A stretch of 64,000 nt of DNA, from positions 202,869 to 266,868 of the forward strand of contig JANQSD010000004.1 in the NCBI GenBank assembly GCA_028284225.1, in the 5' to 3' direction. The notes under the pieces are model-generated. The model ran no database searches. It had not been told where the DNA came from and worked only from the letters and a program-made list of their open reading frames with translations. The position numbers were made by a program, and so were the translations under genes. Within the stretch, counting starts at the first letter, position 1. Every line of letters begins with the position of its first letter. The stretch is from Arenicellales bacterium. Its GTDB lineage: Bacteria; Pseudomonadota; Gammaproteobacteria; Arenicellales; JAHEKD01. This document shows, in pieces, positions 1 through 64,000 of the stretch.

Positions 1-781
1 CCACTACATTAGCTTCATGCAGCGCCTGCAGGGTTTTTACCACAGATAGTTTTTCCAGTTCCTGATCGACCCGGGAGCGCTTGCGCACACCTGCCGTATC
101 GATAAAAACGTATTGCTGGTCACCCCTGGAAATGTTGACTTCAATGCTGTCACGAGTAGTACCCGGCTGATCCATCACAATGACCCGATGGTCACCCGCG
201 AGTCGATTGATCAATGTTGATTTACCGACATTTGGCCGCCCGACTACCGCAACCTTTATTATTTCTTCATCTGATTTGGTTTGCTCTTGTGCGGTGAAGG
301 GCTTGAGAATTTCCCCAATCATGGCCTGGACTCCGTCACCACGACGGGAAGACACCACATATGGGTCACCGGCTGCTAATTCGTAGAACTCAGCACTGAC
401 TAATTGCTTGGCTTGCCCCTCCGCTTTATTGACGGCCAGATAAACAGGCGACTCACTGACTCTCAATCGAGCGGCAACCTCCTTGTCTGCATGAGTTAAG
501 CCTTCGCGTCCATCCACCATGAATATCAAGGCATCGGCCTCTTTGATGATTTGGTCAACTTGCTCTTGAATCAGTGGCTGCAAATTCTCATCATCATTAA
601 ACATGCCGCCGGTATCGACAACTAAGTAAGGTTTATCCCCTATTTTTCCCTGGCCATATTGGCGATCGCGCGTTACGCCGGGTTGATCGTCGACAATAGC
701 TTTATGAGATCGAGTAAGCCTATTAAAAAGTGTGGATTTACCAACATTGGGCCGGCCGACCAGTGCAATGACAGGAATCAT
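1..781 (-). CDS. der: GTPase Der (EngA), N-terminal part, runs off left edge
   Basis: Essential double-GTPase needed for maturation of the 50S ribosomal subunit; it acts in the cytoplasm. Translation of the minus strand from the ATG at 781 gives MIPVIALVGRPNVGKS, a first P-loop. Then come switch II DTGG and NKAE, and a second P-loop GRPNVGKS about residue 180 with DTAG after it. Two tandem G domains in one chain are diagnostic of Der. About 260 of the usual 440-490 residues are present; the second G domain is cut and the KH-like C-terminus is missing, lying beyond position 1. The gene is 13 nt downstream of bamB, as in the conserved hisS-yfgM-bamB-der cluster, so it is probably co-transcribed. 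Confidence 0.97.
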   Translation of the reverse strand, partial: MIPVIALVGRPNVGKSTLFNRLTRSHKAIVDDQPGVTRDRQYGQGKIGDKPYLVVDTGGMFNDDENLQPLIQEQVDQIIKEADALIFMVDGREGLTHADKEVAARLRVSESPVYLAVNKAEGQAKQLVSAEFYELAAGDPYVVSSRRGDGVQAMIGEILKPFTAQEQTKSDEEIIKVAVVGRPNVGKSTLINRLAGDHRVIVMDQPGTTRDSIEVNISRGDQQYVFIDTAGVRKRSRVDQELEKLSVVKTLQALHEANVV

Positions 782-794
782 GACGACTCATAGA

Positions 795-1949
795 TCAATT
801 GATCGTTAAGGCCTGTAATTCGCCATTGGCAGTCAGCATATAAGCAATGCCATTAATAACAATTGGCTGATTGAGCGGAGTTTTTCCAGAAAACTTTTGT
901 TTACCGATGATTTCACCGTCTGTCCTATTAATAATAAGCGCCAGACCATCATCATTAGTGACTAACAGTTTACTGCCGATGACACTGATTGAAGTGAAAT
1001 TAACTAAATCAAGATCTTCAATGGCCCAGACGACATTGCCCGAATCACGATTTAAGGCAACAATACTGTTCTTGGCTTCAATCATGTAAATGGCTTGCCG
1101 ATCAATAGCGATATCTCTGAAACTGGAAATCGGGCGTGTCCAAATCACGTTACCGCCGGCAATATCCAAGGCCATTGTGCGTCGTTGAAATGCACTGACA
1201 TATAATTCGCTGCCCACAATGATGGGACGAGCATCAATATCTGTCAAACGCTGAATTTCATCTCGGCCTGATGATGAGCCTACCGGCACATCCCAGAGTA
1301 AATTTCCGGTAAGAGCATCGACCGCAACCAGGCGTCCGTCCTCAAACCCGGTAAACAAAAAATTGCGCTCAACAATTGGCGTTGCGCCACCACGCAGTGA
1401 TAGCCCTGGTTTGGCATGCCGATAGGTCCAAACCCGTTCACCATTATCAGCGTCAAAGGCAATCAATTTTGCATCAAGTGTTTTCACAATAACGTTGCCA
1501 CCGGCAAAAACGGGTGGAATTAACACTTCACTATCAACCTGGGAACGCCAGAGCTGTTCACCCTGGTTTCGATCAAAGGCAACCAAACGCGCCTTATAAT
1601 CAACTGCATACAAGGCATTCGGCCCGACACCGATACCGGCGCTAATTTCATTACGCGACTTTTCACGCCATAAGACCTTGCCGTTTTCCAGATCAATCGC
1701 TGTAATCAGACCTTCTGCATCGATGCTGTAACTGATACCATCATCGATAACAAACTCAAAACCCAGATCATTAAAATCACCTAAATCTCGATCCCAAAGT
1801 ACATCAATGGCTTGGGATTTGGGTAACGATTTAATGTAATCTTCTTGCTGTTCCAGCTTCAGTTTTTGTTGTTTGGATTTACCGCCGCCACACGCAGAGA
1901 GCAATAGCGTCGCTAAAGTAAAAACTGCCAGGTATTTTAGGATTTTCAT
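795..1949 (-). CDS. bamB: Outer membrane assembly lipoprotein BamB
   Basis: Accessory lipoprotein of the BAM complex that inserts beta-barrel proteins into the outer membrane. The 384 residues start with a lipoprotein signal peptide (MKILKYLAVFTLATLLLSAC, lipidated Cys20). Eight PQQ-type beta-propeller blades follow, each with a recurring AxDxxxGxxxW pattern (e.g. AIDLENGKVLW, AFDADNGERVW, AVDALTGNLLW). Length and architecture match E. coli BamB (392 aa). Its start overlaps the end of yfgM by ATGA (1946-1949), so the two are translationally coupled. It is followed by der. Confidence 0.96.
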   Translation of the reverse strand: MKILKYLAVFTLATLLLSACGGGKSKQQKLKLEQQEDYIKSLPKSQAIDVLWDRDLGDFNDLGFEFVIDDGISYSIDAEGLITAIDLENGKVLWREKSRNEISAGIGVGPNALYAVDYKARLVAFDRNQGEQLWRSQVDSEVLIPPVFAGGNVIVKTLDAKLIAFDADNGERVWTYRHAKPGLSLRGGATPIVERNFLFTGFEDGRLVAVDALTGNLLWDVPVGSSSGRDEIQRLTDIDARPIIVGSELYVSAFQRRTMALDIAGGNVIWTRPISSFRDIAIDRQAIYMIEAKNSIVALNRDSGNVVWAIEDLDLVNFTSISVIGSKLLVTNDDGLALIINRTDGEIIGKQKFSGKTPLNQPIVINGIAYMLTANGELQALTIN

Positions 1950-2590
1950 GTTGCGGTATTATTGATTTTTAGCTGTAAAATTTCACGATAGCCGGAGCCG
2001 GCTGACGTGGGTAACATTAATTCCATCGCTTTATTATAAGCCTCATGGGCCTCTTCAAGATTGCCCTGTTTGTTTTTAATATCACCGATTAATTCAAAAT
2101 ATTGGGATGCAAAGCCGGCCTTTTGCTCCACATCAACTAATGCCAGTGCCTGATCATATTGGCCCTCCCGATATAGTTGTCGTGCCAACCGGAATGTTGC
2201 CAACAAGCGATTATCAACCAACTTGGAATTGTCGATCACCCATTGCAAGTCGGTTTTTGCCTGCTCTGCCTGCTCTGCTTTGATTTGCGTAATCGCCGCT
2301 AAAATCACACCCTTGGCAGCATAATCAGTGCCGGAAAATTCATTTTTTAGCGTTTGTGCTAATTCAGCAACTTTAGTGGCATCTTCGGTTTCATTAGCCT
2401 CTAATAACTGAGAAAAGACTATAGATGCCTCCAAAGCCTGGTTTTCCTGATGCTTTTGCCACCAGTTGTACCCCACAATCAGCCCAAGACCTAACACAAC
2501 ACCGGTAACAACACCGGTGCCGTTGTCTTTCCACCATTTTTTTACTTTTTCAAGCTGTTCGTCTTCCGAGACGTGTATTTTCTTTGCCAT
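1946..2590 (-). CDS. yfgM: YfgM family TPR protein, SecYEG/PpiD-associated
   Basis: Single-pass inner-membrane protein whose periplasmic TPR domain associates with SecYEG and PpiD in E. coli and helps envelope protein folding. The 214 residues show a short cytoplasmic N-terminus (WWKDNGTG), one TM helix about residues 24-44 (VVTGVVLGLGLIVGYNWW) and a TPR-like C-terminal domain. This is the standard TPR_21 arrangement and length. The gene lies between hisS and bamB, the usual place. Identification rests on architecture and synteny; the specific chaperone role is known from E. coli, not from this sequence. Confidence 0.93.
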   Translation of the reverse strand: MAKKIHVSEDEQLEKVKKWWKDNGTGVVTGVVLGLGLIVGYNWWQKHQENQALEASIVFSQLLEANETEDATKVAELAQTLKNEFSGTDYAAKGVILAAITQIKAEQAEQAKTDLQWVIDNSKLVDNRLLATFRLARQLYREGQYDQALALVDVEQKAGFASQYFELIGDIKNKQGNLEEAHEAYNKAMELMLPTSAGSGYREILQLKINNTAT

Positions 2591-2624
2591 TACAGTCTAT
2601 TTGTTTATAAAGGGGGCGATTTTA

Positions 2625-3908
2625 CTATTCTGCAATCAGTTTTAATAGCTGGTTAAGCGACTCATCCGCTAACTTATCCGAAAATTCCAATGAAATCTGC
2701 TCATTATGATCTCGTAACGGCTTGACCGAAACATTACCGGTCTGAATTTCTTGCTCTCCAATAACAATCGCTATATCAGCGCCGCTTTGATCCGCTTTCT
2801 TGAATTGCGATTTAAAACTGCCGCCACCATGGTGAATAACAGTATTAACACCTTGATCACGTAGCTGTTCCGCTAATTTAGCAGCCCGTCCAAGTGCCTC
2901 TTCACTGTTATCAGTAACGACATAGGCCTGAATCCGATAGTCAGACACCGTATTTTCGCTGAGTTTTAACAATTCAATCAAGCGTTCAATGCCCATGGCA
3001 AAACCGATCCCCGGTGTTGGTTTACCACCGAGCTGTTCAACCAGGCCATCATAGCGACCACCAGCCAACACCGCATTTTGAGCGCCGAGCTGATCGGTTA
3101 CCCATTCAAATACTGTCAGACTATAGTAATCCAGACCCCGTACTAATCGCGGATTGATTTGATAGTGAATCTCGGCCTCATCAAGTAGTTTGCATAAACC
3201 CGCAAAGTGAGATTTGGATTCATCGCTTAAGCTTGACTCAAGCTGAGGTGCATCGGCTACAATTTGTTGGGTTGATTCAACCTTGCTATCAAAAATCCTC
3301 AGTGGGTTCGTGATTAAACGCCGCTGACTGTCAGCATCAAGCTGGTCATAAAACGGCTGAAAATAATCAACCAGCTTTTGCCGATAGGCATGCCGTTCTT
3401 CGGCAGTACCGATTGAATTTAATTCAAGCTTGATGTGTTGTAGCCCCAGTTGCTGCCATAGCCTGGCCGTTAATTGAATCAGTTCTGCATCTACATCCGG
3501 TCCTTGCCAACCTATTGCTTCACAACCAAATTGATGAAATTGGCGATAACGACCCTTTTGCGGCCGTTCATGCCGGAACATCGGACCTATATACCAGAGC
3601 TTTTGTTTTTGATTATGAAATAGACCATGCTCTATCCCTGCACGCATGCAACTAGCCGTATTCTCTGGGCGCAAGGTCAGGCTGTCACCACCTTTATCTG
3701 CAAAGGTGTACATTTCTTTTTCAACAATATCCGTGGCTTCGCCTATTGAACGCTTGAACAATGCAGTATGTTCAGCAATCGGTGTGCGGATTTCCTGATA
3801 GCCGTATAACCCGGCAACATCGGCCAGCACCCGCTCTACATATTGCCAAAATCCGCTTTCGCCCGGCAACAGGTCATTCATTCCACGTATAGACTGGATT
3901 TTTTGCAT
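2625..3908 (-). CDS. hisS: Histidyl-tRNA synthetase
   Basis: Class II aminoacyl-tRNA synthetase that charges tRNA-His. Motif 2 ([18 protein letters not shown]), the histidine-specific [15 protein letters not shown] and AGGRYDGL blocks and motif 3 ([11 protein letters not shown]) are all visible, followed by an anticodon-binding domain. I place the start at ATG 3908 ([12 protein letters not shown], 427 aa, E. coli 424 aa) with AGG seven bases upstream. A longer in-frame reading reaches 3974, but those 22 residues are translated from the palindromic repeat next to it and match nothing in the family. Downstream are yfgM and bamB. The ispG and rodZ genes that usually sit upstream are absent. Confidence 0.97.
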
Positions 3909-3933
3909 TTTTAACCTAGAACCCTCAGTTGGA

Positions 3934-4048
3934 CCGGTTTTAAGGCGCGGATAAAATGCGCTGATGCAAGGCATGGATTGCAGTAAGTAGTTGTTCTACT
4001 TGCAAAATCCATAACATAGCAGCAAATTTTAACCCGCCTTATGGCCGG
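3934..4048. repeat. MITE-like element, long imperfect palindrome
   Basis: About 115 bp between pilF and hisS that can fold back on itself. The outer arms CCGGTTTTAAGGCG and CGCCTTATGGCCGG pair at 11 of 14 positions. Inner arms around ATAAAATGCGCTGATGC and GCAGCAAATTTTA, and ATGGATTGCA and TGCAAAATCCAT, also pair, with AGTAG-TTGTT-CTACT at the tip. It has no coding capacity of its own and no visible target-site duplication. It sits where rodZ and ispG would be expected. Confidence 0.6.
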
Positions 4049-4148
4049 TAGCGCACTCACCCATAAGGGGAATGCATGAATAGGTATATTTACATTTGAA
4101 TTCATAAGCTTAAGTGTACTTCACAGCAGTCAACTGAGGAATCTAGGT

Positions 4149-4817
4149 TTAAAGATTGTTTTGAATTTGTTGGGCCAATTTTAAAGCTTCTGGACTGGTT
4201 TTGGGTTCAAGTTTGAAATATTCCTGAATATATTTTTCTGCTTTATCAAAATCAACCTTATCGATATTAACCCGAACTAAATTCAGTAATACCGGCCGGG
4301 ACTGGGGATTGAGCTCGAGCGCTCTCAATAGATATTTTTCTGCATCATCGTAATCCTGACTTGCTATTGAGCAAGCAGCCGCTCTAGTGTAACTGACCAT
4401 ACGCTGTGAATTCATTAGTTGTGACCCGGCACGGTCAAACTGCTTGAGTGCTTTTTTTCGATCACCTTGTTGGCATAAATATTGTCCATAATCATTCAGG
4501 ACTACAACTGCATAAGGGTCACTTCGTAATGCTTGTTGATAGTGATAGACAACATCCTCATGATTGCCTAACAACTGCTGCACCCTGGCCATCGCATGGT
4601 TAGCCTCAACACCGTCCGGATCGAGCCGCAATGCTTCTTCCGCCTCACCTTGTGCAACGCTAATGTTGTTATTAAACATAAAATCGAATGATACTTGGCT
4701 ATGCATTTTCGACAAACGTTGTTGTTCGTCAGTGGCATGAGAGCCTACTGTTTTGGAGCAGGATATCAGTGAGCAACAGGTAATTATTACTAGGGTAAGC
4801 GGGTTTAACCGTCGCAT
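4149..4817 (-). CDS. pilF: Type IV pilus biogenesis/stability lipoprotein PilF (PilW)
   Basis: Outer-membrane TPR lipoprotein (pilotin) that assists assembly of the PilQ secretin in type IV pili. The 222 residues begin with a lipoprotein signal peptide ending SLISC (Cys20). Consecutive TPR units follow, for example AEEALRLDPDGVEANHAMARV, then YHYQQALRSDPYAVVVLNDYG and LLRALELNPQSRPVLLNLVRV. Family length is about 250 aa. The start codon follows the rlmN stop directly (4817/4818), the same rlmN-pilF order as in Pseudomonas. No other pilus genes are in the window, so the pilus role is inferred from family and synteny. Confidence 0.9.
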   Translation of the reverse strand: MRRLNPLTLVIITCCSLISCSKTVGSHATDEQQRLSKMHSQVSFDFMFNNNISVAQGEAEEALRLDPDGVEANHAMARVQQLLGNHEDVVYHYQQALRSDPYAVVVLNDYGQYLCQQGDRKKALKQFDRAGSQLMNSQRMVSYTRAAACSIASQDYDDAEKYLLRALELNPQSRPVLLNLVRVNIDKVDFDKAEKYIQEYFKLEPKTSPEALKLAQQIQNNL

Positions 4818-5915
4818 TTAGTGACTGGCAGTAGCCTGCACGGCTAGACGCTGGCTGCGCTTGGTTTTGTCCTGCACTTTTCCAGCAAGTTGCCCACAAG
4901 CCGCATCAATATCATCGCCACGCGTTTTACGCGTAATTGTAAATATTCCCGCATCAAGCAAGATATCGCGAAATCGATTTATCTGCTTAATCGGCGAACT
5001 GCTGTAATGAATACCATGCACTGAATTAAAAGGAATCAGATTAACTTTTGAGGGTATTTCTCTAATCAGATTAATCAGTTTTTTCGCAGTTTGGTCAGAA
5101 TCATTAACGCCGTCCAGCATCACATATTCAAACGTAATACGCCGCCTTGATTCAGTCGCAACGTAATCGTGGCAAGCCTCGATTAATTGTTTAAGTGGGT
5201 ATTTTTTGTTTATCGGCACCAGTTCATTGCGCAAATCGTCCATGGGTGCATGCAAAGAAACTGCCAAACTGACCGGGCAGTCCTGTTTTAGTTTATAAAT
5301 TGCCGGCACGACACCTGCAGTACTCAATGTCACCCGGCGCTTAGACAAGCCATAGGACAAATCATCCAGCATTAATTTCATCGCAGAAATCACGCTGTCA
5401 TAATTTAACAAAGGTTCACCCATGCCCATCATGACAATGTTGCTCACTGCCCGCTCCTGCCCCGCCTGATTTAAGAGCGAGTCTGCCACCATCAACTGAC
5501 TGATGATTTCGGCGCTGGTCAAATTACGATTAAAGCCTTGCCTTGCAGTGGCACAGAATGTACAGGTTAATAAACAACCGACCTGGGATGAAACACATAA
5601 GGTACCGCGATCTACTTCCGGTATAAAAACCGTTTCAATACAATTGCCGTCTGCTAATCGCAGCAACCACTTGCGGGTACCATCCGTTGACAGTTGATCC
5701 CTGACTATCTCGGGCAGTTCGAGGCAAGCTGTCTGCTCCAGTTTGGAGCGCAACAGCTTACTCAAATCAGTCATATTATCGAACGACAACTCACGGCGCT
5801 GATAAATCCACTGCATTACCTGACCGGCCCGGAATGACTTTTCACCCATAGCAGTGAAAAACGATTCCAGATCGTGTCGATTTAAGCCCAGTAGATTTGT
5901 TTGCGCTGCTGTCAT
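4818..5915 (-). CDS. rlmN: 23S rRNA/tRNA adenine-C2 methyltransferase RlmN
   Basis: Radical-SAM enzyme that methylates C2 of A2503 in 23S rRNA and A37 in several tRNAs. The 4Fe-4S site CLLTCTFCA (CxxxCxxC) lies about residues 113-121, followed by [10 protein letters not shown] (SAM binding). The C-terminal [13 protein letters not shown] carries the methyl-accepting cysteine. The length of 365 aa is normal (E. coli 384). It lies between ndk and pilF on one strand with almost no spacing and is probably in one operon with them. Confidence 0.97.
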
Positions 5916-5930
5916 TTAACTCGATAAACC

Positions 5931-6365
5931 CTAACCTCTGGTTCTTTCAATAACCCCATCAGCGCCGAAGAAGAATTCAATTTCAACTTTTGCTGTATCA
6001 GGCCCATCTGAACCATGACAGGCATTTTCATCTACTGTTTCAGCAAAATCAGCACGGATAGTTCCAGGGGCAGCGTCTTTAGGATTGGTTGCGCCCATAA
6101 CTTCACGGTGCTTGGCAATTGCATTCTCGCCCTCAAGTACTTGCACCATCACTGGGCCAGATGTCATGAAAGTGACTAAATCATTATAGAAAGGACGTTC
6201 TTTATGAATTTCGTAAAATTGCCCCGCTTGTTCGCCTGATAAATGCAGCATTTTAGCCGCCACAATTCGTAATCCGGCCGACTCAAATCGGTCGTAGATC
6301 TTACCGATTACATTTTTACCGACTGCATCGGGCTTGATTATTGATAAAGTGCGTTCAATCGCCAT
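5931..6365 (-). CDS. ndk: Nucleoside diphosphate kinase
   Basis: Transfers the gamma-phosphate of ATP to nucleoside diphosphates through a phosphohistidine. The active-site NACHGSD has its histidine at residue 117, and [15 protein letters not shown] and [14 protein letters not shown] are standard family blocks. At 144 aa it is the usual length. A Shine-Dalgarno-like AGGAGT lies just upstream of the ATG at 6365. It is 15 nt upstream of rlmN and is the first gene of the ndk-rlmN-pilF run. Confidence 0.98.
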
Positions 6366-6409
6366 TTGTTACTCCTAACAGTAAAATCAATCTGGTTTTA
6401 AAAAGCGCG

Positions 6410-7777
6410 TTAGTTTACCGCTTTTAAGCCGGTTTGAGCAATCAAACTATTGTTTTCTATACGATTATTTACAACGTCCAGCAACTGATTGGCCTTGATT
6501 TCGGCACTCACCAGACAAGGTAAATAATTTTCAGCCCTGGCTTTCCTCAAGTTCGTTTTTTTATCAATACTTTGTTCTGTCAAAACCGTAACTGATTTGC
6601 CAATATTTTTTGCCAGGACTCTATTTAACACTTGCTGACCCAGCTTGCGAACGCGCCCAGCTCTGCTTTTGCGTATCTCTATGGGTATTTGCCGGGGAAT
6701 CCTGGCAGCCGGTGTGCCGCTACGCTGTGAGTAAGGAAACACATGCGGATAGGCTATTTCAAGCTCATCTATAGCATTCAAAGTCTGTTCAAACTGCTCA
6801 TCAGTCTCAGTCGGAAACCCGGTCATCACGTCAGCACTAATAACCAAATCCGGCACTGCCGACCTTAGGCTATCAATACGATCATAGACCAACTCCCGGT
6901 TGTAACGTCTTTTCATACGCTTAAGGATCAGCGTATTGGCGCTTTGCAATGACAAATGCAGATGTGGACAAACCTTTTTCTGCATAAATCTCTCAATGAG
7001 ATCATCACTAATGTGAGCAGGATCAATTGAGCTTAATCGCAGCCTAGCATCAGGGTGTTCACCCTGTAATTCATCTATCAGGCTGATTAGGGAATAGCCG
7101 TGCTGATCAAAATCGTCACCATATGAACCCAGATCCACACCACAGATCACTAATTCCTTATAGCCGTTAGCCACTAAGCGATGAGCCTGACGTTTTAAAA
7201 CAGTCATCGGAATCGAACGACTTGGCCCCCGTGCACGATGAATAATGCAAAACGTGCAACCCTGATTACAACCTTGTTGAATTTGCATAAAAGCACGCGT
7301 CTGGCCTTCAAAACCTGTTAACAAGCCATCGGGCAGGCTAACGTGCTTATCAAGCTCGCCAACGATAATTCTGGGTAATTCACCTCGCTCATACAAGGGT
7401 AAAAGCTGGTGCAGATCGAGCTTTCTATCGTTGCCGACAACCAGATCAACACCAGGAATTTCTGCACAAGCCGTTGGGTCCATTTGTGCATAACAGCCTG
7501 TCACCACAATAAATGCGTCAGGATTTTGACGGATCAGACGTCTGACTTCCTGTCGGGCCTGGCGGTCGGCCTCCTGGGTAACCGTACAGGTATTAATAAC
7601 ATACATATCTGCTTTCGCATTGCTATTAACCTGTAACCACTGCTGCCCGGACAGATTCTGTGCGATTAAATTACTCTCATATAGATTGACTTTACAGCCT
7701 AGCGTAGATACCGCTACACTTCTGTCAGGTCGGACAGAGACTAAAGATTTGGATAAACTGACGTTAACGCTGGCCAT
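6410..7777 (-). CDS. mtaB: tRNA t6A37 methylthiotransferase MtaB
   Basis: Radical-SAM methylthiotransferase that converts t6A37 to ms2t6A in tRNAs reading ANN codons. The N-terminal UPF0004 domain has three cluster cysteines (STLGCKVN, NTCTVT, TGCYAQMD). The radical-SAM motif is GCNQGCTFCIIHRARGPSR, and a TRAM-like region ends the protein. LGCKVN and the C-terminal pattern fit MtaB rather than MiaB or RimO. MtaB is absent from E. coli and patchy in gammaproteobacteria. At 455 aa it is slightly longer than the usual 420-450. It is separated from ndk by 44 nt. Confidence 0.85.
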   Translation of the reverse strand: MASVNVSLSKSLVSVRPDRSVAVSTLGCKVNLYESNLIAQNLSGQQWLQVNSNAKADMYVINTCTVTQEADRQARQEVRRLIRQNPDAFIVVTGCYAQMDPTACAEIPGVDLVVGNDRKLDLHQLLPLYERGELPRIIVGELDKHVSLPDGLLTGFEGQTRAFMQIQQGCNQGCTFCIIHRARGPSRSIPMTVLKRQAHRLVANGYKELVICGVDLGSYGDDFDQHGYSLISLIDELQGEHPDARLRLSSIDPAHISDDLIERFMQKKVCPHLHLSLQSANTLILKRMKRRYNRELVYDRIDSLRSAVPDLVISADVMTGFPTETDEQFEQTLNAIDELEIAYPHVFPYSQRSGTPAARIPRQIPIEIRKSRAGRVRKLGQQVLNRVLAKNIGKSVTVLTEQSIDKKTNLRKARAENYLPCLVSAEIKANQLLDVVNNRIENNSLIAQTGLKAVN

Positions 7778-7839
7778 TATTTAAACCTGGAGCATGGTAA
7801 CTTTATGAGATAGCTGTTAAGTGTATTCTAAGCCACAAT

Positions 7840-8346
7840 TCACAGCAATATGCGTTCTGAGCGCTGACATTGTTGCTGAATAACAAATGGAAAATAGTTC
7901 GCCACATGGCCCAGGCCAGGAATCATGACAGCAGGTGCTATTTCCAACAACGGTTCAAGCACAAATCGTCGCTCTAACATTCTTGGGTGCGGAATCGTAA
8001 GCTTGCTGGTAGAACATTGCAAATTGCCATGAATTAAGATGTCCAAATCCAATGTTCGAGGTGCATTTTGATTACTAGTTCGTTTTCGGTATTGCCTGGC
8101 TTCGATAGACTGTAGCAATCGCAGTAACGCCAGAGGTTTTAATTTGCTCTGTATTTTCGCCACTGCATTAATAAAATAGGGCTGATCATCATACCCCATG
8201 GGTGCAGTAATGTAATAGGATGAGTAGTCCTGTAAATCAATAAACCGTGAGTTATTTAATGCTCTGAGTGCTTTTTTGATTTGTATATGGGGCTGATTAA
8301 GATTACTCCCCAACCCGATATAAATATCTTTATTGAATCCGGCCAT
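7840..8346 (-). CDS. folK: HPPK, 6-hydroxymethyl-dihydropterin pyrophosphokinase
   Basis: Folate-synthesis enzyme that transfers pyrophosphate from ATP to 6-hydroxymethyl-7,8-dihydropterin. Signature blocks are IYIGLGSNL at the N-terminus, PRTLDLDIL (metal-binding aspartates) and IPHPRMLERRFVLEPL. The length of 168 aa is normal. Its first 17 nt overlap the end of pcnB (8330-8346), as in the common pcnB-folK operon, so translation is probably coupled. Confidence 0.96.
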   Translation of the reverse strand: MAGFNKDIYIGLGSNLNQPHIQIKKALRALNNSRFIDLQDYSSYYITAPMGYDDQPYFINAVAKIQSKLKPLALLRLLQSIEARQYRKRTSNQNAPRTLDLDILIHGNLQCSTSKLTIPHPRMLERRFVLEPLLEIAPAVMIPGLGHVANYFPFVIQQQCQRSERILL

Positions 8347-9616
8347 GTGCCCTTTGCCGATACCTTTTTCTTGATTTTCCAGGCCTTTTGGGTGAGCTTT
8401 TGGATGTATTATTTTTTTTATCTCTTTGTTGAGCGGTCCAAAACTCAGCGACTTCCGTCTCTATATCACCGACTTCGGCACGAATAAGCAAAAAATCATA
8501 CGCTGCTCTAAACCTGGGATTTGATAATAATTTTATAACCTGCTTTTTACGAACTTTTTCCAGACGATGCTGCAACCACCAGATTTCACGTATAGTGTTA
8601 CTCACTCGGCGTAACATACCTGTACGTAATAATTGTCTGGAAATAATCTCTTCTGATGCCTGAACCATAGCCTCTTGCGAGTTATATTTTTTATTAATCA
8701 ACTGTTTGAATCGATGATGATAATAAGGCCATAAAATCGCACAAAACATGAATGCACTAATCACCGGCTTTTGCTCTCTGATACGTTGATCAGTATTAAT
8801 TAACGCAGCAGCGGTAATTGATCTGGATAATGCGGCCTGAGCGGATTTATTGTCATCCGAATTGGCAAATAAATAAGGCAATAGCTCATATTCATTTAAT
8901 AGCTCCCATACTCGGGTTGCATTGCCGCAATAAAACAGTTTCAGCACCTCATCAAAACGGCGTGCCGGTGGGATGTTATTTAGTGCATATTTATTGAGAT
9001 GGATGGCCTCAACCAGATTAGCGCTAACTTTAAACCCGAATTTTGACTGAAAACGAACGGTGCGCAAAATCCTGCCCGGATCTTCTGCAAAGCGGATAAC
9101 CGGATCGCCGATTAACTCTAGTCTTTTTTGACGGATATGCTCAATACCTTTGAAATAATCGATGACTTGTTTTGACTCAACATCATAATAAAGCGCATTA
9201 ACGGTAAAATCACGTCGGGAGGCATCATTTTCTATGCTGCCGAATACATTATCATCCAATACCTGCCCCGTCGCTTTGTCCTTATGATGATCCTTGACAG
9301 CCTGTCTGAATGTGGTGATCTCCAGCAGTTCGCTACGAATATTGACATGAACAATCTTAAAGCGTTGGCCAATAATTCTGGAACGCGGAAAGACCCGCCT
9401 GATTTGCAGCGGTGTCGCTTGTGTAGAGATATCGAAATCCTTTGGTGTTATACCTAATAGTAAATCACGAATGCAGCCCCCCACTAAATAAGCACTGTAA
9501 CCCGCAGCTGTTAACTTTTTTACAGCTTCAATAGCAGCACTGTCAATAAGCCCATGATCAAGCTTTAACTGCTTAAATGAATAATATTTAGCTTTAATTT
9601 TTCTAGCAGATGTCAA
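8330..9616 (-). CDS. pcnB: Poly(A) polymerase I
   Basis: Adds poly(A) tails to RNA 3' ends, marking them for decay. The nucleotidyltransferase head shows YLVGGCIRDLLLG and DFDIST (catalytic aspartates), followed by RRVFPRSRIIGQRFKIVHV and RRDFTVNALYYD. The basic C-terminus (KKNNTSKSSPKRPGKSRKR) is typical of PcnB rather than the CCA-adding enzyme. It has 428 aa (E. coli about 465). It is upstream of and overlapping folK; the tRNA-Ser gene lies further upstream. Confidence 0.93.
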   Translation of the reverse strand: MTSARKIKAKYYSFKQLKLDHGLIDSAAIEAVKKLTAAGYSAYLVGGCIRDLLLGITPKDFDISTQATPLQIRRVFPRSRIIGQRFKIVHVNIRSELLEITTFRQAVKDHHKDKATGQVLDDNVFGSIENDASRRDFTVNALYYDVESKQVIDYFKGIEHIRQKRLELIGDPVIRFAEDPGRILRTVRFQSKFGFKVSANLVEAIHLNKYALNNIPPARRFDEVLKLFYCGNATRVWELLNEYELLPYLFANSDDNKSAQAALSRSITAAALINTDQRIREQKPVISAFMFCAILWPYYHHRFKQLINKKYNSQEAMVQASEEIISRQLLRTGMLRRVSNTIREIWWLQHRLEKVRKKQVIKLLSNPRFRAAYDFLLIRAEVGDIETEVAEFWTAQQRDKKNNTSKSSPKRPGKSRKRYRQRAHGRIQ

Positions 9617-9775
9617 TGGATTGTTGCTGTTTCAAACTTAAGCCCGGATTAAAACAGTTACCTTTAAATTATCATCCTATCAGGCAGCCGAAATTCTGCC
9701 TGCTTGGAATTGAATGAGTCAACATAGTTGTACTATGTAGGATGCTGCACCTTCAGAACTGACCGGCAAAGCATC

Positions 9776-9868
9776 TGGCGGAGAGTGAGGGATTCGAACC
9801 CTCGATGGAGCTTTTGACCCCATACTCCCTTAGCAGGGGAGCGCCTTCAGCCACTCGGCCAACTCTCC
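9776..9868 (-). tRNA. tRNA-Ser (GCU anticodon)
   Basis: The minus strand reads GGAGAGTTGGCCGAGTGGC and so on, with acceptor arm GGAGAGT/ACTCTCC, discriminator G, encoded CCA (9776-9778), a long variable arm and a T-loop GGTTCGAATCC. The anticodon loop CTGCTAA gives GCU. It sits just downstream of csrA, the typical place for this tRNA. A promoter-like TTTTCA-N17-TAGAAT lies upstream of it around 9880-9910. Confidence 0.97.
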
Positions 9869-9948
9869 GTTAAGAAGCCGGAATTCTAACCGCTTACAGG
9901 TATTGTGAAAAGCACCAAAATAACAGCTACTTGTTAGATTATGACTAG

Positions 9949-10149
9949 TCAGCCATCAGAATCAGCGTTTTTATCCGCTGATTGGTTATCCTGCTGAATA
10001 CGGTCATAAATTTCCTGACGGTGTACAGCTATATCTGTAGGTGCATTTATACCTAGACGCACCTGGTTTCCCTTAACCCCAATGACGCTGACTTCGATGT
10101 CATCTCCTATTTTAACTGCCTCGCCGATTCTGCGAGTTAAAATCAACAT
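9949..10149 (-). CDS. csrA: Carbon storage regulator CsrA
   Basis: Small dimeric RNA-binding protein that controls translation and stability of many mRNAs by binding GGA motifs in leaders. [18 protein letters not shown] and the [19 protein letters not shown] block are near-invariant in the family, including the RNA-binding Arg44-type residue. At 66 aa it is the usual length. It lies between lysC and tRNA-Ser as in Pseudomonas and E. coli relatives. An SD-like AGGGAG precedes the ATG. Confidence 0.98.
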
Positions 10150-10252
10150 ACAATTCTCCCTTAAAGTTGACAGTTGGTGTTGTGAATCCCTGGGCTGATT
10201 ATAATTTATTTTGACCCAAGCAATAAACCTTATACTAAAATTGCTTCATCAA

Positions 10253-10302
10253 GCTGCTTTTTTCCAGTTATATCATTGCTGCTTTTTTCCAGTTATATCA
10301 TT
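10253..10302. repeat. Perfect 25-bp tandem duplication over the lysC stop
   Basis: The 25-bp unit starting GCTGCTTTTTTCCAGTTATA occurs twice head to tail (10253-10277, 10278-10302) with no mismatch. Because 25 is not a multiple of three, the copies are read in different frames. The lysC TGA stop (10273-10275) falls inside the copy further from the gene body. Confidence 0.9.
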
Positions 10303-11523
10303 GCCGCTTTCATCTAACTGGAAAGCCTTGTGTAAGCTACGGATAGCTAATTCAAGGTATTTATCGTCAATCACTACAGATATTTTAATCTCTGATGTCG
10401 AGATAAGAATAATATTGATCCCTTCCTGAGCCAGCGCTTTAAACATAGTTGTGGCAACACCGGCATGCGAACGCATACCAACGCCAACAACGGATACTTT
10501 AGCCATATTGATATCTGCCCTGACTTCTTTGGCTAATAAAGACTTTGCAATACTTTCAAGAATATTCCTGGACGTTTCAAAATCTGCTCGCGGCACAGTA
10601 AAGGTAAAATCAGTGGTGCCATCATCACCGACATTCTGAACAATCATATCAATATTAATATGTGCAGCAGAAATCGGTTCCAGTATTTTACTGGCTACAC
10701 CCGGCTCATCGGGCACCCCGACAATTGTTAATTTTGCTTCGTCTTTGCTATAAGCAATACCCGAAATTAATGGCTGTTCCATTGAACTATTTTCCTCAAA
10801 GGTAATTAAGGTCCCTTGATCAGGTGCAAACGATGACAGCACCCGCAAAGGTACACGGTATTTGCCGGCAAACTCAACTGAACGAGTCTGCAATACTTTA
10901 GCGCCGGAACTTGCCAGTTCCAGCATTTCTTCAAATGTAATTTTATCCAGGCGTCTGGCATTAGGTTCTATACGTGGATCACAGGTATAAACGCCGTCAA
11001 CATCGGTATAGATTTTACATTCATCTGCCGATAAAGCCGCCGCCAGAGCAACTGCCGTGGTGTCTGATCCACCGCGACCCAGCGTGGTAATATTACCTTC
11101 ATTATCAACTCCCTGAAAACCCGCGACGACGACAACCCGATTTTGTTCCAGGTCAGTACGAATTCGCTGTGCATCAATATCGACAATTCTGGCCTTGCCA
11201 TAAACATTATCGGTAAGGATATTAACCTGCCCGCCTGTATAGGACCGTGCATCAATACCTCGGTGATGTAAGGCCATGGCTAACAATGCAATTGTCACTT
11301 GCTCCCCGGTTGAGACCAACATATCAACTTCTCGCGCATCAGCATCCGGGTGAATTTGATCGGCCAACGCCAATAAGCGATTGGTTTCACCACTCATTGC
11401 CGATAACACTACCACCATTTGGTGGCCTTGCTGATGACTCTTGGCTACGTTATCAGCAACTGCATTAATGCGCTCGGCATCAGCGACAGAAGTGCCACCA
11501 TATTTTTCTACAAACAACGACAT
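10273..11523 (-). CDS. lysC: Aspartate kinase
   Basis: Phosphorylates aspartate, the first step toward lysine, threonine, methionine and diaminopimelate. The kinase domain opens with FVEKYGGTSVADAERI and contains TLGRGGSDTTAVALA and the YTDVDGVYTCDPR block. Two ACT regulatory domains follow from about residue 265 (e.g. ISTSEIKISVVI). Its 416 aa match the class with separate alpha and beta products; no homoserine dehydrogenase domain is present. The C-terminus (DITGKKQQ) is set by the tandem duplication described at 10253. Order alaS-lysC-csrA is conserved. Confidence 0.97.
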   Translation of the reverse strand: MSLFVEKYGGTSVADAERINAVADNVAKSHQQGHQMVVVLSAMSGETNRLLALADQIHPDADAREVDMLVSTGEQVTIALLAMALHHRGIDARSYTGGQVNILTDNVYGKARIVDIDAQRIRTDLEQNRVVVVAGFQGVDNEGNITTLGRGGSDTTAVALAAALSADECKIYTDVDGVYTCDPRIEPNARRLDKITFEEMLELASSGAKVLQTRSVEFAGKYRVPLRVLSSFAPDQGTLITFEENSSMEQPLISGIAYSKDEAKLTIVGVPDEPGVASKILEPISAAHINIDMIVQNVGDDGTTDFTFTVPRADFETSRNILESIAKSLLAKEVRADINMAKVSVVGVGMRSHAGVATTMFKALAQEGINIILISTSEIKISVVIDDKYLELAIRSLHKAFQLDESGNDITGKKQQ

Positions 11524-11569
11524 AGTTAGTTGCTATACCTAATAATTTTTCAAGAAATGGATTATAGAG

Positions 11570-11702
11570 AACTCAGCCTAACTATTGCACTTGAAAATAC
11601 GTCGTTAAAAACTCGCTCAAAATGCCCATTTATTTCAATAAACTGCACTTTTTCGCTCATTTTTGCCTTGTCTTTTCTGCGTTCATAACGTTATGCTGAG
11701 GT
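11570..11702. repeat. MITE-like element, copy 1 of a family
   Basis: About 133 bp between alaS and lysC with imperfect terminal inverted repeats (AACTCAGCCTAAC and GTTATGCTGAGGT, 11 of 13 pairing). The core (CAAAATGCCCATTTA, AAACTGCACTTTTTCG, CTCATTTTTGCCT) recurs with about 80 percent identity by eye at 59069-59120. No open reading frame of note. Confidence 0.65.
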
Positions 11703-11718
11703 CTGTATAGTAATTTGA

Positions 11719-14307
11719 TTATAAGATTGTTTCGATATTTTCCAGTAACGAATCAATTTTAGTTGTTTCGCTGCCGCCTCCCTGGCCGAAATCGGCTTTA
11801 CCACCGCCCTTACCCCCAAGCTGCTGACAGATTTTTGCCACCAGATCACCAGCATGATAATACTGAGTTAAATCACTGGTCACACCAACCAAAACATTCA
11901 ATTTATCTGCATTATTGACATTGACTAATACAACCACACCGCTTTTTAACTTATTCTTGAGTTGATCCACCGTATCGCGCAGTTGTTTAACGTCATCCGA
12001 TTCAGTCTTAATCGCTAGCCAGTTATTATTATCGATTACCCTTACCTTTGACATCAGATCGCCTGCTTGCTGATGAACCAGTGAAGCTTGCATAGCTTGA
12101 ATTTGACGCGCCTGATTTTTATTGGTTTCGATCAGTTGCGCGATACGCTTTTCAACATCATCAACCGGCACTTTTAACGTTGCAGCGAGTGAACCAAACC
12201 TTTGTTCAAGTGTGTTGACTACTGTATGGGCAGCCTCACCACAAACCGCCTCCACCCGCCTGATGCCGGACGCCACACCTGTTTCCTGCGTGATTTTGAA
12301 CAATCCTATTTCGCCGGTTCGCTCAACATGGGTACCGCCACAAAGTTCCAGCGACATGGGCCCCATTTCCACTACACGCACCACATTTTCGTATTTCTCG
12401 CCGAATAATGCTTGAGCGCCGGACGCCCTTGCCTGCTCCAAGTCCATAAGTTTGGTTCTAACTTCGTGATCTGCCTGAACCTGTTGATTTACGATTAACT
12501 CTATTTGCCTAAGTTCATCTTGATTGATGGTATTAAAATGCGAAAAGTCAAAACGCAATCTGGCCGGATCAACTAATGACCCTTTTTGTTGCACGTGTTC
12601 ACCCAGAACTTTTTTTAGCGCAGCATGTAATAAGTGTGTAGCAGAATGATTGACAGCTGTTAGTTTGCGCCTTTGCTGGTCTACTTTAGTCTTTACAACA
12701 GACCCGCTTTTTAGGCTGCCCATTCTTAACTTACCGTAATGCCCGACAACTTTGTTGACCAGTTTTTGCGTATCCTTTACATCGAAAACTGCATCTTCAG
12801 CAATCAGTTGGCCGGTATCACCCACCTGTCCTCCACTTTCTCCATAAAACGGGGTCTGGTCAAGAATGATAACCGCTAGTTCGCCGGCATTGAGTTCGTC
12901 AATGGTTTTACCATCCTGATTAATCACCAATACTCTGGCTTCGCCAACCACTGTGTCATAACCGGTAAAATCAGTATTGGAAATACCATCGATGACTAAC
13001 TGCTTTTGATATTCGAACTGACTGCTTGAACGGGCCTGATCACGCTGATTGTCCATACAGGCTTCGAAACCATCCATATCAATGGTTAGGTTATGCTCTC
13101 GGGCAATATCTGCCGTTAAATCAACCGGAAATCCATAGGTATCGTAAAGCTTGAAGACCAGCTCGCCATCCAGTTGATCTGATTTGATTTCTGCCAGGGA
13201 TTTATCGAGTATTTTTATACCCTGTTCCAGGGTCTCGGCAAAACGTTCACTTTCAGTTTGCAGTACTTGTTCAACAAGTCCCTGATTTTTGACCAATTCC
13301 GGATAAGCTTCTCCCATCTCATCTACAAGTGGTTGTACCAATTTATGCATGAAAGAGTGTTTACAGCCCAATTGATAACCGTGACGAATTGCACGACGAA
13401 TAATACGCCTGAGTACATAACCACGCCCTTCATTGGAAGGCGTAACACCGTCAACAATCATAAACGCAGTTGAACGTATATGATCCGCAATCACACGCAG
13501 GGACTTGTTATCCAGATCGGTTGCGCCGGTGACCGTGGCAACGGCATTGATTAAGTTAACAAACGTATCAATTTCATAATTGCTATGCACATGTTGTAAC
13601 ACCGCGGCAATCCGCTCCAGTCCCATGCCGGTATCAACAGAAGGTTTAGGTAATGGCTCCAGGGTGCCATCTTCCTGGCGGTTATATTGCATAAAAACCA
13701 GGTTCCAGATCTCAATATAACGATCACCATCTTCTTCCGGCGTGCCTGGCGGCCCTCCTTCGACTTCAGGCCCGTGATCGTAGAATATCTCGGTACAGGG
13801 GCCACAGGGTCCGGTATTACCCATAGCCCAGAAGTTATCTTTTTCACCTATTCGTGCAACGCGATCAGCGGGCACCCCAATTTGGTTAATCCAGATTTCG
13901 GCGGCCTCATCATCGTCTTCGAATACAGTGACCCATAATTTATCGGCAGGTAATCCGAGTTCTTGGGTCAAAAACTGCCAGGCGAATTTAATTGCATCTT
14001 GCTTGAAGTAATCACCGAAGCTGAAGTTACCCAGCATTTCGAAGAATGTATGATGACGCGCTGTATAACCTACGTTTTCCAGATCATTATGCTTTCCACC
14101 TGCTCGAACACAACGCTGGGAAGTCGTAGCACGATTGTAATCGCGCTTTTCATAACCGAGAAAAACATCTTTAAATTGCACCATACCGGAATTGGTAAAT
14201 AAAAGGCTTGGGTCATTTCCCGGCACCAACGAACTGCTGGCCACAACCTCATGGCCATGTTGCCTAAAAAAGTCTAAAAACCGGCTTCTGATCTCATTCG
14301 TCTTCAT
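11719..14307 (-). CDS. alaS: Alanyl-tRNA synthetase
   Basis: Class II synthetase that charges tRNA-Ala and edits mischarged Ser and Gly. The catalytic core has RHHTFFEMLGNFSFGDYF and GMGLERIAAV. The editing domain has the zinc-binding HSATHLLHAAL and CGGTHVERTGE. The C-Ala domain ends with a glycine-rich GGKGGGKADFGQGGG. At 862 aa it is complete (E. coli 876). Its ATG overlaps the recX end by 14 nt, giving the recA-recX-alaS order usual in gammaproteobacteria. Confidence 0.98.
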   Translation of the reverse strand: MKTNEIRSRFLDFFRQHGHEVVASSSLVPGNDPSLLFTNSGMVQFKDVFLGYEKRDYNRATTSQRCVRAGGKHNDLENVGYTARHHTFFEMLGNFSFGDYFKQDAIKFAWQFLTQELGLPADKLWVTVFEDDDEAAEIWINQIGVPADRVARIGEKDNFWAMGNTGPCGPCTEIFYDHGPEVEGGPPGTPEEDGDRYIEIWNLVFMQYNRQEDGTLEPLPKPSVDTGMGLERIAAVLQHVHSNYEIDTFVNLINAVATVTGATDLDNKSLRVIADHIRSTAFMIVDGVTPSNEGRGYVLRRIIRRAIRHGYQLGCKHSFMHKLVQPLVDEMGEAYPELVKNQGLVEQVLQTESERFAETLEQGIKILDKSLAEIKSDQLDGELVFKLYDTYGFPVDLTADIAREHNLTIDMDGFEACMDNQRDQARSSSQFEYQKQLVIDGISNTDFTGYDTVVGEARVLVINQDGKTIDELNAGELAVIILDQTPFYGESGGQVGDTGQLIAEDAVFDVKDTQKLVNKVVGHYGKLRMGSLKSGSVVKTKVDQQRRKLTAVNHSATHLLHAALKKVLGEHVQQKGSLVDPARLRFDFSHFNTINQDELRQIELIVNQQVQADHEVRTKLMDLEQARASGAQALFGEKYENVVRVVEMGPMSLELCGGTHVERTGEIGLFKITQETGVASGIRRVEAVCGEAAHTVVNTLEQRFGSLAATLKVPVDDVEKRIAQLIETNKNQARQIQAMQASLVHQQAGDLMSKVRVIDNNNWLAIKTESDDVKQLRDTVDQLKNKLKSGVVVLVNVNNADKLNVLVGVTSDLTQYYHAGDLVAKICQQLGGKGGGKADFGQGGGSETTKIDSLLENIETIL

Positions 14308-14854
14308 TTATTTCATTCACTTCACGGGTGTCGTAGTAATTACGAATCTGCTCGGATGTAAAACCACGACGCTGTAAAAAATTCATTTGCTTTATCTTTT
14401 GCTGAAAGTCAATTGGCTTTTTTTCGCCGAATTTTTTTTCAACTGCCTCACTTAGTGCTTTTTGCCATGCAACATCAGTAAAATCAAGCACTGATTCTAT
14501 TACATCGGCTGCAATACCCTTGTCTTTCAAATAATATTGGACATAAACCGGGCCATAGCCTTTACCAAGTCGCGAACGAACCAGAATATCAGCATAACGT
14601 AGATCGCTTTGCAGATTTTGCGCCTTTAGTTCAATAAGCACCTGCCCAATTACATCAATCGGAAAACTCTTTTTTGCAAGCTTCTGATTTAATTCTTTAT
14701 GGCTATGCTCACGAATGGCCAGCAGTTTAATTGCTGCTGCATAACATTTGGTTTTTTGCTCTGACTCCAAGAAGCTAAGCTTCGACTGACTGATCCTCTG
14801 GCTCAACGGCTTGACCATTGCCAATACCTGCTGCCTGGCGAATTCTGGCTTCAA
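14294..14854 (-). CDS. recX: Regulatory protein RecX
   Basis: Binds RecA filaments and limits their extension. [41 protein letters not shown] and the C-terminal [16 protein letters not shown] match RecX three-helix repeats. The open frame from ATG 14854 would overlap recA by 80 nt and make 186 aa. A TTG at 14770, four nucleotides past the recA stop, would give 158 aa, closer to the usual 150-166 aa, and ATG 14818 is another choice. None has a strong SD, so the start is uncertain while the stop (14294) is firm. Confidence 0.9.
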
Positions 14855-15809
14855 TATCAGCCGCCATATCAGGATGCTCCTTCAAAAAGGTACGCACATT
14901 GTCACGGCCCTGACCAATTCGGTCACCGCTGTAGCTGTACCAGGCACCGGATTTTTCTACGATCTCGAACGCCACACCCAGATCAATTAACTCGCCCTCT
15001 TTAGAAATACCTTCATTGTAAAGAATATCAAACTCACACTGCCTGAACGGTGGCGCCACTTTGTTCTTGACGACTTTCACACGAGTTTGATTGCCGAGTA
15101 TTTCGTCACCTTTCTTGATTGCTCCAATACGCCTGATGTCCATGCGTACTGAAGAGTAAAATTTAAGCGCATTACCGCCTGTTGTTGTCTCCGGGCTACC
15201 AAACATAACCCCAATTTTCATACGAATCTGGTTGATAAATATGACTAATGTATTAGAGCGTTTGATGTTAGCGGTTAATTTACGCAACGCTTGTGACATT
15301 AAACGTGCCTGCAAACCCATATGGGAATCACCCATCTCCCCCTCAATCTCGGCTTTGGGTGTTAATGCAGCCACCGAGTCAATGACAACAATATCAATTG
15401 CAGCCGAGCGCACCAGCATATCAGCGATTTCCAGAGCCTGCTCGCCGGTATCGGGCTGCGAAACCAATAACTCATCAGTATTGACACCCAGACGTTCTGC
15501 ATATTGTGGGTCCAGGGCATGCTCAGCATCAATAAACGCGGCTGTGCCGCCTGCTTTTTGGGCCTGGGCAATGGCTGACAGCGTCAATGTTGTTTTGCCC
15601 GACGACTCAGGACCGTAGATCTCAACCACTCGACCTTTGGGCAAGCCGCCAATACCCAGAGCGATATCCAGGCTGATAGAGCCGGTCGAAATTGCTGTGA
15701 TATCCTTTTCAGTTTGGGCATCACCCAAGCGCATGACCGAACCCTTACCAAACTGCCGTTCGATTTGGCCTAATGCTGCTTCAAGTGCCTTTTGCCTGTT
15801 TTCATCCAT
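14775..15809 (-). CDS. recA: Recombinase RecA
   Basis: ATP-dependent strand-exchange protein and co-protease for LexA in the SOS response. Walker [20 protein letters not shown], the L1/L2 DNA-binding region around [12 protein letters not shown] and [11 protein letters not shown], and an acidic C-terminus (EPEDQSVEA) are visible. At 344 aa it is typical. It is followed by recX. Upstream lies a secreted crystallin gene rather than pncC directly. Confidence 0.99.
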
Positions 15810-15816
15810 GTTTCAA

Positions 15817-15850
15817 ACTCCGATTATGTTAAAAAGATCGGAGTATTCTA
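15817..15850 (-). promoter_or_regulatory. recA promoter with 8-bp dyad overlapping start site
   Basis: The minus strand shows a -10-like TAGAAT (15845-15850) with TTTCCT 16 bp upstream as a weak -35. Directly downstream is a perfect dyad ACTCCGAT-N12-ATCGGAGT (15817-15844) whose second arm contains the recA Shine-Dalgarno GGAG. No E. coli-type LexA box (CTGT-N8-ACAG) is visible. The dyad could be an operator or, if transcription starts further upstream, an SD-sequestering hairpin. Confidence 0.5.
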
Positions 15851-15919
15851 CCCTAGTTTTCTGCTTAGGAAAGTTCCCAGCACAAGGATTTTACGGAATT
15901 ATTGGCTGGGGAAAGTCCC

Positions 15920-16948
15920 TTAATTACGCCTGATGCGTATTGATGAAAATTGATCATGGTCTTTACCTCGAAACCTGGGCACATTACCGCGAAAAACCCG
16001 GCTATAACCCTTATAGTTTTCATGCTGGTAAAGAATAACTTCAATATTGCCATCAATGCGAATGGAATCCGCTTTATTATCAAAACCAAAATCGGCAAAT
16101 CTTGGATTATCCTGAGTAAAACAATAAGGCTGGCCGACAAAATACCAGTCTTCATACAAACAGACTTGTCCTATCGGTATTTTTTCGTCGTGATTTGGAT
16201 CACGCTTTCGAATTCTTATTGCTGAAAACTGGTCATGCTCGTGGGGCCTAAAACGTGGCACGCTTTCGCGGAATACCCGACTAAAACCTTTATAGCCAGC
16301 ATGCTGAAACAACTCGACTTCAATATCGCCAATAATTCTTAGCGAATCGGCTTTATTGTCGAAACCAAAGACCTCAAATCGGGGATCATCATGAGTAAAA
16401 CATAGTTCCCTACCCCGGTAATTTTCATCCCGGTACAAACAGGCGACATAGTTTTGATCATTTGTGTAATTACCTTCGTCAGCATAACCGCTATCATCAT
16501 CAGTATAATTGCCGTCACCAGTATCGGTATCATCATAATTACCATCGCCACCAGTCCAGCCGTCATCACTATACGGTTTATAGCCATAGCCCCAGTTGCC
16601 TCGATCCCCCCATTCCGATGCTTGATGGTCATGAATAATTTTCATTGAAGAAAAATTATCGTTCATGCCGCCGGACAACCTTGCCTGAGCATTGGAGAAC
16701 TGTTTGCTGGCGCCTCGATAATTGCCATGCTCATAAAAGATGACAGCCACATTGCCATGAAGTTGAAACGATGAAATCTGATCATTAATGCCCAGGTCAC
16801 GGAAATTTTCAACGTCTCGTTCAAAACAACGCCGTGGCCCGTTAAACTCGCTATCCTTGTAAACACATACGCCTTGTTGAGCCTGCGCCAGGCCACTCAT
16901 TAACATCAGTACGACTATAATCAGCCCTTTGGGTAGGAATGCTTTCAT
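15920..16948 (-). CDS. Secreted beta/gamma-crystallin repeat protein
   Basis: Predicted exported, calcium-binding beta-sheet protein of unknown role. A Sec signal peptide (LIIVVLMLMSGLAQAQ) is followed by three crystallin domains, about residues 26-105, 165-245 and 260-342, each with two Greek-key motifs. Every motif ends in a calcium-site signature of the (N/D)(N/D)xx(S/T)S type: NDQISS and NDNFSS in domain 1, DNKADS and HDQFSA in domain 2, DNKADS and HDQFSS in domain 3. Domains 1 and 2 are joined by a flexible D/G/N/Y-rich linker (e.g. GDGNYTDDDSG). Domains 2 and 3 are close duplicates. Microbial family members bind Ca2+ and stabilise on binding; the insertion between pncC and recA is unusual. 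Confidence 0.88.
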   Translation of the reverse strand: MKAFLPKGLIIVVLMLMSGLAQAQQGVCVYKDSEFNGPRRCFERDVENFRDLGINDQISSFQLHGNVAVIFYEHGNYRGASKQFSNAQARLSGGMNDNFSSMKIIHDHQASEWGDRGNWGYGYKPYSDDGWTGGDGNYDDTDTGDGNYTDDDSGYADEGNYTNDQNYVACLYRDENYRGRELCFTHDDPRFEVFGFDNKADSLRIIGDIEVELFQHAGYKGFSRVFRESVPRFRPHEHDQFSAIRIRKRDPNHDEKIPIGQVCLYEDWYFVGQPYCFTQDNPRFADFGFDNKADSIRIDGNIEVILYQHENYKGYSRVFRGNVPRFRGKDHDQFSSIRIRRN

Positions 16949-17012
16949 CTGTTTATGCCCTTATCTGAAATAGTTTAATCTGCGTAACCATAAACCAAGG
17001 CTACTGAATTCG

Positions 17013-17516
17013 CTATGAATTTGTAGTATAAACCAGTTGTTCCAATGCATAGATAATTGAGGCATTGCGTATTGCTTGACGGTCCCCGTGAAAATACTGG
17101 GTCGTTGTAATAATCTTGTCGCCCTGGGCTCGACCAAAACAAACCGTCCCCACCGGCTTTTCATTACTGCCGCCGTCAGGCCCGGCGATACCGGTCACTG
17201 ACAGGCTAACAGTCGCTGCACTATTCTTTAAACCGCCTATAGCCATAGCGTTTGCGACTTGTTCACTCACTGCACCATATTGATCGATTAACATCTTGGG
17301 AACATCGACTAACTCTTGCTTGGCCAAGTTGCTGTAGGTTACAAACCCCCGTTCGAACCAGGCTGAACTACCGGGAATATCAGTAATAGCGGCGGCAATA
17401 CCACCGCCAGTGCATGACTCAACAGTAACCAGTTGCTGAGAATTTTTAACTAGCCAATGACCGAGCTGTAAACATATCGCATTGATTTTTTGATTGTGAT
17501 GCTGTGAATCAGTCAA
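17013..17516 (-). CDS. pncC: Nicotinamide-nucleotide amidase PncC (CinA C-terminal type)
   Basis: Deamidates nicotinamide mononucleotide to nicotinate mononucleotide in pyridine-nucleotide salvage. The CinA_C signature TVESCTGGGIAAAITDIPGSS, followed by SWFERGFVTYSN-like FERGFVTYSN and SVTGIAGPDGGS, covers the 167 aa, the normal length of the stand-alone form. Its start overlaps the end of the M16 protease gene by 8 nt (17509-17516). It is normally next to recA; here a crystallin gene intervenes. Confidence 0.95.
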   Translation of the reverse strand: MTDSQHHNQKINAICLQLGHWLVKNSQQLVTVESCTGGGIAAAITDIPGSSAWFERGFVTYSNLAKQELVDVPKMLIDQYGAVSEQVANAMAIGGLKNSAATVSLSVTGIAGPDGGSNEKPVGTVCFGRAQGDKIITTTQYFHGDRQAIRNASIIYALEQLVYTTNS

Positions 17517-20346
17517 AATAATCGGCGCTTAGTTTGAATTCAATCGGGTCACTAATCGTACTGTATTGATTTAAAGGTTCGGACTCAAGATCAAATTCAT
17601 TTTTTCCAGGCGCTACAGCAATTAATTCGCCATAACCCGGGTTAAAAAATACTTGTTCATATTCTTCAACAATTTGCGCCAAGGTTAAATTTTCAATAGC
17701 CTGAATCAATTGCTTGCGGCTGTCAAAATCATAGTTCTGACGATCTATCTCAGTCCAATAACGGTTACTTCGATCTTCCAGGGTGTCATCTTTTTTGTCG
17801 GTTTTAATAATCAGCCCTTTTTTGGCCGCCTCGAACTCTTCTGCGGTTAAAGCGGCAATTTGAGTTTTAAAACCTTCAACAAACACATTAATGCGATTAA
17901 CAATCTGTGCCACACTGGTTGATGGCGACTGAATAATCAAAGCCACATAGGGAGTATTCAGACTGACATAGGGTGAGGCATAAACAATATAGCCTAATTG
18001 CTCGACTGTTCTGAGTTGGTGAAAAAACGGCGCCTCCAAGAGCTGATAGAGCATATAAATTGACGCTTTGTCTTCAAAACTCTCGCCCTCGCCTTGCTTA
18101 AATAATACAACGGCTGAATCTTCATGCTCCAGATTCAACGACACCATCGATTTAGTGCCGGGCGTTAAATCAACCACGCGGCTTTTTTTAACCGATGTCA
18201 ATGCATGTTCATCGACAAGCGTTGTCTTAAGTAAATCTGCAATATCCGTTGCATCTGCTCGAGTGACATTGCCATGACTTAAGCCAACCACCTCTATAGT
18301 TTCAAAAAACTCTTTTTGAAACTGTTCAACTTGTTCAAGTGTGATGTCTTTTAACTCTTCTAACAGAATCGAATTCGGCCATGAGTTTTCCACCAACAAA
18401 TCATTAGCCTGGTCGTAAAGTCTAAAGTAAGGTGTATCATGTTTTTCGTTTTCAAATTTATCAATGAGCTCATTTCTTTTAAGCTCATATACGGCTGGAC
18501 TTAAATCAGCCTTCAACTCATCAAGAATGCGAGCCAACAGCACTTTTTGCTTATCGTCAAACCCGGAAATCCGTATCGTCATTCCCCGCAAATGCGAATA
18601 AACATCAAGATTCAGTCCCACCAGCGTAGCCGGATAAACCTCTTCATTAAGCTGTTCCTTGAGCATGCGGGTATAAAGCTGTGCCAACACCTCTGCCTTG
18701 GCTGACTTGCCGGCGATGGGTGAGCGGATACTGACATAGGTACTGGATCGTGGCGCCTCAAACTCAAGGTCGTTTTGGTAAAAAAATTTAAAATGCGCTT
18801 CGTTCACCAAAACTTGCGGAATAGACATATCTTGATCTGTTGTTTTCAGATCCGTCGTTTCTGGTACATAAGGATTTTTTTCCGGCAATGAAAAACTGCC
18901 ACTCAAAGACTTCTCAAAAGTACCGATTTCTTTCGACAAGTCTGAAATTCCATAGGGCGTATCGAAATATTCTGTAATGGTTTCAGATTCGAATTCAGGC
19001 GAACTTAACACCACTAATAAATTATCAATGGTCAATCGTGCGGCGAAATCCTTGATCAACGACTCATCATAATCAGACATCAAATAAGAAGCTGTTAATA
19101 ATTCTTCAGCCGGGTACTCCTGCAAGGATGAGCTCAATAATACTGTGTAATCAGAGCTTTCATTTTTCTGCAGAAAATCGAAATTAACTTTAGCTATCTC
19201 ATCAAGTTCCTGATAACGCCAGGACTCAATACCTGATTCACGCACCAGATCAATATACGCCAACACAGCATTTACGATTTCAGTCCACTCATTAAAACCC
19301 TCCTCTGTCGCACGGATACTCACCGAAAACGAAGCACCTTCCGGATTGTTCAATTCCACGCCTGCGCTTAATGACTCGACCCAATCCTGACTTTTAAGAT
19401 AGGAAAGCAAACTCCCCTTACCTTCGTGACCCAATAAGTTTGATAAATATTGAAGCGGTTTGGTCCTGTAGTGACTACGCGTCTGTGGCAAGGAAAAATT
19501 CAAACTGATCGAATATCGCTGTTTAAGCGATTTGACTTCCAGCAATTTCGGCAATGCATCTCCTGCATAAATAGGCACTTTAGCCTCGAAAGGCTCGATA
19601 TCATGATTCGGAATAGCAGAAAATAATTCTCGCACCCAGGATTCAAGCTGTTCCACCGAATCACGTCCGACAATAGCCAGGGACATGATATTGGCTGAAT
19701 AATAGGTTTTATGGAATTCTAGCAGTGCATCACGAACGGATTGTCCGGGTTGATCGGCAAGTGTCTCACTGTTGCCGATAGAAAATTGTGTAACGGGATG
19801 CGCGGGATTAAACACATGCTTACGTGCCGACCAGGTCCGTCTGAAATCATCCGTTCGTCTGGCATAATATTCGGAGTCAACTGCATTGCGCTCGCGTTCA
19901 ACAAATTCAGGATTCAATAACGGGTTAATAAAAAACTGGGCGAAACGATCCAGCGATTCATGTAGATAAGTGGGATCGATGTCATAAAAGTAATTAGTGT
20001 GATCATAGGCTGTAAAGGCATTGGTATGACCACCATTTTGCTGAATAAATGCTTGGTATTCACCCGACCTTGGGTATTTCTCGGTACCCAGGAACAGCAT
20101 ATGTTCCAAAAAGTGCGCCATGCCCGGCCACTGCTTAGGATCAGTACCGCTACCTACCGCCACATCCAGCGATGCAGCAGCTTTGTCAACGTCCGGATCA
20201 GAGACAACAACGACTTTCAAGCCATTATCCAGCACGAAATGTCGATATTCACGAGAATCGGCTGGACTTTTAATTATTTCAGCCGCGCCTGAAATCGCAG
20301 GATTTAGCATAATAAGCAAAACCAAAAAAAGTTTCTTAATTGACAT
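17509..20346 (-). CDS. M16 family metalloprotease (pitrilysin/insulysin type)
   Basis: Periplasmic zinc peptidase that degrades peptides, probably equivalent to protease III. The zinc motif is the inverted HFLEH (HxxEH) within AHFLEHMLFLGTEKYP, with the distal glutamate in ERNAVDSEYY. Three further M16 domains complete about 945 aa, matching pitrilysin (960 aa). I start at ATG 20346 (MSIKKLFLVLLIMLNPAISG), which gives a good signal peptide; a longer TTG reading to 20376 would bury it. It overlaps pncC by 8 nt. Confidence 0.93.
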   Translation of the reverse strand: MSIKKLFLVLLIMLNPAISGAAEIIKSPADSREYRHFVLDNGLKVVVVSDPDVDKAAASLDVAVGSGTDPKQWPGMAHFLEHMLFLGTEKYPRSGEYQAFIQQNGGHTNAFTAYDHTNYFYDIDPTYLHESLDRFAQFFINPLLNPEFVERERNAVDSEYYARRTDDFRRTWSARKHVFNPAHPVTQFSIGNSETLADQPGQSVRDALLEFHKTYYSANIMSLAIVGRDSVEQLESWVRELFSAIPNHDIEPFEAKVPIYAGDALPKLLEVKSLKQRYSISLNFSLPQTRSHYRTKPLQYLSNLLGHEGKGSLLSYLKSQDWVESLSAGVELNNPEGASFSVSIRATEEGFNEWTEIVNAVLAYIDLVRESGIESWRYQELDEIAKVNFDFLQKNESSDYTVLLSSSLQEYPAEELLTASYLMSDYDESLIKDFAARLTIDNLLVVLSSPEFESETITEYFDTPYGISDLSKEIGTFEKSLSGSFSLPEKNPYVPETTDLKTTDQDMSIPQVLVNEAHFKFFYQNDLEFEAPRSSTYVSIRSPIAGKSAKAEVLAQLYTRMLKEQLNEEVYPATLVGLNLDVYSHLRGMTIRISGFDDKQKVLLARILDELKADLSPAVYELKRNELIDKFENEKHDTPYFRLYDQANDLLVENSWPNSILLEELKDITLEQVEQFQKEFFETIEVVGLSHGNVTRADATDIADLLKTTLVDEHALTSVKKSRVVDLTPGTKSMVSLNLEHEDSAVVLFKQGEGESFEDKASIYMLYQLLEAPFFHQLRTVEQLGYIVYASPYVSLNTPYVALIIQSPSTSVAQIVNRINVFVEGFKTQIAALTAEEFEAAKKGLIIKTDKKDDTLEDRSNRYWTEIDRQNYDFDSRKQLIQAIENLTLAQIVEEYEQVFFNPGYGELIAVAPGKNEFDLESEPLNQYSTISDPIEFKLSADYFD

Positions 20347-20482
20347 AAATCTAAATTTTTTCTGTAGCCCGCGCAATAATGCCAGAGCTTGATGAATACT
20401 AAATGATTTAGATGGGAATTATCGGAAAGGTTCACTGAAAAGACTTGTATTTTTAATTTACCTGCGGCATCGATGCATATAT

Positions 20483-20525
20483 GACGTCTCTACTGGGATT
20501 CAAACCCCGGTTACCGCCGCAAAAG
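20483..20525 (-). pseudogene. Degenerate tRNA-Glu fragment (3' half)
   Basis: These 43 bp align without gaps to 21963-22005 within and at the edge of the intact tRNA-Glu gene, with about eight mismatches, nearly all transitions. The T-arm (GGGATTCAAACCCCGG) and anticodon-stem side are recognisable, but the 5' half is not. It marks the left side of the GC-rich two-gene segment and could be a decayed duplicate or attachment-site remnant. Confidence 0.65.
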
Positions 20526-20858
20526 AGCCTGATTTATTCACATTTGTCAGGTAATTGACCATTAAACATATCCTTCATGAATCTGAGCGAATTTTCATAT
20601 CGTGGATTCTAGCAAATTAACCACTTGTCCGTACTGTTGCGTCAATTTTATTTCACTAACAGTTTACAGCTTGTCACTGCACTGACTAATCAGCATCTTT
20701 TATCAGTTATTACCCGCCCACTCTCTTTATAATCCATTTAAGTTTAATGCTGCATCAGGAGAAACCAAGGGAAAGCACTATCAACGAGGTTCAGCTACCG
20801 TGCAGTGTGTTAATGTAGTATTGAGATAAACCTACCGAGCGATTTAGGAGAAGTCGAA

Positions 20859-21347
20859 ATGACAACTGTTCTGTCCACCCGCCGCACATTCCTGGCTGTT
20901 GCCGGCGCAGTTTTAGCAACCGGTGTTTCCGGTCTGCTCGCCCCCGCCCACACACAAAACTTCGCTCCCACCCGCTCAATGCGAGGTGGTGCCAATAACT
21001 ATCGTCCGGGCGCCCCTATCGTTGACCGGATTGGCGGCGGAGGCTTCTGGATGACGGGAACCGTACGTCGTGCGGGTGATGGAGCACCACTTGCAGGTCA
21101 ACGTATCCAGATATGGGCTCATACAACCGAAGGCCATGAACGCGATCCACAAAGCCATGGTGCCACCCTCACAGACGCAAACGGGGAGTTTCAGCTTGAG
21201 ATGCCGCAGATTGTTCCCGCCTTCGGCCAACCGCATGGCCATCTGGCTTATGACAGTGGCGAATTCGAAACCGTTTTCCTGCGCCCTGTGATGTCGAGCG
21301 CAAAAGATACTAGCCTCAGCGCGCATTTCATCCTTCAGCCGGTCTGA
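20859..21347 (+). CDS. Exported intradiol dioxygenase-like protein
   Basis: A 162-residue protein with a Tat-like signal (TRRTFLAVAGAVLATG) ending about AHTQ. Its body resembles the core of intradiol ring-cleavage dioxygenases: MTGTVRRAGDGAPLAGQRIQIW, TLTDANGEFQLEMP and PHGHLAY, which keeps the HxH pair of the iron site. It is shorter than PcaGH/CatA (200-310 aa) and I cannot place both tyrosine ligands, so activity is uncertain. A strong SD (TAGGAGAAG) precedes the ATG. It is 18 nt upstream of a ferric-reductase-like membrane gene. Both genes are visibly GC-richer than their surroundings, suggesting transfer, perhaps from alphaproteobacteria. Confidence 0.65.
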   Translation: MTTVLSTRRTFLAVAGAVLATGVSGLLAPAHTQNFAPTRSMRGGANNYRPGAPIVDRIGGGGFWMTGTVRRAGDGAPLAGQRIQIWAHTTEGHERDPQSHGATLTDANGEFQLEMPQIVPAFGQPHGHLAYDSGEFETVFLRPVMSSAKDTSLSAHFILQPV

Positions 21348-21365
21348 TCAAATTCGGTTCACAGG

Positions 21366-21944
21366 ATGAGCCGAGTCCGCATCACCCTTATCTGGACCGC
21401 TCTTGTAGTCGCAGTTGCCATACCCATTGGTGCTGCTGCCATGAGCCCATTGCTTGCATGGCGCGAACCTATCTACATTGTGGCCGGTTTTGCCGGGGTG
21501 ATCGCATTGGCTCTGATGCTGTTCCAGCCTATGCTGGCTGCCGGGTATTTGCCGGGGCTGTCCGCTTCGCATGGACGACGCGTACATCGCTGGGTCGGAA
21601 TCGCCCTGGTCCTGTCGGTAGCAATCCACCTCGCAGGCCTTTGGATTACGAGCCCGCCCGACGTAATTGACGCCCTTACATTCAGCTCACCAACGCCATT
21701 CTCCGCCTGGGGCGTGATTGCCATGTGGGGTGTTTTTGCGACTGCTTGTTTAGCCGTGTTTCGCCACAGGTTGAAGCTGCGACCACGAACCTGGCGCCTG
21801 AGCCACAAAACCCTGGCGGCAGTGATTGTAGTTGGGAGTATAGTCCATGCCATAATGATTGAGGGAACGATGGAGACACTGTCGAAGTTAGTACTTTGCG
21901 TGCTGGTTCTGGTCGCAACTGTAACGGTGCTGGTCGATCTGTAA
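21366..21944 (+). CDS. Ferric reductase-like transmembrane protein
   Basis: Predicted heme-binding integral membrane protein with about six helices in 192 aa. Histidines placed as heme ligands in this family occur at HGRRVHRWVG, SVAIHLAGLW, WRLSHKTLA and GSIVHAIMIEG. There is no flavin/NAD domain, so electrons would come from a partner (compare MsrQ/YedZ). It forms a two-gene unit with the exported dioxygenase-like protein, suggesting a membrane-to-periplasm redox pair; this is inference. Base composition is GC-rich (39 of 60 bases in 21541-21600). Confidence 0.75.
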   Translation: MSRVRITLIWTALVVAVAIPIGAAAMSPLLAWREPIYIVAGFAGVIALALMLFQPMLAAGYLPGLSASHGRRVHRWVGIALVLSVAIHLAGLWITSPPDVIDALTFSSPTPFSAWGVIAMWGVFATACLAVFRHRLKLRPRTWRLSHKTLAAVIVVGSIVHAIMIEGTMETLSKLVLCVLVLVATVTVLVDL

Positions 21945-21960
21945 CTATAGAAGTGAAGTA

Positions 21961-22036
21961 TGGCGTCCCCACGGGGATTCGAACCCCGGTTGCCGCCGTG
22001 AAAGGGCGGTGTCCTAGGCCTCTAGACGATGGGGAC
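21961..22036 (-). tRNA. tRNA-Glu (UUC anticodon)
   Basis: The minus strand reads GTCCCCATCGTCTAGAGGCC and so on, with the cloverleaf complete: acceptor GTCCCC/GGGGAC, anticodon loop CTTTCAC giving UUC, T-loop GGTTCGAATCC, and encoded CCA (21961-21963). It is downstream of tRNA-Ala and probably co-transcribed with it. Confidence 0.97.
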
Positions 22037-22039
22037 CCT

Positions 22040-22164
22040 GGACTTGATCCGGCACATTAGCACAATAACCAAAATGCCGGTCTTGATCCGGCACATTAGC
22101 AAAATAGCCCAAATGCCGGACTTGATCCGGCGCATCAGCACTAATACATAAATGCCGGTCTTGG
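22040..22164. repeat. 39-bp tandem repeat between tRNA-Glu and tRNA-Ala
   Basis: Three abutting 39-bp units (22040-22078, 22079-22117, 22118-22156) plus a partial fourth. Each begins GG(A/T)CTTGATCCGGC(A/G)CAT(T/C)AGCA and ends AAATGCC. The junction GCCGG-N-CTTGATCCGGC is a short palindrome of REP type. Units differ at a handful of positions. The array lies in the spacer of the tRNA-Ala/tRNA-Glu transcript. Confidence 0.85.
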
Positions 22165-22168
22165 TATC

Positions 22169-22244
<76 letters not shown>

Positions 22245-22255
22245 GAAGGCCGTGT

Positions 22256-22284
22256 ATCGTAAGGCTTGAGAGGCAAATGGTCAA
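22256..22284 (-). promoter_or_regulatory. Sigma70-type promoter for tRNA-Ala/tRNA-Glu
   Basis: On the minus strand TTGACC (22279-22284) is followed after exactly 17 bp by TACGAT (22256-22261), about 12 bp before the tRNA-Ala 5' end. Spacing and position fit a strong stable-RNA promoter. Confidence 0.75.
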
Positions 22285-22796
22285 GTCTTTCTGAGCAATA
22301 AGTTTTATTGGAAAAATGATAGTTGAATTAGCTATAAATAGGTTTACCCGATAGTAAGTTTTGTATGGAAAGACATGTATATAACTTAACACTCCATCAG
22401 GGTTATTCCGTGCCCGACACCGAATCCGGGAAATTCCTACTTACTCACATTGCGGATAAATGCTTCGCATTTTCCATAATGACAGGCCTGATAAAAGGCA
22501 ACAAAACATTTGTTTAAATCTAAAGAACTCCTGATTAGGTCTGTTTTTTTCCTCAAACTGCCCATATGTGTATTTGTACAGAATGCTGCCAGCGAGCTTA
22601 GTCATGTCACCCTGCTTGGTTAAAAAACTGTGAAGTATTTACGTGGAAATTTAACAGTGTTTTACATTTAATAGATAAGGCGATAACGAAGATGTTTAAG
22701 GGGGCGTTTCGGGATCGAGGATGGACGTAACATAAAACTATAGATACGGTGGAGAACTATGAACGACCAGATAATAAAAAGCAAAGGGTCTTAAAA
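22285..22796. other. Intergenic stretch without a convincing gene
   Basis: AT-rich DNA between the tRNA promoter and the EamA transporter. It contains a degenerate REP-like stretch around 22407-22430 (GCCCGACACCGAATCCGGG) and a small AATGC-TTC-GCATT hairpin near 22458-22470. Open frames here are short and show no family resemblance or ribosome-binding site. Confidence 0.5.
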
Positions 22797-23750
22797 ATGG
22801 ACTTGTTATGGGATGGCTGGGTCTGGGTAGCACTCGCTGTCCCTGTTCTTTATGCCCTGGATGCAGTATTAGACGTGTTCTTTGTCGGCAAATCCATTTA
22901 CCGAAATCCAGTTCATGCCACTGTGCTCACCGGTTTATTCTCAGGTTTAGTGCTGTTAATCCTTATTGTCGATAATTCACCACATGAAAAACCAAATTTA
23001 CTGGTGCTAATCGCTGCCCTTGTAAATGGCGCTGTATATTTATTTCATGTTTATTTTTATTTCAGGGCCTTGTTTAAATTAAATGATTCATCCAACCTTG
23101 AGGTATTTCTTGGTTTTAGTGTTTTTCTAGTACCGGTTCTAGCATTCTTGTTTTTAAACGAAAAACTCATTTTCAATCAATATCTGGGTATCAGCATTGC
23201 TTTAGCTGGCGTAATTATTCTGACTATAGCCAGCATTAAGCGTAAGTCGTTTGTCGAAACATTGTTCCCAATCACCGGAGCTGTAGTGCTATTGTCGATT
23301 ACTTTTGTAATCCAGGATGAAATTTATCAGCATGTGAATTTCGAAACCGGGCTTAAGTACTTCATTATAGGCAAAGTCATGGCGGCATTGTTATTATGGT
23401 TAGGCACGGAGTGCAAGGGCGTAGTCGCGAGCGCCAAGCAGTTTGGACCCTTGTTTATATTCTCTCAGTTTCTGGGAGTCCTGGCAGTCGTCTTCGTGCA
23501 ACGTGCGATTAACATCAGCCCTTCTATTTCTTACGTGGCAGCAATTGAGACAACCACCCCTTTATTCATCATGCTGTTCAGCCTAGTACTATTTCCTTTT
23601 CTATCTGTAGACAAAAGCCCTAATACTGCTTTTGGAATAATTAAAGAACAACTCGTCAAAATCCCAACCAAAATCATTGCATTCGCTTTTCTATTAACAG
23701 GCATAATTTTTATCACTACCCCAGAAAGTATAAGCCTGACATTTAACTAG
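22797..23750 (+). CDS. EamA/DMT-family membrane transporter
   Basis: Predicted inner-membrane drug/metabolite exporter with about ten helices in 317 aa; substrate unknown. Two EamA-like halves are visible. The first ends in GISIALAGVIILTIASI, a typical last helix of an EamA repeat, and the second ends in IIAFAFLLTGIIFITTP. I start at ATG 22797 (MDLLWDGWVW) because AAAGGG lies eight bases upstream; a GTG at 22749 would add 16 polar residues without an SD. It is 57 nt upstream of the MscS gene on the same strand. Confidence 0.75.
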   Translation: MDLLWDGWVWVALAVPVLYALDAVLDVFFVGKSIYRNPVHATVLTGLFSGLVLLILIVDNSPHEKPNLLVLIAALVNGAVYLFHVYFYFRALFKLNDSSNLEVFLGFSVFLVPVLAFLFLNEKLIFNQYLGISIALAGVIILTIASIKRKSFVETLFPITGAVVLLSITFVIQDEIYQHVNFETGLKYFIIGKVMAALLLWLGTECKGVVASAKQFGPLFIFSQFLGVLAVVFVQRAINISPSISYVAAIETTTPLFIMLFSLVLFPFLSVDKSPNTAFGIIKEQLVKIPTKIIAFAFLLTGIIFITTPESISLTFN

Positions 23751-23807
23751 TGCCTATTGCTTGTTAAAATCGCGATCCATTTTAACAATGTATCTCACTC
23801 AAGATTA

Positions 23808-25514
23808 ATGCAAAAAATTAAAATCGCGCCGCAATTATTGGCTCTTGTGCTGATAACACTGATTAGCTTCGCGAGTCACTCACAAGAAGCATCTTTTACT
23901 GACCGAGCCTTAAAAACAGTTGAAGAAATTTCCGATTACAAAACATTGATCGGTCAAATCAACACTGAAAGAAAAGGCAAAATTGGTTATGAAGCTCGGG
24001 CACTGAAAAAACAACTCGCCGTTACAGAAGAAGCATACCGAAATTTGCTTTGGCAATTTTCAAGTGACTTATTACAACCCGAAAATGCAACAGCTAAGAA
24101 TGAGCATGAGCAATTCATTCTTACACTGTTACAGGACGAATCCGGTGTAATTAAGGCGGAAATTAATCACAATGAACAGGCCGTCACAAAGCTGGAAGAA
24201 CGCATTATTAATGCCAAAAAGAATATTTTTACTACTAACCGGGCTATCAGCAAAGACAGGCTGGAAGATATTAAGTGGCGCTTGTATCTGGAACGAATAA
24301 ATCAGGAAAAGCTTTATTCCGCGCTAGTAAAGAATTCATTAAAACTAGAATTGTTCGGTCAAAATACTTCTGCTGATTTGCAATTAGGCAGACTACTGAT
24401 ACAAAAGCAGGCCGACATGCTTTCCGGCCTGATTGGCGACACCAGAGATAAACTGATCAAACTGGACAAGCAATTATCCGCGATCCGTAATGAGTCAGAA
24501 ACCGGCAAAAAAATCATTACCGATATTGCACTAAAAAATGTGGATATTCAAAACTACGCCCGGCGCCTGCAGGTCATGGTAAGCCTCTTGACGGACATGA
24601 ATGTTGACTCATCACTTTACAAGAAAACTGTAATTCAGTCACAAAACATTTTAAGCACTGATATATTGGACAGAAAAGTGGCTTCCCATCTTTTCACCGA
24701 ATGGTGGCTGAAAACTAAAAAATGGTTCAGCCTGCAAGCCCCCACTATTATCGGCAAAACACTGACCTTTATCAGCATTCTGCTCATCGCCTGGCTTATT
24801 GCTGCTATTGTAAAAAGAATGGTACGCAGTTTATTCAAGCGAACCAATCCCAACATGTCAGAGTTGGCCAAGAATTTCTTGATCGGCATGTCCTCAAAAC
24901 TGGTTATGTTGATTGGGCTTTTGATTGCGCTGTCGAACCTTGGCATTCAGATCGGTCCGATTCTGGCTGGCCTGGGAATCATGGGATTTATTATCGGTTT
25001 TGCTTTTCAAGAAACCTTGTCTAACTTTGCATCAGGTCTAATGATTTTGATTTATCGGCCATATGATGTCGGCGATAAAATTCGGGTTTCGGACCTGGAA
25101 GGTAAAGTCAGTAAAATGAACCTGGTCAGCACCACCATTTTTACCTCCGCCAATCATCATCTGACCATTCCCAACAACAAGATATGGAAAGATATTATCC
25201 ACAATATCACTTCTCAACCCACGGTTAGAATGGATTTGTTCTTCACCGCACCGTTTAACGCTGCATCTGACACCGTTCTTCAACTCATCAAAGATGAAGT
25301 TGAAAGCAATCCTATTGTGCTCAAGGACAAACCCAAAAAAGTCCACATTCAAGCGCTGGGAGATAGCGAAGTTAAATACATCGCCCGCTTCTGGATTAAT
25401 TCGGACGACATAGATGAAACCCGCTGGGTCATTGCTGAGGGGGTTAAAAAACGCTTCGACACCAAAGGTATTTCAGAAGAGATTATTGAGAGTTTGAAAG
25501 TTCGGATTGCTTGA
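23808..25514 (+). CDS. Large MscS-family mechanosensitive channel
   Basis: Predicted mechanosensitive channel releasing solutes on hypo-osmotic shock. A signal peptide (LLALVLITLISFASHSQ) is followed by a long charged, coiled-coil-rich periplasmic region (about residues 20-290). Then come TM helices TFISILLIAWLIAAIV and LVMLIGLLIALSNLG, the pore helix ILAGLGIMGFIIGFAFQETLSNFASG, and the MscS beta domain (YRPYDVGDKIRV, TIPNNKIW). At 568 aa it is intermediate between MscS and MscK. I prefer ATG 23808 over a TTG at 23757 because it puts the signal peptide at the N-terminus. Confidence 0.88.
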   Translation: MQKIKIAPQLLALVLITLISFASHSQEASFTDRALKTVEEISDYKTLIGQINTERKGKIGYEARALKKQLAVTEEAYRNLLWQFSSDLLQPENATAKNEHEQFILTLLQDESGVIKAEINHNEQAVTKLEERIINAKKNIFTTNRAISKDRLEDIKWRLYLERINQEKLYSALVKNSLKLELFGQNTSADLQLGRLLIQKQADMLSGLIGDTRDKLIKLDKQLSAIRNESETGKKIITDIALKNVDIQNYARRLQVMVSLLTDMNVDSSLYKKTVIQSQNILSTDILDRKVASHLFTEWWLKTKKWFSLQAPTIIGKTLTFISILLIAWLIAAIVKRMVRSLFKRTNPNMSELAKNFLIGMSSKLVMLIGLLIALSNLGIQIGPILAGLGIMGFIIGFAFQETLSNFASGLMILIYRPYDVGDKIRVSDLEGKVSKMNLVSTTIFTSANHHLTIPNNKIWKDIIHNITSQPTVRMDLFFTAPFNAASDTVLQLIKDEVESNPIVLKDKPKKVHIQALGDSEVKYIARFWINSDDIDETRWVIAEGVKKRFDTKGISEEIIESLKVRIA

Positions 25515-25525
25515 TGTACGACCAA

Positions 25526-25868
25526 TACCCCCTCTAGCTCCCCCTGAAAGGGGGAGAACCTATAATTCCTGGGTTTAGTTAAAGTTTATCTAGAATTACT
25601 ATGTAGAGACTCTAATTGATGCCGTTCCCTCAAGCTCCCGCTGGAAAGGGGAGAATTTTTCCTCCCCTCTCAGGGGAGGCTAGGAGGGGTTCTTTATCAA
25701 AGTGATGAAAATCGGGTTCTTATGGAAGTGTTCACTAGGAAGTCGAAACACACTGTCAAACAAGATTATTACTCAAAGCTCGTTTCATTTCCCGGTGGAC
25801 AAAGCCAAAACAAATCAGAATTATCTGAATTTTGAATCATTGCCAATGGGGAGGCCAGGAGGGGTTGA
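25526..25868. repeat. MITE/REP-like cluster with GC-rich palindromes
   Basis: The 25515-25936 gap holds a set of related palindromes: CTCCCCC-TGAAA-GGGGGAG (25538-25556), CCTCCCC-TCTCA-GGGGAGG (25661-25679), and a partial GGGGAGGCCAGGAGGGGTT (25847-25865). ACCCCCTCTAGCTCCCC near 25527 and GGGGAGGCTAGGAGGGGT (25673-25690) form outer inverted repeats of about 165 bp. No gene is seen in it. Some stems could also act as a terminator after the MscS gene. Confidence 0.65.
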
Positions 25869-25936
25869 ATGACAAAAAATACAATAGTAAATCGTCTAGT
25901 TCCTTTCGATTTTCGAAAAGCGAGAATCGTCTGCTA

Positions 25937-27289
25937 TTAAAGGTACCACTCATACTCACGGGTGAAAATCGACTCCATGAATGCATCGAACTCAGCCTGT
26001 TTAACATCCGCATAGATATTCAGATAATCTGTGCTTAAATAATCATTCAAAATTTTGGCATTCCTGATTGCATCCAGCGATTGCCATAATGTCAGAGGTA
26101 ATTCTGCGTCGACCTTACTACCGGCATTACCTGAATGTTTATCACCTGCATCAAGTTGATCCTTTAAGCCGTAATGCACTCCGGCTAAGACCGCAGCGAT
26201 AACTAAATATGGGTTAGCCTCAGCCCCGGAAACCCGGTGTTCTATGCGGCGATTTTGTGCATCGCTGGGTGGAATCCGAAATGCCACTGATCGATTGTTC
26301 TCACCCCAGTCTTTAGTCACCGGCACAAATTCATCCGGTTTGAACCGCCGGTAAACATTCAAGTTAGGCGCAAAAATAGCCATGGCCTCAGACATGGTTG
26401 CCTGTAATCCTGCCACAGCCTGCCCTAATAGGCTTTCAGAATCGGTAAAAATATTATTGCCCTGCTCATCTTCCAAACTTAGGTGAACATGCAAACCGTT
26501 ACCGGATTGATCGGCAAAAGGTTTGGACATAAATGTCGCATCATAGCCCTGCTCTCTGGCAACAGCCCGAATACAGCGCCGCAACAACGCTGCATGGTCA
26601 GCCGCAATCAAAGGATCGTGCTGATGCTGGAGATTGACCTCAAACTGCCCTGCTCCATATTCACTGATCATTGTGGTAGTCGGAATTTTTTGTAACGCAC
26701 AGGCTTGCTCAAGCGCCGACAACACTGATTGAAACTCATCCAGTTTATCCAGAGACAAGACTTTGCCTTGCGCCTCGGCTCGATTGTTGAATGGAGATCT
26801 CGCCGCAACAGGCGCACCTGAGTCATCAAGCTCGGCATCTATCAAGTAAAACTCAAGCTCCACCGCCAATACCGGCTTGAGATTCAACTCCGCAAACCGC
26901 TCAACTACCTGCTTTAAAACCTGACGAGGTTCATACCAAAGTGGTTTTTGGTTTTTATAATCCACAAACTCGCACAAAACCTGGCTTCGATTAGCACCTC
27001 CCCACGGCACAGGCACCAGCGTATTCTCAATCGGCACTGCAAACGCATCCGGGTCACCATCAGAAAATCCGTAACCCATCGGATCAGCCGTGTTACCCAA
27101 GACATCCACCAACTGCATGGCGCCACAAACCGGCGTACCATACTTAAAAAACGATCCCATGCTTTGACGCGGCAAACGCTTACCAATCGCATTACCACAC
27201 AAATCAATAATCAACACATCAAGATGCGAGGTATCAGGATGATCTTGCAGGAATTGCTTTAACTCTGTGTTTTGGGTTTCATCATTCAT
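25937..27289 (-). CDS. Glutamine synthetase family protein (PuuA-like gamma-glutamyl ligase)
   Basis: ATP-dependent ligase of the glutamine synthetase fold, probably joining glutamate to an amine (as PuuA does to putrescine) rather than to ammonia. Visible blocks: LIIDLCGNAIGKRLPR, EFYLIDAELD, SEYGAGQFEVNL, SGNGLHVHLS, FVPVTKDWGENNRSVAFR and RIEHRVSGAEANPYL. At 450 aa, with an N-terminal GKRLP block in place of a GlnA-type one, it fits the PuuA group. It lies downstream of, and on the same strand as, the kinase/aminotransferase fusion and PhnD-like genes; the actual amine is unknown. Confidence 0.85.
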   Translation of the reverse strand: MNDETQNTELKQFLQDHPDTSHLDVLIIDLCGNAIGKRLPRQSMGSFFKYGTPVCGAMQLVDVLGNTADPMGYGFSDGDPDAFAVPIENTLVPVPWGGANRSQVLCEFVDYKNQKPLWYEPRQVLKQVVERFAELNLKPVLAVELEFYLIDAELDDSGAPVAARSPFNNRAEAQGKVLSLDKLDEFQSVLSALEQACALQKIPTTTMISEYGAGQFEVNLQHQHDPLIAADHAALLRRCIRAVAREQGYDATFMSKPFADQSGNGLHVHLSLEDEQGNNIFTDSESLLGQAVAGLQATMSEAMAIFAPNLNVYRRFKPDEFVPVTKDWGENNRSVAFRIPPSDAQNRRIEHRVSGAEANPYLVIAAVLAGVHYGLKDQLDAGDKHSGNAGSKVDAELPLTLWQSLDAIRNAKILNDYLSTDYLNIYADVKQAEFDAFMESIFTREYEWYL

Positions 27290-27331
27290 AAGTCGGAAAC
27301 AACTGATTTGCTAATTTATACTAAGTTCATC

Positions 27332-27360
27332 TTGTCATTGCGAGTGCAACGAAGCAATCC
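27332..27360. repeat. Short palindromic repeat, TTGTCATTGCGAG type
   Basis: TTGTCATTGCGAGTGCAACG continues into AAGCAATCC. This matches the widespread proteobacterial repeat whose two ends, ATTGC and GCAAT, pair. It sits in the 250-bp gap between the aminotransferase fusion and the glutamine-synthetase-like gene, which otherwise shows no gene. Confidence 0.6.
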
Positions 27361-27540
27361 ATAATAATTAAAGTACTTACAAAATACACCGGAGTGAGTA
27401 AACAACATTCCAAATATAAGCCTTTGCGTGGATCCCTACAAATGCTGTATGGGTAATCATCACAACTTTTATTCCGATGCTAGGCGCCTTACTTCTATGG
27501 TTTGCAAAAACTAATTAGGAATTAATAAACGATACACTTT

Positions 27541-30500
27541 TTATGATTCTTGATAGTTAGTAATTTTCATTGAGCTTTCTAGCCGACTAATCAAGAAATC
27601 CGCATCCTCTTTAGACAAGACCATAGGCGGTTTGAATTTCAGCACATTCTCATAAGGCCCATCCGTTGAAAACAGCACACCGTTTTCTCTTAGGTCGTTG
27701 ACGATATCGCTGGCGAGTTCGGTGGCGGGTTCCAGGGTTTGTCTGTCTTTAACGAGTTCTAGCCCTAGGAAAAAGCCTCTGCCTCTAACATCACCTATTT
27801 CTTTATATTGTTGTTTTAATTCATTGAATTTATTCAACAAATAGTTTCCAGTATTTAATGCGTTTTGCATCAGGTTTTCGTTTTCAATGGCGTCCATTAC
27901 GGCCATACCGACTGCGGTTGAAACCGGATTACCGCCGAAGGAGTTGAAGTATTCCATGCCATTGGCGAATTTGCTGGCTAATTCTTGTGTGGTGACTACG
28001 GCTGCCAAGGGGTGACCGTTACCGATGGGTTTGCCCAGCACCACAATATCGGGGATGACATCTTGCAATTCGAACGCCCAAAAGTGGGAACCGACCCGCC
28101 CGAAACCACATTGAACTTCATCGGCTATACACAAACCCCCTTCGGCACGGACTGCCTGATAAGCCACTCTTAAGTAACCGTCCGGATATACTACCTGCCC
28201 ACCTACACCTGAAATCGATTCAGCGATGAAAGCTGCCGGACCATGGCCGGTTCGTTGTTTGATGTTGTCAACACATTCGGCTACGGATTGCGCATAGGCC
28301 TGCCCTGATGCTTCACTCATGCCTTTGTGAGGCCCACGATAGGGGTCTGGGAATTCCGCTATCTCGACGAATTCCGGCTTAGAAAAACCGCCTTTGCGCT
28401 TGAATTTATATGGACTGATATCAACAGTTGCTGCTGAATTACCATGGTAGCCCCAATCCAACACAATGGTGTCCTTTACTCCAGTTGCTGTTCTGGCAAT
28501 GCGTAGTGCCAGTTCATTAGCTTCCGTGCCTGAATTGACAAAGTACACAACAGATAACGGATCAGGCAAGGTCGCTGCTATACGTTCGGCAAAATCCAGG
28601 ATAGTTTTATGTAGATAACGCGTATTGGTATTTAATACTCTGGCCTGGGTTTCCAGTGCTTCGACCACATGCGGATGGCAATGCCCAACATGGCAAATAT
28701 TATTAACACAGTCCAGATATTGACGTCCTGTGTGGTCATATAAATAAGCGCCCTCACCCCGGACAATGTTTAATTTATTGCGATATGAAATGCTTAACGA
28801 TGGCCCCAGCAATCGCTGCCGGCGTTCAAGCAAATTGGATTCATCCGGCAACTCAAACGATTCGGGTGAAAGTTGAAAAATAAAATTCGGATCTGGGCAA
28901 ATTTCTGACCAGACCGGCCATAGCGATTTTTCACCGACGCCATTATATTCGGCCTTCAAACCCAACATATCAGTCATGACCTGAAAATGCAGGTGTGGCG
29001 CCCAGTTACCGTTAACTTCAAACTCACCGATGTGGCCGATCAGTTGCCCTGCTTTAACCTCTTGTCCTTCTTGCAAAAGTTCGAGAGCCGAACGTGATAA
29101 GTGGCCGTAAAGTGTATAAAACTTCGCACCATTATCACCGGCATCATGCTCCAGCATAATAGTTGGGCCAAAGCCTTGTGGGATGGCGTTATCATCCAGC
29201 GCATAAACTCTGCCCGGTAGTGGCGCATACAAGGCTGCTCCTGCATCGATGAATATATCCAGACCCAGGTGCATGGTGCGATGCTCAGGCGTGACCACAC
29301 TGGCAAATTGATCGGCAATATAAACATTACGATCCTCAGCATAGCGGCCGATCAGGTAAGCAATTGAATTAGCTTTATCCTCATCCGTCAGCAAGTCCTG
29401 GTAGTGTTCGACGCGTGAATTTTCAATAATATTATTTAGCGGCAAAACACGGCGTGGTGAGCGTTTCAAATCAACATCAAACATATTGACGGGTTGATTC
29501 TGTGACGAGGATAACCACTCAACAATCTGCTGATGGTTTTTGGTCGCCGAATAACCTGCTGCTTTGCGGAAAACCGCCGTCATAAATGCCGGGTTAATTT
29601 CCTGCATGCGCCAGAGCAGATCGAAAGCAGGTTTTTGTGAAATAAGTAAGTACTCGTTATTTTGATAATCTTTACTACGGTAGGATGAAATACAAACACT
29701 CATCACCAGGCGCAAACGAATTAAGTCAAATAGAACATCCAGCTCGTTTTCTTGCAACGGAAGATGCCGAACATATCCTTCAATTATTCGCTGGCCGGCA
29801 CCGTATAGATCACCCTCATCTTGTAGGGCATAAGCCATTGCCACGGCCAGTTCATTGATTTGTCGCCCATAGCACAGATCACCATAATCGATTAAACCTG
29901 TGACACGCTGGTTGTTCGACTCCACGATGATGTTATTGTCATTAGCATCCTGATGAACCACCGCACAGCGCAAATAATCCAGTCTGGGTAGAACATACTT
30001 CTCGTAACGTTCAAACAATTGCGCCAGTAACTGCCTGTTTTGTTCATCCTCTATGTGTTCAAGGTAAACCTTACATTCAATTGCATTATCCAAATTCCAG
30101 AGGAAATCGCCACGGTGTGCCGCAACATGCCCAAAACCCGATAATGATTTAGATAGCTTGCCCAAGTATTCACCCAGGCTTTGCAATAGCTGATCGGTTT
30201 TGTTTACTTCACTGTACAACTCGCCTTCCAAAAAACTGACCAGTCGAACACAATGTTGACCTTGATCGCTTTGAGCTTGCTGAATCGAATTGCCATCGAT
30301 ACCCTTGAGTACTTCAGGCACAAGGCCTTGCATCCCGGTTTTACTTAAATGTGACAATGCTTTGTTTTGCAAATCCAGTATTTGCGAATCTTCGGCGATA
30401 TTAGAAATTTTCAGCACATAACTATCATTTTCTGTAATTACTTTTATATTTTGATCTCGTTCGCTCACCAGGGCTTTTAACTCACCTTGCATTCCGTAAC

Positions 30501-30585
30501 CGTCTTGCAGAATTTTATTAATTTGTTCATTTGCTAGATTAGGCGGATCAGTCTGAAAAACTGAATCGGTAGCAGATTTATTCAT
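27541..30585 (-). CDS. APH-type kinase / M23 peptidase-fold / class III aminotransferase fusion
   Basis: A 1014-residue three-domain protein without a signal peptide. Residues about 30-330 are an aminoglycoside phosphotransferase-fold kinase with HQDANDNN (about 212) and [11 protein letters not shown]. Residues about 420-560 are an M23/LytM-like fold that keeps HLGLD (about 438) and HLHFQV (about 530), the zinc-site residues. Residues about 590-1005 are a PLP class III aminotransferase with [11 protein letters not shown] and lysine in VLGKPIGNG (about 852). Fused proteins of this layout occur in other proteobacteria. The kinase plus class III pair recalls hydroxylysine kinase with phosphohydroxylysine phospho-lyase, or the ethanolamine-phosphate equivalent, so a phosphorylate-then-eliminate route is a reasonable guess. 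The substrate is not known. Confidence 0.88.
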
Positions 30586-30639
30586 GATTCACTTCAACCT
30601 GGATAGTTACGAGGTTTCGGACGATTACGAGATTTGTAA

Positions 30640-31428
30640 TTATAACTTTGCAATTGCAGACCCTGGACGCGGGATAGCTTGATAATATGATTGCAACTCT
30701 ACATGCTGAATATCTTTCAATAGCAAATCATCATTTACACTCTTCAGCGCGACATCAGCACAGACCTGTTTAATTGCATTAAATAAGGCTTCAACTGTTT
30801 CATCATCTGTGTGAATCGAGGTAATTAACGGCAGCCCTGGAGTTTTTTTTGTGGCTGCCAAAATTCTGGTGTTTTCCAAGACATGCGGCTGGTATTTCTC
30901 AAGCAAGCTGTGTGTTACACAATCCACCGCACAAATATCCGCTATATCCTTGCTCACATTGAGAATACTCTGGCGATGGCCGCCCGATAAAATCTTTTCA
31001 CCAAAGAATGTCGGGCTAATATTTTGCTCAAGCAAGTTAACACGCACAGCATTAAAACCGGATTGAGAATCAATGCCGTTATAAGTAAAACGTGCACCTT
31101 TAAAATCTTGAATCGTAGTGTGTTGATCGCAGGCCTGGACGATATAAAAACTACAATAGTTGGGCCCTTCACATCCTTTTGCTGTAAAAACTGGTGTACC
31201 GATGAGTTTAACCTGCGATTGCAAATGCGATACCAATGGAAAGCCGCAGGTTTGACTCAGTAATAAATCTTTGCGCAACCAATGTTTAAACAGATCACCT
31301 TCTGGTTCAGTAATCATTTCAGGTGCTTCAATACCCTGAGACTTAAGCCTTGTTTGCACAGCCAGCCACCATGCATGCAGGCTTTGCTGCATCTCAGGCA
31401 AGTTATACATTGGATAGGAAATAACCAT
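30640..31428 (-). CDS. PhnD-like periplasmic-binding-fold protein without signal peptide
   Basis: 262 residues resembling phosphate/phosphonate-type ABC substrate-binding proteins: KLIGTPVFTAKGCEGPNYCS, DFKGARFTYNGIDSQSGFNAVR, FFGEKILSGGHRQSI, VSKDIADICAVDCVTHSLL and the TPGLPLIT block follow the family order. There is no N-terminal signal sequence and no ABC transporter beside it, so it may be a cytoplasmic ligand sensor. It is 54 nt upstream of the kinase/aminotransferase gene, in one apparent unit with it and the glutamine-synthetase-like gene. Confidence 0.75.
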   Translation of the reverse strand: MVISYPMYNLPEMQQSLHAWWLAVQTRLKSQGIEAPEMITEPEGDLFKHWLRKDLLLSQTCGFPLVSHLQSQVKLIGTPVFTAKGCEGPNYCSFYIVQACDQHTTIQDFKGARFTYNGIDSQSGFNAVRVNLLEQNISPTFFGEKILSGGHRQSILNVSKDIADICAVDCVTHSLLEKYQPHVLENTRILAATKKTPGLPLITSIHTDDETVEALFNAIKQVCADVALKSVNDDLLLKDIQHVELQSYYQAIPRPGSAIAKL

Positions 31429-31543
31429 AGCGCAAAAATACCAGAATTAGTGATAAATACCCATATGTATGATCAGTCATTCTGAACGCATGTGAAGAAT
31501 CTCCTCGTATTGACCGCCACATCTAAATACCAAAAGTCTTATT

Positions 31544-32446
31544 TTAATTTATTTGTCCTACGATCCAATCTCTGACTTTTACAGCTTCCGGGCTTAATGT
31601 TTTATTCTTAGGCCAGACCAAGTAGAAGGCTTTTCCACTATCAAAACTTTCCGGTATAACCTTGATTAACAAACCCGCATCGATGAGTCGATCAACGATA
31701 TGTTGCCAGCCGAATGCAATGCCCTGGCCTTCAAGGGCAGCCTGAATAACCAAGGCATAATCGTTCAAGCGCAAACCTTCACCTTTGTCGTAAAAGTCGA
31801 CACCCATGGCCGAAAACCAATCCTGCCAGCTGGTGCGTGGGCGAAACGGTTCATCCAGATGAATCAAACGGTGCCTGATCAGATCACTTGGCTTTTCCGG
31901 CCTGGGCCGGGTTTCGAAATAGTCGTTCTTGGCGATAGCAAATATTTGCTCGTGAGCTAACAAAGCACAATCATATTCATCCCACTCACCCTCACCATGG
32001 CGAATACCCAGGGAAATTGATTCTTCAATTAAGTCCACATCTTTATCACTTGTTTGCAGACGCAAATCAATCTCAGGGTAAGCCCGGCGGAACGCCATCA
32101 TCCTGGGTAACAACCAATAACTGGCAAATGCAGTGGAGCTGGATATAGTGACATGGTTTTCACCTGCTTTTTGTTTTATGAACTCGACGCCACGCTGCAG
32201 GAACGAAAAGCCCGTGACCACTTCTTGATACAAGCGTTCTCCTTCTTCCGTCAATGTTACTTTTCGATGCTGACGCTGAAACAGCTTTATACCCAAATGT
32301 TGTTCCAGTTGTTTAATAAAGTAACTTACTGATGCCTGCGTCATAGCTAATTCACGCCCAGCATGAGTAAAATTCCCCATACGGGCTGCGACGCAAAACA
32401 CTAATAACGAATTGCTGATCGGGAGTAACTGTTTAATTCTTTGCAT
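31544..32446 (-). CDS. LysR-family regulator (GcvA-like)
   Basis: Transcription regulator with N-terminal winged helix (AARMGNFTHAGRELAMTQAS, VSYFIKQLEQHLGIKLFQR) and a periplasmic-binding-type effector domain (from about residue 95, VTISSSTAFASYWLLPRM). The last block is typical of the GcvA subgroup. At 300 aa it is normal. It is divergent from the MttB-family gene, with a 104-bp shared AT-rich gap, and precedes the PhnD-like/aminotransferase/GS unit. Control of one or both units is likely but inferred. Confidence 0.9.
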   Translation of the reverse strand: MQRIKQLLPISNSLLVFCVAARMGNFTHAGRELAMTQASVSYFIKQLEQHLGIKLFQRQHRKVTLTEEGERLYQEVVTGFSFLQRGVEFIKQKAGENHVTISSSTAFASYWLLPRMMAFRRAYPEIDLRLQTSDKDVDLIEESISLGIRHGEGEWDEYDCALLAHEQIFAIAKNDYFETRPRPEKPSDLIRHRLIHLDEPFRPRTSWQDWFSAMGVDFYDKGEGLRLNDYALVIQAALEGQGIAFGWQHIVDRLIDAGLLIKVIPESFDSGKAFYLVWPKNKTLSPEAVKVRDWIVGQIN

Positions 32447-32550
32447 AGATACAGTCTATCAAAATTATAAATATTTAGCTGGATTACAACAAAATAATTA
32501 TCAATTAACATTGAATAATCAAATGCTAAATAACATCAGGAATGACCGTA

Positions 32551-34065
32551 ATGAGCCGAGCCAATCGTTCCAGGCGCGAATCTAGACAACGCGAAACCGT
32601 CAAAGCCCCTGCATATATTAAACGTAAGATTCCTTTTTACGAATTTTTAAACGAAGAAGGATTAGTCAAACTGGAGGAACAAGCTGACTGGCTAATGCAG
32701 GAAATCGGCATGGAATTCCGCGATGACCCAAAGGCGCTAGAAATTTGGAAGGCCGGTGGCGCAGAGGTAAACGGCACCCGAGTCAAGCTTGAAAAAGGTA
32801 TGGCTCGCGAACTGTGCAAAACGATCCCGAAAAAATTCACCCAATTAGCTCGTAATCCCAACAAGAGCGTTGAAATTGGTGGCACATCCCAGATTTTTGC
32901 ACCGGTTTACGGTCCCCCATTTGTTCGTGATTTGGAAGATGGCCGTCGTTACGGAACGATTAAGGACCATGAGAATCTAGTCAAGATTGCGTATAGTTTG
33001 CCCAGTTTACATCATACCGGGCTGGTCATCTGTGAGCCCTGCGATGTACCGGTTTCCAAACGTCATTTTGATATGGTGTACAACCACATGCGCTATAACG
33101 ACAAGCCCTTTCTGGGTGCGATCACAGAAAAATCACGCGCTCAGGATTCGGTAGATATGGCGCGAGTATTGTTTGGTGAAGATGTGATGAATAACAATTG
33201 TGTGATCATGGGTAATGTCAACACCAACTCACCGCTGCTGATCGACCGCGTTGTTACTGAAGCGGCTCAAGTGTATTGTGGCGCTAATCAGGGCTTAATT
33301 GTTGCACCGTTTATTCTGGGCGGTGCAATGGGCCCTGTCACCACAGCTGCCTCAATTGCACAGGCCCTGGCCGAAGCAATGATGGTAGGTGCATTTACTC
33401 AACTTGTCCGTCCAGGTGCCCCCTTTATTCTGGGCAACTTTTTATCTTCCATGAGCTTGAAGAGTGGCGCGCCGACTTTCGGGATGCCAGAACCGGTCAT
33501 GTCGAATTTAGTGATTGGCCAACTGGCCAGACGTCTGGGCGTACCGCTACGCTGTGGCGGCTCATTAACAGCGTCTAAATTACCTGATGCTCAAGCAGCG
33601 GCTGAAAGTGCCGACTCTATGCTGTCAACTGCCCTTGGCGGTGCCAACTTTGTCCTGCATGCCGCAGGATGGCTGGAAGGCGGCCTGGTCACCGGCTATG
33701 AAAAACTGGTTTTAGATGCTGATCGACTCGGCGCTTACCAGGTCATGCTTGCGGGCCTACCCATGGATGAAAATGCTATGGGCCGCTCTGCATACAGCGA
33801 AGTAGAACCCGCCGGACATTTCCTCGGTTGCAGTCATACCATGGGCAATTACCAAACAGCTTTTTACGATGCCAAGCTTTCTGATAGTGAGAGCTGTGAA
33901 CAATGGGAAGAGAACGGCTCTAAAGATTCAGCCAGACGCGCCTATGAACGCTGGAACCAAATTCTTGATGAATATGAATTGCCGCCCATGGATGATGCTA
34001 AAGACGAAGAGTTAAAAGAATACATTGCCAAACGTAAAGCCGAAATACCCGATGCCTGGTATTAA
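32551..34065 (+). CDS. MttB-superfamily (trimethylamine methyltransferase family) protein, non-pyrrolysine
   Basis: Predicted corrinoid-dependent methyltransferase of the COG5598 family, acting on a quaternary amine such as glycine betaine or a relative. The TIM-barrel family blocks are visible: VYGPPFVRDLEDGRRYGT, MGNVNTNSPLLIDRV, PFILGGAMGPVTTAASIAQA and LGGANFVLHAAGWLEGGL. The frame is open throughout, so there is no amber-coded pyrrolysine, like MtgB. I choose ATG 32551: the AGGA is nine bases upstream of it but abuts the ATG at 32542. No corrinoid protein gene is in the window, so the methyl acceptor is unseen. Confidence 0.88.
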   Translation: MSRANRSRRESRQRETVKAPAYIKRKIPFYEFLNEEGLVKLEEQADWLMQEIGMEFRDDPKALEIWKAGGAEVNGTRVKLEKGMARELCKTIPKKFTQLARNPNKSVEIGGTSQIFAPVYGPPFVRDLEDGRRYGTIKDHENLVKIAYSLPSLHHTGLVICEPCDVPVSKRHFDMVYNHMRYNDKPFLGAITEKSRAQDSVDMARVLFGEDVMNNNCVIMGNVNTNSPLLIDRVVTEAAQVYCGANQGLIVAPFILGGAMGPVTTAASIAQALAEAMMVGAFTQLVRPGAPFILGNFLSSMSLKSGAPTFGMPEPVMSNLVIGQLARRLGVPLRCGGSLTASKLPDAQAAAESADSMLSTALGGANFVLHAAGWLEGGLVTGYEKLVLDADRLGAYQVMLAGLPMDENAMGRSAYSEVEPAGHFLGCSHTMGNYQTAFYDAKLSDSESCEQWEENGSKDSARRAYERWNQILDEYELPPMDDAKDEELKEYIAKRKAEIPDAWY

Positions 34066-34082
34066 AACCTGTTGAAATTCAG

Positions 34083-34994
34083 CTACTTATCATCCATTTG
34101 ATGGATAGACTTAAGCCGGTAATCGAGTTTGCCTGGAGTATAACCTAAAGCATCCGCCGCTTTTGAAATTTTCCCCCCGTTCTTCTTCATTGCCTCTTCA
34201 ATATATAATTTTTCAAGTCTCAACAATTGATCTTGTAAATTTATTTTTTCTTCCCCAGCATATAAAAAGAAAAACAAATTATTCTTTCGACTCCAAGAAA
34301 GCGTCCCGGGAATTAAGATTGAAAAATCAAAAATTTTATTATTAGAGCAAGCATATATGCAACCTGCCAAAAATATAGTTGTTGTAATCGGAACAATAAC
34401 CACTGCATTAACTTTTACACCAAGCGCCATCAGAAAGATCACAGTTAAGACTGATATCAAAAGAGGCAACATGGAGATTAATATGATAGAGGAGCGCGCT
34501 CTTATAATGTTATCTTTTTCACTATAGCTAAATGTTTTTTTACATATTATATAAATACATGTAATCAATTCTATTATCGAAAACATCTGAAACAAAAAAT
34601 AGAATTCCCCTGGTATCCTGGTAATCGTAGAATGAAGCATCTTACTATCAGCAATGATAAAATCGGTAAAAACTATCAAAACACTAATAACAATACCAAA
34701 GCTATGAAGCAAATTAACTGCCACAATATTTACTTTAGTTACGACCAACACAAGAACCGTTAATAAAATAAGCGAAAGTATAGCTAAAACATAATAAATT
34801 TTGAGCATCGCCAGATTTTGGCCTATTTGTGTGAATGTCAAAAACTCAGCAAAATTCAGCAAACAGAGTAGAGTGACCAAAATAATTAACAACTGTTTAA
34901 AGTCATTTTTTTGTTTTATTGCGACAAAAAACAAAAAATAGCATTTTATTAACAATGCTATAAATGACGGAATTGCTATTAAACTTGGTTGCAA
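34083..34994 (-). CDS. Seven-helix membrane protein with C-terminal Fis-type HTH (paralog B)
   Basis: 303 residues: seven hydrophobic helices over residues 1-230, then a cytoplasmic tail ending in a Fis/NtrC-type helix-turn-helix (LEKLYIEEAMKKNGG, ISKAADALGYTPGKLDYRL). The helix pattern and the block NAVVIVPITTTIFLAGCIYA resemble the 7TM input domain of some sensor histidine kinases, but no kinase domain follows. TRIPGEFYFLFQ in the fourth loop is shared with the paralog at 36354. It begins with TTG 34994, with GGGA six bases upstream, 13 nt after the KAS III-like gene. Likely a membrane-bound one-component regulator; ligand unknown. The DNA is very AT-rich. Confidence 0.7.
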   Translation of the reverse strand: MQPSLIAIPSFIALLIKCYFLFFVAIKQKNDFKQLLIILVTLLCLLNFAEFLTFTQIGQNLAMLKIYYVLAILSLILLTVLVLVVTKVNIVAVNLLHSFGIVISVLIVFTDFIIADSKMLHSTITRIPGEFYFLFQMFSIIELITCIYIICKKTFSYSEKDNIIRARSSIILISMLPLLISVLTVIFLMALGVKVNAVVIVPITTTIFLAGCIYACSNNKIFDFSILIPGTLSWSRKNNLFFFLYAGEEKINLQDQLLRLEKLYIEEAMKKNGGKISKAADALGYTPGKLDYRLKSIHQMDDK

Positions 34995-35007
34995 CTATTT
35001 TCCCGAT

Positions 35008-36012
35008 TTAATTTATCTGTAAAGACAATGCGATTTGAGATATCGACAATCCACTGCCGGCACCCATCAATAAAATATTCATTGATTTTATATTACTTAA
35101 ATTTAATGTTCTAGTAATATTTACAGGCATAGTTGCTGAAGCAATATTTCCAAGCTGCGGAAAAGTCTTTGACATTTTACTCATCTCAACACTTGTCATT
35201 TTTGAAAACCTCTGGTGCGGACGCTTACCAACCTGATGAGTTATTAAATAATCGGGCTTATTCCAATTTAATTTTTTTAGCGTTTTTTTCAAAAGCTTTT
35301 TATGTTGCATTAACATTTTTGCACATATTTTATCCATAATCATCTGACCGGAAAACTGATTATCTGGAAAATGATAGTGACAAAGTTCATAACTAGAGCT
35401 ATCAGATTGCATTTGAAAGTCAACGAATTTGAATCGATGTATTGCTGGGTATGATGTTATGAGCATCGCTCCTGCAGCATCACCAATAGTCAGAGCACCA
35501 AACATTGTCTGGAATTTACTATGATCATGATTGATGGAGTTTATTGCTAGTTTAGTTATGTTTGATGAAATCTCAGCAGTAACTAACAATACAGTATTAA
35601 GACCTCTTTTAATAAATGAATCCGCAACAAACATTCCATCAGAAAACCCATGGCAGGCGTTAGTAATGTCGAAACAAAAGCCGTTGCTACCAATATTTGT
35701 TTGCACTACATGGGCTGTACCTGGCTCAAGATAATCCCGCTCAATACCACAATAAATGACGCAATCTATATCCTTTACATCAATATTGTTTTCGCATAAT
35801 AATTTTTCTGCAGCTTTTGATGCAATATATGAATGCCTATTTTCATTTGAATTCACGAATCTTCGTTCAAGAATTCCCATTCTTTCATTAATAAAGGTTC
35901 TTGAAACTCCAAAATTGGCTTCGGATTTCAGCTCATCCATCAAATCTTCAGATTTGACTATCTCAGTTGGAATAAATGAGCTTGCTGCATAAATATATGA
36001 ATTAATTGACAT
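35008..36012 (-). CDS. KAS III-like beta-ketoacyl-ACP synthase family enzyme
   Basis: Thiolase-fold condensing enzyme of the FabH/PqsD type, 334 aa. The catalytic triad is visible: Cys in DITNACHGFSDGM, His in LITHQVGKRPHQRF, and Asn in LGNIASATMPVNI. The N-terminal KSEDL and GILERRFVN blocks and the C-terminal LLMGAGSGLSISQIAL fit. I start at ATG 36012, with AGAGG seven bases upstream; an upstream in-frame reading adds 16 unsupported residues. It is not beside fatty-acid genes but between two paralogous membrane regulators, so a specialised product (signal or lipid) is more likely than housekeeping FabH. The product is unknown. Confidence 0.82.
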   Translation of the reverse strand: MSINSYIYAASSFIPTEIVKSEDLMDELKSEANFGVSRTFINERMGILERRFVNSNENRHSYIASKAAEKLLCENNIDVKDIDCVIYCGIERDYLEPGTAHVVQTNIGSNGFCFDITNACHGFSDGMFVADSFIKRGLNTVLLVTAEISSNITKLAINSINHDHSKFQTMFGALTIGDAAGAMLITSYPAIHRFKFVDFQMQSDSSSYELCHYHFPDNQFSGQMIMDKICAKMLMQHKKLLKKTLKKLNWNKPDYLITHQVGKRPHQRFSKMTSVEMSKMSKTFPQLGNIASATMPVNITRTLNLSNIKSMNILLMGAGSGLSISQIALSLQIN

Positions 36013-36109
36013 TTTATAAGCCTCTGATTTCAAAATTAAATTTCTGTAATCGGAAACCATATCAAAAAATATTTTTATTGCATCTGAAATTAGATGCCTT
36101 ATGGTCGCT

Positions 36110-36197
36110 ATCGAGTGTAGTAAAACAACTTGGGGTGGGTGTTATACACCCTTTGTGGGTACGCAGGTAGGTGAGACAATGCGTACCCACTTTTTTA
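36110..36197 (+). ncRNA. Candidate small RNA with two hairpins and a terminator
   Basis: In the 340-bp gap upstream of the KAS III-like gene, the plus strand has a GGGTGT-TAT-ACACCC hairpin (36137-36151). A perfect 10-bp stem GTGGGTACGC-N16-GCGTACCCAC (36155-36190) follows, then TTTTTT. The T-run is only on the plus strand, and no plus-strand gene ends here, so the terminator may belong to a short transcript. TTGCAT-N16-TATGGT near 36079-36106 is a weak promoter candidate. The 5' end is a guess. Confidence 0.4.
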
Positions 36198-36353
36198 ACA
36201 AACATAGATTACAAATTATTGCGAACCCGATAATCAGAATCAGGCCATCAAGAATTAGTACATCCCAAGATTAATCAGGATCAATTAATATTTATCTTTA
36301 AAATTAGGCGTAATAAATCTATCACAAATAGTGCAAACTTAAGCTGGAATTAG

Positions 36354-37259
36354 CTACTTGTCATTTAATTGATGGATGGATTTAAGTCGGTAATCGAGTT
36401 TTCCGGGTGTAATACCTAACGATCTAGCGGCATTTGTTAACTGTCCTTTACCTAAGTTTTCTTTCATTGCTTCTTCTATATATATCCTTTCAAGTGCTTT
36501 TAGTCGTTTCCATACTTCAGATTTATCATTGCTAGAATAAAGAAAAAAAACCAAATCCTTTTTAGCTTGCCACGAGGGAGAAAAAGGCATGAATATAGAA
36601 CAATCAAGAGTTTTTTTGCTATCTATCGCATAGAAGCAGCCAAATAAAAATATCGTGGTTGTTATCGGCAGTAAAACAGCCGCGTTAACATTTTTACCCA
36701 ACGCCATTAACAGCAGAACGATTAATAAACCTAATACTAACGGGAACAATGAAACCAATAATACAGCTGCTTTTGCCCTTAGATTTGAACGTTTTTTCCT
36801 GTCATAGACAACCTTTACAGCAAAGTAAATCGTCAAAATCAAGCACACTAAAACATAAAATTGAAAGATATAATAATGATCTCCTGGAATACGAGTGTAG
36901 CCAATCCCGCCCTCCTTAAATCCAGCGACTATTAAATCAGTGCTGAACAACATGCTTGATTGTATAATACCGAGTATTAACATCACCTCTGGCAATTTGG
37001 TATCTAGTTTTGATAATGACTTGATAACAACAAGAATCATCGCTAATGCTAGTATCAGAAAGACATAAAAAAACTTAAAACCCACAATGGAGTGCAATAA
37101 CCCAGATAAAGCCATAAACTCAAGCAGACTCAAAGCGAACAACAAGGCCAAAAGCCAAATAAATGCCGTGCCGACCTTATTTTTATTGACTATTAATTTG
37201 ACAGTCAAAACTATTTTTAAAATGAGGGCTGCTAGAGAAAAAATACTATAAGTGGACAT
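36354..37259 (-). CDS. Seven-helix membrane protein with C-terminal Fis-type HTH (paralog A)
   Basis: 301 residues with the same layout as the protein at 34083: seven helices (about residues 7-23, 29-50, 62-83, 90-112, 130-150, 163-190, 193-215) and a C-terminal Fis-type HTH (ALERIYIEEAMKENLG, TNAARSLGITPGKLDYRLK). Both share TRIPGDHYYIFQ-type loops, NAAVLLPITTTIFLFGC and the last residues KLDYRLKSIHQ. The HTH of this copy has a two-residue insertion before the first recognition helices. It lies upstream of the KAS III-like gene, separated by a gap of 341 bp. Probably a membrane-bound regulator; function not recognised. Confidence 0.7.
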   Translation of the reverse strand: MSTYSIFSLAALILKIVLTVKLIVNKNKVGTAFIWLLALLFALSLLEFMALSGLLHSIVGFKFFYVFLILALAMILVVIKSLSKLDTKLPEVMLILGIIQSSMLFSTDLIVAGFKEGGIGYTRIPGDHYYIFQFYVLVCLILTIYFAVKVVYDRKKRSNLRAKAAVLLVSLFPLVLGLLIVLLLMALGKNVNAAVLLPITTTIFLFGCFYAIDSKKTLDCSIFMPFSPSWQAKKDLVFFLYSSNDKSEVWKRLKALERIYIEEAMKENLGKGQLTNAARSLGITPGKLDYRLKSIHQLNDK

Positions 37260-37408
37260 TTTTGATTATCTTTTTGAGGTTAATATCTTCTCAAGCTGAT
37301 TTGTTGTAGGGCAATCCAGTTACCGTTATGAATATAAGACAATTTCATAATTATTTAATATCATATTTGTGTAGAAAATTGTAAATATTAACAAGAATTG
37401 CAACCGAC

Positions 37409-37660
37409 CTAGTGTTCTTTTTCCGACAAAGCTAACTGCATAGCCTCAATAGAATGGTAAGCATGTCTCTTTTTTACTGAAATCATTTCGTCTTCATGTT
37501 CAGCCGTTAAGTCTGGCAACAAACCACCTCGGCCTGTATGTACGGAGATAACTTTTACTCTCAGTTCACCATTTGTATCTTCTTTTATTATTTCTGCTTT
37601 AATAAAAGTATCCTGAAAAATTGTGAATTCTGGTTTTGGTATGTACACTATTTCGGACAT
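37409..37660 (-). CDS. Small hypothetical protein
   Basis: 83 residues, soluble and acidic at the C-terminus (LALSEKEH), with no motif I recognise. It starts MSEIVYIPKPEFTIFQD. It begins three bases after the stop of the lipoprotein gene upstream, and so is the third gene of a queF-lipoprotein-unknown run. Translation coupling and clean spacing support it being real. Confidence 0.6.
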   Translation of the reverse strand: MSEIVYIPKPEFTIFQDTFIKAEIIKEDTNGELRVKVISVHTGRGGLLPDLTAEHEDEMISVKKRHAYHSIEAMQLALSEKEH

Positions 37661-37663
37661 TAA

Positions 37664-37966
37664 TTACAAACCGATTAGTTGTTGATGAATTTGGTGACAC
37701 CATTCGATGTCTCCGATTTCGGTAGAAGTATTTTTAGCTACAGAATATTTTTCATCCAGGGCAGCAAGCCATTGAGGAGAGCCAGGAGGTGGACGACCCG
37801 TATCGTGATTAACCAGATTAACTTCGCGTTCAATTTCCACAAACCAATCGCTACTGCAAGGCTCTGGAAATTCGTCCTTGTAAGGTTTAGTTCCAATACT
37901 ATTACAACCTGCTAAGCTTAACGCAGATAAAAAAACAGTTACAACTGAATAACGCCTTGGCAGCAT
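37664..37966 (-). CDS. Small putative lipoprotein
   Basis: 100 residues with a lipoprotein signal (VFLSALSLAGC, Cys21) and a mature part with Cys, Trp and charged residues (EPCSSDWFVEIEREV, GDIEWCHQIHQQLIGL). No family recognised. It starts three bases after the queF stop, so it is probably co-transcribed, though no functional link to queuosine is evident. Confidence 0.65.
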   Translation of the reverse strand: MLPRRYSVVTVFLSALSLAGCNSIGTKPYKDEFPEPCSSDWFVEIEREVNLVNHDTGRPPPGSPQWLAALDEKYSVAKNTSTEIGDIEWCHQIHQQLIGL

Positions 37967-37969
37967 AAG

Positions 37970-38437
37970 TCAACCGCGTCCTCGATAGCCGGCAACACCT
38001 TGATCAGGGAGCCAGATATCCGTTGGCTCAGCACTGGATTGATAAAATATATCTATTGGCATACCTCCCCTAGGATACCAATACCCACCTATACGTAGCC
38101 AAATCGGGTTAAGTGTTTGTTCAAGTCGTTGGGCAATTCCGATTGTACAATCCTCATGGAAAGCACCATGATTACGAAATGCGCCTAGAAAAAGTTTTAA
38201 GGATTTACTTTCTACTAATAACTTGTCAGGAATATAGTCAATGACGAGGTGAGCAAAATCCGGTTGGCCTGTCAAAGGGCACAAAGAAGTAAACTCCGGC
38301 TGAGTAAAACGTACAACGTATTGAACTCCTGGCCTGGGATTTTGTACAGTTTCAATCACCGCCTCTTCTGGCGAAGCCGGTAAAGGCGTGTTAGTCCCTA
38401 ACTGACTAAGGTGACTGTAATGACTAGAATCTGACAC
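37970..38437 (-). CDS. queF: NADPH-dependent 7-cyano-7-deazaguanine reductase QueF (short type)
   Basis: Reduces preQ0 to preQ1 in queuosine biosynthesis. The catalytic cysteine is in [14 protein letters not shown], the substrate glutamate in [17 protein letters not shown], and the family block [11 protein letters not shown] follows. At 155 aa it is the single-domain YkvM-type, not the 280-aa form of E. coli. Two small genes follow at three-base intervals. Confidence 0.95.
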
Positions 38438-38493
38438 TTCGCACTCTATTTTAAAAACGCCCGATTCTAGCGGTTTTTTGGATTAAATAAAAT

Positions 38494-38519
38494 GAAAAGG
38501 CCAGTCCTAAGACCGGCCT
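38494..38519 (-). terminator. Rho-independent terminator after yceI
   Basis: On the minus strand AGGCCGGTC-TTAG-GACTGGCCT forms a stem (one mismatch) followed by TTTTC and ATTTT. It is 26 nt downstream of the yceI stop and upstream of queF. Confidence 0.75.
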
Positions 38520-38544
38520 GTCCATTTCGTCAATTTGGGGTAGG

Positions 38545-39129
38545 CTATTGACGAACTCCTTCAGCAGTCAACATCAACTCTACTGTAGCTGCAGCAGGGC
38601 CAAGCTGTCCTACCATATCAATACCAAAATCTCCTGGTTGTATGGTTGTCCTGCCTTCAAAACCCTGTCGGTATCCTCCCCAGGGATCATCACCACCACC
38701 GATATGCTCAACACTTATAGTGACTTCCTTGGTTACGCCGTGCAGTGTTAAGTTGCCGGTTAAATCGGCAGTATTATCACCAGTTGCTGTATAAGAAGTG
38801 CTTTCAAATGTTGCAGTCGGGAATTGATCTGTATCAAGAAAATCAGATGAACGCAAATGCTTGTCTCGCTCAGCATGATTGGAATCTAGCGAAGTTGTAT
38901 CAATTTCGACTGATACTTTGCTCGCTGCTGCGTCATTTTCATCGTAGCTAAAACTACCGGAAAAATTATTAAACCGTCCATAAAGCCAGCTGTAACCCAA
39001 GTGTTTGACTCTGAACTGCACGAACGCATGCGAGCCCTTAGTGTCAATCACATAGTCAGCGGCTGATGCAATTGAAACACCAGTTAGCGCAACAATTCCT
39101 GCTACGGCTGAAATAAAAGTTTTTTTCAT
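38545..39129 (-). CDS. yceI: YceI family periplasmic lipid-binding protein
   Basis: Periplasmic lipocalin-like barrel that binds isoprenoid-type lipids in known members. A signal peptide (AVAGIVALTGVSIASA) is followed by YVIDTKGSHAFVQFRVKHLG, AERDKHLRSSDFLD and ATFEST, standard YceI blocks. At 194 aa it is normal. It is 25 nt downstream of a cytochrome b561 gene, the usual yceJ-yceI pairing, and is followed by a terminator. Confidence 0.93.
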   Translation of the reverse strand: MKKTFISAVAGIVALTGVSIASAADYVIDTKGSHAFVQFRVKHLGYSWLYGRFNNFSGSFSYDENDAAASKVSVEIDTTSLDSNHAERDKHLRSSDFLDTDQFPTATFESTSYTATGDNTADLTGNLTLHGVTKEVTISVEHIGGGDDPWGGYRQGFEGRTTIQPGDFGIDMVGQLGPAAATVELMLTAEGVRQ

Positions 39130-39154
39130 ATAACTATCCTCAAATTAAAAGTAA

Positions 39155-39715
39155 TTATGTATTTTTGCCCAGCATTCTGAGTAAAGTTGAATCCTTATCG
39201 ATGAAATGATGCTTCAAGGCAGCTAAGGCGTGAAGAGAAGCAAAACCAATCAAAATGTAAGCTAAAATCTCATGAATCTCACCCGCGACATCTTCCATAT
39301 TTTTAATGCCCAGTGATTCACCCGTGACAACAGCAGGTAAACTGAACCAGTTGAATACATCAACAGGTTGCCCCTTTGCTGTTGAGATCATGTAGCCACT
39401 TATAAACATCGCAAACATGCCGATATAGAGTACCCAGTGAACGATATGCCCGGTTTTGACTTCCCAGGCCTTATGAGTAGACACGGGCGCAGGCTGCGAG
39501 TTCATCAAACGCCAAATAATGCGGGCAATTATAAAAACAGCTAATAATAAACCGATACTGCGATGAATGTGTGGTGCCGTTTTGTACCAGTCACTGTAAT
39601 ACGTCAGATCAACCATCCATAAGCCGAGTATAAACAGCCCTATTATCACAATCGCGCTAACCCAATGAAAAGCACAGGCCAGCCAGCCATAGGCTTGATC
39701 GCTGTTCTTTAACAT
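39155..39715 (-). CDS. yceJ: Cytochrome b561 (YceJ-type)
   Basis: Four-helix di-heme membrane protein, 186 aa, with candidate heme histidines in WLACAFHWVSAI, TAPHIHRSIGLLLA, KTGHIVHWVLYIG and FASLHALAALKHHF. It probably exchanges electrons with quinone; partner of YceI. I choose ATG 39715 with AGGTGG seven bases upstream over a TTG six codons earlier that overlaps that SD. It is divergent from the LysR gene at 39853. Confidence 0.9.
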   Translation of the reverse strand: MLKNSDQAYGWLACAFHWVSAIVIIGLFILGLWMVDLTYYSDWYKTAPHIHRSIGLLLAVFIIARIIWRLMNSQPAPVSTHKAWEVKTGHIVHWVLYIGMFAMFISGYMISTAKGQPVDVFNWFSLPAVVTGESLGIKNMEDVAGEIHEILAYILIGFASLHALAALKHHFIDKDSTLLRMLGKNT

Positions 39716-39852
39716 TTGTTTTCCACCTGACAATTCCTTGGCATCTTAATTCAAAACTGTTAATTCTTCTTATTTATTAGCATTTTAGTTTATTCATGAT
39801 TTATGATAAATAGGAATTTTATAAATTTACTATTTAGTTTTTGTGAATAATC

Positions 39853-40755
39853 ATGGATAAGCTCAAATCGATGAAAATTTTTCTCAAAATTGTCGATACA
39901 GGCAATTTCACCGAAGCTGCTAAACAGTTAAAAATCCCCTTGGCCAGTGTCAGTTATTACATCAGCAAACTTGAAGAATCACTAGGTATTCGCTTGCTGA
40001 ATCGAACTACACGTAAGGTATCACTAACTGATTTGGGTAGAAGCTACGCGGAGCGTTGTCGCTACATTCTTGCCGAAATCGAAGAAACCGAAAATACCTT
40101 AATCAAACTCAACAACGAACCGGAAGGAATGTTGAATATCAATGCATCAATATCGTTCGGTGTTTTGTACTTATCGGAATTTATTAGTGAATTTATGTCG
40201 TTGTATCCAAAAGTCCACATCAATCTTAACTTAGCAGATCATTTTGTTAATGTGATGGAAGAAGGGGCAGATATTGTAATCAGAATATCGCAACCAGTGG
40301 ACTCCAGTTTTCGAATCCGCAAATTGGCCCCCGTCAATATTATTTTCTGTGCCAGCCCTGAGTATTTAAATAAACATGGCGAACCCGGGTCTTTATCTGA
40401 ATTAAGCCAGCATAACTGTTTGCAGTACAGATATTATCAAGGCCAAAACTGGAGGGCCACAGGACCGGATGGCCAGGAAAAAATTAAAACTTCCGGTAAT
40501 TTACATTCAAATAATGATGAAATATTAAAGTCAGCAGCCTGTGACGGACAAGGCATCATTAATATACCCTCTTTCGTCGTTTATAAAGAACTGGAATCCG
40601 GCAGATTAAAACAAATACTGCCTGAATATAATGAACCTGGATATTTTATTTATGCGCTTTATCCACATTCGCGCAGGCTATCGGCAAAAACCCGTATATT
40701 CCTGGACTTTTTAGTTGAAAAATTTCAACAGACACCTTACTGGTCAATTCACTAA
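39853..40755 (+). CDS. LysR-family regulator (CrgA-like)
   Basis: 300-residue regulator with N-terminal HTH (DTGNFTEAAKQLKIPLASVS, YYISKLEESLGIRLLNR) and LysR effector domain. RTTRKVSLTDLG and the C-terminal YPHSRRLSAKTRIFLDFL are typical of the CrgA/AaeR-like subgroup. It is divergent from the cytochrome b561/yceI operon across a 137-bp AT-rich gap and is the likely regulator of that operon; this is inferred only from position. Confidence 0.9.
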   Translation: MDKLKSMKIFLKIVDTGNFTEAAKQLKIPLASVSYYISKLEESLGIRLLNRTTRKVSLTDLGRSYAERCRYILAEIEETENTLIKLNNEPEGMLNINASISFGVLYLSEFISEFMSLYPKVHINLNLADHFVNVMEEGADIVIRISQPVDSSFRIRKLAPVNIIFCASPEYLNKHGEPGSLSELSQHNCLQYRYYQGQNWRATGPDGQEKIKTSGNLHSNNDEILKSAACDGQGIINIPSFVVYKELESGRLKQILPEYNEPGYFIYALYPHSRRLSAKTRIFLDFLVEKFQQTPYWSIH

Positions 40756-40858
40756 TAGTAATGGCACTACCATTATCGAGTGAAAAGTGAAATTAACCGG
40801 GTGTTGTGGCTATTACAGTTTATCTTGTTTAAATGTTGGCCTAATCTGTCCTCGCAGG

Positions 40859-41773
40859 CTATGCGATTGACCTTGTATTTACCTGAAGAAAATCCGGCCC
40901 CTTAGAAATCGTATTACTAGTGCCAACCTGACTAAGCACGTAATCAATCAAATGCCTAAGTGCTTGTGAGGTTGATGATCGATCATATTCAAGCGATATA
41001 AATGTCTCAGGTAATGGGGGAAAACCATCTCCCGGTCCGACAATTTTCAGGCCTTTAGGCACAATACTTTTGGCCAGGGCCGTTACACCCAGACCAGCCA
41101 TTACAGCAGCCCGGATACCGCCATAACTTGTACTGGTGTAAACAATACGCCAGGGTGTGTGATGATTGTTCAAAGTGTGAATGATTGTATTACGATAAAT
41201 ACAACCCTCAGGCGCTACCACCAGCGATAACGGTGCATCTCTGCTTAATGTATGATCCTCACCCACTACCCAGACTAACTCCTCATTCCAAGTCTCTTCA
41301 TTATCGATTTGCTTATCCGCTGGCCTGTGAATTGCAATAACCATATCCAGATTCTTGTCTTCCAGCATTTGCATTAAGTTTGTAGTTAGGTCGCAGGTCA
41401 CTTCGAGAGATATTTCTGGGTGACTATTGGAAAATTTACCCAAAATTCCGGGCAAAAACGAAATAGCAAACTCATTAGGAATACCTAAACGAATATGACC
41501 GGAAACTTTAGGCTGAGTTAAGCTGGAAATTGCCTGGTCATTTAATTTTAATATTTGCTTTGCATAACTTAGTAATATTTCCCCTTTTTCCGTAAGCTCT
41601 AACTGACGACCATTACGGCTTAATAATTCTGCATCTATAATCTCTTCCAGACGTTTTATTTGCAAACTTACGGCCGGTTGAGAACGACCAATTTGAGAGC
41701 CCGCTTTGGAAAAACCACCGAGTTCTGCAACATTAAGAAATGTGCGTAATAATTCTGTAGGTAAATTCTTCAT
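40859..41773 (-). CDS. LysR-family regulator divergent from gcvT
   Basis: 304-residue regulator. N-terminal HTH LGGFSKAGSQIGRSQPAVSL and QIKRLEEIIDAELLSRNG, then an effector-binding domain from about residue 90 (GHIRLGIPNEFAISFLPGIL). It is read away from the gcvTHP genes, and the shared gap holds a strong dyad (41819-41841), so it is a plausible regulator of glycine cleavage. It is not evidently orthologous to E. coli GcvA. Confidence 0.9.
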   Translation of the reverse strand: MKNLPTELLRTFLNVAELGGFSKAGSQIGRSQPAVSLQIKRLEEIIDAELLSRNGRQLELTEKGEILLSYAKQILKLNDQAISSLTQPKVSGHIRLGIPNEFAISFLPGILGKFSNSHPEISLEVTCDLTTNLMQMLEDKNLDMVIAIHRPADKQIDNEETWNEELVWVVGEDHTLSRDAPLSLVVAPEGCIYRNTIIHTLNNHHTPWRIVYTSTSYGGIRAAVMAGLGVTALAKSIVPKGLKIVGPGDGFPPLPETFISLEYDRSSTSQALRHLIDYVLSQVGTSNTISKGPDFLQVNTRSIA

Positions 41774-41818
41774 ACAACTGCATCCTCTAAGCTAGGCTTT
41801 ATTATAAATAAACTTAAT

Positions 41819-41841
41819 AAATAAATTGAAACAATTTATTT
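41819..41841. promoter_or_regulatory. LysR-type operator candidate in the gcvT promoter region
   Basis: Perfect 10-bp inverted repeat AAATAAATTG-AAA-CAATTTATTT lies midway between the divergent LysR gene and gcvT. It contains T-N11-A forms typical of LysR boxes. It is 73 bp upstream of the gcvT start. No glycine-riboswitch fold was recognised in the leader. Confidence 0.6.
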
Positions 41842-41914
41842 TTCAAATACGACAAGGTTATTTATATTTACGCCCGACTGAGATACCCTCATTGTGGATA
41901 AACCGAGGAGCGAA

Positions 41915-43033
41915 ATGAGCAACGACGAGATTAAACAGACACCACTTTTTGAATTGCACCAGGAATTAGGTGGCAAAATTGTACCCTTTGCCGGCTATGC
42001 CATGCCGGTACAATATCCAACCGGTATTATCAAAGAGCATCTACATTGCCGCGAATCGGCCAGCCTGTTTGATGTATCCCATATGGGCCAGGTTAAACTG
42101 ACTGGTGAAGGTGCGGCCCAAGCTCTGGAATCGCTAGTCCCGGTCGATGTTATTGACTTACCGGCGTTTCACCAACGTTATGCCTTGTTCACAAATGATG
42201 AAGGCGGAATTTTGGATGATTTGATTATCACAAATGCCGGCGACCACCTTTTCCTTGTTGTCAATGGCGCCTGCAAAGAACAAGATATTGCACACCTTCA
42301 GTCTAACATTGCTGATCAATGTGACATCGAAGTGTTAACTGAACAAGCGTTACTGGCACTGCAAGGACCTAAGGCTGGTGATGTAATGCAACGATTAGCT
42401 CCTGAAGCAGCTGATTTAGTATTTATGACAGCAACTCAAGCCCAAATTGACGGTGTTGAGTGCTTCGTCACTCGCTCCGGTTACACGGGTGAAGATGGTT
42501 TCGAAATTTCCATGCCGGCTGACAAGGCCGACCAAATTGCACGATTACTTTTGGATCAAGCTGAAGTTGAAGCATGTGGCCTGGGTGCGAGAGATTCACT
42601 CAGATTGGAGGCCGGACTTTGTTTATATGGCCATGACTTGACAACACAGACTACGCCTGTTGAAGCCAGCCTGCTTTGGGCACTCTCTAAAGTGCGCCGC
42701 GCAGACGGTGATCGTGCAGGTGGTTATCCCGGTGCGAGCGTTATTTTTGAACAAATCAAAAATAAATCGGCACAAAGGCGCGTGGGTTTGCAACCTCAAG
42801 GTCGAGCGCCTATTCGCGAAGGTGCAGAAATTCAAGGACCTGATGGTACAATTATCGGTCGTGTCACCAGCGGCGGTTTCGGCGCAACCATGAATGGCCC
42901 GGTTGCAATGGGCTATGTGAATCGAGAGCATAGTGAGGTTGGCACAGAATTAAACGCAGTAGTACGTGGCAAATTACAACCATTAACTGTTGCTAAATTA
43001 CCTTTTGTTACACAACGTTATTATCGAGGATAA
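41915..43033 (+). CDS. gcvT: Glycine cleavage system T protein (aminomethyltransferase)
   Basis: Transfers the methylene group from the aminomethyl-lipoyl H protein to tetrahydrofolate, releasing ammonia. LFDVSHMGQVKLTGEGA, GYTGEDGFEISM, LRLEAGLCLYGHD and the C-terminal VTSGGFGATMNGPVAMGYV are family blocks. I use ATG 41915 with GAGGAG just upstream (372 aa, E. coli 364). A GTG at 41894 lies before this SD. It is three bases from gcvH. Confidence 0.96.
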   Translation: MSNDEIKQTPLFELHQELGGKIVPFAGYAMPVQYPTGIIKEHLHCRESASLFDVSHMGQVKLTGEGAAQALESLVPVDVIDLPAFHQRYALFTNDEGGILDDLIITNAGDHLFLVVNGACKEQDIAHLQSNIADQCDIEVLTEQALLALQGPKAGDVMQRLAPEAADLVFMTATQAQIDGVECFVTRSGYTGEDGFEISMPADKADQIARLLLDQAEVEACGLGARDSLRLEAGLCLYGHDLTTQTTPVEASLLWALSKVRRADGDRAGGYPGASVIFEQIKNKSAQRRVGLQPQGRAPIREGAEIQGPDGTIIGRVTSGGFGATMNGPVAMGYVNREHSEVGTELNAVVRGKLQPLTVAKLPFVTQRYYRG

Positions 43034-43036
43034 GAC

Positions 43037-43411
43037 ATGACTAAAAAATATACCGAAGACCATGAATGGATCAGTGTAGATGGCGATTCAGCCACGGTCG
43101 GCATCACTGATTATGCACAAGAACAATTAGGTGAAGTTGTTTTTATTGAATTACCGGATATTGATAAGGCTGTTGATAAAGGTGAAGAATCTGCGGTGAT
43201 TGAATCTGTCAAAGCTGCGGGTGAACTGAAAAGCCCTGCCAGCGGCACAGTAACTGAGGTTAATGAGGCACTCAATGATGAACCTGGCAAAGTTAATGAA
43301 GACCCTGCCGGAGAGGGCTGGTTTTTCAAGATGAAACTCAATGATGCCTCGGAGCTGGATGGATTAATGGACGAATCAGCCTATAATGATTATGTCGAAT
43401 CCTTAGGTTAA
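43037..43411 (+). CDS. gcvH: Glycine cleavage system H protein
   Basis: Small carrier protein that shuttles the aminomethyl group on lipoyl-lysine among the P, T and L proteins. The lipoyl site is in SVKAAGELKSPASG, followed by GEGWFFKMKLND. At 124 aa it is the usual size. It is between gcvT and gcvP in an operon. The lipA gene downstream of gcvP makes the cofactor it needs. Confidence 0.98.
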   Translation: MTKKYTEDHEWISVDGDSATVGITDYAQEQLGEVVFIELPDIDKAVDKGEESAVIESVKAAGELKSPASGTVTEVNEALNDEPGKVNEDPAGEGWFFKMKLNDASELDGLMDESAYNDYVESLG

Positions 43412-43455
43412 TCCAAACACCGAACCCGCCTTAAATCCCTGTTTTAGGAGCTGTT

Positions 43456-46365
43456 ATGTCCGATTCCAGACCCAGTTTATTTGATCTTGAAATGCACCAT
43501 GATTTTCGTCGTCGTCATATCGGTCCCGATGAAGTTGAATCCAAAGAAATGTTGGCAACCATTGGTGTAGATTCAGTTGAAGAACTGATTGATCAAACCA
43601 TCCCGGCCAATATTCGGCTGACTGAAGAAATTGACATTGATCCGCCGATGAGCGAACGCAGAACTATTTCCTATGTTCGTAAAATGAAAGACCGTAACAA
43701 AGTGTTCATATCAATGATCGGTATGGGTTATTACGGCACTGTCACCCCGAATGTGATCAAGCGAGTGGTGCTGGAAAATCCTAGCTGGTATACAGCCTAT
43801 ACGCCTTATCAGGCTGAGGTCAGTCAGGGCCGACTGGAAGTATTGCTTAACTTTCAGCAAATGATTATGGACATGACCGGCATGCAAATTGCCAATGCCT
43901 CATTGTTGGATGAAGCTACTGCAGCTGCCGAAGCAATGATCATGGCCAAGCGTGTTGCTAAAAACAAATCCAGCACATTTTTTGTTTCAGACCGTTGTCA
44001 TCCACAAACCATTGATGTGATCAAAACCCGTGCTCGAACCATGGGTATTGATGTGGTGATCGGGGATATACACACTGACCTGGATCAACAGGATTATTTT
44101 TCTGTCATTGTCCAATATCCAGATACTTGGGGTTCAGTTGATGATTTCTCAAAAATCGTTGCACATGCGCATGATAATAATGCCCTGGTTATCGTTGCCA
44201 GTGACTTACTAGCGTTGGCAATGTTGACACCTCCAGGGGAATGGGATGCTGATATTGTTGTCGGCAATTCACAACGTTTTGGCGTACCTATGGGTTATGG
44301 CGGCCCTCATGCTGCGTTTTTCGCCACCCGTGAAGCGTATAAACGTTCCGTACCTGGCCGTATTATCGGTGTCTCTGTTGATGCTCACGGCAAGCCGGCA
44401 TTACGCATGGCTTTACAGACTCGTGAACAGCATATCCGCCGGGACAAGGCAACCAGTAACATCTGTACAGCACAAGTACTGTTGGCAATTATTGCTGCAT
44501 TATATGCCTGCTACCATGGTCCTGACGGCATTAAAACTATTGCACGACGTGTGCATCGCAAGACTCGGATTGTTGCAGAAGGCCTGAAAAAACTCGGTTA
44601 TGATGTGACTAACGGTGCCCATTTCGATACCTTGTGTGTACACACACCCGGAATTGCCTGGCGGTTAGCTGCCAAGGCCCGTGAATCACGGATTAATCTA
44701 AGAGTCATAGACAGCGACTACCTGGGTATCGCGCTGGATGAAACGACTCGTCGTAAAAATATCGAAGCGTTATGGAGAGTATTTGATACCAAAGCGCTGC
44801 AGAAAGTCAGTATTACTGAGCTCGATGATATGGTACTGACATCAATTCCGGAACAGTTACAACGCAAAAGCGATTTTTTAACGCACCCGGTTTTTAACCA
44901 GTATCACTCTGAAACTGAAATGCTGCGTTATCTTAAAAAGCTGGCGGACAAAGATATAGCACTGGATAGATCAATGATTCCGTTAGGTTCATGCACCATG
45001 AAACTTAACGCAACCACAGAAATGATTCCCATCACTTTTCGAAATTTTGCCGCTATTCACCCCTTCGCACCTCTGGATCAAACTCAGGGCTATCAGCAGC
45101 TTTTTGAAGAACTGGAAAATATGTTATGCGAACTAACTGGTTTTGATCGTGTTTCACTACAGCCCAATGCAGGCTCGCAAGGTGAATATACGGGTTTACT
45201 TTGTATTCGCAAATATCACGAAGTTCGCGGCGAGGGCCATCGCCAGATTTGCTTAATTCCACAATCTTCCCACGGCACTAACCCGGCCAGCGCTGTAATG
45301 GCAGGCTTTAAAGTAGTGGTGGTTAAATCAGACGACAATGGTAATGTTGATGTTTCAGATTTAAAAGCAAAAGCTGTGGATCACAAAAATGATCTAGCAG
45401 CCTTGATGATCACCTACCCATCGACACACGGCGTGTTTGAACAGGATATTGTCGAAATCTGCCAATGTATCCATGATAACGGTGGCCAGGTTTATATGGA
45501 CGGTGCAAACCTTAATGCCATGGTTGGTTTATGCAAACCCGGGCAATTTGGCGCCGATGTAATGCATATGAACCTGCACAAAACTTTCTGCATCCCTCAT
45601 GGCGGTGGCGGCCCCGGCATGGGCCCAATCGGCGTAGGACGACACCTGGCTCCATTCTTGCCGAATCATGTGGTGGTAGAAGGTGTAAATCCAGATGCGA
45701 CACCGGGATCATCAGTCGGTGCAGTGGCGGCAGCTCCCTGGAGCTCAGCCAGTATTTTACCTATCTCCTGGGCCTATATTGCGCTTATGGGTGCAGAAGG
45801 TCTAAAGATAGCCACTCAACAAGCGATCTTAAATGCTAATTACATTGCTACGCGCCTGAACCCGCATTTCCCGGTCTTATATACTGGAAAAAATGGTCGA
45901 GTAGCCCATGAATGTATTATTGACTTGCGTGATATTAAGGATCAAACAGGCATTACGGTGGACGATGTAGCCAAGCGGTTGGTTGATTTCGGTTTCCATG
46001 CACCCACCATGTCATTTCCTGTTGTTGATACCTTGATGATTGAGCCCACCGAAAGTGAGAATAAAGCTGAGATTGACCGCTTTTGCGACGCTATGATTGA
46101 AATTCGTAGGGAAATTACTGAAGTTGAAAACGGACAGGTTGATGCAAAAAATAATGTATTAACCAATGCTCCTCATACTCAGGAATTGTTAATCGCTGAA
46201 ACTTGGGATAAACCATACAGTAAGGAAACCGCATTTTTTCCTTTACACTGGGTTAACGACTACAAATACTGGCCACCGGTTGCCAGGGTTGATAATGTTT
46301 ATGGTGACAGAAATTTAGTTTGCGCCTGCCCGCCCATGGAAGACTATATTGAGGAGGCGGCTTGA
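43456..46365 (+). CDS. gcvP: Glycine dehydrogenase (P protein), single-chain
   Basis: PLP-dependent decarboxylase of the glycine cleavage system. It is a single 969-residue polypeptide rather than the split GcvPA/GcvPB pair. The PLP lysine is in [17 protein letters not shown], and RRHIGP at the N-terminus, [11 protein letters not shown] and [17 protein letters not shown] are invariant blocks. An SD (TAGGAG) precedes the ATG. It ends the gcvTHP run. The L protein gene (lpd) is not in the window. Confidence 0.98.
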
Positions 46366-46375
46366 GAGGCTTACT

Positions 46376-46540
46376 TACTGATCCCTCCCTGCCAGAGCAG
46401 GGACTTGTCCCGCATACCAGAACAGGCCTGTGCTGGACTTGATTCAGTATCCGGCACAAGTTTATTACGGGATCTCCTGAATGGCTGTTTGGTTTGCCAT
46501 GGAGGTCCCGGCATAAAGCCGGGACAAGTATTCCTGCTTT
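46376..46540. repeat. REP/BIME-like cluster between gcvP and lipA
   Basis: The roughly 240-bp gap holds several palindromes: GTCCCGGC-ATAAA-GCCGGGAC (46505-46525) is perfect, and upstream are GCAGGGACTTGTCCCGC and CTGGACTTGATTCAGTATCC. These resemble the CCGGACTTGATCCGG motifs of the tRNA-region repeat at 22040 and of 62210-62352. They may stop or stabilise the gcvTHP transcript. Confidence 0.65.
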
Positions 46541-46602
46541 TTTGGAATATACGAAGGGATATTTAACTAATACCCAAACTTATAGATTAAAATAAACAAC
46601 CA

Positions 46603-47592
46603 ATGAGTGAAGTCAAAACAAAGCGCAAACGACCCATCGAATACGGCACTAAATTCCGTGGCGAAGATAAGGTCGCCAAGATTCCGATTAAAATAGCGCC
46701 GACCACGTCTGAAACACGTTTGCGTAAACCCAACTGGATTCGGGCTCAGTTTTCGGGCACTGCTGAGGTCCAGCGCTTAAAAAAGATTCTCAGGGAAAAC
46801 AAACTGCATACTGTTTGTGAAGAAGCCAGTTGCCCCAATTTGGGTGAATGCTTCGGCCACGGTACTGCAACCTTTATGATTATGGGTGATATATGTACTC
46901 GTCGCTGCCCTTTCTGTGATGTCGGTCACGGCCGCCCTAATCCTTTAGACCAGGACGAACCCTTTAACCTGGCCAAAACGATAAAGGCCATGGGGCTTAA
47001 GTATGTGGTCATCACCTCAGTTGATCGTGATGATTTACGTGACGGCGGCGCTAATCACTTTGTTGAATGTATCAAACAGGTGCGGGAACAATCGCCTGGT
47101 ACTAAGATTGAAATACTGGTGCCTGATTTTAGGGGTAGAATGGATGTCGCGGTCGAAATTATGGATAAAGCCCCGCCAGATGTATTTAATCATAACCTGG
47201 AAACCGTGCCGCGCTTGTATCGAGCCGCCAGACCGGGATCTGATTATCATCACTCATTGAATTTACTGAAGCTATTCAAGCAAAATCATCCCGATGTCCC
47301 AACCAAATCCGGCCTGATGGTTGGTCTGGGTGAAACCAACGATGAGATCCTGGATGTCATGAAGGATATGAGAGCACATGATATTGATATGCTGACAATC
47401 GGACAATATTTACAGCCCTCACGCTTTCATTTGCCTGTGAAACGTTATGTTACTCCGCAGGAATTCGATACCTTTGCCGATCAGGGTTATCCAATGGGCT
47501 TTTCCCATATTGCCTCCGGTCCTATGGTTAGATCTTCCTATCACGCTGATTTACAAGCTAAAGAACTGGTCGAACAAAAAAAGGTCTGTTGA
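46603..47592 (+). CDS. lipA: Lipoyl synthase
   Basis: Radical-SAM enzyme that inserts two sulfurs into octanoyl-H protein and octanoyl-E2 subunits. Auxiliary cluster [12 protein letters not shown] and SAM cluster [10 protein letters not shown] are present, as are [22 protein letters not shown] and IGQYLQPS. At 329 aa it is full length. Its position after gcvTHP fits lipoylation of GcvH. Confidence 0.98.
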
Positions 47593-47608
47593 CCTATAAT
47601 CGCTCGTC

Positions 47609-48793
47609 ATGAGCGAAAAACCAAAAGTCTTAATCGTCGCCACGCATCCTGTGCAGTACCAGGTACCGTGGTTTCGCCATCTTGCGAGCAGCAACTACGA
47701 CTATGATTTTGAGGTGTTGTATCTGACGCTTCCTGATGCCGAGCAACAGGGAGTAGGTTTCGGGCGTTCATTCGAATGGGATATTCCATTATTAGACGGT
47801 TACAACTGGCACCAATTAGATAAAAAGTTTTTGTCGGGCGATGGCAATCTCGATAAGTTCACCTCTTTAAAACTAACAAACACCAATAAGTTACTAGCAA
47901 GCTTAAAACCTGACGCTGTGCTATTAACAGGCTGGCAAAGTCTGGCTTTATTACAAATTTTTTTGGCCTGTAATCGAATCGGTATACCCACCCTAATTCG
48001 TGGTGACAGTAACAATTTAAAACCCAGAAGACATATTACACGTTTGTTGCACAAGCTATTACTCAAACGTTACGACAAACTCCTCGCCGTCGGCCAAGCT
48101 AACAGGCGTTTTTATCTGGAAAACGGTGTTGATGAATCTGCTGTATATTTTTGCCCCCACTTTATTGATAATAAATTCTTTAGCGAACATGCCGCTATAG
48201 CCAAAAAAAATCGCACCGATCTCAGGCAAAAATGGGCTATTGCAGAGCAGGCTTTTTGTTTTTGTTATGTCGGCAAGCTTAATCCTAAAAAGCGCATCAT
48301 GGATGTCCTGCGTGCTTTTCATGCCACAGATAATGAACTAAATCATCTATTAATCGTCGGCGATGGAGCGCTCATGCAACAAGCTCAAGATTATGTTGCA
48401 ACCCACAAACTTAATGTATCGTTCACAGGTTTCTTAAATCAATCTGAAATCTGTGCAGCCTACGCTGTTTCTGATTGTTTAGTGTTGGCGTCTGATTATG
48501 ATGAAACCTGGGGGCTAGTCGTGAACGAAGCCATGGCCAGCGGTATTCCTGCCATTGTCAGTAATCGCTGTGGCTGCCATCAAGATTTAATCATCAACAA
48601 GCAAACAGGCTATGTGTTTGAATTTGCTAATCTAAAAGATATAACTGCAAAAATGAATTCAATAAGAAATTTAAATAATAAAAGCTATAACCAACTTTGC
48701 ACAAAAGCGAATTATCATGTCTTCAACAGGTATTCCATTGAAGCGGCAACCAAGGGTTTTATAGAAGCACTGAACAGTTGCTTTAAGTCTTAA
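47609..48793 (+). CDS. GT4-type glycosyltransferase
   Basis: Predicted retaining glycosyltransferase with two Rossmann domains (GT-B fold), 394 aa. The N-terminal domain begins VLIVATHPVQYQVPWF. The C-terminal donor-binding domain has FCYVGKLNPKKRIMDVLRAF and EASDYDETWGLVVNEAMASGIP-like SDYDETWGLVVNEAMASG (E-x7-E region). No sugar donor can be named. It starts 17 nt after lipA on the same strand but has no obvious functional link to it; no polysaccharide cluster adjoins. Confidence 0.85.
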   Translation: MSEKPKVLIVATHPVQYQVPWFRHLASSNYDYDFEVLYLTLPDAEQQGVGFGRSFEWDIPLLDGYNWHQLDKKFLSGDGNLDKFTSLKLTNTNKLLASLKPDAVLLTGWQSLALLQIFLACNRIGIPTLIRGDSNNLKPRRHITRLLHKLLLKRYDKLLAVGQANRRFYLENGVDESAVYFCPHFIDNKFFSEHAAIAKKNRTDLRQKWAIAEQAFCFCYVGKLNPKKRIMDVLRAFHATDNELNHLLIVGDGALMQQAQDYVATHKLNVSFTGFLNQSEICAAYAVSDCLVLASDYDETWGLVVNEAMASGIPAIVSNRCGCHQDLIINKQTGYVFEFANLKDITAKMNSIRNLNNKSYNQLCTKANYHVFNRYSIEAATKGFIEALNSCFKS

Positions 48794-48847
48794 AAAGCCA
48801 TTTTTTAAGCAATTATCAGAGGCATTTTTGCCAATAAAGCAAAAATA

Positions 48848-48871
48848 TATTGCTTGGAAAATCAAGCAATA
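48848..48871. terminator. AT-rich hairpin after the glycosyltransferase gene
   Basis: TATTGCTTG-GAAAAT-CAAGCAATA is a perfect 9-bp stem 55 bp past the stop codon. There is no long T-run after it, so termination is only suggested. Confidence 0.4.
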
Positions 48872-48928
48872 ATTTACATTTGATTTCACTAATAAGCTAT
48901 TGGTTTTACTAATTTTTTGAAGTCATAC

Positions 48929-49026
48929 TTGAGTTAAAAATCAACTCAATCTGAATCAGCTAACTGACAATATTAAGCAAATATAAGGTTAGAGATTGTA
49001 ATAATTATGCCTTTTTGTTTTATAAT
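48929..49026 (+). promoter_or_regulatory. aapJ upstream region: dyad and promoter candidate
   Basis: TTGAGTT-N7-AACTCAA (48929-48949) is a perfect 7-bp inverted repeat, an operator candidate. Downstream TTGTAA (48996-49001) and TATAAT (49021-49026) are 19 bp apart, a weak-spaced sigma70 promoter with a perfect -10. The aapJ ATG is at 49120, leaving a leader of about 85 nt with an AGGAG SD. No other gene lies in this 326-bp gap. Confidence 0.5.
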
Positions 49027-49119
49027 CTTTAGTCTTTTTTCTAGTTAGTATCAATTCACACTGATTACTAAACTCAGAAAACAGAGGAATTTTAAATTAA
49101 CTATTCAGGAGATTACTCT

Positions 49120-50142
49120 ATGAAACTGCTTAAGATAGCAGCTTACACAACTGCTCTTTTCTCATTAACTGCTATGAATGCTCAAGCAGGAACGCTTGAG
49201 GATGTTCAAGCGCGTGGGGAGTTAAACTGCGTCGTATCAACTGGAATTGCCGGTTTTGCCGCACCTAACGAAGACGGACGCTGGGAAGGCTTTGACATTG
49301 ATTTTTGTCGTGCTGTTGCAGCTGCAGTATTAGGTGATGGTGAAAAAGTAAAGTTCGTACCCGCAACAACAAAGAACAGATTCACCGTACTTAACTCCGG
49401 TGAAGGCGACATTCTATTCAGGAATACAACTGAAACCATGAGCCGTGACGCGGATCTTAAACTGACCTTCTTACCTGTTAACTATTATGATGGCCAAGGC
49501 TTTATGATTCGTAAGGAACTGGGCGTTGAGTCAGCCAAGGATTTGGACGGTGCTTCAATTTGTATTCAGACAGGTACAACTACAGAGTTAAATCTTGCCG
49601 ACTTCTTCCGTACCAACGGTATCAGCTATGAGCCGGTTGCGATTGAAACCAACGAAGAAGGTATCGCTAACTACGGCGGCAACCGTTGTGATGTTTATAC
49701 CACTGATGCTTCAGGCCTAGCCTCAACCCGTGCAGCACTGGAAGACCCTTCTGCTCATATTATTCTTCCTGAAATCATTTCTAAAGAGCCTTTAGGTGGT
49801 GCGGTTCGTCATGGCGATGATCAATGGGCCGACATCGGCAAATGGGTCGTTAACGCAATCATTGCTGCCGAAGAGTTGGGCATCACCTCTGAAAATGTCG
49901 AAGAACTGGCAGCGGCTCCACAGGAGAATCCAAACATTAATCGGCTTTTAGGCACAGAAAGTGATATGGGAGCCATGATAGGTCTTGATCCTCAGTGGGC
50001 TGTCCGTGCTATCAAAGCGGTTGGAAACTATGCAGAAATCTTTGACCGAACCATCGGTCCGGATACGGCAATCGGTCTTGAGCGTGGTCTAAACGCACAG
50101 TGGACTGACGGCGGTATTTTATACGCTGCTCCAATCCGTTAA
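49120..50142 (+). CDS. aapJ: General L-amino acid ABC transporter, substrate-binding protein
   Basis: Periplasmic binding protein for L-amino acids. A signal peptide (AAYTTALFSLTAMNAQA) is followed by TLEDVQARGELNCVV, GFDIDFCRAVAAAVLG and the ICIQTGTTTELNLADFF block characteristic of AapJ/BztA. 340 aa is the usual length. It heads the operon aapJQMP. A stable hairpin between it and aapQ probably causes higher expression of the binding protein. Confidence 0.95.
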   Translation: MKLLKIAAYTTALFSLTAMNAQAGTLEDVQARGELNCVVSTGIAGFAAPNEDGRWEGFDIDFCRAVAAAVLGDGEKVKFVPATTKNRFTVLNSGEGDILFRNTTETMSRDADLKLTFLPVNYYDGQGFMIRKELGVESAKDLDGASICIQTGTTTELNLADFFRTNGISYEPVAIETNEEGIANYGGNRCDVYTTDASGLASTRAALEDPSAHIILPEIISKEPLGGAVRHGDDQWADIGKWVVNAIIAAEELGITSENVEELAAAPQENPNINRLLGTESDMGAMIGLDPQWAVRAIKAVGNYAEIFDRTIGPDTAIGLERGLNAQWTDGGILYAAPIR

Positions 50143-50153
50143 GGATAATCGTT

Positions 50154-50183
50154 CTAGGGGCGCAACAGCGCCCCTAGCCTTTT
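50154..50183 (+). terminator. Attenuator/partial terminator between aapJ and aapQ
   Basis: CTAGGGGCGC-AACA-GCGCCCCTAG is a perfect 10-bp stem followed by CCTTTTATAG, 11 bp after the aapJ stop. Such hairpins typically stabilise or terminate the binding-protein mRNA in ABC operons. Confidence 0.75.
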
Positions 50184-50228
50184 ATAGTCATCTTGACTTT
50201 TCCATAAACCAGACACAGAGGAATAACG

Positions 50229-51422
50229 ATGAGTGAAGTCGCAGTTCAGCAGCCAAGTAGCGGCGGCATAATGCGATTATGGAATGACAAGGAATCAAGA
50301 TCCGTTATTGTGCAAATTATTGCTGTAGCTATCTTTTTTGCCTTGTTTTTCTATATGGGACGTAATGCTGTTTCAAATCTCGAAACACTGGGAAAAGATA
50401 TTAGTTTGGACTTCTTGGGCCAAACTGCAAGCTATGACATCAGTCAGCGCCTGATTGAATATGATTCACGCTCAACACATTTCAGGGCTATGCTGGTTGG
50501 TATTCTTAATACACTACTTGTTGCTTTTTGTGGAATTATCCTGGCAACAGTTTTAGGCTTTTTACTGGGCGTTTTTCGACTATCGAAAAACTGGCTAACA
50601 AACAAACTAGCGTATGTATATATTGAGTATGTGCGCAATGTTCCAGTCCTGCTCCATATTTTAATGGTCCATGGAGTGATTATTCATACTCTTCCTGTAC
50701 CTAAGAATGCCATCTCGGTCAGTGACAGTGTATTTTTAACTAACCGTGGCTTTTTTGTACCAAAACCCTTATTTGAGCCCATGTTCTGGATTGTTTTCGG
50801 GTTATTTGTTGCAGGCATACTGTTTACGATCTGGTTTCGCCGTTACGCCAAAAATGTTCAGGACTTAACCGGCAAACAATATCCGGTTTTCTGGATCAGC
50901 CTTGGTGCTATTATCGGCGTTCCGGCACTTGCATTTCTCGTCTTGGGCATGCCTATTAATTGGGATATTCCTGAACTCAAGGGTTTTAACTACAAGGGAG
51001 GGATGGTACTGCGCCCCGAATTTATCGCCTTATGGTTAGCCTTATCGCTGTATACCGCTGCCTTTATCGGTGAAATCGTTCGAGCCGGTATCACGGCTGT
51101 TAACTGGGGCCAGACTGAAGCGGCCTCTGCGCTGGGGCTTACTCGCAGTCGCACATTGAATCTTGTGGTGATACCCCAGGCATTAAGGATCATCATTCCA
51201 CCGCTAACCAGTCAATACCTGAATCTAACTAAAAATTCTTCTTTGGCCATAGCCGTTGGATATATGGATATAGTCGCAACTGTTGGTGGTGTGACGTTAA
51301 ATCAAACCGGAAGAGAAATGGAATGTATGACTATCGTTTTATTACTTTACCTGACCTTTTCATTAATCATCTCAACGTTTATGAACTGGTATAACAAACG
51401 TATTAAACTGGTCGAACGGTAG
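50229..51422 (+). CDS. aapQ: General L-amino acid ABC transporter, permease
   Basis: Inner-membrane permease subunit, 397 aa, of the HisMQ type. An early TM helix (VIVQIIAVAIFFALFFYMG) and helices around GILNTLLVAFCGIILATVLG precede the cytoplasmic EAA motif region QTEAASALGLTRSRTLNLVV. It has the extra helices of the Aap/Bzt group, so it is longer than HisQ. It is 10 bp upstream of aapM. Confidence 0.94.
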   Translation: MSEVAVQQPSSGGIMRLWNDKESRSVIVQIIAVAIFFALFFYMGRNAVSNLETLGKDISLDFLGQTASYDISQRLIEYDSRSTHFRAMLVGILNTLLVAFCGIILATVLGFLLGVFRLSKNWLTNKLAYVYIEYVRNVPVLLHILMVHGVIIHTLPVPKNAISVSDSVFLTNRGFFVPKPLFEPMFWIVFGLFVAGILFTIWFRRYAKNVQDLTGKQYPVFWISLGAIIGVPALAFLVLGMPINWDIPELKGFNYKGGMVLRPEFIALWLALSLYTAAFIGEIVRAGITAVNWGQTEAASALGLTRSRTLNLVVIPQALRIIIPPLTSQYLNLTKNSSLAIAVGYMDIVATVGGVTLNQTGREMECMTIVLLLYLTFSLIISTFMNWYNKRIKLVER

Positions 51423-51432
51423 GAGGATAATC

Positions 51433-52548
51433 ATGACAGATACAGTTCAAAACTATAAACCGGGCGAACATCCATCTTTACCTCCGCCGTCCAATACGGT
51501 TGGACCCATTGCGTGGATCAGAGAGAATCTGTTTTCGTCTCCGACAAACATTGTACTAACACTAGTATGCGCATGGCTGCTGTACAAAGTTGTTCCTGGC
51601 TCACTAAACTGGATGTTCTTTGATGCAGCATTTACCGGAGAAGACCGTAATGCCTGCAAGGCTGTCGCTGACGGTGCCTGCTGGGCCTTTATCGGTGAAC
51701 GCTTGGCGCTATTTACATACGGCTTTTACCCCGCCGAGCAACGCTGGCGAGTCAACCTTTCGTTTATCCTTTTAATCGCGGCAATCATCCCTGTTCTTTT
51801 CGACAATATTCCATTTAGAAAATACGGATTGATTTATTCAGCACTGTTCCCTTTTATTGCTGGTTGGTTACTGATTGGAGGCTTTGGTTTAGAACCTGTG
51901 CCCACCAGTGAGTTTGGCGGACTAATGTTGACATTAGTAATTGGAGTGACCGGGATAGCATTTTCATTACCGATAGGCATCCTGTTAGCATTGGGGCGTG
52001 TCTCCAATCTGCCCTTAATCAAGATGATTTGTGTCGGCTTCATTGAATTCATTCGTGGCGTACCATTAATCACATTGTTATTTATTGCTTCAACCATGTT
52101 GAGCTATTTTCTACCGCCTGGCACAAACTTCGACTTGCTGCTGCGTGTTTTGATCATGGTTACAATCTTTGCTGCAGCTTATATGGCGGAAGTTATTCGT
52201 GGTGGCTTACAAGCGATTCCTAAAGGCCAATTTGAAGGCGCTGACTCATTAGGCCTAAAGTACTGGCAAACCATGCGCCTGATCATACTCCCGCAAGCAT
52301 TAAAAATTTCCATACCTGGTATTGTTAATACTTTTATTGGTCTTTTTAAAGATACTACGCTTGTCGTAATCATTGGGTTGTTAGACCCGCTGGGCATTGG
52401 TCGAGCATCATTAGCCGATACAAAATGGACCGGGCTTTCTACAGAAGTCTATCTATTCGTAGCATTATTCTTCTTTGTCTCCTGTTTTGCGATGTCAAGA
52501 TATTCGCTATACCTGGAGAGCAAATTAGACACCGGACACAAGAGATAA
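51433..52548 (+). CDS. aapM: General L-amino acid ABC transporter, permease
   Basis: Second permease subunit, 371 aa, forming a heterodimer with AapQ. A long N-terminal segment with TMs (NIVLTLVCAWLLYKVV) leads to the HisMQ core with MAEVIRGGLQAIPKGQFEGA and LGLKYWQTMRLIILPQAL (EAA loop). It is preceded by AGGAGG and followed 12 bp later by aapP. Confidence 0.94.
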   Translation: MTDTVQNYKPGEHPSLPPPSNTVGPIAWIRENLFSSPTNIVLTLVCAWLLYKVVPGSLNWMFFDAAFTGEDRNACKAVADGACWAFIGERLALFTYGFYPAEQRWRVNLSFILLIAAIIPVLFDNIPFRKYGLIYSALFPFIAGWLLIGGFGLEPVPTSEFGGLMLTLVIGVTGIAFSLPIGILLALGRVSNLPLIKMICVGFIEFIRGVPLITLLFIASTMLSYFLPPGTNFDLLLRVLIMVTIFAAAYMAEVIRGGLQAIPKGQFEGADSLGLKYWQTMRLIILPQALKISIPGIVNTFIGLFKDTTLVVIIGLLDPLGIGRASLADTKWTGLSTEVYLFVALFFFVSCFAMSRYSLYLESKLDTGHKR

Positions 52549-52560
52549 GGAACAGACATC

Positions 52561-53346
52561 ATGACTGATCAAGCAGAAACTACCAATCAAACCTCAAATG
52601 CACCAAGTGACGAGATCGTCATTACCATCAAAAATATGCACAAATGGTATGGCGACTTCCATGTGTTGCGTGACATTAACCTGGAAGTTACACGAGGCGA
52701 AAAAATTGTAATTTGCGGGCCTTCCGGCTCAGGCAAATCAACTGTCATTCGTTGTATAAATCGTCTGGAAGAGCATCAGCAAGGCCAGATCATTGTCGAT
52801 GGAATCGAGTTGACTAACGATTTAAAAAATATCGAGCAAGTTCGCCGAGAAGTGGGAATGTGTTTCCAGCATTTCAATCTGTTCCCGCATTTAACAGTGA
52901 TGGAGAACTGTACTTTGGCTCCAATTTGGGTGCGAAAAGTTCCTAAAGCGGAAGCGGAAGCTACGGCGATGGAATATCTCGAACGCGTCAAGATTCCTGA
53001 CCAGGCAAACAAATTTCCCGGTCAACTTTCAGGCGGGCAACAGCAACGTGTTGCTATCGCCAGAAGCTTGTGCATGAAACCTAAAATCATGTTATTCGAT
53101 GAACCGACATCTGCACTTGACCCGGAGATGATCAAGGAGGTCCTGGATACCATGATCCAATTGGCTGATGAAGGCATGACCATGCTTTGCGTGACTCATG
53201 AAATGGGTTTTGCAAAAACCGTTGCCAACCGCGTCATATTCATGGATGCAGGCCAAATTATTGAAGAAAATGAACCGGAGGAATTCTTCAATAATCCGCA
53301 AAGTGATCGTACCCAATTATTCTTAAGCCAGATCTTGGCGCATTAA
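52561..53346 (+). CDS. aapP: General L-amino acid ABC transporter, ATPase
   Basis: ATP-binding subunit, 261 aa, energising AapQM. Walker [10 protein letters not shown], signature LSGGQQQR, Walker [16 protein letters not shown] and the switch histidine in LCVTHEMGF are all present. It is the last gene of aapJQMP and is followed by a strong terminator. Confidence 0.97.
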
Positions 53347-53368
53347 CCCTTACGTGGTATTCACACAC

Positions 53369-53396
53369 AAAACCCGGCTTTTTAGCCGGGTTTTTA
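53369..53396 (+). terminator. Rho-independent terminator of aapJQMP
   Basis: AAACCCGGCT-TTTT-AGCCGGGTTT forms a strong stem followed by TTTAATTA, 23 bp after the aapP stop. Confidence 0.92.
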
Positions 53397-53570
53397 ATTA
53401 GCCGCTTATTACTTTGTGCTGTATAAAAGCACGATATCCTTACTACTATTATTTATAAAAGTATTTACGGTTTTTCTCCTGATTTAGTTTGAATAAGTGA
53501 ATTGAGTATTGGTTTAATTAGGCTCATATAGTTTTAGTTAAGCTCATTAATTGCAAATATATCTTTTCTG

Positions 53571-53843
53571 CTAAAAATTAACCGGCCTTTCAACATCTAT
53601 ATCATTATCTACGCTCTGAACAGTGAATCCGACTCCAGCCGGAATCATAACTTCTATATAATTTGGCATTGCTGTCAAAGCCGCACATGAACCGGCTCCT
53701 AGAACAGCATCTGGATTGCCAGTTTGGTAAACGACAAATGTCGCTGCACCAAACGGATGACGTCTACGTACACGAATACTGCTATTTCGTGTTGGGCCTG
53801 GAAAAATTATGTGAGCTTGGCCATGTACAATTGTGTGTGGCAT
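53571..53843 (-). CDS. Small hypothetical protein downstream of the subtilase
   Basis: 90 residues, no family recognised. It starts MPHTIVHGQAHIIFPGPTRN, has a basic patch (SSIRVRRRHPFG), and is otherwise rich in beta-prone residues (ATFVVYQTG, YIEVMIPAGVGFTVQSV), ending DIDVERPVNF. There is no signal peptide. A good SD (AGGAG) precedes the ATG. It follows the subtilase and glycine-zipper repeat genes on the same strand, 154 bp after the protease gene, so it may belong to the same unit. Confidence 0.65.
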   Translation of the reverse strand: MPHTIVHGQAHIIFPGPTRNSSIRVRRRHPFGAATFVVYQTGNPDAVLGAGSCAALTAMPNYIEVMIPAGVGFTVQSVDNDIDVERPVNF

Positions 53844-53997
53844 GTTTTTATCTCCTAAAAAATATAAATTATTGGGAACGTTTATCGTGATTAATCAATG
53901 AGCTGATCTTTGAATTAAAGAATTAACTTTCGCTCAAAGACACTTCAATGCTAATTTCATATCGATGAAGTCATCTGTGTTAGGTTGAATCGCTGTT

Positions 53998-55605
53998 CTA
54001 TCCTGTGTTATTCACATGTCCGGCCAAAATACTTTGCATTGCGGGCATACCTGAACCGGTCCGCCCGGGGCCAAAATAAAATGGGATAGATATTCTTCTT
54101 AACAATTCATATAGTGCCGTGACCCGCATTTGATTCTTTTGCACGTAAACTGATCTGAACAATGGATGATGTGCTAATAACAGCCCTGCCAACCCAGTTA
54201 CATGCGGCGCGGCCATCGATGTACCGCTGTCTGGAAAATACGTGTTATCAGGTCCGGTAGAAACAATCGCTACACCCGGGGCAGTAACATCAATCTGAGG
54301 TCCGAAACAACTAAATTGCGGAAAGAACAAACCGTTGTTCAGCGTCAGCTGAGATGTGACTTGAGTGCTATCCCAGGTATCTGCTTGTACTTCACGAACG
54401 TCACCTATAGCCGACACCGCTAAAGTAGTTGGCAGATTTGCCGGAAATTGCACTTCACCGCCGCTATTGCCGGCAGATACTATGACACCGATACCATTAA
54501 GTATCGCCTCTTCGATTTTCTGCGCTACAATTGGTGACTCTACTTTTGTTCCCAGACTCATATTGACAACATCGATTCGCTCATTGATACAGATGTCTAT
54601 AGCCCGGACTAAAGAGGATGTTGTCCCGCCCGGAAACACTTTTAGAATCAGGATTTCTGCTTCTGGACAAAAGCCGGACAATTCATCTCCGTCTCCGTTA
54701 GCTGTAATGACGCCTGCGACGTGCGTACCGTGACCTTCCTGATCATTTCTCCAGTCATTACGTTCACCTATATCACTTAAGTTAGAACCTGATTTAACGT
54801 GTGACAATAGTCGATGTTCCCCCAGACCGGTGTCGACAATGGCGATTTTTACACCCGTGCCAGTATAGAGTTTTTCATCATTTCCCAAACCCATTAACTT
54901 TTCACCCCAACCGTGTTGGAAGCCGACCGGAAAATTTGGAATGGTTTCACTTAAGGAATTAAGACGAATAATGTTTTGAGCCGTTGTAGCCAAATCAGGG
55001 TTTTTAAGATAAAAATCCCAGTAGCCGGTTTTTGCTTTAGCGAAGATAGATTCAATCTGTGTATTTGCAAGTATAGCCAACTCGATAAATGCCTCTCCTT
55101 TATCATTCGAAGTCTGCATGCCTTTACTGTGACTGGACTGAATAACAATGTCGACATTCGATAAAGGTTGATTTTCTTCACCAAGAATGAGGAAGGAATA
55201 TGTTTGTATTTCCTCGATGGGTTTAAATGCGAGACCTCGGGATGGCACTCGGTTTTTAATGGAACTTGTATCTAAAAATTCGAGACGCTGTTCTTCTTCA
55301 ATTAATACATGGCCAGGTGAATTGGCCTTGAGCTCTTTATGATCACTATCGGACATCTCCACAATGTGAATTTCCTGAGCTTCATTATCTTGAATCGATT
55401 GTGGTGAAAACCCGCTGCTCTGCCCTATTGTTTTACATATTTTAATGTTGGGAAATTTCGCAAGATGCGTTTTTAATTCAAAAGAGAGCATTGGCTTCAT
55501 GCCGGACTGCACTGCAAGCGTACCGCGTTTTGAAGCAACCAAGTAACGTTTTTTATTGGTTTTATCTGCTGAAATCTTATGTTGTTTATCAGTATTTTCG
55601 TTCAT
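53998..55605 (-). CDS. Subtilisin-family (S8) serine protease without signal peptide
   Basis: 535 residues. The catalytic triad is Asp258 (IAIVDTGLG), His292 (GHGTHVAGV) and Ser463 (GTSMAAPHVTG), with oxyanion Asn380 (SAGNSG). About 240 residues precede the protease domain: a basic start, an acidic stretch, and a beta-rich segment (SFLILGEENQPLSNVDIVI, about 137-155) resembling carboxypeptidase-regulatory-like folds. There is no signal sequence, so it is either cytoplasmic or exported by an unseen route. It lies between the repeat protein and a small unknown protein on the same strand, and may process one of them; that is inference. Confidence 0.88.
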   Translation of the reverse strand: MNENTDKQHKISADKTNKKRYLVASKRGTLAVQSGMKPMLSFELKTHLAKFPNIKICKTIGQSSGFSPQSIQDNEAQEIHIVEMSDSDHKELKANSPGHVLIEEEQRLEFLDTSSIKNRVPSRGLAFKPIEEIQTYSFLILGEENQPLSNVDIVIQSSHSKGMQTSNDKGEAFIELAILANTQIESIFAKAKTGYWDFYLKNPDLATTAQNIIRLNSLSETIPNFPVGFQHGWGEKLMGLGNDEKLYTGTGVKIAIVDTGLGEHRLLSHVKSGSNLSDIGERNDWRNDQEGHGTHVAGVITANGDGDELSGFCPEAEILILKVFPGGTTSSLVRAIDICINERIDVVNMSLGTKVESPIVAQKIEEAILNGIGVIVSAGNSGGEVQFPANLPTTLAVSAIGDVREVQADTWDSTQVTSQLTLNNGLFFPQFSCFGPQIDVTAPGVAIVSTGPDNTYFPDSGTSMAAPHVTGLAGLLLAHHPLFRSVYVQKNQMRVTALYELLRRISIPFYFGPGRTGSGMPAMQSILAGHVNNTG

Positions 55606-55762
55606 TATTTTTTACCTTTTAGAGAGTTACTGTGACATGACCACTATCAGCAGAAACTAATAGTGGCCACGTACTCTATTTGCGACTTAAATCACTGTAT
55701 AGCGTTGGAAATGTAGGAAGATTTGGAGATGTAACAGGAGTAAGCCACAGAGATAGTCCACC

Positions 55763-56728
55763 TTATGCTGGATACCGCATTGGACCGGCACTAAATGGCA
55801 ACAAAGGGGCAAGCGTGCCTGCCGCCTGACCGACAGCCGTACCAAGAGCTGGGTGTCCTAATTGCTTGCCGACAAAGCCGCCAACGGTAGGTGCGACAGA
55901 ACCAATGAAGTCACCTATCGCACCTTGCGGGGCATACTGTGGACCGGCGCTAAATGGTAACAAAGGAGCAAGCGTGCCTGCCGCCTGGCCGACAGCCGTA
56001 CCAAGAGCGGGGTGTCCTAATTGCTTGCCGACAAAACTGCCAACAGTAGGTGCAACAGAACCAATAAAGTCACCTACCGCACCTTGCGGAGCATACTGTG
56101 GACCGGCGCTAAATGGCAGCAAAGGAGCAAGCGTGCCTGCCGCCTGGCCGACAGCCGTACCAAGGGCTGGGTGTCCTAATTGCTTGCCGACAAAACTACC
56201 AACAGTAGGTGCAACAGAACCAATAAAGTCGCCGACTGCTCCTTGAGGGGCGTATTGTGGACCAGCACTGAATGGTAATAATTTAGCTGCTTGTCCCACT
56301 GCACCACCGATAGCACTGCCTGCCGCAGTTCCAGCTCCGGGAGCCACCAAACTACCGACTATACCGCCGGCAACAGGCGCCACAGCACCTAAAATGTCAC
56401 CAAAGACACCTTGTGGTGCATATGTATGCGGATCCATAGCTAAAGCAGGGGTGGCGTATTGTGGACCGGCACTGAACGGCAGTAATTTAGCAGCCTGTCC
56501 CACCGCACCGCCGATGGCACTACCTGCCGCAGTTCCAGCCCCGGGAGCCACCAAGCTACCGACTATACCGCCAGCAACAGGTGCCACAGCACCTAAAATG
56601 TCACCAAAGACACCTTGTGGTGCGTATGTATGTGGATCTGCACCTAGAGGGGGCGTTGCATACGGTAATCCGGTTTCTGGACTCGGAAAGCAGCCGGTGG
56701 GGATATGTGGTTGAGTTTGTAAGTACAT
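55763..56728 (-). CDS. Tandem-repeat glycine-zipper protein, possible multi-peptide precursor
   Basis: 321 residues, unknown function. After a 30-residue leader-like start (MYLQTQPHIPTGCFPSPETG), two copies of a 68-residue unit and three of a 53-residue unit follow. Each begins APQG(V/A)(F/V)GD and ends LLPFSAGPQY. Long units span residues 31-98 and 99-159, and are identical over 61 residues. Short units span 160-212 and 213-265 (identical) and 266-316 (two changes). Each unit has a GxxxG-rich hydrophobic stretch (e.g. GGIVGSLVAPGAGTAAG) able to pair in or on membranes. I use ATG 56728 with GGAG six bases before; a TTG at 56740 lies within that SD. A subtilase gene follows 157 bp later. It could be processed into several peptides, or be a structural membrane-active repeat protein. 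Confidence 0.75.
   Translation of the reverse strand: MYLQTQPHIPTGCFPSPETGLPYATPPLGADPHTYAPQGVFGDILGAVAPVAGGIVGSLVAPGAGTAAGSAIGGAVGQAAKLLPFSAGPQYATPALAMDPHTYAPQGVFGDILGAVAPVAGGIVGSLVAPGAGTAAGSAIGGAVGQAAKLLPFSAGPQYAPQGAVGDFIGSVAPTVGSFVGKQLGHPALGTAVGQAAGTLAPLLPFSAGPQYAPQGAVGDFIGSVAPTVGSFVGKQLGHPALGTAVGQAAGTLAPLLPFSAGPQYAPQGAIGDFIGSVAPTVGGFVGKQLGHPALGTAVGQAAGTLAPLLPFSAGPMRYPA
55781..56638. repeat. DNA tandem repeats encoding the glycine-zipper units
   Basis: Two 204/183-bp units (56435-56638, 56252-56434) and three of 159/153 bp (56093-56251, 55934-56092, 55781-55933). The copies differ mostly at third codon positions while the proteins are nearly unchanged, so protein sequence is conserved by selection or by conversion. 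Confidence 0.9.
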
Positions 56729-56937
56729 ATTTTTCTCCAATTATAATAAGTTGATTTTGTAATTAAGCACCAAAGTACATTGTGCATTTTTAATTTCAGT
56801 GTGATCCCAACTTCAATTAATCCGTTTTGATCACAACCTATTCTCATCTCAGCAGCAGCACAATGGCAATTGAAACAGCGTGTGTACTATTCAACACATT
56901 CTTTATTAGCCGTGTGTAATACAACTCATGAAGATTA

Positions 56938-57288
56938 TTAGTGTCTCAGGTGAGGATATAGTTTTCTGATTAAATTAATGATTAGCACGGCAGTCTCCGG
57001 CTCGAGTTGCCTGAGCAAAAAAATGATTTCCTGCTCAGTATCATTTGCATAGAAATTTTTATGTTGGTGAATACTACCTCTTCCGAGTACAACCCAGTCC
57101 AGTGATATATCCAAGGCTGAACAGAGGTTTCCCGCGTTTTTGATAGAAATGTTCCCGTTCGTCCTCCATCGGCTAATAGCACTGTCATCCACGCCAAGTT
57201 CCAGTGCGAGAGCAGACAATTTTTTCACCCTTGAATATTGCAGCGCATACTCAATACGTTTTCCTATATCCTGATTTTTGTTTTTCAT
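56938..57288 (-). CDS. XRE/CI-type HTH regulator
   Basis: 116 residues with an N-terminal helix-turn-helix like phage CI and XRE proteins (ALALELGVDDSAISRWRTNG, LCSALDISLDWVVLGRG). The C-terminal tail (FLLRQLEPETAVLIINLIRKLYP) may mediate oligomerisation. It is 209 bp upstream of the repeat protein gene on the same strand and probably regulates that locus. The gap contains TGTGATC-N22-GATCACA near 56798-56833, a possible binding site. Confidence 0.82.
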   Translation of the reverse strand: MKNKNQDIGKRIEYALQYSRVKKLSALALELGVDDSAISRWRTNGNISIKNAGNLCSALDISLDWVVLGRGSIHQHKNFYANDTEQEIIFLLRQLEPETAVLIINLIRKLYPHLRH

Positions 57289-57749
57289 TATCCATGTCCT
57301 TTGGTTACAAATTAGCTATTTATGATTATTTTAGTCATTTAATTTTTATGACAATAAATATGCTTTTTTGAACTGCCTTTAAGTATAGTTGCTATTGATG
57401 GTAATCTATTATTAGAGTGCAAAATTAGGCACTTAAATGGTTGTGCCCTTTTCAAAAATTAACCGAATTTCATGCGGAGGAAACAGGAAATAAAAAAATA
57501 TATTGAAATTATTCAGACGTAAACCTTTCTTGGCCTGATATAAATAACGATTCCGGGTTCATTTCTTGAAATAGAACCAATGTATTCAAGGCCTGAATTT
57601 GAACTTTATGGTTAAAATAGATTTATTGATAATTACAAAGTCAATGTACAAACTAAATACTAAAGATAGAGAAGTATTTTCAGTATTTAATTTTTGTGAC
57701 TAAAAAGATAAGCGGCCACCATGAAATAATGAAAAGTTAGGGTAAAGCT
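57289..57749. other. AT-rich gap without a gene
   Basis: About 460 bp upstream of the XRE gene and downstream of the TPR gene. I see no convincing gene or RNA structure in it. Confidence 0.5.
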
Positions 57750-58961
57750 CTAGTTTAAAATCTGCTCCAGGCTGACTACACGATTGTAAGCATCAATATT
57801 ATTTTGATCCAGGTAACTTTGCCTGGCTTTTGCATAATATTTTTCTGCCTTATCAAGATTTGTGTTGGAATCATACAATAATGCCATCACATCTGGCATG
57901 CGAAAATACATATCGCGCTTGCCCGAACGCGATAATATCTCTGAAGCTTTGACCCTAAATTCCCAGGCCCGGCCTTGCTCCCCTTTTGAACTGTAAAGGC
58001 TATACAGCTTCATATAATCCCGCGCCTGCCTGACTAAATTGATTTGTGATTCATAATCAAACAACTTGGATTCAATATCTGATTGCAGTTGCTCTATAGC
58101 ATCTAATGAAGCATGCTTGTCACGCAATTCCGACAACACTAACATGGCTTGATGATCTTGCCCGGATTCCGCATAGAAATTAGCTGCCTTAGCCAACGCG
58201 TCACGCTCATCATTAAAGTTTTGCCGCGACCCGTAATATCTGGCCAATGACTTATAAGCACTGGCGACAGCACCCGAGCGCCCGAGTTTGAGGTTTTCGT
58301 TAATTGATGAGTCGATAATCTCTTTGGCAATATAAGTGCGCCCTTTGCTAAGGTAGTACCTGGCAATTAACAAATCATCATAAGCATTGCCAGCACGTTT
58401 GGCTATTTCTCTGCGTTTGGCATACATCCGCCCTATCAATAATTGAGTATTAGCCACTTGTTGATGACTCTGTGTTCCGCTAAAAATATCTAAGGCTTCA
58501 AACAAGTAAACTTCTGTAGATGCCAAGTCTCCCTCTGTAGCAGACACTCGACCCAACAGTTGCATGACTTCCCCTAAAACTAAACTATCTTGTTGGTCAA
58601 CGGCTGCCGATGCCTTTTTAATCAGGTAATGCCTGGCTTTTGCGTAATTATTATTTCGCACCCATTCAATTAACTTTTGCTTATCAAGCTTGATCGAATC
58701 AGATTTTTCAAGGACGCTATTGTTCTTTTCAATATGCTCAACTAATAGTTGCTTGGGATCTTTGTCTTCAATCTCAGCTTGTTGTTGTAGGTGATCCACA
58801 GCTGTACTTTTACTTGGTTCATTCTGCACAAGTACGGTATTTTTATTAGAAGCAGCATGGTAATTTTTATAAAGCGCCACCAATAATAGCGAGGCGGATA
58901 AAACCAACGTAAAAACCATGCTGTACAGGGTTTTCTTTTGATTATGTCGTTTGACTGACAT
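57750..58961 (-). CDS. Membrane-anchored TPR protein
   Basis: 403 residues: a short basic N-terminus, one TM helix (SMVFTLVLSASLLLVALY, about residues 15-32), a charged linker, then helical repeats of TPR character (e.g. LGEVMQLLGRVSATEGDLAS, ARYYGSRQNFNDERDALAKA, NLDKAEKYYAKARQSYLDQ). It probably scaffolds protein contacts on the periplasmic side; no partner is suggested by neighbours. I use ATG 58961 (MSVKRHNQ), as the longer reading adds 13 residues without support. Confidence 0.7.
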   Translation of the reverse strand: MSVKRHNQKKTLYSMVFTLVLSASLLLVALYKNYHAASNKNTVLVQNEPSKSTAVDHLQQQAEIEDKDPKQLLVEHIEKNNSVLEKSDSIKLDKQKLIEWVRNNNYAKARHYLIKKASAAVDQQDSLVLGEVMQLLGRVSATEGDLASTEVYLFEALDIFSGTQSHQQVANTQLLIGRMYAKRREIAKRAGNAYDDLLIARYYLSKGRTYIAKEIIDSSINENLKLGRSGAVASAYKSLARYYGSRQNFNDERDALAKAANFYAESGQDHQAMLVLSELRDKHASLDAIEQLQSDIESKLFDYESQINLVRQARDYMKLYSLYSSKGEQGRAWEFRVKASEILSRSGKRDMYFRMPDVMALLYDSNTNLDKAEKYYAKARQSYLDQNNIDAYNRVVSLEQILN

Positions 58962-59059
58962 GAATAGTGTTATCGATATACAGTTTACACAGTATCCCAA
59001 ACTTTAGCTAAAAGGTCAAAATCAAGCTGAAAGCTAGACCAAACCTTTAACACCTAGAG

Positions 59060-59151
59060 CCTATCTCAAAATGCTCATTTACCTTACGTAAACTGCGTTT
59101 TTTCGTTCATTTTTGCCTAGTCTGAGCATCACTTGACTATTTTGGGATAGG
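59060..59151. repeat. MITE-like element, copy 2 of the family at 11570
   Basis: 92 bp with near-perfect 13-bp terminal inverted repeats CCTATCTCAAAAT and ATTTTGGGATAGG (one mismatch). The core (AAAATGCTCATTTA, TAAACTGCGTTTTTTCG, TCATTTTTGCCT) matches the element at 11613-11670. TTTAC-CTTAC-GTAAA is a small internal palindrome. It ends one base before the sulfotransferase stop. Confidence 0.8.
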
Positions 59152-59152
59152 T

Positions 59153-60001
59153 TCAGTCTTTTATATATCCGTAATGCTCTAGTTCAAAACCTGCAATGCG
59201 ATTAAATTCATCAATGTCTTTAGCTGCCAGTTCTTTGCGCCAGCGACCAATGCTGGAAGTGGTTATTTCAGTAGCAAGTTTTTTAAATTCAACACGTCTA
59301 GACCGATTATCTTTAGCATATAAAGAAGTATCAAGTTGTACGTCCTCGAAAGCCAACCCTAAAAACTTCATTATTTCAGGCAACACAAAGTTGGAGGAAG
59401 TCACTAAATCCTCGTATTTAACTGTATACAGATTGTTCTTATGACTCAATTTTATGGGTTCGGATACGCACTTTTTCCAGTACCTGGCAAAACTATCAAT
59501 CGATTTATTTTGCGGTATATTCGCACTGATTTTAGATGAACAGTAACAATCACGCCCATCTCTGACGATATGAATAATCTGCGATTCAGGAAACCACTTA
59601 AAAATAAACGGCAAATGTAAAACATGTTGAGGTGTTTTTTCTACAAAGCGCCTATTCGTATCTTGTCTGATTAAATTTACGCAGGTATCAAAAAATTCCA
59701 CAATATCTGTGCAGTTATGATGAAGTCTGTGTATCACACCTCTCGGCAAACCAAACCAGATTCTCCTGGGATCAAAAATACCTCGATATGAAAATGCTTC
59801 AGTCTCACGTTGATAACAAAACAATTCAGAATGCTGTGATAGCATCACCTGCAAAAGTGTGGTTCCGCTTCGTGGACAGCCCACTACAAAAACATGGTTT
59901 TGTTGACTCACAGATCGCGGAAATCGCCAGCGTATATTTTTATATAAAATCTTCGGGTCGAGTGAATAACTTCTTGCAAGATTTTTAAGTCTATCTGCCA
60001 C
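59153..60001 (-). CDS. Sulfotransferase family protein
   Basis: 282 residues with the PAPS 5'-phosphosulfate-binding loop VGCPRSGTTLLQVMLSQH and a 3'-phosphate-binding region IHIVRDGRDCYCSSKISAN. Predicted to move sulfate from PAPS to a hydroxyl on a small molecule, lipid or sugar; acceptor unknown. The start appears to be GTG 60001 (MADRLKNLARSY) with only a weak SD; no internal ATG precedes the PAPS loop. It is followed directly by a MITE-like element. Methyltransferase-like genes lie upstream on the same strand. Confidence 0.85.
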   Translation of the reverse strand: MADRLKNLARSYSLDPKILYKNIRWRFPRSVSQQNHVFVVGCPRSGTTLLQVMLSQHSELFCYQRETEAFSYRGIFDPRRIWFGLPRGVIHRLHHNCTDIVEFFDTCVNLIRQDTNRRFVEKTPQHVLHLPFIFKWFPESQIIHIVRDGRDCYCSSKISANIPQNKSIDSFARYWKKCVSEPIKLSHKNNLYTVKYEDLVTSSNFVLPEIMKFLGLAFEDVQLDTSLYAKDNRSRRVEFKKLATEITTSSIGRWRKELAAKDIDEFNRIAGFELEHYGYIKD

Positions 60002-60125
60002 TAAATCAGCTCGTTACTTGACTGCATACTGTTCGTTGCACCCGATTTTAAACGCCGGAAAAGCATTTTAATTTATCCAAGCACAGCTTTTCGGGGTATC
60101 CACTATCATTTAACTGAATCTTTGT

Positions 60126-60764
60126 TTACTTCGCAGCAATTGCTATCATGGACTTACTTAATGGCCCGAATCGACCTACTCTTTTAAATTCAATGTCTTG
60201 AAAACCAGCTTCCAACAACAATGTTAATAACGTTTTTTCTGAGAAAAAACGCAAATGCCCTTCATCCCATAAAGGATTATAGTGAGCATCGGTTTTACCC
60301 AACAACGCTATCAATAGGTTTTTAATATACCCGTGATAGGGAGTGGATATGATTGCCCGTCCTGATGGTTGCAACAAATCATATATTGATTTAATAAATT
60401 TCCGGGGAAACTGACAATGCTCAATAACCTCAATGCTATAAACGACCGGGAAACGTCCAAACTTAGAGTTCAAGTCATCATAGGCATTACCAAAATGAAG
60501 ATGCAAATCAGGATAATTTTTTTTAGCCACTTCTACACCAGCCCGTGATGCCTCAATACCTGTAATTTGGTAGCCCAAATTAGCTATGTGATCTGCAGTC
60601 CAACCATTTCCAAATCCAACTTCAAATAAACGTCTATCGGACAAATCAAAACTTTGAATGATTTCAACTAAAGGGTTGATCAGGTATTCATTCTCCCAGC
60701 AACGTCCGGCATTGGAATATTTATAGCTGTTTCCAGCACTTGCTGCTTGATCAGGATCACCCAT
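60126..60764 (-). CDS. SAM-dependent methyltransferase (UbiG-like fold)
   Basis: 212 residues, Class I methyltransferase. Motif I is LFEVGFGNGWTADHIANLG, followed by TGIEASRAGVEVAKK and the post-II stretch VVYSIEVIEHCQFPRKFI. LQPSGRAIISTPYHGY fits the sugar/lipid/quinone methyltransferase type. Its start is eight bases after the stop of the neighbour at 60773. Substrate unknown; the adjacent sulfotransferase suggests modification of a common cell-surface or small-molecule product, which is inferred. Confidence 0.85.
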   Translation of the reverse strand: MGDPDQAASAGNSYKYSNAGRCWENEYLINPLVEIIQSFDLSDRRLFEVGFGNGWTADHIANLGYQITGIEASRAGVEVAKKNYPDLHLHFGNAYDDLNSKFGRFPVVYSIEVIEHCQFPRKFIKSIYDLLQPSGRAIISTPYHGYIKNLLIALLGKTDAHYNPLWDEGHLRFFSEKTLLTLLLEAGFQDIEFKRVGRFGPLSKSMIAIAAK

Positions 60765-60772
60765 AATTCTTT

Positions 60773-61315
60773 TCAGCCTTGATTGGAGGCGATCCTGGCG
60801 CGGCGCCCGCCTTTTCTGTGTGTCGGTTGAGCACTGTCCGATTTGGCGCGAACCAAAACCGCATCATCAGACCAATGCATTTCAACCACGTGCCAGCTGG
60901 ATTCAGGCAAGTAGTCTCTCACTGTTTCAAAATTGCCGTTCAGCACTACAATCAATCCCCCCGGCATTAATTTATCCAATAGACCCTTAATCATTAACTC
61001 AAGGTTAGGATTATTCTCAATCAGGATTAGATTAAAAAAGTATCGCGCTATATCATCCAAAAAGGACAGATACTCCTGCTTGTGCACTGCGATTCTAATA
61101 TCTTTTGCAGTCAATCCCTGACTAGCCTGCAGCCCTTGTTCAGTCTCAACATTCAACACCAAACGTGTTGTCATCGGCATTGCCTTTGATATTTCAAAGC
61201 AATGATCATAAAGTAATTCACCACAACACAAAATCAGGCCTGAGTCATAGCCACTGGCCATCAAGGCAAGGAACTCGGGTGTTGGTGACTTCTCAAGTGA
61301 GGAATTTGGGTCCAT
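60773..61315 (-). CDS. Methyltransferase-like protein of unknown function
   Basis: 180 residues with a Rossmann-like pattern (GLILCCGELLYDHCFEISK, TRLVLNVETEQGLQ, FFNLILIENNPNLELMIKG, LMPGGLIVVLNGN), which resembles class I O-methyltransferases but lacks a clear motif I glycine signature. The C-terminus is basic (RKGGRRARIASN). It is in one apparent unit with the methyltransferase downstream. Family assignment is tentative. Confidence 0.6.
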   Translation of the reverse strand: MDPNSSLEKSPTPEFLALMASGYDSGLILCCGELLYDHCFEISKAMPMTTRLVLNVETEQGLQASQGLTAKDIRIAVHKQEYLSFLDDIARYFFNLILIENNPNLELMIKGLLDKLMPGGLIVVLNGNFETVRDYLPESSWHVVEMHWSDDAVLVRAKSDSAQPTHRKGGRRARIASNQG

Positions 61316-61422
61316 CTAAATCACTCTTTAAACAAATAGCAATAGCCGGATTATAGTTCACTTCGATCTCATCTCTTAGTTATTTGTGGCTATAATCCGA
61401 TAACCAGATTAGGAATGCTTCT

Positions 61423-62202
61423 ATGTTACCGGATAATATTGAGAGCTTCGCCAATCAATTGGCGGATCAAGCCAGGAATATTGCTTTAAACTATTTTCGC
61501 AAATCTTTTGAAGTCGAAAGCAAGACAGATAATTCCCCTGTCAGTATTGCTGATAAAGAAATTGAACACGTATTAAGAAAAATGATTAGCGATGAGTTTC
61601 CGCACCACGGTGTTCTGGGAGAAGAGTTTGAAACCAAATCATCAGAGTCAGAATTTCTTTGGGTTATTGACCCTATTGACGGGACCAAAAGTTTTATCTG
61701 CGGGCACCCTTCTTTCGGTACACTGATTTCGCTGTTAAAGGATGGCCGACCTGTGCTGGGTTTGATTGAGATACCGGCAATGAAAGAGAGGTGGCTGGGG
61801 GTTGATAATAAAGGCACCGCTTTCAACGGCAGGCAAGTGAATACTAAATCGACCCTGAATCTTGTCGACAGTATTTGCTGCACAACAGGGCCTGATTTTT
61901 TTAAAGAAAATGAGTTGCCTGTTTACAATCGAGTCAGTCGACACGGAGCATTCAGACTGTTCGGTGGAGATTGCTACAATTATGGTTTGCTGGCAAGTGG
62001 CCATGTGGATGTGGTGATGGAGGCCGGACTTAAGCCGTTTGATTTTATGGCTTTAATCCCGGTTATCAAAAACGCCGGAGGAATTGTGACTGACTGGCAA
62101 GGTGATGAAATGAATTTGAATTCTTGCGGACAAATCCTGGCTACTGCCAACCGGCAGTTACATCAACAATGCTTAGATGAGATCGATATAGCCCTCGGGT
62201 GA
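61423..62202 (+). CDS. hisN: Inositol-monophosphatase-family phosphatase, HisN type
   Basis: Mg2+-dependent phosphatase; closest to the HisN type of histidinol-phosphatase, though inositol phosphate or other sugar phosphates remain possible. Metal-site motifs are GVLGEEFE and WVIDPIDGTKSFICGHPSFGT, with a second site around VVMEAGLKPFDFMALIPVI. At 259 aa it is normal. It reads divergently from the 60773-61315 gene and is followed by a palindrome that may terminate it. Confidence 0.78.
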   Translation: MLPDNIESFANQLADQARNIALNYFRKSFEVESKTDNSPVSIADKEIEHVLRKMISDEFPHHGVLGEEFETKSSESEFLWVIDPIDGTKSFICGHPSFGTLISLLKDGRPVLGLIEIPAMKERWLGVDNKGTAFNGRQVNTKSTLNLVDSICCTTGPDFFKENELPVYNRVSRHGAFRLFGGDCYNYGLLASGHVDVVMEAGLKPFDFMALIPVIKNAGGIVTDWQGDEMNLNSCGQILATANRQLHQQCLDEIDIALG

Positions 62203-62209
62203 ATACACG

Positions 62210-62352
62210 GACCCCGGCGAAGTGCCGGGGTCTCGTCGTTATTACTTTAGGCTTAAAGCCTACTATACGTAGGGAGATTCTGGATAGCTCTTCGAGCTTC
62301 CAGAATGACGTAGTTCAAATAGCTGATGTCATCCCGGATTCCAATCCGGGAT
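62210..62352. repeat. REP-like cluster and possible terminator after hisN
   Basis: GACCCCGGC-GAAGT-GCCGGGGTC (62210-62232, perfect 9 bp), TCTGGATAGCTC-TTC-GAGCTTCCAGA (62278-62304), and ATCCCGGATT-CC-AATCCGGGAT (62331-62352, perfect 10 bp). The last is the common GTCATCCCGGATTCCAATCC-type repeat. It lies between the convergent hisN and peroxiredoxin genes. Confidence 0.75.
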
Positions 62353-62371
62353 CTCCATAATCAGTTGTGGA

Positions 62372-63037
62372 CTATAATTTATTAGGTTGTTTGGTTACAC
62401 GAAGATAAGGCTTTTGCTCATCCCAGCCTTGTGGAAACATATCTTTAGCTTCTTCATTGGTTACTGCTGGAACGATAATTACGTCTTCACCATCTTTCCA
62501 GTTTGCTGGCGTGGCCACCTTGTAACCTGCTGTAAGCTGCATCGAGTCGATAACGCGTAATATTTCATCAAAATTACGGCCAGTCGTCATCGGATAGACC
62601 ATCATCAGTTTGATATTTTTATCCGGGCCGATAATAAAAACAGTACGAACTGTCGCGTTGGTTAAGGCTGTACGCCCTTCCGCTGTACCCTGCTCATCAG
62701 CTGGAAACATGTTGTATAGCTTTGATACATGCAAGTCTGTATCGCCGATCATCGGAAAGTTAACAGCGTAACCCTGAGTTTCCTCGATGTCATTGGCCCA
62801 GGCGGAATGGTTATCAACCGGATCAACACTTAAACCAATTACTTTACAGTTGCGTTTTTCAAATTCTGATTTCAATTTAGCAACCTGTCCCAATTCAGTA
62901 GTGCAAACAGGGGTGAAGTCCTTGGGGTGAGAAAATAGAACGCCCCAGCTGTCGCCGAGCCACTCATGAAAATTAATTTCTCCTTCGGTTGTCATCGCCG
63001 TGAAATCAGGCGCCTGGTCATTAATTCTTAGTGACAT
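62372..63037 (-). CDS. 1-Cys peroxiredoxin (Prx6 type)
   Basis: Thiol peroxidase that reduces H2O2 and organic peroxides. The peroxidatic cysteine is in SHPKDFTPVCTTELGQ. Downstream blocks GLSVDPVDNHSAWANDIEE and TVRTVFIIGPDKNIKLMMVYP are typical, as is the 221-aa length with a C-terminal extension (DMFPQGWDEQKPYLRVTKQP). No second-subunit resolving Cys is evident, consistent with Prx6-type enzymes. Confidence 0.93.
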   Translation of the reverse strand: MSLRINDQAPDFTAMTTEGEINFHEWLGDSWGVLFSHPKDFTPVCTTELGQVAKLKSEFEKRNCKVIGLSVDPVDNHSAWANDIEETQGYAVNFPMIGDTDLHVSKLYNMFPADEQGTAEGRTALTNATVRTVFIIGPDKNIKLMMVYPMTTGRNFDEILRVIDSMQLTAGYKVATPANWKDGEDVIIVPAVTNEEAKDMFPQGWDEQKPYLRVTKQPNKL

Positions 63038-63149
63038 GTATTTATCCTCGTAAGTAGATTTGTATCAATATCCATCAAGACTATTATATATGCATCTTAC
63101 CTAGCAATTTTTCAAGCTTTTTTAGAGCTACATGGAAATGGGTGGTTCC

Positions 63150-63884
63150 CTAGTTGCCCAGTACAATCTTAATACGAGTGATGAGCCACTGATTAATTAA
63201 ATCAATTTCTTCCATAACAACTTGATGCTGCATGGGATATTGATGCCAGCTGGGTATAATCTCATTATTTAACAACCATTCCCGGCTTTGTTGAGCCAAT
63301 GCAATGGGAATAATAGGGTCATAATCACCATGCGCATAAAAGACTTCAGGTTTTCGCTTGATTTCGATCTGATCAGCAATCGGCACGTAAGTTGACAAAG
63401 CGACCACACCTGCCAGTGGGTAATCCAGACTTAAACCACAATATAAAGCAATTGCTCCACCTTGAGAGAAACCGGCTAAAAATATTTTTTCCGGCGCAAA
63501 ACCAAGATTGATTTGCTCTTTAATCAGAGTTTCAATAATTTGTGCTGATTGTTTTATCCCTTCAACGTCTTGTTGCTGAGCCAAATCCATCTCAGCAATA
63601 TCATACCAACCACGCATGGTCATACCGCCATTGATGGTGATCGGTCGCATCGGTGCATATGGAAATATGAATTTTATTCCTGGCACAGCATCAAAATTCA
63701 TTGACTTTAGAATTGGCACGAAATCATTACCATCGGCACCAAGTCCGTGCAGCCAAATCACTGCAAATTCAGGGTTTTCCTTGGTTTGTTTAATTATTGT
63801 TTCAGAATCGTTTTGCATGAATTGAGGATAGATAAAAATAGCAAGCAAACAAAAAGCGGCAAAAACTAAAATTTTGCCGCTCAT
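63150..63884 (-). CDS. Phospholipase/carboxylesterase-type alpha/beta hydrolase
   Basis: 244 residues, with a hydrophobic N-terminus (ILVFAAFCLLAIFIYP) as a signal anchor. The alpha/beta-hydrolase core follows: oxyanion block VIWLHGLGADGNDF, nucleophile serine in FLAGFSQGGAIAL (GxSxG), Asp in YAHGDYDPIIPI and His in YPMQHQVVMEE. This triad and spacing match carboxylesterase 2/thioesterase (EstB-like) families. The substrate is not clear. Confidence 0.88.
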   Translation of the reverse strand: MSGKILVFAAFCLLAIFIYPQFMQNDSETIIKQTKENPEFAVIWLHGLGADGNDFVPILKSMNFDAVPGIKFIFPYAPMRPITINGGMTMRGWYDIAEMDLAQQQDVEGIKQSAQIIETLIKEQINLGFAPEKIFLAGFSQGGAIALYCGLSLDYPLAGVVALSTYVPIADQIEIKRKPEVFYAHGDYDPIIPIALAQQSREWLLNNEIIPSWHQYPMQHQVVMEEIDLINQWLITRIKIVLGN

Positions 63885-63918
63885 CGAACTTTCACGTTAT
63901 AGCAGTCAAATCTCAGGT

Positions 63919-64000
63919 CTAGAATAAGCCTTCAACCTGCCCTTCTTCGTTAATTTTAATGTGATTAGCTGCTGGAACTCTGGGAAGCCCGGGCATAGTC
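63919..64000 (-). CDS. fhs: Formate--tetrahydrofolate ligase, C-terminal end, runs off right edge
   Basis: The minus strand from the edge to TAG at 63919-63921 encodes TMPGLPRVPAANHIKINEE then GQVEGLF and stop. TMPGLPR-PA and the terminal GLF are the conserved C-terminus of Fhs, which makes 10-formyl-tetrahydrofolate from formate and THF. Only the last 26 residues are present. It fits the folate C1 genes elsewhere in the window (gcvTHP, MttB-family protein). Confidence 0.8.
   Translation of the reverse strand, partial: TMPGLPRVPAANHIKINEEGQVEGLF

Follow-up and report, generated by a model that had tools for sequence, protein, structure and literature searches.

Quorum-sensing receptors are presented in a 2026 review as cytoplasmic transcription factors, membrane sensor kinases or phosphorelays (PMC13220807). 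In Photorhabdus, the ketosynthase PpyS, which carries a Glu-Cys-His-Asn set, is described as building the photopyrone signal from two acyl chains, and the catalytic glutamate of this enzyme (E105), like that of OleA (E117), as reaching the partner active site (PMC4578411). The CqsA/CqsS and LqsA/LqsS systems are reported to couple a synthase with a receptor in the membrane, the signal being lipophilic and of ketone type (PMC3285556), and sensors of the BtsS type are portrayed as bacterial seven-helix membrane (7TM) proteins whose N-terminus lies in the periplasm and whose small ligand is bound inside the membrane domain (PMC10653868). The locus compared with these systems here, from a marine bacterium, encodes a ketosynthase (K) situated between two membrane receptors, B and A (Table 1).

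The locus and its two receptors

The three open reading frames at the locus lie on the minus strand and encode 303, 350 (334 from an internal ATG) and 301 aa. The 334-aa start of K at 36012 was preferred because an AGAGG ribosome site, read from the sequence, stands 8 nt upstream; on the same reading, no ribosome site precedes the ATG at 36060 of the 350-aa frame. The TTG start of A lies 13 bases past the stop of K. The G+C content of B, K and A is 0.32-0.35, against 0.431 for the window (the whole 64-kb stretch of DNA analysed), in keeping with an earlier note on this DNA, which had described a co-directional trio in AT-rich surroundings. The inverted repeat in the B-K gap, unique in the genome, was missed by a terminator scan with a loop limit of 8. 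An Rfam scan of 33900-37700 returned zero matches, and a promoter scan stayed at shuffle level (14 vs 17.5).

Table 1. Features of the locus, with positions in the window.
Feature	Positions	Strand	Description and basis
Receptor A	34083..34994	minus	303 aa; TTG start; open reading frame, HTH_8, AlphaFold2 model
HTH of receptor A (residues 253-303)	34086..34238	minus	HTH_8 profile, model
7TM sensor part of receptor A (residues 8-216)	34347..34973	minus	GPCR-like modelled fold
K	35008..36012	minus	334 aa, OleA/PpyS-like ketosynthase (predicted); Cys120, His259 and Asn289 (334-aa numbering), with catalytic-type Glu96
Dyad GCATCT-N6-AGATGC	36079..36097		68-85 bp upstream of K start; candidate operator
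Inverted repeat	36155..36190	plus	10-bp perfect repeat, 16-nt loop, then T6; B-K gap; terminator-like
Receptor B	36354..37259	minus	301 aa; open reading frame, HTH_8 match, alignment with A
HTH of receptor B	36357..36512	minus	HTH_8 profile, alignment with A

Receptors A and B both contain the TRIPG(D/E)xYxxFQ and PITTTIFL motifs; they are 36% identical in the membrane part (76/212) and 65% identical in the HTH (33/51), where the recognition helix is the same. HTH_8, a Fis/NtrC-type family, was matched at 34.2 bits by A and 23.3 bits by B (curated Pfam cut-off 22), and by 61 of 73 receptors at E ≤ 0.01. Kinase domains (HisKA, HATPase) were absent from A and B by Pfam and from the tally of the 73 receptors. 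Neither a LuxI synthase nor a LuxR autoinducer-binding domain was found in the trio, whose only domains above cut-off were KAS III and HTH_8.

The AlphaFold2 model of A (mean pLDDT 90.7) comprises seven membrane helices (8-27, 33-54, 61-86, 91-109, 132-154, 159-190 and 200-216), a beta hairpin (114-128) and HTH helices (253-302). Two distant receptors were modelled, each as a GPCR-like 7TM bundle with a trihelical HTH. In comparisons with known structures (VIA), where the background Z for helical bundles is about 14, the model of A reached Z 18.4 (rmsd 3.3 over 209 aa) and that of the second, distant receptor Z 19.1 (rmsd 3.0 over 204 aa), the top row of the latter being a designed GPCR-like fold and the next a natural GPCR (Z 18.7). 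On these models, the 7TM part of the receptors is predicted to be a bundle of GPCR arrangement, resembling animal hormone receptors in shape, a common fold not being proof of homology. DRY and NPxxY, motifs of class A GPCRs, are absent from A and B in the 7TM alignment (A4), so the receptors were not classed as GPCRs. A cryorhodopsin was among the Foldseek matches for the A model; the best 50 VIA rows for either model held no microbial rhodopsin, an absence that proves nothing.

The earlier description of 301- and 303-aa 7TM proteins with a shared loop and block and a C-terminal Fis/NtrC-type HTH agrees with the reading frames, HTH_8, the model and the motifs, and the Pfam score above cut-off together with the confidently modelled domain argues against a coincidental helix. 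The 7TM part had also been likened to the input domain of a sensor kinase lacking its kinase. The lack of a kinase was borne out; the likeness was recovered in relatives, 24 of 73 receptors matching HisKA_7TM (PF16927) at E ≤ 0.01 (L038, for instance, with 31.0 against a cut-off of 28.6), whereas A and B gave no match at E ≤ 1.

The ketosynthase

The best PDB match of K is OleA, with whose catalytic glutamate Glu96 of K aligns; phenylalanine occupies this site in the genome's own FabH. Among 73 K proteins, the glutamate is kept in 72 and the cysteine in all 73, the histidine in 67 of the 68 aligned and the asparagine in 66 of the 66 aligned. K had been taken for a KAS III homologue with an intact Cys-His-Asn triad; the triad holds, but K is not a plain KAS III, since the glutamate of the OleA/PpyS class is present besides it. 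By its sequence, K belongs to the OleA/PpyS-like ketosynthases, and its activity is predicted from this class. No ole operon context was found in the neighbourhoods compared, where no neighbour family is kept around K beyond single clades, and K was therefore filed with the enzyme class rather than with the olefin pathway.

Conservation of the pair and candidate operators

The full-length receptor profile (A1) was swamped as a query by NtrC-type HTH matches (291/369 genomes), and the search was therefore rerun with the 7TM part alone (A4), which was found in 8 of 369 genomes in the class draw and in 1 of 398 in the phylum draw, the source genome itself. In a plasmid search, the K query retrieved only generic KAS III (133 records) and the receptor was not found.

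The cluster had been expected to recur in other genomes, and it does: at 65 of 72 related K loci in Gammaproteobacteria a receptor gene lies no more than 1.5 kb away, in 63 cases immediately downstream and in the same orientation, K lies within 1.5 kb at 24 of 30 receptor loci (one K being a 96-aa remnant), and in an even draw across the class K adjoins 12 of 14 receptors. At K loci L103 and L156, no receptor was detected in ~5 kb of downstream sequence. Because relatives keep the pair, the pairing is more than chance. Uncultured marine lineages carry it, as do at least two named isolate records, Marinomonas transparens C1424 and Exilibacterium tricleocarpae R142. Distances in the K and receptor trees correlate with r 0.89 over 61 pairs, the best of 2000 permutations reaching 0.14; 61 of 62 pairs were used, leaving out the cut-off receptor L088 and loci with a K frame ≤290 aa. 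Alignment A3 combines A and B with 71 of 74 receptor frames; three truncated frames (L088, L150:1072 and L152:5994) were omitted. Genome linkage by itself also yields co-inheritance of K and receptor.

In a Pseudohongiella-type clade, synteny extends over the entire region around the locus. Synteny of this extent would suit a neighbourhood formed by chance or hitchhiking, with no functional link, which we consider very improbable: the same pair stands amid different neighbours in other lineages, no family other than K and the receptor spans lineages, and the two genes overlap or are closely spaced (median gap 67 bp from K to the downstream receptor gene).

Six of the 30 receptor loci have no K within 1.5 kb, among them that of the orthologue of A in the sister species (L002). 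These loci, and the position of the locus beside psp-like genes in one clade, would be consistent with receptors that sense an unrelated cue, such as an exogenous lipophile or envelope stress, K being merely a regulated target gene. This is improbable in our judgement, since the receptor stays with K across the paralogue families of six Arenicella-type genomes, and K is repeatedly flanked by duplicate receptors. Two-receptor loci arose several times and recur in relatives; the comparative evidence favours the duplicated receptor pair that the earlier note had suspected.

Upstream of K, two distant clades have the palindrome TGTAGGA-N5-TCCTACA or the right half of it. At ≤1 mismatch it was found within 400 bp upstream at 12 of 72 K loci, the same sequences from which the motif was derived. 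Across 16 whole genomes, 18 sites were present at ≤1 mismatch, 12 of them upstream of K; the 6 others are at background (14 for a control pattern), so no regulon beyond K was found at this threshold in these genomes. Extra sites in five loci (L171-L175) have no common gene downstream, and no palindrome was clearly shared in the upstream alignments made for Arenicella, Marinomonas and further subclades. The palindrome is a candidate operator to which the receptor HTH may bind. In the Pseudohongiella-type clade, the vicinity of K also encodes a PspF-like protein, which counts against assigning the palindrome to the receptor HTH. As for the window, its dyad is the sole perfect copy in G000 and has a counterpart with one mismatch in the sister genome (G001, C419:4194-4212); seen in two species, it is a weak candidate, and no operator is established for the window.

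An autoregulatory-looking site with no broad regulon at the strict motif would also be expected, as would the pairing, if K made a lipid, ketone or antibiotic for its own cell and the 7TM-HTH protein monitored its level or the state of the membrane, with no intercellular communication; OleA itself is described as making hydrocarbon precursors (PMC4578411). Such feedback-controlled synthesis is a serious but unlikely alternative, given that tailoring enzymes (e.g. an ole operon) are not conserved beside K, and that the several diverged K-receptor pairs of single genomes and repeated receptor duplication fit diversification of signal and receptor better than housekeeping control of lipids.

The proposed circuit and known systems

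We think it reasonably probable that B, K and A make up a self-contained signalling circuit of synthase and receptor, probably quorum-sensing-like in kind, in which the receptor is a one-component regulator in the membrane. K would join two acyl thioesters head to head into a lipophilic beta-keto acid, ketone or pyrone, a product type suggested because the Glu-Cys-His-Asn set is conserved. The product would enter membranes and, on the modelled topology, may be bound in the 7TM pocket, beneath the beta hairpin that joins TM4 to TM5 on the periplasmic side. Binding might alter the cytoplasmic Fis/NtrC-type HTH, which in this architecture, with neither kinase nor response regulator, would act on DNA itself. 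The HTH could bind the inverted repeat that relatives conserve ahead of K, and in many cases ahead of the receptor gene too, which would give quorum-sensing-like feedback. With the receptor duplicated in the window, A and B share a recognition helix while their sensor parts have diverged; they therefore probably read one operator, at different ligand thresholds or as a heterodimer.

The membrane-embedded one-component circuit sketched in the earlier note, in which a relative of KAS III is likely to make the signal, is favoured by the comparative evidence; its chemistry and its binding of ligand and DNA are inferred. Since enzyme and receptor stand side by side in relatives, an undescribed kind of bacterial signalling circuit is indicated; no description of the pair was found in open PMC papers, subscription papers and preprints being outside the scope. 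The further proposal is an undescribed class of bacterial communication between cells: a ketosynthase of the OleA/PpyS type produces a lipophilic autoinducer, a GPCR-fold receptor with a transcription factor as its cytoplasmic tail reads it within the membrane, and duplication repeatedly yields two readers of one signal. This proposal seems to us evenly poised. If true, a receptor that sits in the membrane, serves as its own transcription factor and has a likely synthase as its partner would constitute a new receptor class and probably a new signal class, and a GPCR-like bundle wired directly to DNA would provide a compact model and a biosensor chassis; the predicted operator makes the circuit idea directly testable.

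The likeness to PpyS/PluR lies in a Glu-Cys-His-Asn ketosynthase as signal maker (here putative), whereas PluR is LuxR-like and the receptor here combines seven membrane helices with a Fis-type HTH. The best structural relative of K, the Xanthomonas OleA, whose catalytic glutamate K shares, feeds olefin synthesis, but an ole-type partner is not conserved around K. CqsA/CqsS and LqsA/LqsS likewise pair a synthase with a membrane receptor; CqsS, however, is a histidine kinase, whereas the present receptors lack a kinase, and the synthase family differs, CqsA/LqsA-type synthases being PLP-dependent. BtsS-type proteins, as described in the account cited above, are bacterial 7TM sensors too, but BtsS is a histidine kinase of the LytS type whose response regulator is a separate protein. 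HisKA_7TM, although matched by a part of the receptors, is named for histidine kinases, whereas the present receptors have an HTH joined to their 7TM part and A and B are without a match. ToxR and CadC are membrane one-component regulators with other sensor types, for which we know of no paired signal synthase; they share the membrane-tethered DNA-binding domain, which here is joined instead to a 7TM, GPCR-like sensor.

The gene trio and its ketosynthase

Three minus-strand genes encode K, a ketosynthase, and two putative seven-helix membrane (7TM) receptors, B and A, that flank it, at 32-35% G+C within a window of 43% (host genome, 4.09 Mb), in agreement with the co-directional, AT-rich cluster described in the earlier note. 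The C-terminal HTH attributed there to both membrane proteins was recovered as HTH_8 above the Pfam cut-off in A and in B, and no other Pfam family passed its cut-off in either. Alignment of A with B gave 36% identity over the membrane part and 65% over the HTH, in which both have the identical recognition stretch TPGKLDYRLKSIHQ.

Features of the trio and its surroundings
Feature	Position	Strand	Description
Putative fusion frame	27541-30585	minus	1014 aa; by eye, resembles a phosphotransferase fused to an M23 peptidase and a class III aminotransferase
MttB-family methyltransferase	32542-34065	plus	PF06253, 718 bits; does not reach the NCBIfam cut-off of the trimethylamine enzyme; beside a LysR gene
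A	34083-34994	minus	303 aa; last of the trio
K	35008-36012	minus	334 aa; middle of the trio
B	36354-37259	minus	301 aa; first of the trio (order B, K, A)
Dyad GCATCT-N6-AGATGC	36079-36097		68-85 bp before K; candidate operator, a lead only
Inverted repeat	36155-36196	plus	B-K gap; perfect 10-bp arms, 16-nt loop, then six T; antisense to the trio, single copy in the genome; may mark where an antisense transcript ends

Sequence comparison places K among the OleA/PpyS-type ketosynthases. Single-sequence and profile searches agreed on 3row and 3s21 as its closest solved structures; we take both to be OleA, the entries themselves being labelled 3-oxoacyl-ACP synthase III. In the profile alignment, OleA Glu117 (numbered by counting, Cys129 of the chain being presumably the catalytic Cys143 of OleA numbering) aligns with the Glu that is invariant in the EPxTA motif of K. 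Among 73 aligned K proteins, Glu was found in 72 and Cys in all, while His occurred in 67/68 and Asn in 66/66 of those with a letter at the site, the gaps corresponding to cut, short or frameshifted frames. The Cys-His-Asn triad first seen in the window is kept across the family, and the KAS III label holds for the superfamily but not for a plain KAS III, given the OleA/PpyS-type Glu; this genome's own housekeeping FabH has Phe at that site. One study describes the OleA/PpyS Glu as the base deprotonating the bound acyl chain, and reports that mutation of the PpyS equivalent abolished the product (PMC4578411).

Conservation and co-inheritance of the pair

The receptor query was matched in 30/145 relatives, with a K frame inside the 1.5-kb flanks at 24/30 best receptor loci (one a 96-aa remnant), and K adjoined 12/14 receptors in a class-wide even draw; both counts are free of K-profile bias. 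A K-profile scan of named genomes yielded 72 loci; at 65 of them a receptor lay no more than 1.5 kb away (in 63 cases immediately downstream and co-directional with K; median gap, 67 bp), although the profile was built from receptor-found loci, biasing these counts towards pairing. Among the seven others, the sequence ended <500 bp from K in four and K was split over two frames in one, leaving L103 and L156 as true exceptions, the latter with a degenerate K. The pairing first noted in a single genome is conserved in relatives, and the receptor family itself is rare and patchy, occurring in 8/369 genomes of the class draw and 1/398 of the phylum draw, the window's own.

K-tree and receptor-tree distances were correlated (0.89 over 61 pairs; at most 0.14 in 2000 permutations), and nearest neighbours coincided for 30/61 pairs: K and receptor travel as a unit. 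Six Arenicella-type genomes contributed two pairs each to the analysis; in both trees, every one of these pairs has its closest relatives in other genomes, so the pairing is older than the duplication. The three pairs of Marinomonas arose by recent duplication, and one genome gives a mixed picture.

The receptor-K-receptor order recurs co-directionally at L123, L131, L143 and L152; at L146, L147, L148 and L150, the receptor upstream of K is divergent. In the receptor tree (FastTree supports, two of them modest), the receptors of the window are monophyletic (0.957, in a clade that also contains L002, the orthologue from the sister species), as suspected of a duplicated pair, as are those of L131 (0.81) and L143 (0.789). 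The upstream receptors of L123/L152 and of SAR86-like loci form separate older clades. Taken together, these placements imply that the two-receptor arrangement arose at least four times.

Individual loci depart from the common layout. At L084 (G053 C32:247000-265000), an intact receptor adjoins the 96-aa remnant, a case of synthase decay with the receptor retained. The sister species (L082, G001 C419:1-5410) has MttB beside an A orthologue, and neither K nor B was found on this 5.4-kb contig; the receptor is either an orphan or has lost its partners. At L071/L043 (G401 C26), a highly divergent KAS III-like frame overlaps a 7TM frame of 354 aa that lacks a Pfam HTH; the locus may represent an outlying form of the pair. 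Clustering of neighbour genes at the 72 loci revealed no tailoring enzyme generally beside K, and the families common to many loci were confined to single syntenic clades. In the Pseudohongiella-type clade (L087-L105), the pair lies within a syntenic block including PspF-like AAA, PspA-like, PspC-like, nudix-like and purL-like genes (all named by eye).

Receptor architecture and candidate operators

Of 73 receptors, 57 are <400 aa, five 400-700 aa and 11 >700 aa; at E<=0.01, HTH_8 was detected in 61 and HisKA_7TM in 24, with no kinase family in this tally. Weak sigma-54 AAA matches ahead of the C-terminus in two long receptors (15.5 and 18.9 bits, below the cut-off of 25) suggest that short receptors may be reduced relatives of NtrC-like proteins. 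Five receptors of ~860-890 aa (L067, L068, L069, L070, L085) combine the 7TM part with a long middle region; two of those scanned carry the weak AAA match, and no K was present within the fetched region for L068, L069 and L085.

AlphaFold2 models of A (mean pLDDT 90.7) and of the L149 receptor (85.0), which the receptor tree places on the deep SAR86-like branch, both display the anticipated seven-helix bundle, with long helices, a TM4-TM5 beta hairpin and an HTH of three helices. The loop charges in A are consistent with N-out, C-in. Against GPCRs, A gave a best Foldseek E of 5e-3 and a VIA Z of 18.4 (rmsd 3.3 over 209 residues), and L149 a Foldseek E of 1.4e-4 and VIA Z of 19.1 to a designed GPCR-like fold and 18.7 to the FSH receptor, against a background of ~14 for helical bundles. 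Because a predictor exposed to many GPCRs may favour that fold, and the comparison with rhodopsins was uncontrolled, the models point to GPCR resemblance, not homology.

The palindrome TGTAGGA-N5-TCCTACA, whose geometry resembles that of the NtrC site TGCACC-N5-GGTGCA, occurs upstream of K within the Pseudohongiella-type clade, which comprises 15 loci (L087-L092, L094-L100, L104, L105). With <=1 mismatch and <=400 bp from K, it was found at 11/15 of these and at L149, of a distant receptor clade (12/72 scanned), having been derived from the same sequences in which it was counted. Weaker copies (2-3 mismatches) lie inside the K-receptor gap at six loci, and the right half TCCTACA is retained in 6/7 SAR86-like loci. 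Across 16 whole genomes (~60 Mb), 12 of 18 sites with <=1 mismatch were those upstream of K; the reversed control pattern gave 14 sites, so those away from K are background. In the sister species, the A orthologue is preceded by a dyad similar to that of the window.

A putative synthase-receptor circuit

The analysis shows, by computation, the three genes and their domains, the catalytic residues, the conservation of the pair, the recurrent duplication of receptors, a topology from models and a palindrome kept within a clade. We consider it reasonably probable that K and its receptor constitute a signalling circuit. K would form a head-to-head product acting as receptor ligand, bound within the membrane; the receptor would control genes directly, with feedback of a presumed sign, and the system would serve in cell-cell signalling. 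That the pair instead runs a private lipid feedback appears unlikely, and that the receptor answers an unrelated cue is more doubtful still.

The combination of a K-type ketosynthase with a 7TM-HTH receptor was not described in the open literature searched. The putative circuit shares its enzyme type with PpyS/PluR and its logic of synthase plus membrane receptor with CqsA/CqsS; among known sensor parts, HisKA_7TM matches 24/73 of the receptors.

Follow-up and report, generated by a model that had tools for sequence, protein, structure and literature searches.

We found that a gene for a tandem glycine-zipper repeat protein and a gene for a leaderless subtilase form a real and conserved pair in gamma- and alphaproteobacteria, with divergent relatives of the protease in Streptomyces. 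The pair was analysed in a 64,000-nucleotide stretch of an Arenicellales contig (the window; Table 1). It is conserved in bacteria yet undescribed. The repeat protein and a small protein encoded at other loci (below) have no entry in Pfam, NCBIfam or PADLOC, and a literature search found no paper describing a repeat protein and subtilase system. None of the libraries searched names the combination, in agreement with an earlier reading of the letters and open reading frames only (the sequence-only reading), which could match it to no nameable system. We tentatively suggest, at a little under an even chance, that the subtilase would cut the repeat protein after each LPF to give ~53-residue neutral two-helix peptides.

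Table 1. Features of the locus, with positions in the window. L014 is the Marinibactrum halimedae locus.
Feature	Position	Strand	Basis
XRE-family regulator, 116 aa	56938..57288	-	HTH_3 8.9e-7; 41% identity to L014:7367-7711
Tandem glycine-zipper repeat protein, 321 aa, five PQG...LPFSAGP units	55763..56728	-	sequence; relatives elsewhere
Unit 1, 68-residue type, APQG to LLPFSAGP	56462..56623	-	repeat alignment
Unit 2, 68-residue type	56258..56419	-	13 codon differences from unit 1, all synonymous
Unit 3, 53-residue type	56099..56251	-	repeat alignment
Unit 4, 53-residue type	55940..56092	-	10 codon differences from unit 3, all synonymous
Unit 5, 53-residue type	55781..55933	-	repeat alignment
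Leaderless subtilase (S8), 535 aa	53998..55605	-	Peptidase_S8 (PF00082) 1.3e-39; 53% identity to L014 subtilase, 521 aa
Propeptide-like N-terminal domain of the subtilase, residues 19-104, modelled as beta-alpha-beta-beta-alpha-beta	55294..55551	-	AlphaFold2; homology to stand-alone small protein
Subtilase catalytic domain, residues 249-486, triad D258/H292/S463	54148..54861	-	Pfam match and alignment
90-aa protein, no family; adjoins the locus, not conserved with it	53571..53843	-	no match; absent from L014

An ORF check of the window confirmed the four minus-strand genes on which the sequence-only reading was built: the XRE regulator, the repeat protein, the leaderless subtilase and the 90-aa protein. 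The idea that they form a four-gene unit was not supported. The 90-aa protein had no family match and no relative in any genome searched, the Marinibactrum locus has no counterpart of it, and the XRE gene is shared with Marinibactrum only. By these comparisons the 90-aa protein is not core to the system; possible kinship with the stand-alone small protein found at other loci was also rejected by comparison. The regulator matches HTH_3 and CI-like models. Marinibactrum halimedae carries XRE, repeat and subtilase genes in the window's order, with the XRE gene kept upstream, whereas an alphaproteobacterial genus with the repeat and subtilase pair has a BTAD regulator in its place. No tailoring enzyme or dedicated exporter was recognised from the XRE gene through to the gene for the 90-aa protein, or in the Marinibactrum locus; ABC genes at 51433-53346 were read as an amino-acid importer.

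The tie between the repeat protein and the subtilase held in other genomes, a point that the sequence-only reading had singled out for checking. Of 79 genomes sampled from the family, 12 bear the repeat, and each of these encodes the subtilase directly downstream in the same orientation (14 carriers; Fisher p = 1.8e-12), which rules out chance adjacency. The subtilase was also adjacent in all four genomes with strong repeat matches in a 399-genome phylum sample. The relatives that had been thought possible in other bacteria thus exist in Marinibactrum, in the alphaproteobacteria and in the family sample, and occurrence is patchy (10/41 and 14/79 genomes). Searching 109 genomes of the order and 369 of the class with the repeat protein as a single sequence yielded weak spurious matches only, and searches of plasmid, phage and viral sequences found nothing. 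A widened search pattern was built from an alignment that included invented unit variants; its two matches were then verified on real sequence. A similar-looking glycine-rich protein in another genome (G281, locus L005) was dropped; it sits among peptidoglycan-binding-like proteins, with no subtilase.

The units of the repeat protein are under selection at the protein level. The gene starts with ATG, preceded by GGAG, and Tandem Repeats Finder reported periods of 159 bp (3.1 copies) and 204 bp (1.9 copies), matching the proposed two repeats of 68 and three of 53 residues. Codons drift while the protein is kept, as had been noticed: the differences between units 1 and 2 (p ~7e-8) and between units 3 and 4 (p ~3e-6) are exclusively synonymous, against a random expectation of 72% non-synonymous changes. 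These differences indicate purifying selection on each unit and rule out recent duplication without selection. The glycine-zipper core is conserved as a whole from gamma- to alphaproteobacteria. Two helices were predicted for these units, with low confidence. The units are net neutral and mostly of moderate hydrophobicity; only the 68-residue type reaches a value typical of a membrane helix.

The most conserved candidate cleavage site lies at the end of the unit. Each of the 55 units counted has [LMFIVY][LI]PF at its end, with Ser, Gly, Asn or Ala coming next. One unit of the f202 locus L036 ends LPL. The APQG and GPQY sequences reported earlier are present, but they are two edges of a conserved PQG-to-LPFSAGP module and not linkers. 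Cleavage had tentatively been placed at APQ/GPQY linkers; these vary freely between species, and LPF followed by Ser, Gly or Asn is conserved instead. Classical subtilisins favour Pro-Phe at P2-P1, as in the Ala-Ala-Pro-Phe substrate. An unrelated repeat in the alphaproteobacterial partner (MELQSFWSVLKKIGQG...GVFSAGQPG) has the F-S-A-G end, and nothing else, in common with these units. A unit end of this subtilisin-preferred kind suggests that the protease cuts its neighbour into many similar peptides, and the near-identical tandem cores, with a candidate protease site recurring between them, have the arrangement of a multi-core RiPP precursor. The multi-peptide precursor of the sequence-only reading is plausible. 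However, LPF could be the structural end of the unit. Also against processing, in a second clade of the alphaproteobacterial genus the protease is paired with Gln-rich proteins that have no PQG-LPF units. The LPL unit and the neutral, mostly moderately hydrophobic character of the units count against it as well.

The subtilase is an intracellular-type S8 enzyme. Its triad and oxyanion residues (D258, H292, N380, S463) are intact, and the triad is intact in all aligned proteobacterial members of the family. Both the S8 assignment and the lack of a signal peptide, claimed earlier, stand: no signal peptide was found, and the N-terminus (MNENTDKQHKISADKTNKKRYLVASK) is hydrophilic as judged by eye. 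A structure search with a two-sequence AlphaFold2 model, poor outside the N-domain, returned the known S8 fold only. In two Streptomyces members the catalytic Ser is gone (GTT and GTA for GTS), as is the oxyanion Asn, so the domain there can only bind, which argues against processing; a repetitive Gln-rich neighbour is kept.

Most proteobacterial loci outside the two gammaproteobacteria encode a small protein between the repeat and subtilase genes. It is homologous to the N-domain of the subtilase (hhalign 98%, E=1.5e-13; a single profile finds both) and is probably a second inhibitor of the enzyme. The N-domain was modelled with the topology given in Table 1 at pLDDT about 50-80, the rest of the model being poor. 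Like I9 propeptides and stand-alone I9 inhibitors, it is a small domain ahead of an S8 domain, with a free copy nearby. It differs in having no profile similarity to I9 (hhalign 0.3-0.4% against four I9 sequences), and neither it nor the small protein has a Pfam match. The missing I9 link speaks against the processing reading, as does the lack of a stand-alone small protein in the window and Marinibactrum.

Based on these results we infer a course of inhibition, cleavage at a defined site, peptide release and membrane action. The dedicated subtilase and its tandem-repeat partner would be a processing pair. The subtilase would be made without an export signal and with its own N-terminal propeptide-like domain, and the stand-alone copy, where present, would probably restrain it further. 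Once active, it would cut after the [hydrophobic]-L-P-F of each unit, before Ser, Gly or Asn, so that a single chain would yield several net-neutral, two-helix glycine-zipper peptides, nearly identical to one another and about 53-68 residues long, which may associate among themselves or enter membranes. On this reading a class of leaderless subtilases has a specific predicted substrate and cut site, and the free copy of the protease N-domain is probably an inhibitor. If cleavage is true, this is a bacterial polyprotein that yields one peptide in many copies, and it offers a simple way into the role of these proteases. We think it unlikely that this is a widespread switch for cell death or antagonism, with a cytoplasmic subtilase that is kept in check by a free copy of its own propeptide-like domain and that turns a glycine-zipper polyprotein into many copies of a self-assembling membrane-active peptide.

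Alternatively, the repeat protein might be no peptide precursor but a self-assembling scaffold (a condensate, a fibre or the coat of a granule) that would bind the subtilase, position it or be remodelled by it. The repeats would then provide valency and the Gln/Gly/Pro-rich linkers flexibility, with the conserved C-terminal tail as a docking signal. Low-complexity Gln-rich linkers, found in nearly all f202 partners, fit such a role, as does the [LIVM]His C-terminal end of 22 of the 25 listed partners, compared with a handful among some 375 other ORFs. The neighbour kept beside the catalytically dead Streptomyces members and the low-confidence two-helix prediction are also consistent with it. 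We nevertheless regard a scaffold as possible but rather doubtful: PF is retained at every counted unit end while linkers are free to vary, the window and Marinibactrum proteins are nearly linker-free and lack the His tail, and the triads of all aligned proteobacterial members are intact. It is very improbable that the repeat protein serves as a multivalent decoy or substrate reservoir, occupying or titrating the subtilase. One cleavable-looking site in many copies and an inhibitor-like protein dedicated to the same gene cluster would suit a decoy; the site alone would suffice, yet the entire core is conserved.

A narrower form of the processing reading is protease-gated cell death or antagonism, in which a trigger (phage or competitor damage) would release membrane-permeabilising peptides in a gasdermin-like manner. 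In fungi, the cytoplasmic S8 protease HET-Q2 switches on its target, the pore-former HET-Q1, by a cut after Phe, and the two are often encoded side by side (PMC10989679). The window pair resembles this in its S8 gene adjoining a candidate substrate and in the Phe-ended candidate site. However, HET-Q1 is a gasdermin that loses a C-terminal tail, whereas the window partner is built of glycine-zipper units in tandem, matched no gasdermin in Pfam or PADLOC and is at most a putative toxin. The glycine-zipper cores, patchy occurrence, XRE regulator and absence of an exporter gene inside the locus are compatible with cell death. We consider it quite unlikely: PADLOC gave generic S8 matches only and did not match the partner at all, several f202 loci lie in one common housekeeping neighbourhood that is not a defence island, and the units are neutral and not clearly membrane-spanning. 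The anti-phage system IetAS gave a local match only (IetS, 22.7 bits), with no ATPase gene within the locus. Glycine-zipper pore-forming and bacteriocin-like peptides likewise have GxxxG-rich hydrophobic units (33-54 residues), but the window locus has no bacteriocin model match and no recognised leader or immunity gene, and its units are net neutral.

Cyanobactin precursors carry multi-copy cores. S8 proteases of RiPP maturation (PatA/PatG, ElxP, AmyP), some of them cytoplasmic, cut precursors at motif-defined sites (PMC10885120). The window locus differs in that no modifying enzyme is seen beside it and its units are of 50 residues, compared with short RiPP cores. The subtilase scored below the NCBIfam cut-offs for PatA (50.7/421 bits), QhpE (74.2/165 bits) and T7SS mycosin (118/279 bits), and no T7SS gene was recognised in the ORFs around the locus. 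In Myxococcus, the subtilisin-like protease PopC has no signal peptide, is held by its partner PopD and acts on the CsgA protein p25 (PMC6434023). A tandem repeat partner is described for the window subtilase and none for PopC; compared by description and not by sequence, the two are alike as leaderless subtilisin-like proteases of similar size.

We found that the repeat gene is paired with a subtilase gene in genomes beyond that of the window. The sequence-only reading had placed four open reading frames correctly, all on the minus strand (see table). Its count of five units in the 321-residue protein agrees with the output of Tandem Repeats Finder (a 159-bp unit, 3.1 copies; a 204-bp unit, 1.9 copies). 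It had also described conserved protein sequence with drifting codons. Thirteen codons distinguish unit 1 from unit 2 and ten distinguish unit 3 from unit 4; every difference is synonymous, compared with an expectation of 72% non-synonymous under random change. It follows that the repeats are old enough for drift and that the amino-acid sequence of each unit is under selection. Between the XRE and repeat genes is an inverted repeat, TGTGATC...GATCACA, a possible operator; none was found at the corresponding position in Marinibactrum halimedae.

Features of the window and of related loci
Feature	Location	Strand
XRE regulator	window 56938-57288	-
Inverted repeat, possible operator	window 56795-56840	
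Repeat protein	window 55763-56728	-
Subtilase	window 53998-55605	-
90-aa protein	window 53571-53843	-
Sneathiella repeat protein	L015:5993-7108	
Streptomyces plasmid subtilase relative	L008:8025-9611	
Streptomyces plasmid subtilase relative	L009:7824-9602	
G311 acidic/basic protein preceding the subtilase relative	L013:6551-7483	

Neither the repeat protein nor the 90-aa protein belongs to a family in Pfam, NCBIfam, or PADLOC, and the subtilase had only generic S8 matches there. The single match to the repeat protein was a 20-residue PHROG of unknown function. We used a unit alignment, which included invented variants to broaden the search pattern, to scan 84,980 genomes; all subsequent results are based on real sequences only. 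The scan bore out the suggestion that relatives exist in other bacteria, detecting repeat proteins in Marinibactrum halimedae and a Sneathiella MAG. The Marinibactrum locus has the same gene order (XRE, repeat protein, subtilase), with 53% identity between the subtilases and 41% between the XRE proteins. Its repeat protein has 11 units, mostly shortened to 36 residues. The Sneathiella gene runs off the contig end, placing its downstream neighbor beyond readable sequence. A profile was then built on genuine units from the window, Marinibactrum, and Sneathiella; it matched further genomes, including G750 of family f202 (inferred to be Burkholderiaceae from an EarP-like neighbor in G750) and G791 and G821 of genus g392 (inferred, partly from kinship, to be alphaproteobacterial). 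In all three, a subtilase relative is downstream of the repeat on the same strand.

Association with the subtilase in other genomes, set beforehand as a test, was thus found in Marinibactrum, f202, and g392. Among 79 f202 genomes, 14 contained a subtilase relative and 12 the repeat, and all 12 were within the 14 (Fisher p = 1.8e-12, although kinship makes the true figure weaker). These 12 genomes represent 8 genera, and in each (12/12) the subtilase lies downstream of the repeat gene with at most one small gene between. The two remaining subtilase carriers have diverged, PQG-containing neighbors.

The unit consensus is PQG..G..........G...IG...G....G...IG..AG.....LPF, predicted with low confidence to form two helices. 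Unit length varies between 33 and 53 residues, and linkers can be as short as three residues or extend into long Gln-rich stretches. Despite this variation, PF ends 55/55 units counted, including three window units that end LLPFSAGP. Outside this count is the f202 locus L036, where one unit ends LPF and another LPL. In g392, a single PQG unit precedes at least six copies of an amphipathic unit unrelated to it, MELQSFWSVLKKIGQGVQTGVNIGHQLGVFSAGQPG, and the two kinds of unit have a common end, F-S-A-G. A small residue after Pro-Phe makes the textbook subtilisin site.

In most f202 and g392 clade-A loci, the gene for a 76-93 residue protein separates the repeat gene from the subtilase; the window and Marinibactrum loci have no such stand-alone protein. 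The small protein is homologous to the subtilase N-terminal domain (profile-profile probability 98%, E=1.5e-13), and its profile matches that domain in many family members. Residues 19-104 of the window subtilase are predicted to be beta-alpha-beta-beta-alpha-beta (pLDDT about 50-80; the model is poor outside this domain), the layout of subtilisin propeptides. No sequence similarity of the domain to the I9 propeptide family was found. The small protein probably acts as an inhibitor or chaperone. In g392 clade-A loci the upstream regulator is a BTAD activator, not XRE.

The most likely interpretation is that the subtilase processes its partner, cutting at the subtilisin-type site that closes each unit. 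We favor processing because the partner is dedicated and tightly linked, each unit ends in such a site, the catalytic triad is intact, and an inhibitor is probably present. There are analogies, although the window system is a member of neither group: fungal HET-Q2, an S8 protease encoded beside the membrane-active HET-Q1, gates that protein by a cut after Phe (PMC10989679), and in Myxococcus a partner protein holds the leaderless subtilase PopC (PMC6434023). The main rival is that the repeat protein serves as a scaffold, which is favored by the Gln-rich linkers and by proteins from two Streptomyces plasmids. Each plasmid encodes, beside a Gln-rich protein, a full-length subtilase relative in which the catalytic Ser is replaced by Thr or Ala and the oxyanion Asn by Asp. 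Judged by these residues, the relatives are apparent pseudoproteases, and this branch of the family is probably not an enzyme. In g392 clade B, the proteins adjoining the subtilase are Gln-rich and have no PQG units, and further upstream is an M48-like protease. Together with the Streptomyces neighbors, this shows that the protease family is able to pair with different repetitive partners.

The Gln-rich neighbors in Streptomyces begin MSVYTPQQ. In clade-B loci L058, L059, L061, and partly L060, the Gln-rich protein has three units like RQLSQQDVNEVVRQLLPIVPQIIGMLQ, and 3/4 of these loci encode another protein, whose last residues are SIH or SVH. A C-terminal hydrophobic residue plus His is present in 22/25 listed partners (the exceptions are those of the window and Marinibactrum and a protein of L090) and in few of about 375 other ORFs. 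The f202 and g392 tails cannot be aligned, yet their final residues have converged on T-[LVMI]-H or a similar ending, suggestive of a signal for docking or recognition.

None of the collections searched contained a detectable relative of the window 90-aa protein, which is unrelated, on comparison, to the small protein of other loci. Its gene, apparently an orphan, has a good ribosome binding site. Two proteins are encoded ahead of the G311 subtilase relative: one whose N-terminal half is acidic and whose C-terminal half is strongly basic and peptide-like, and a further acidic protein.
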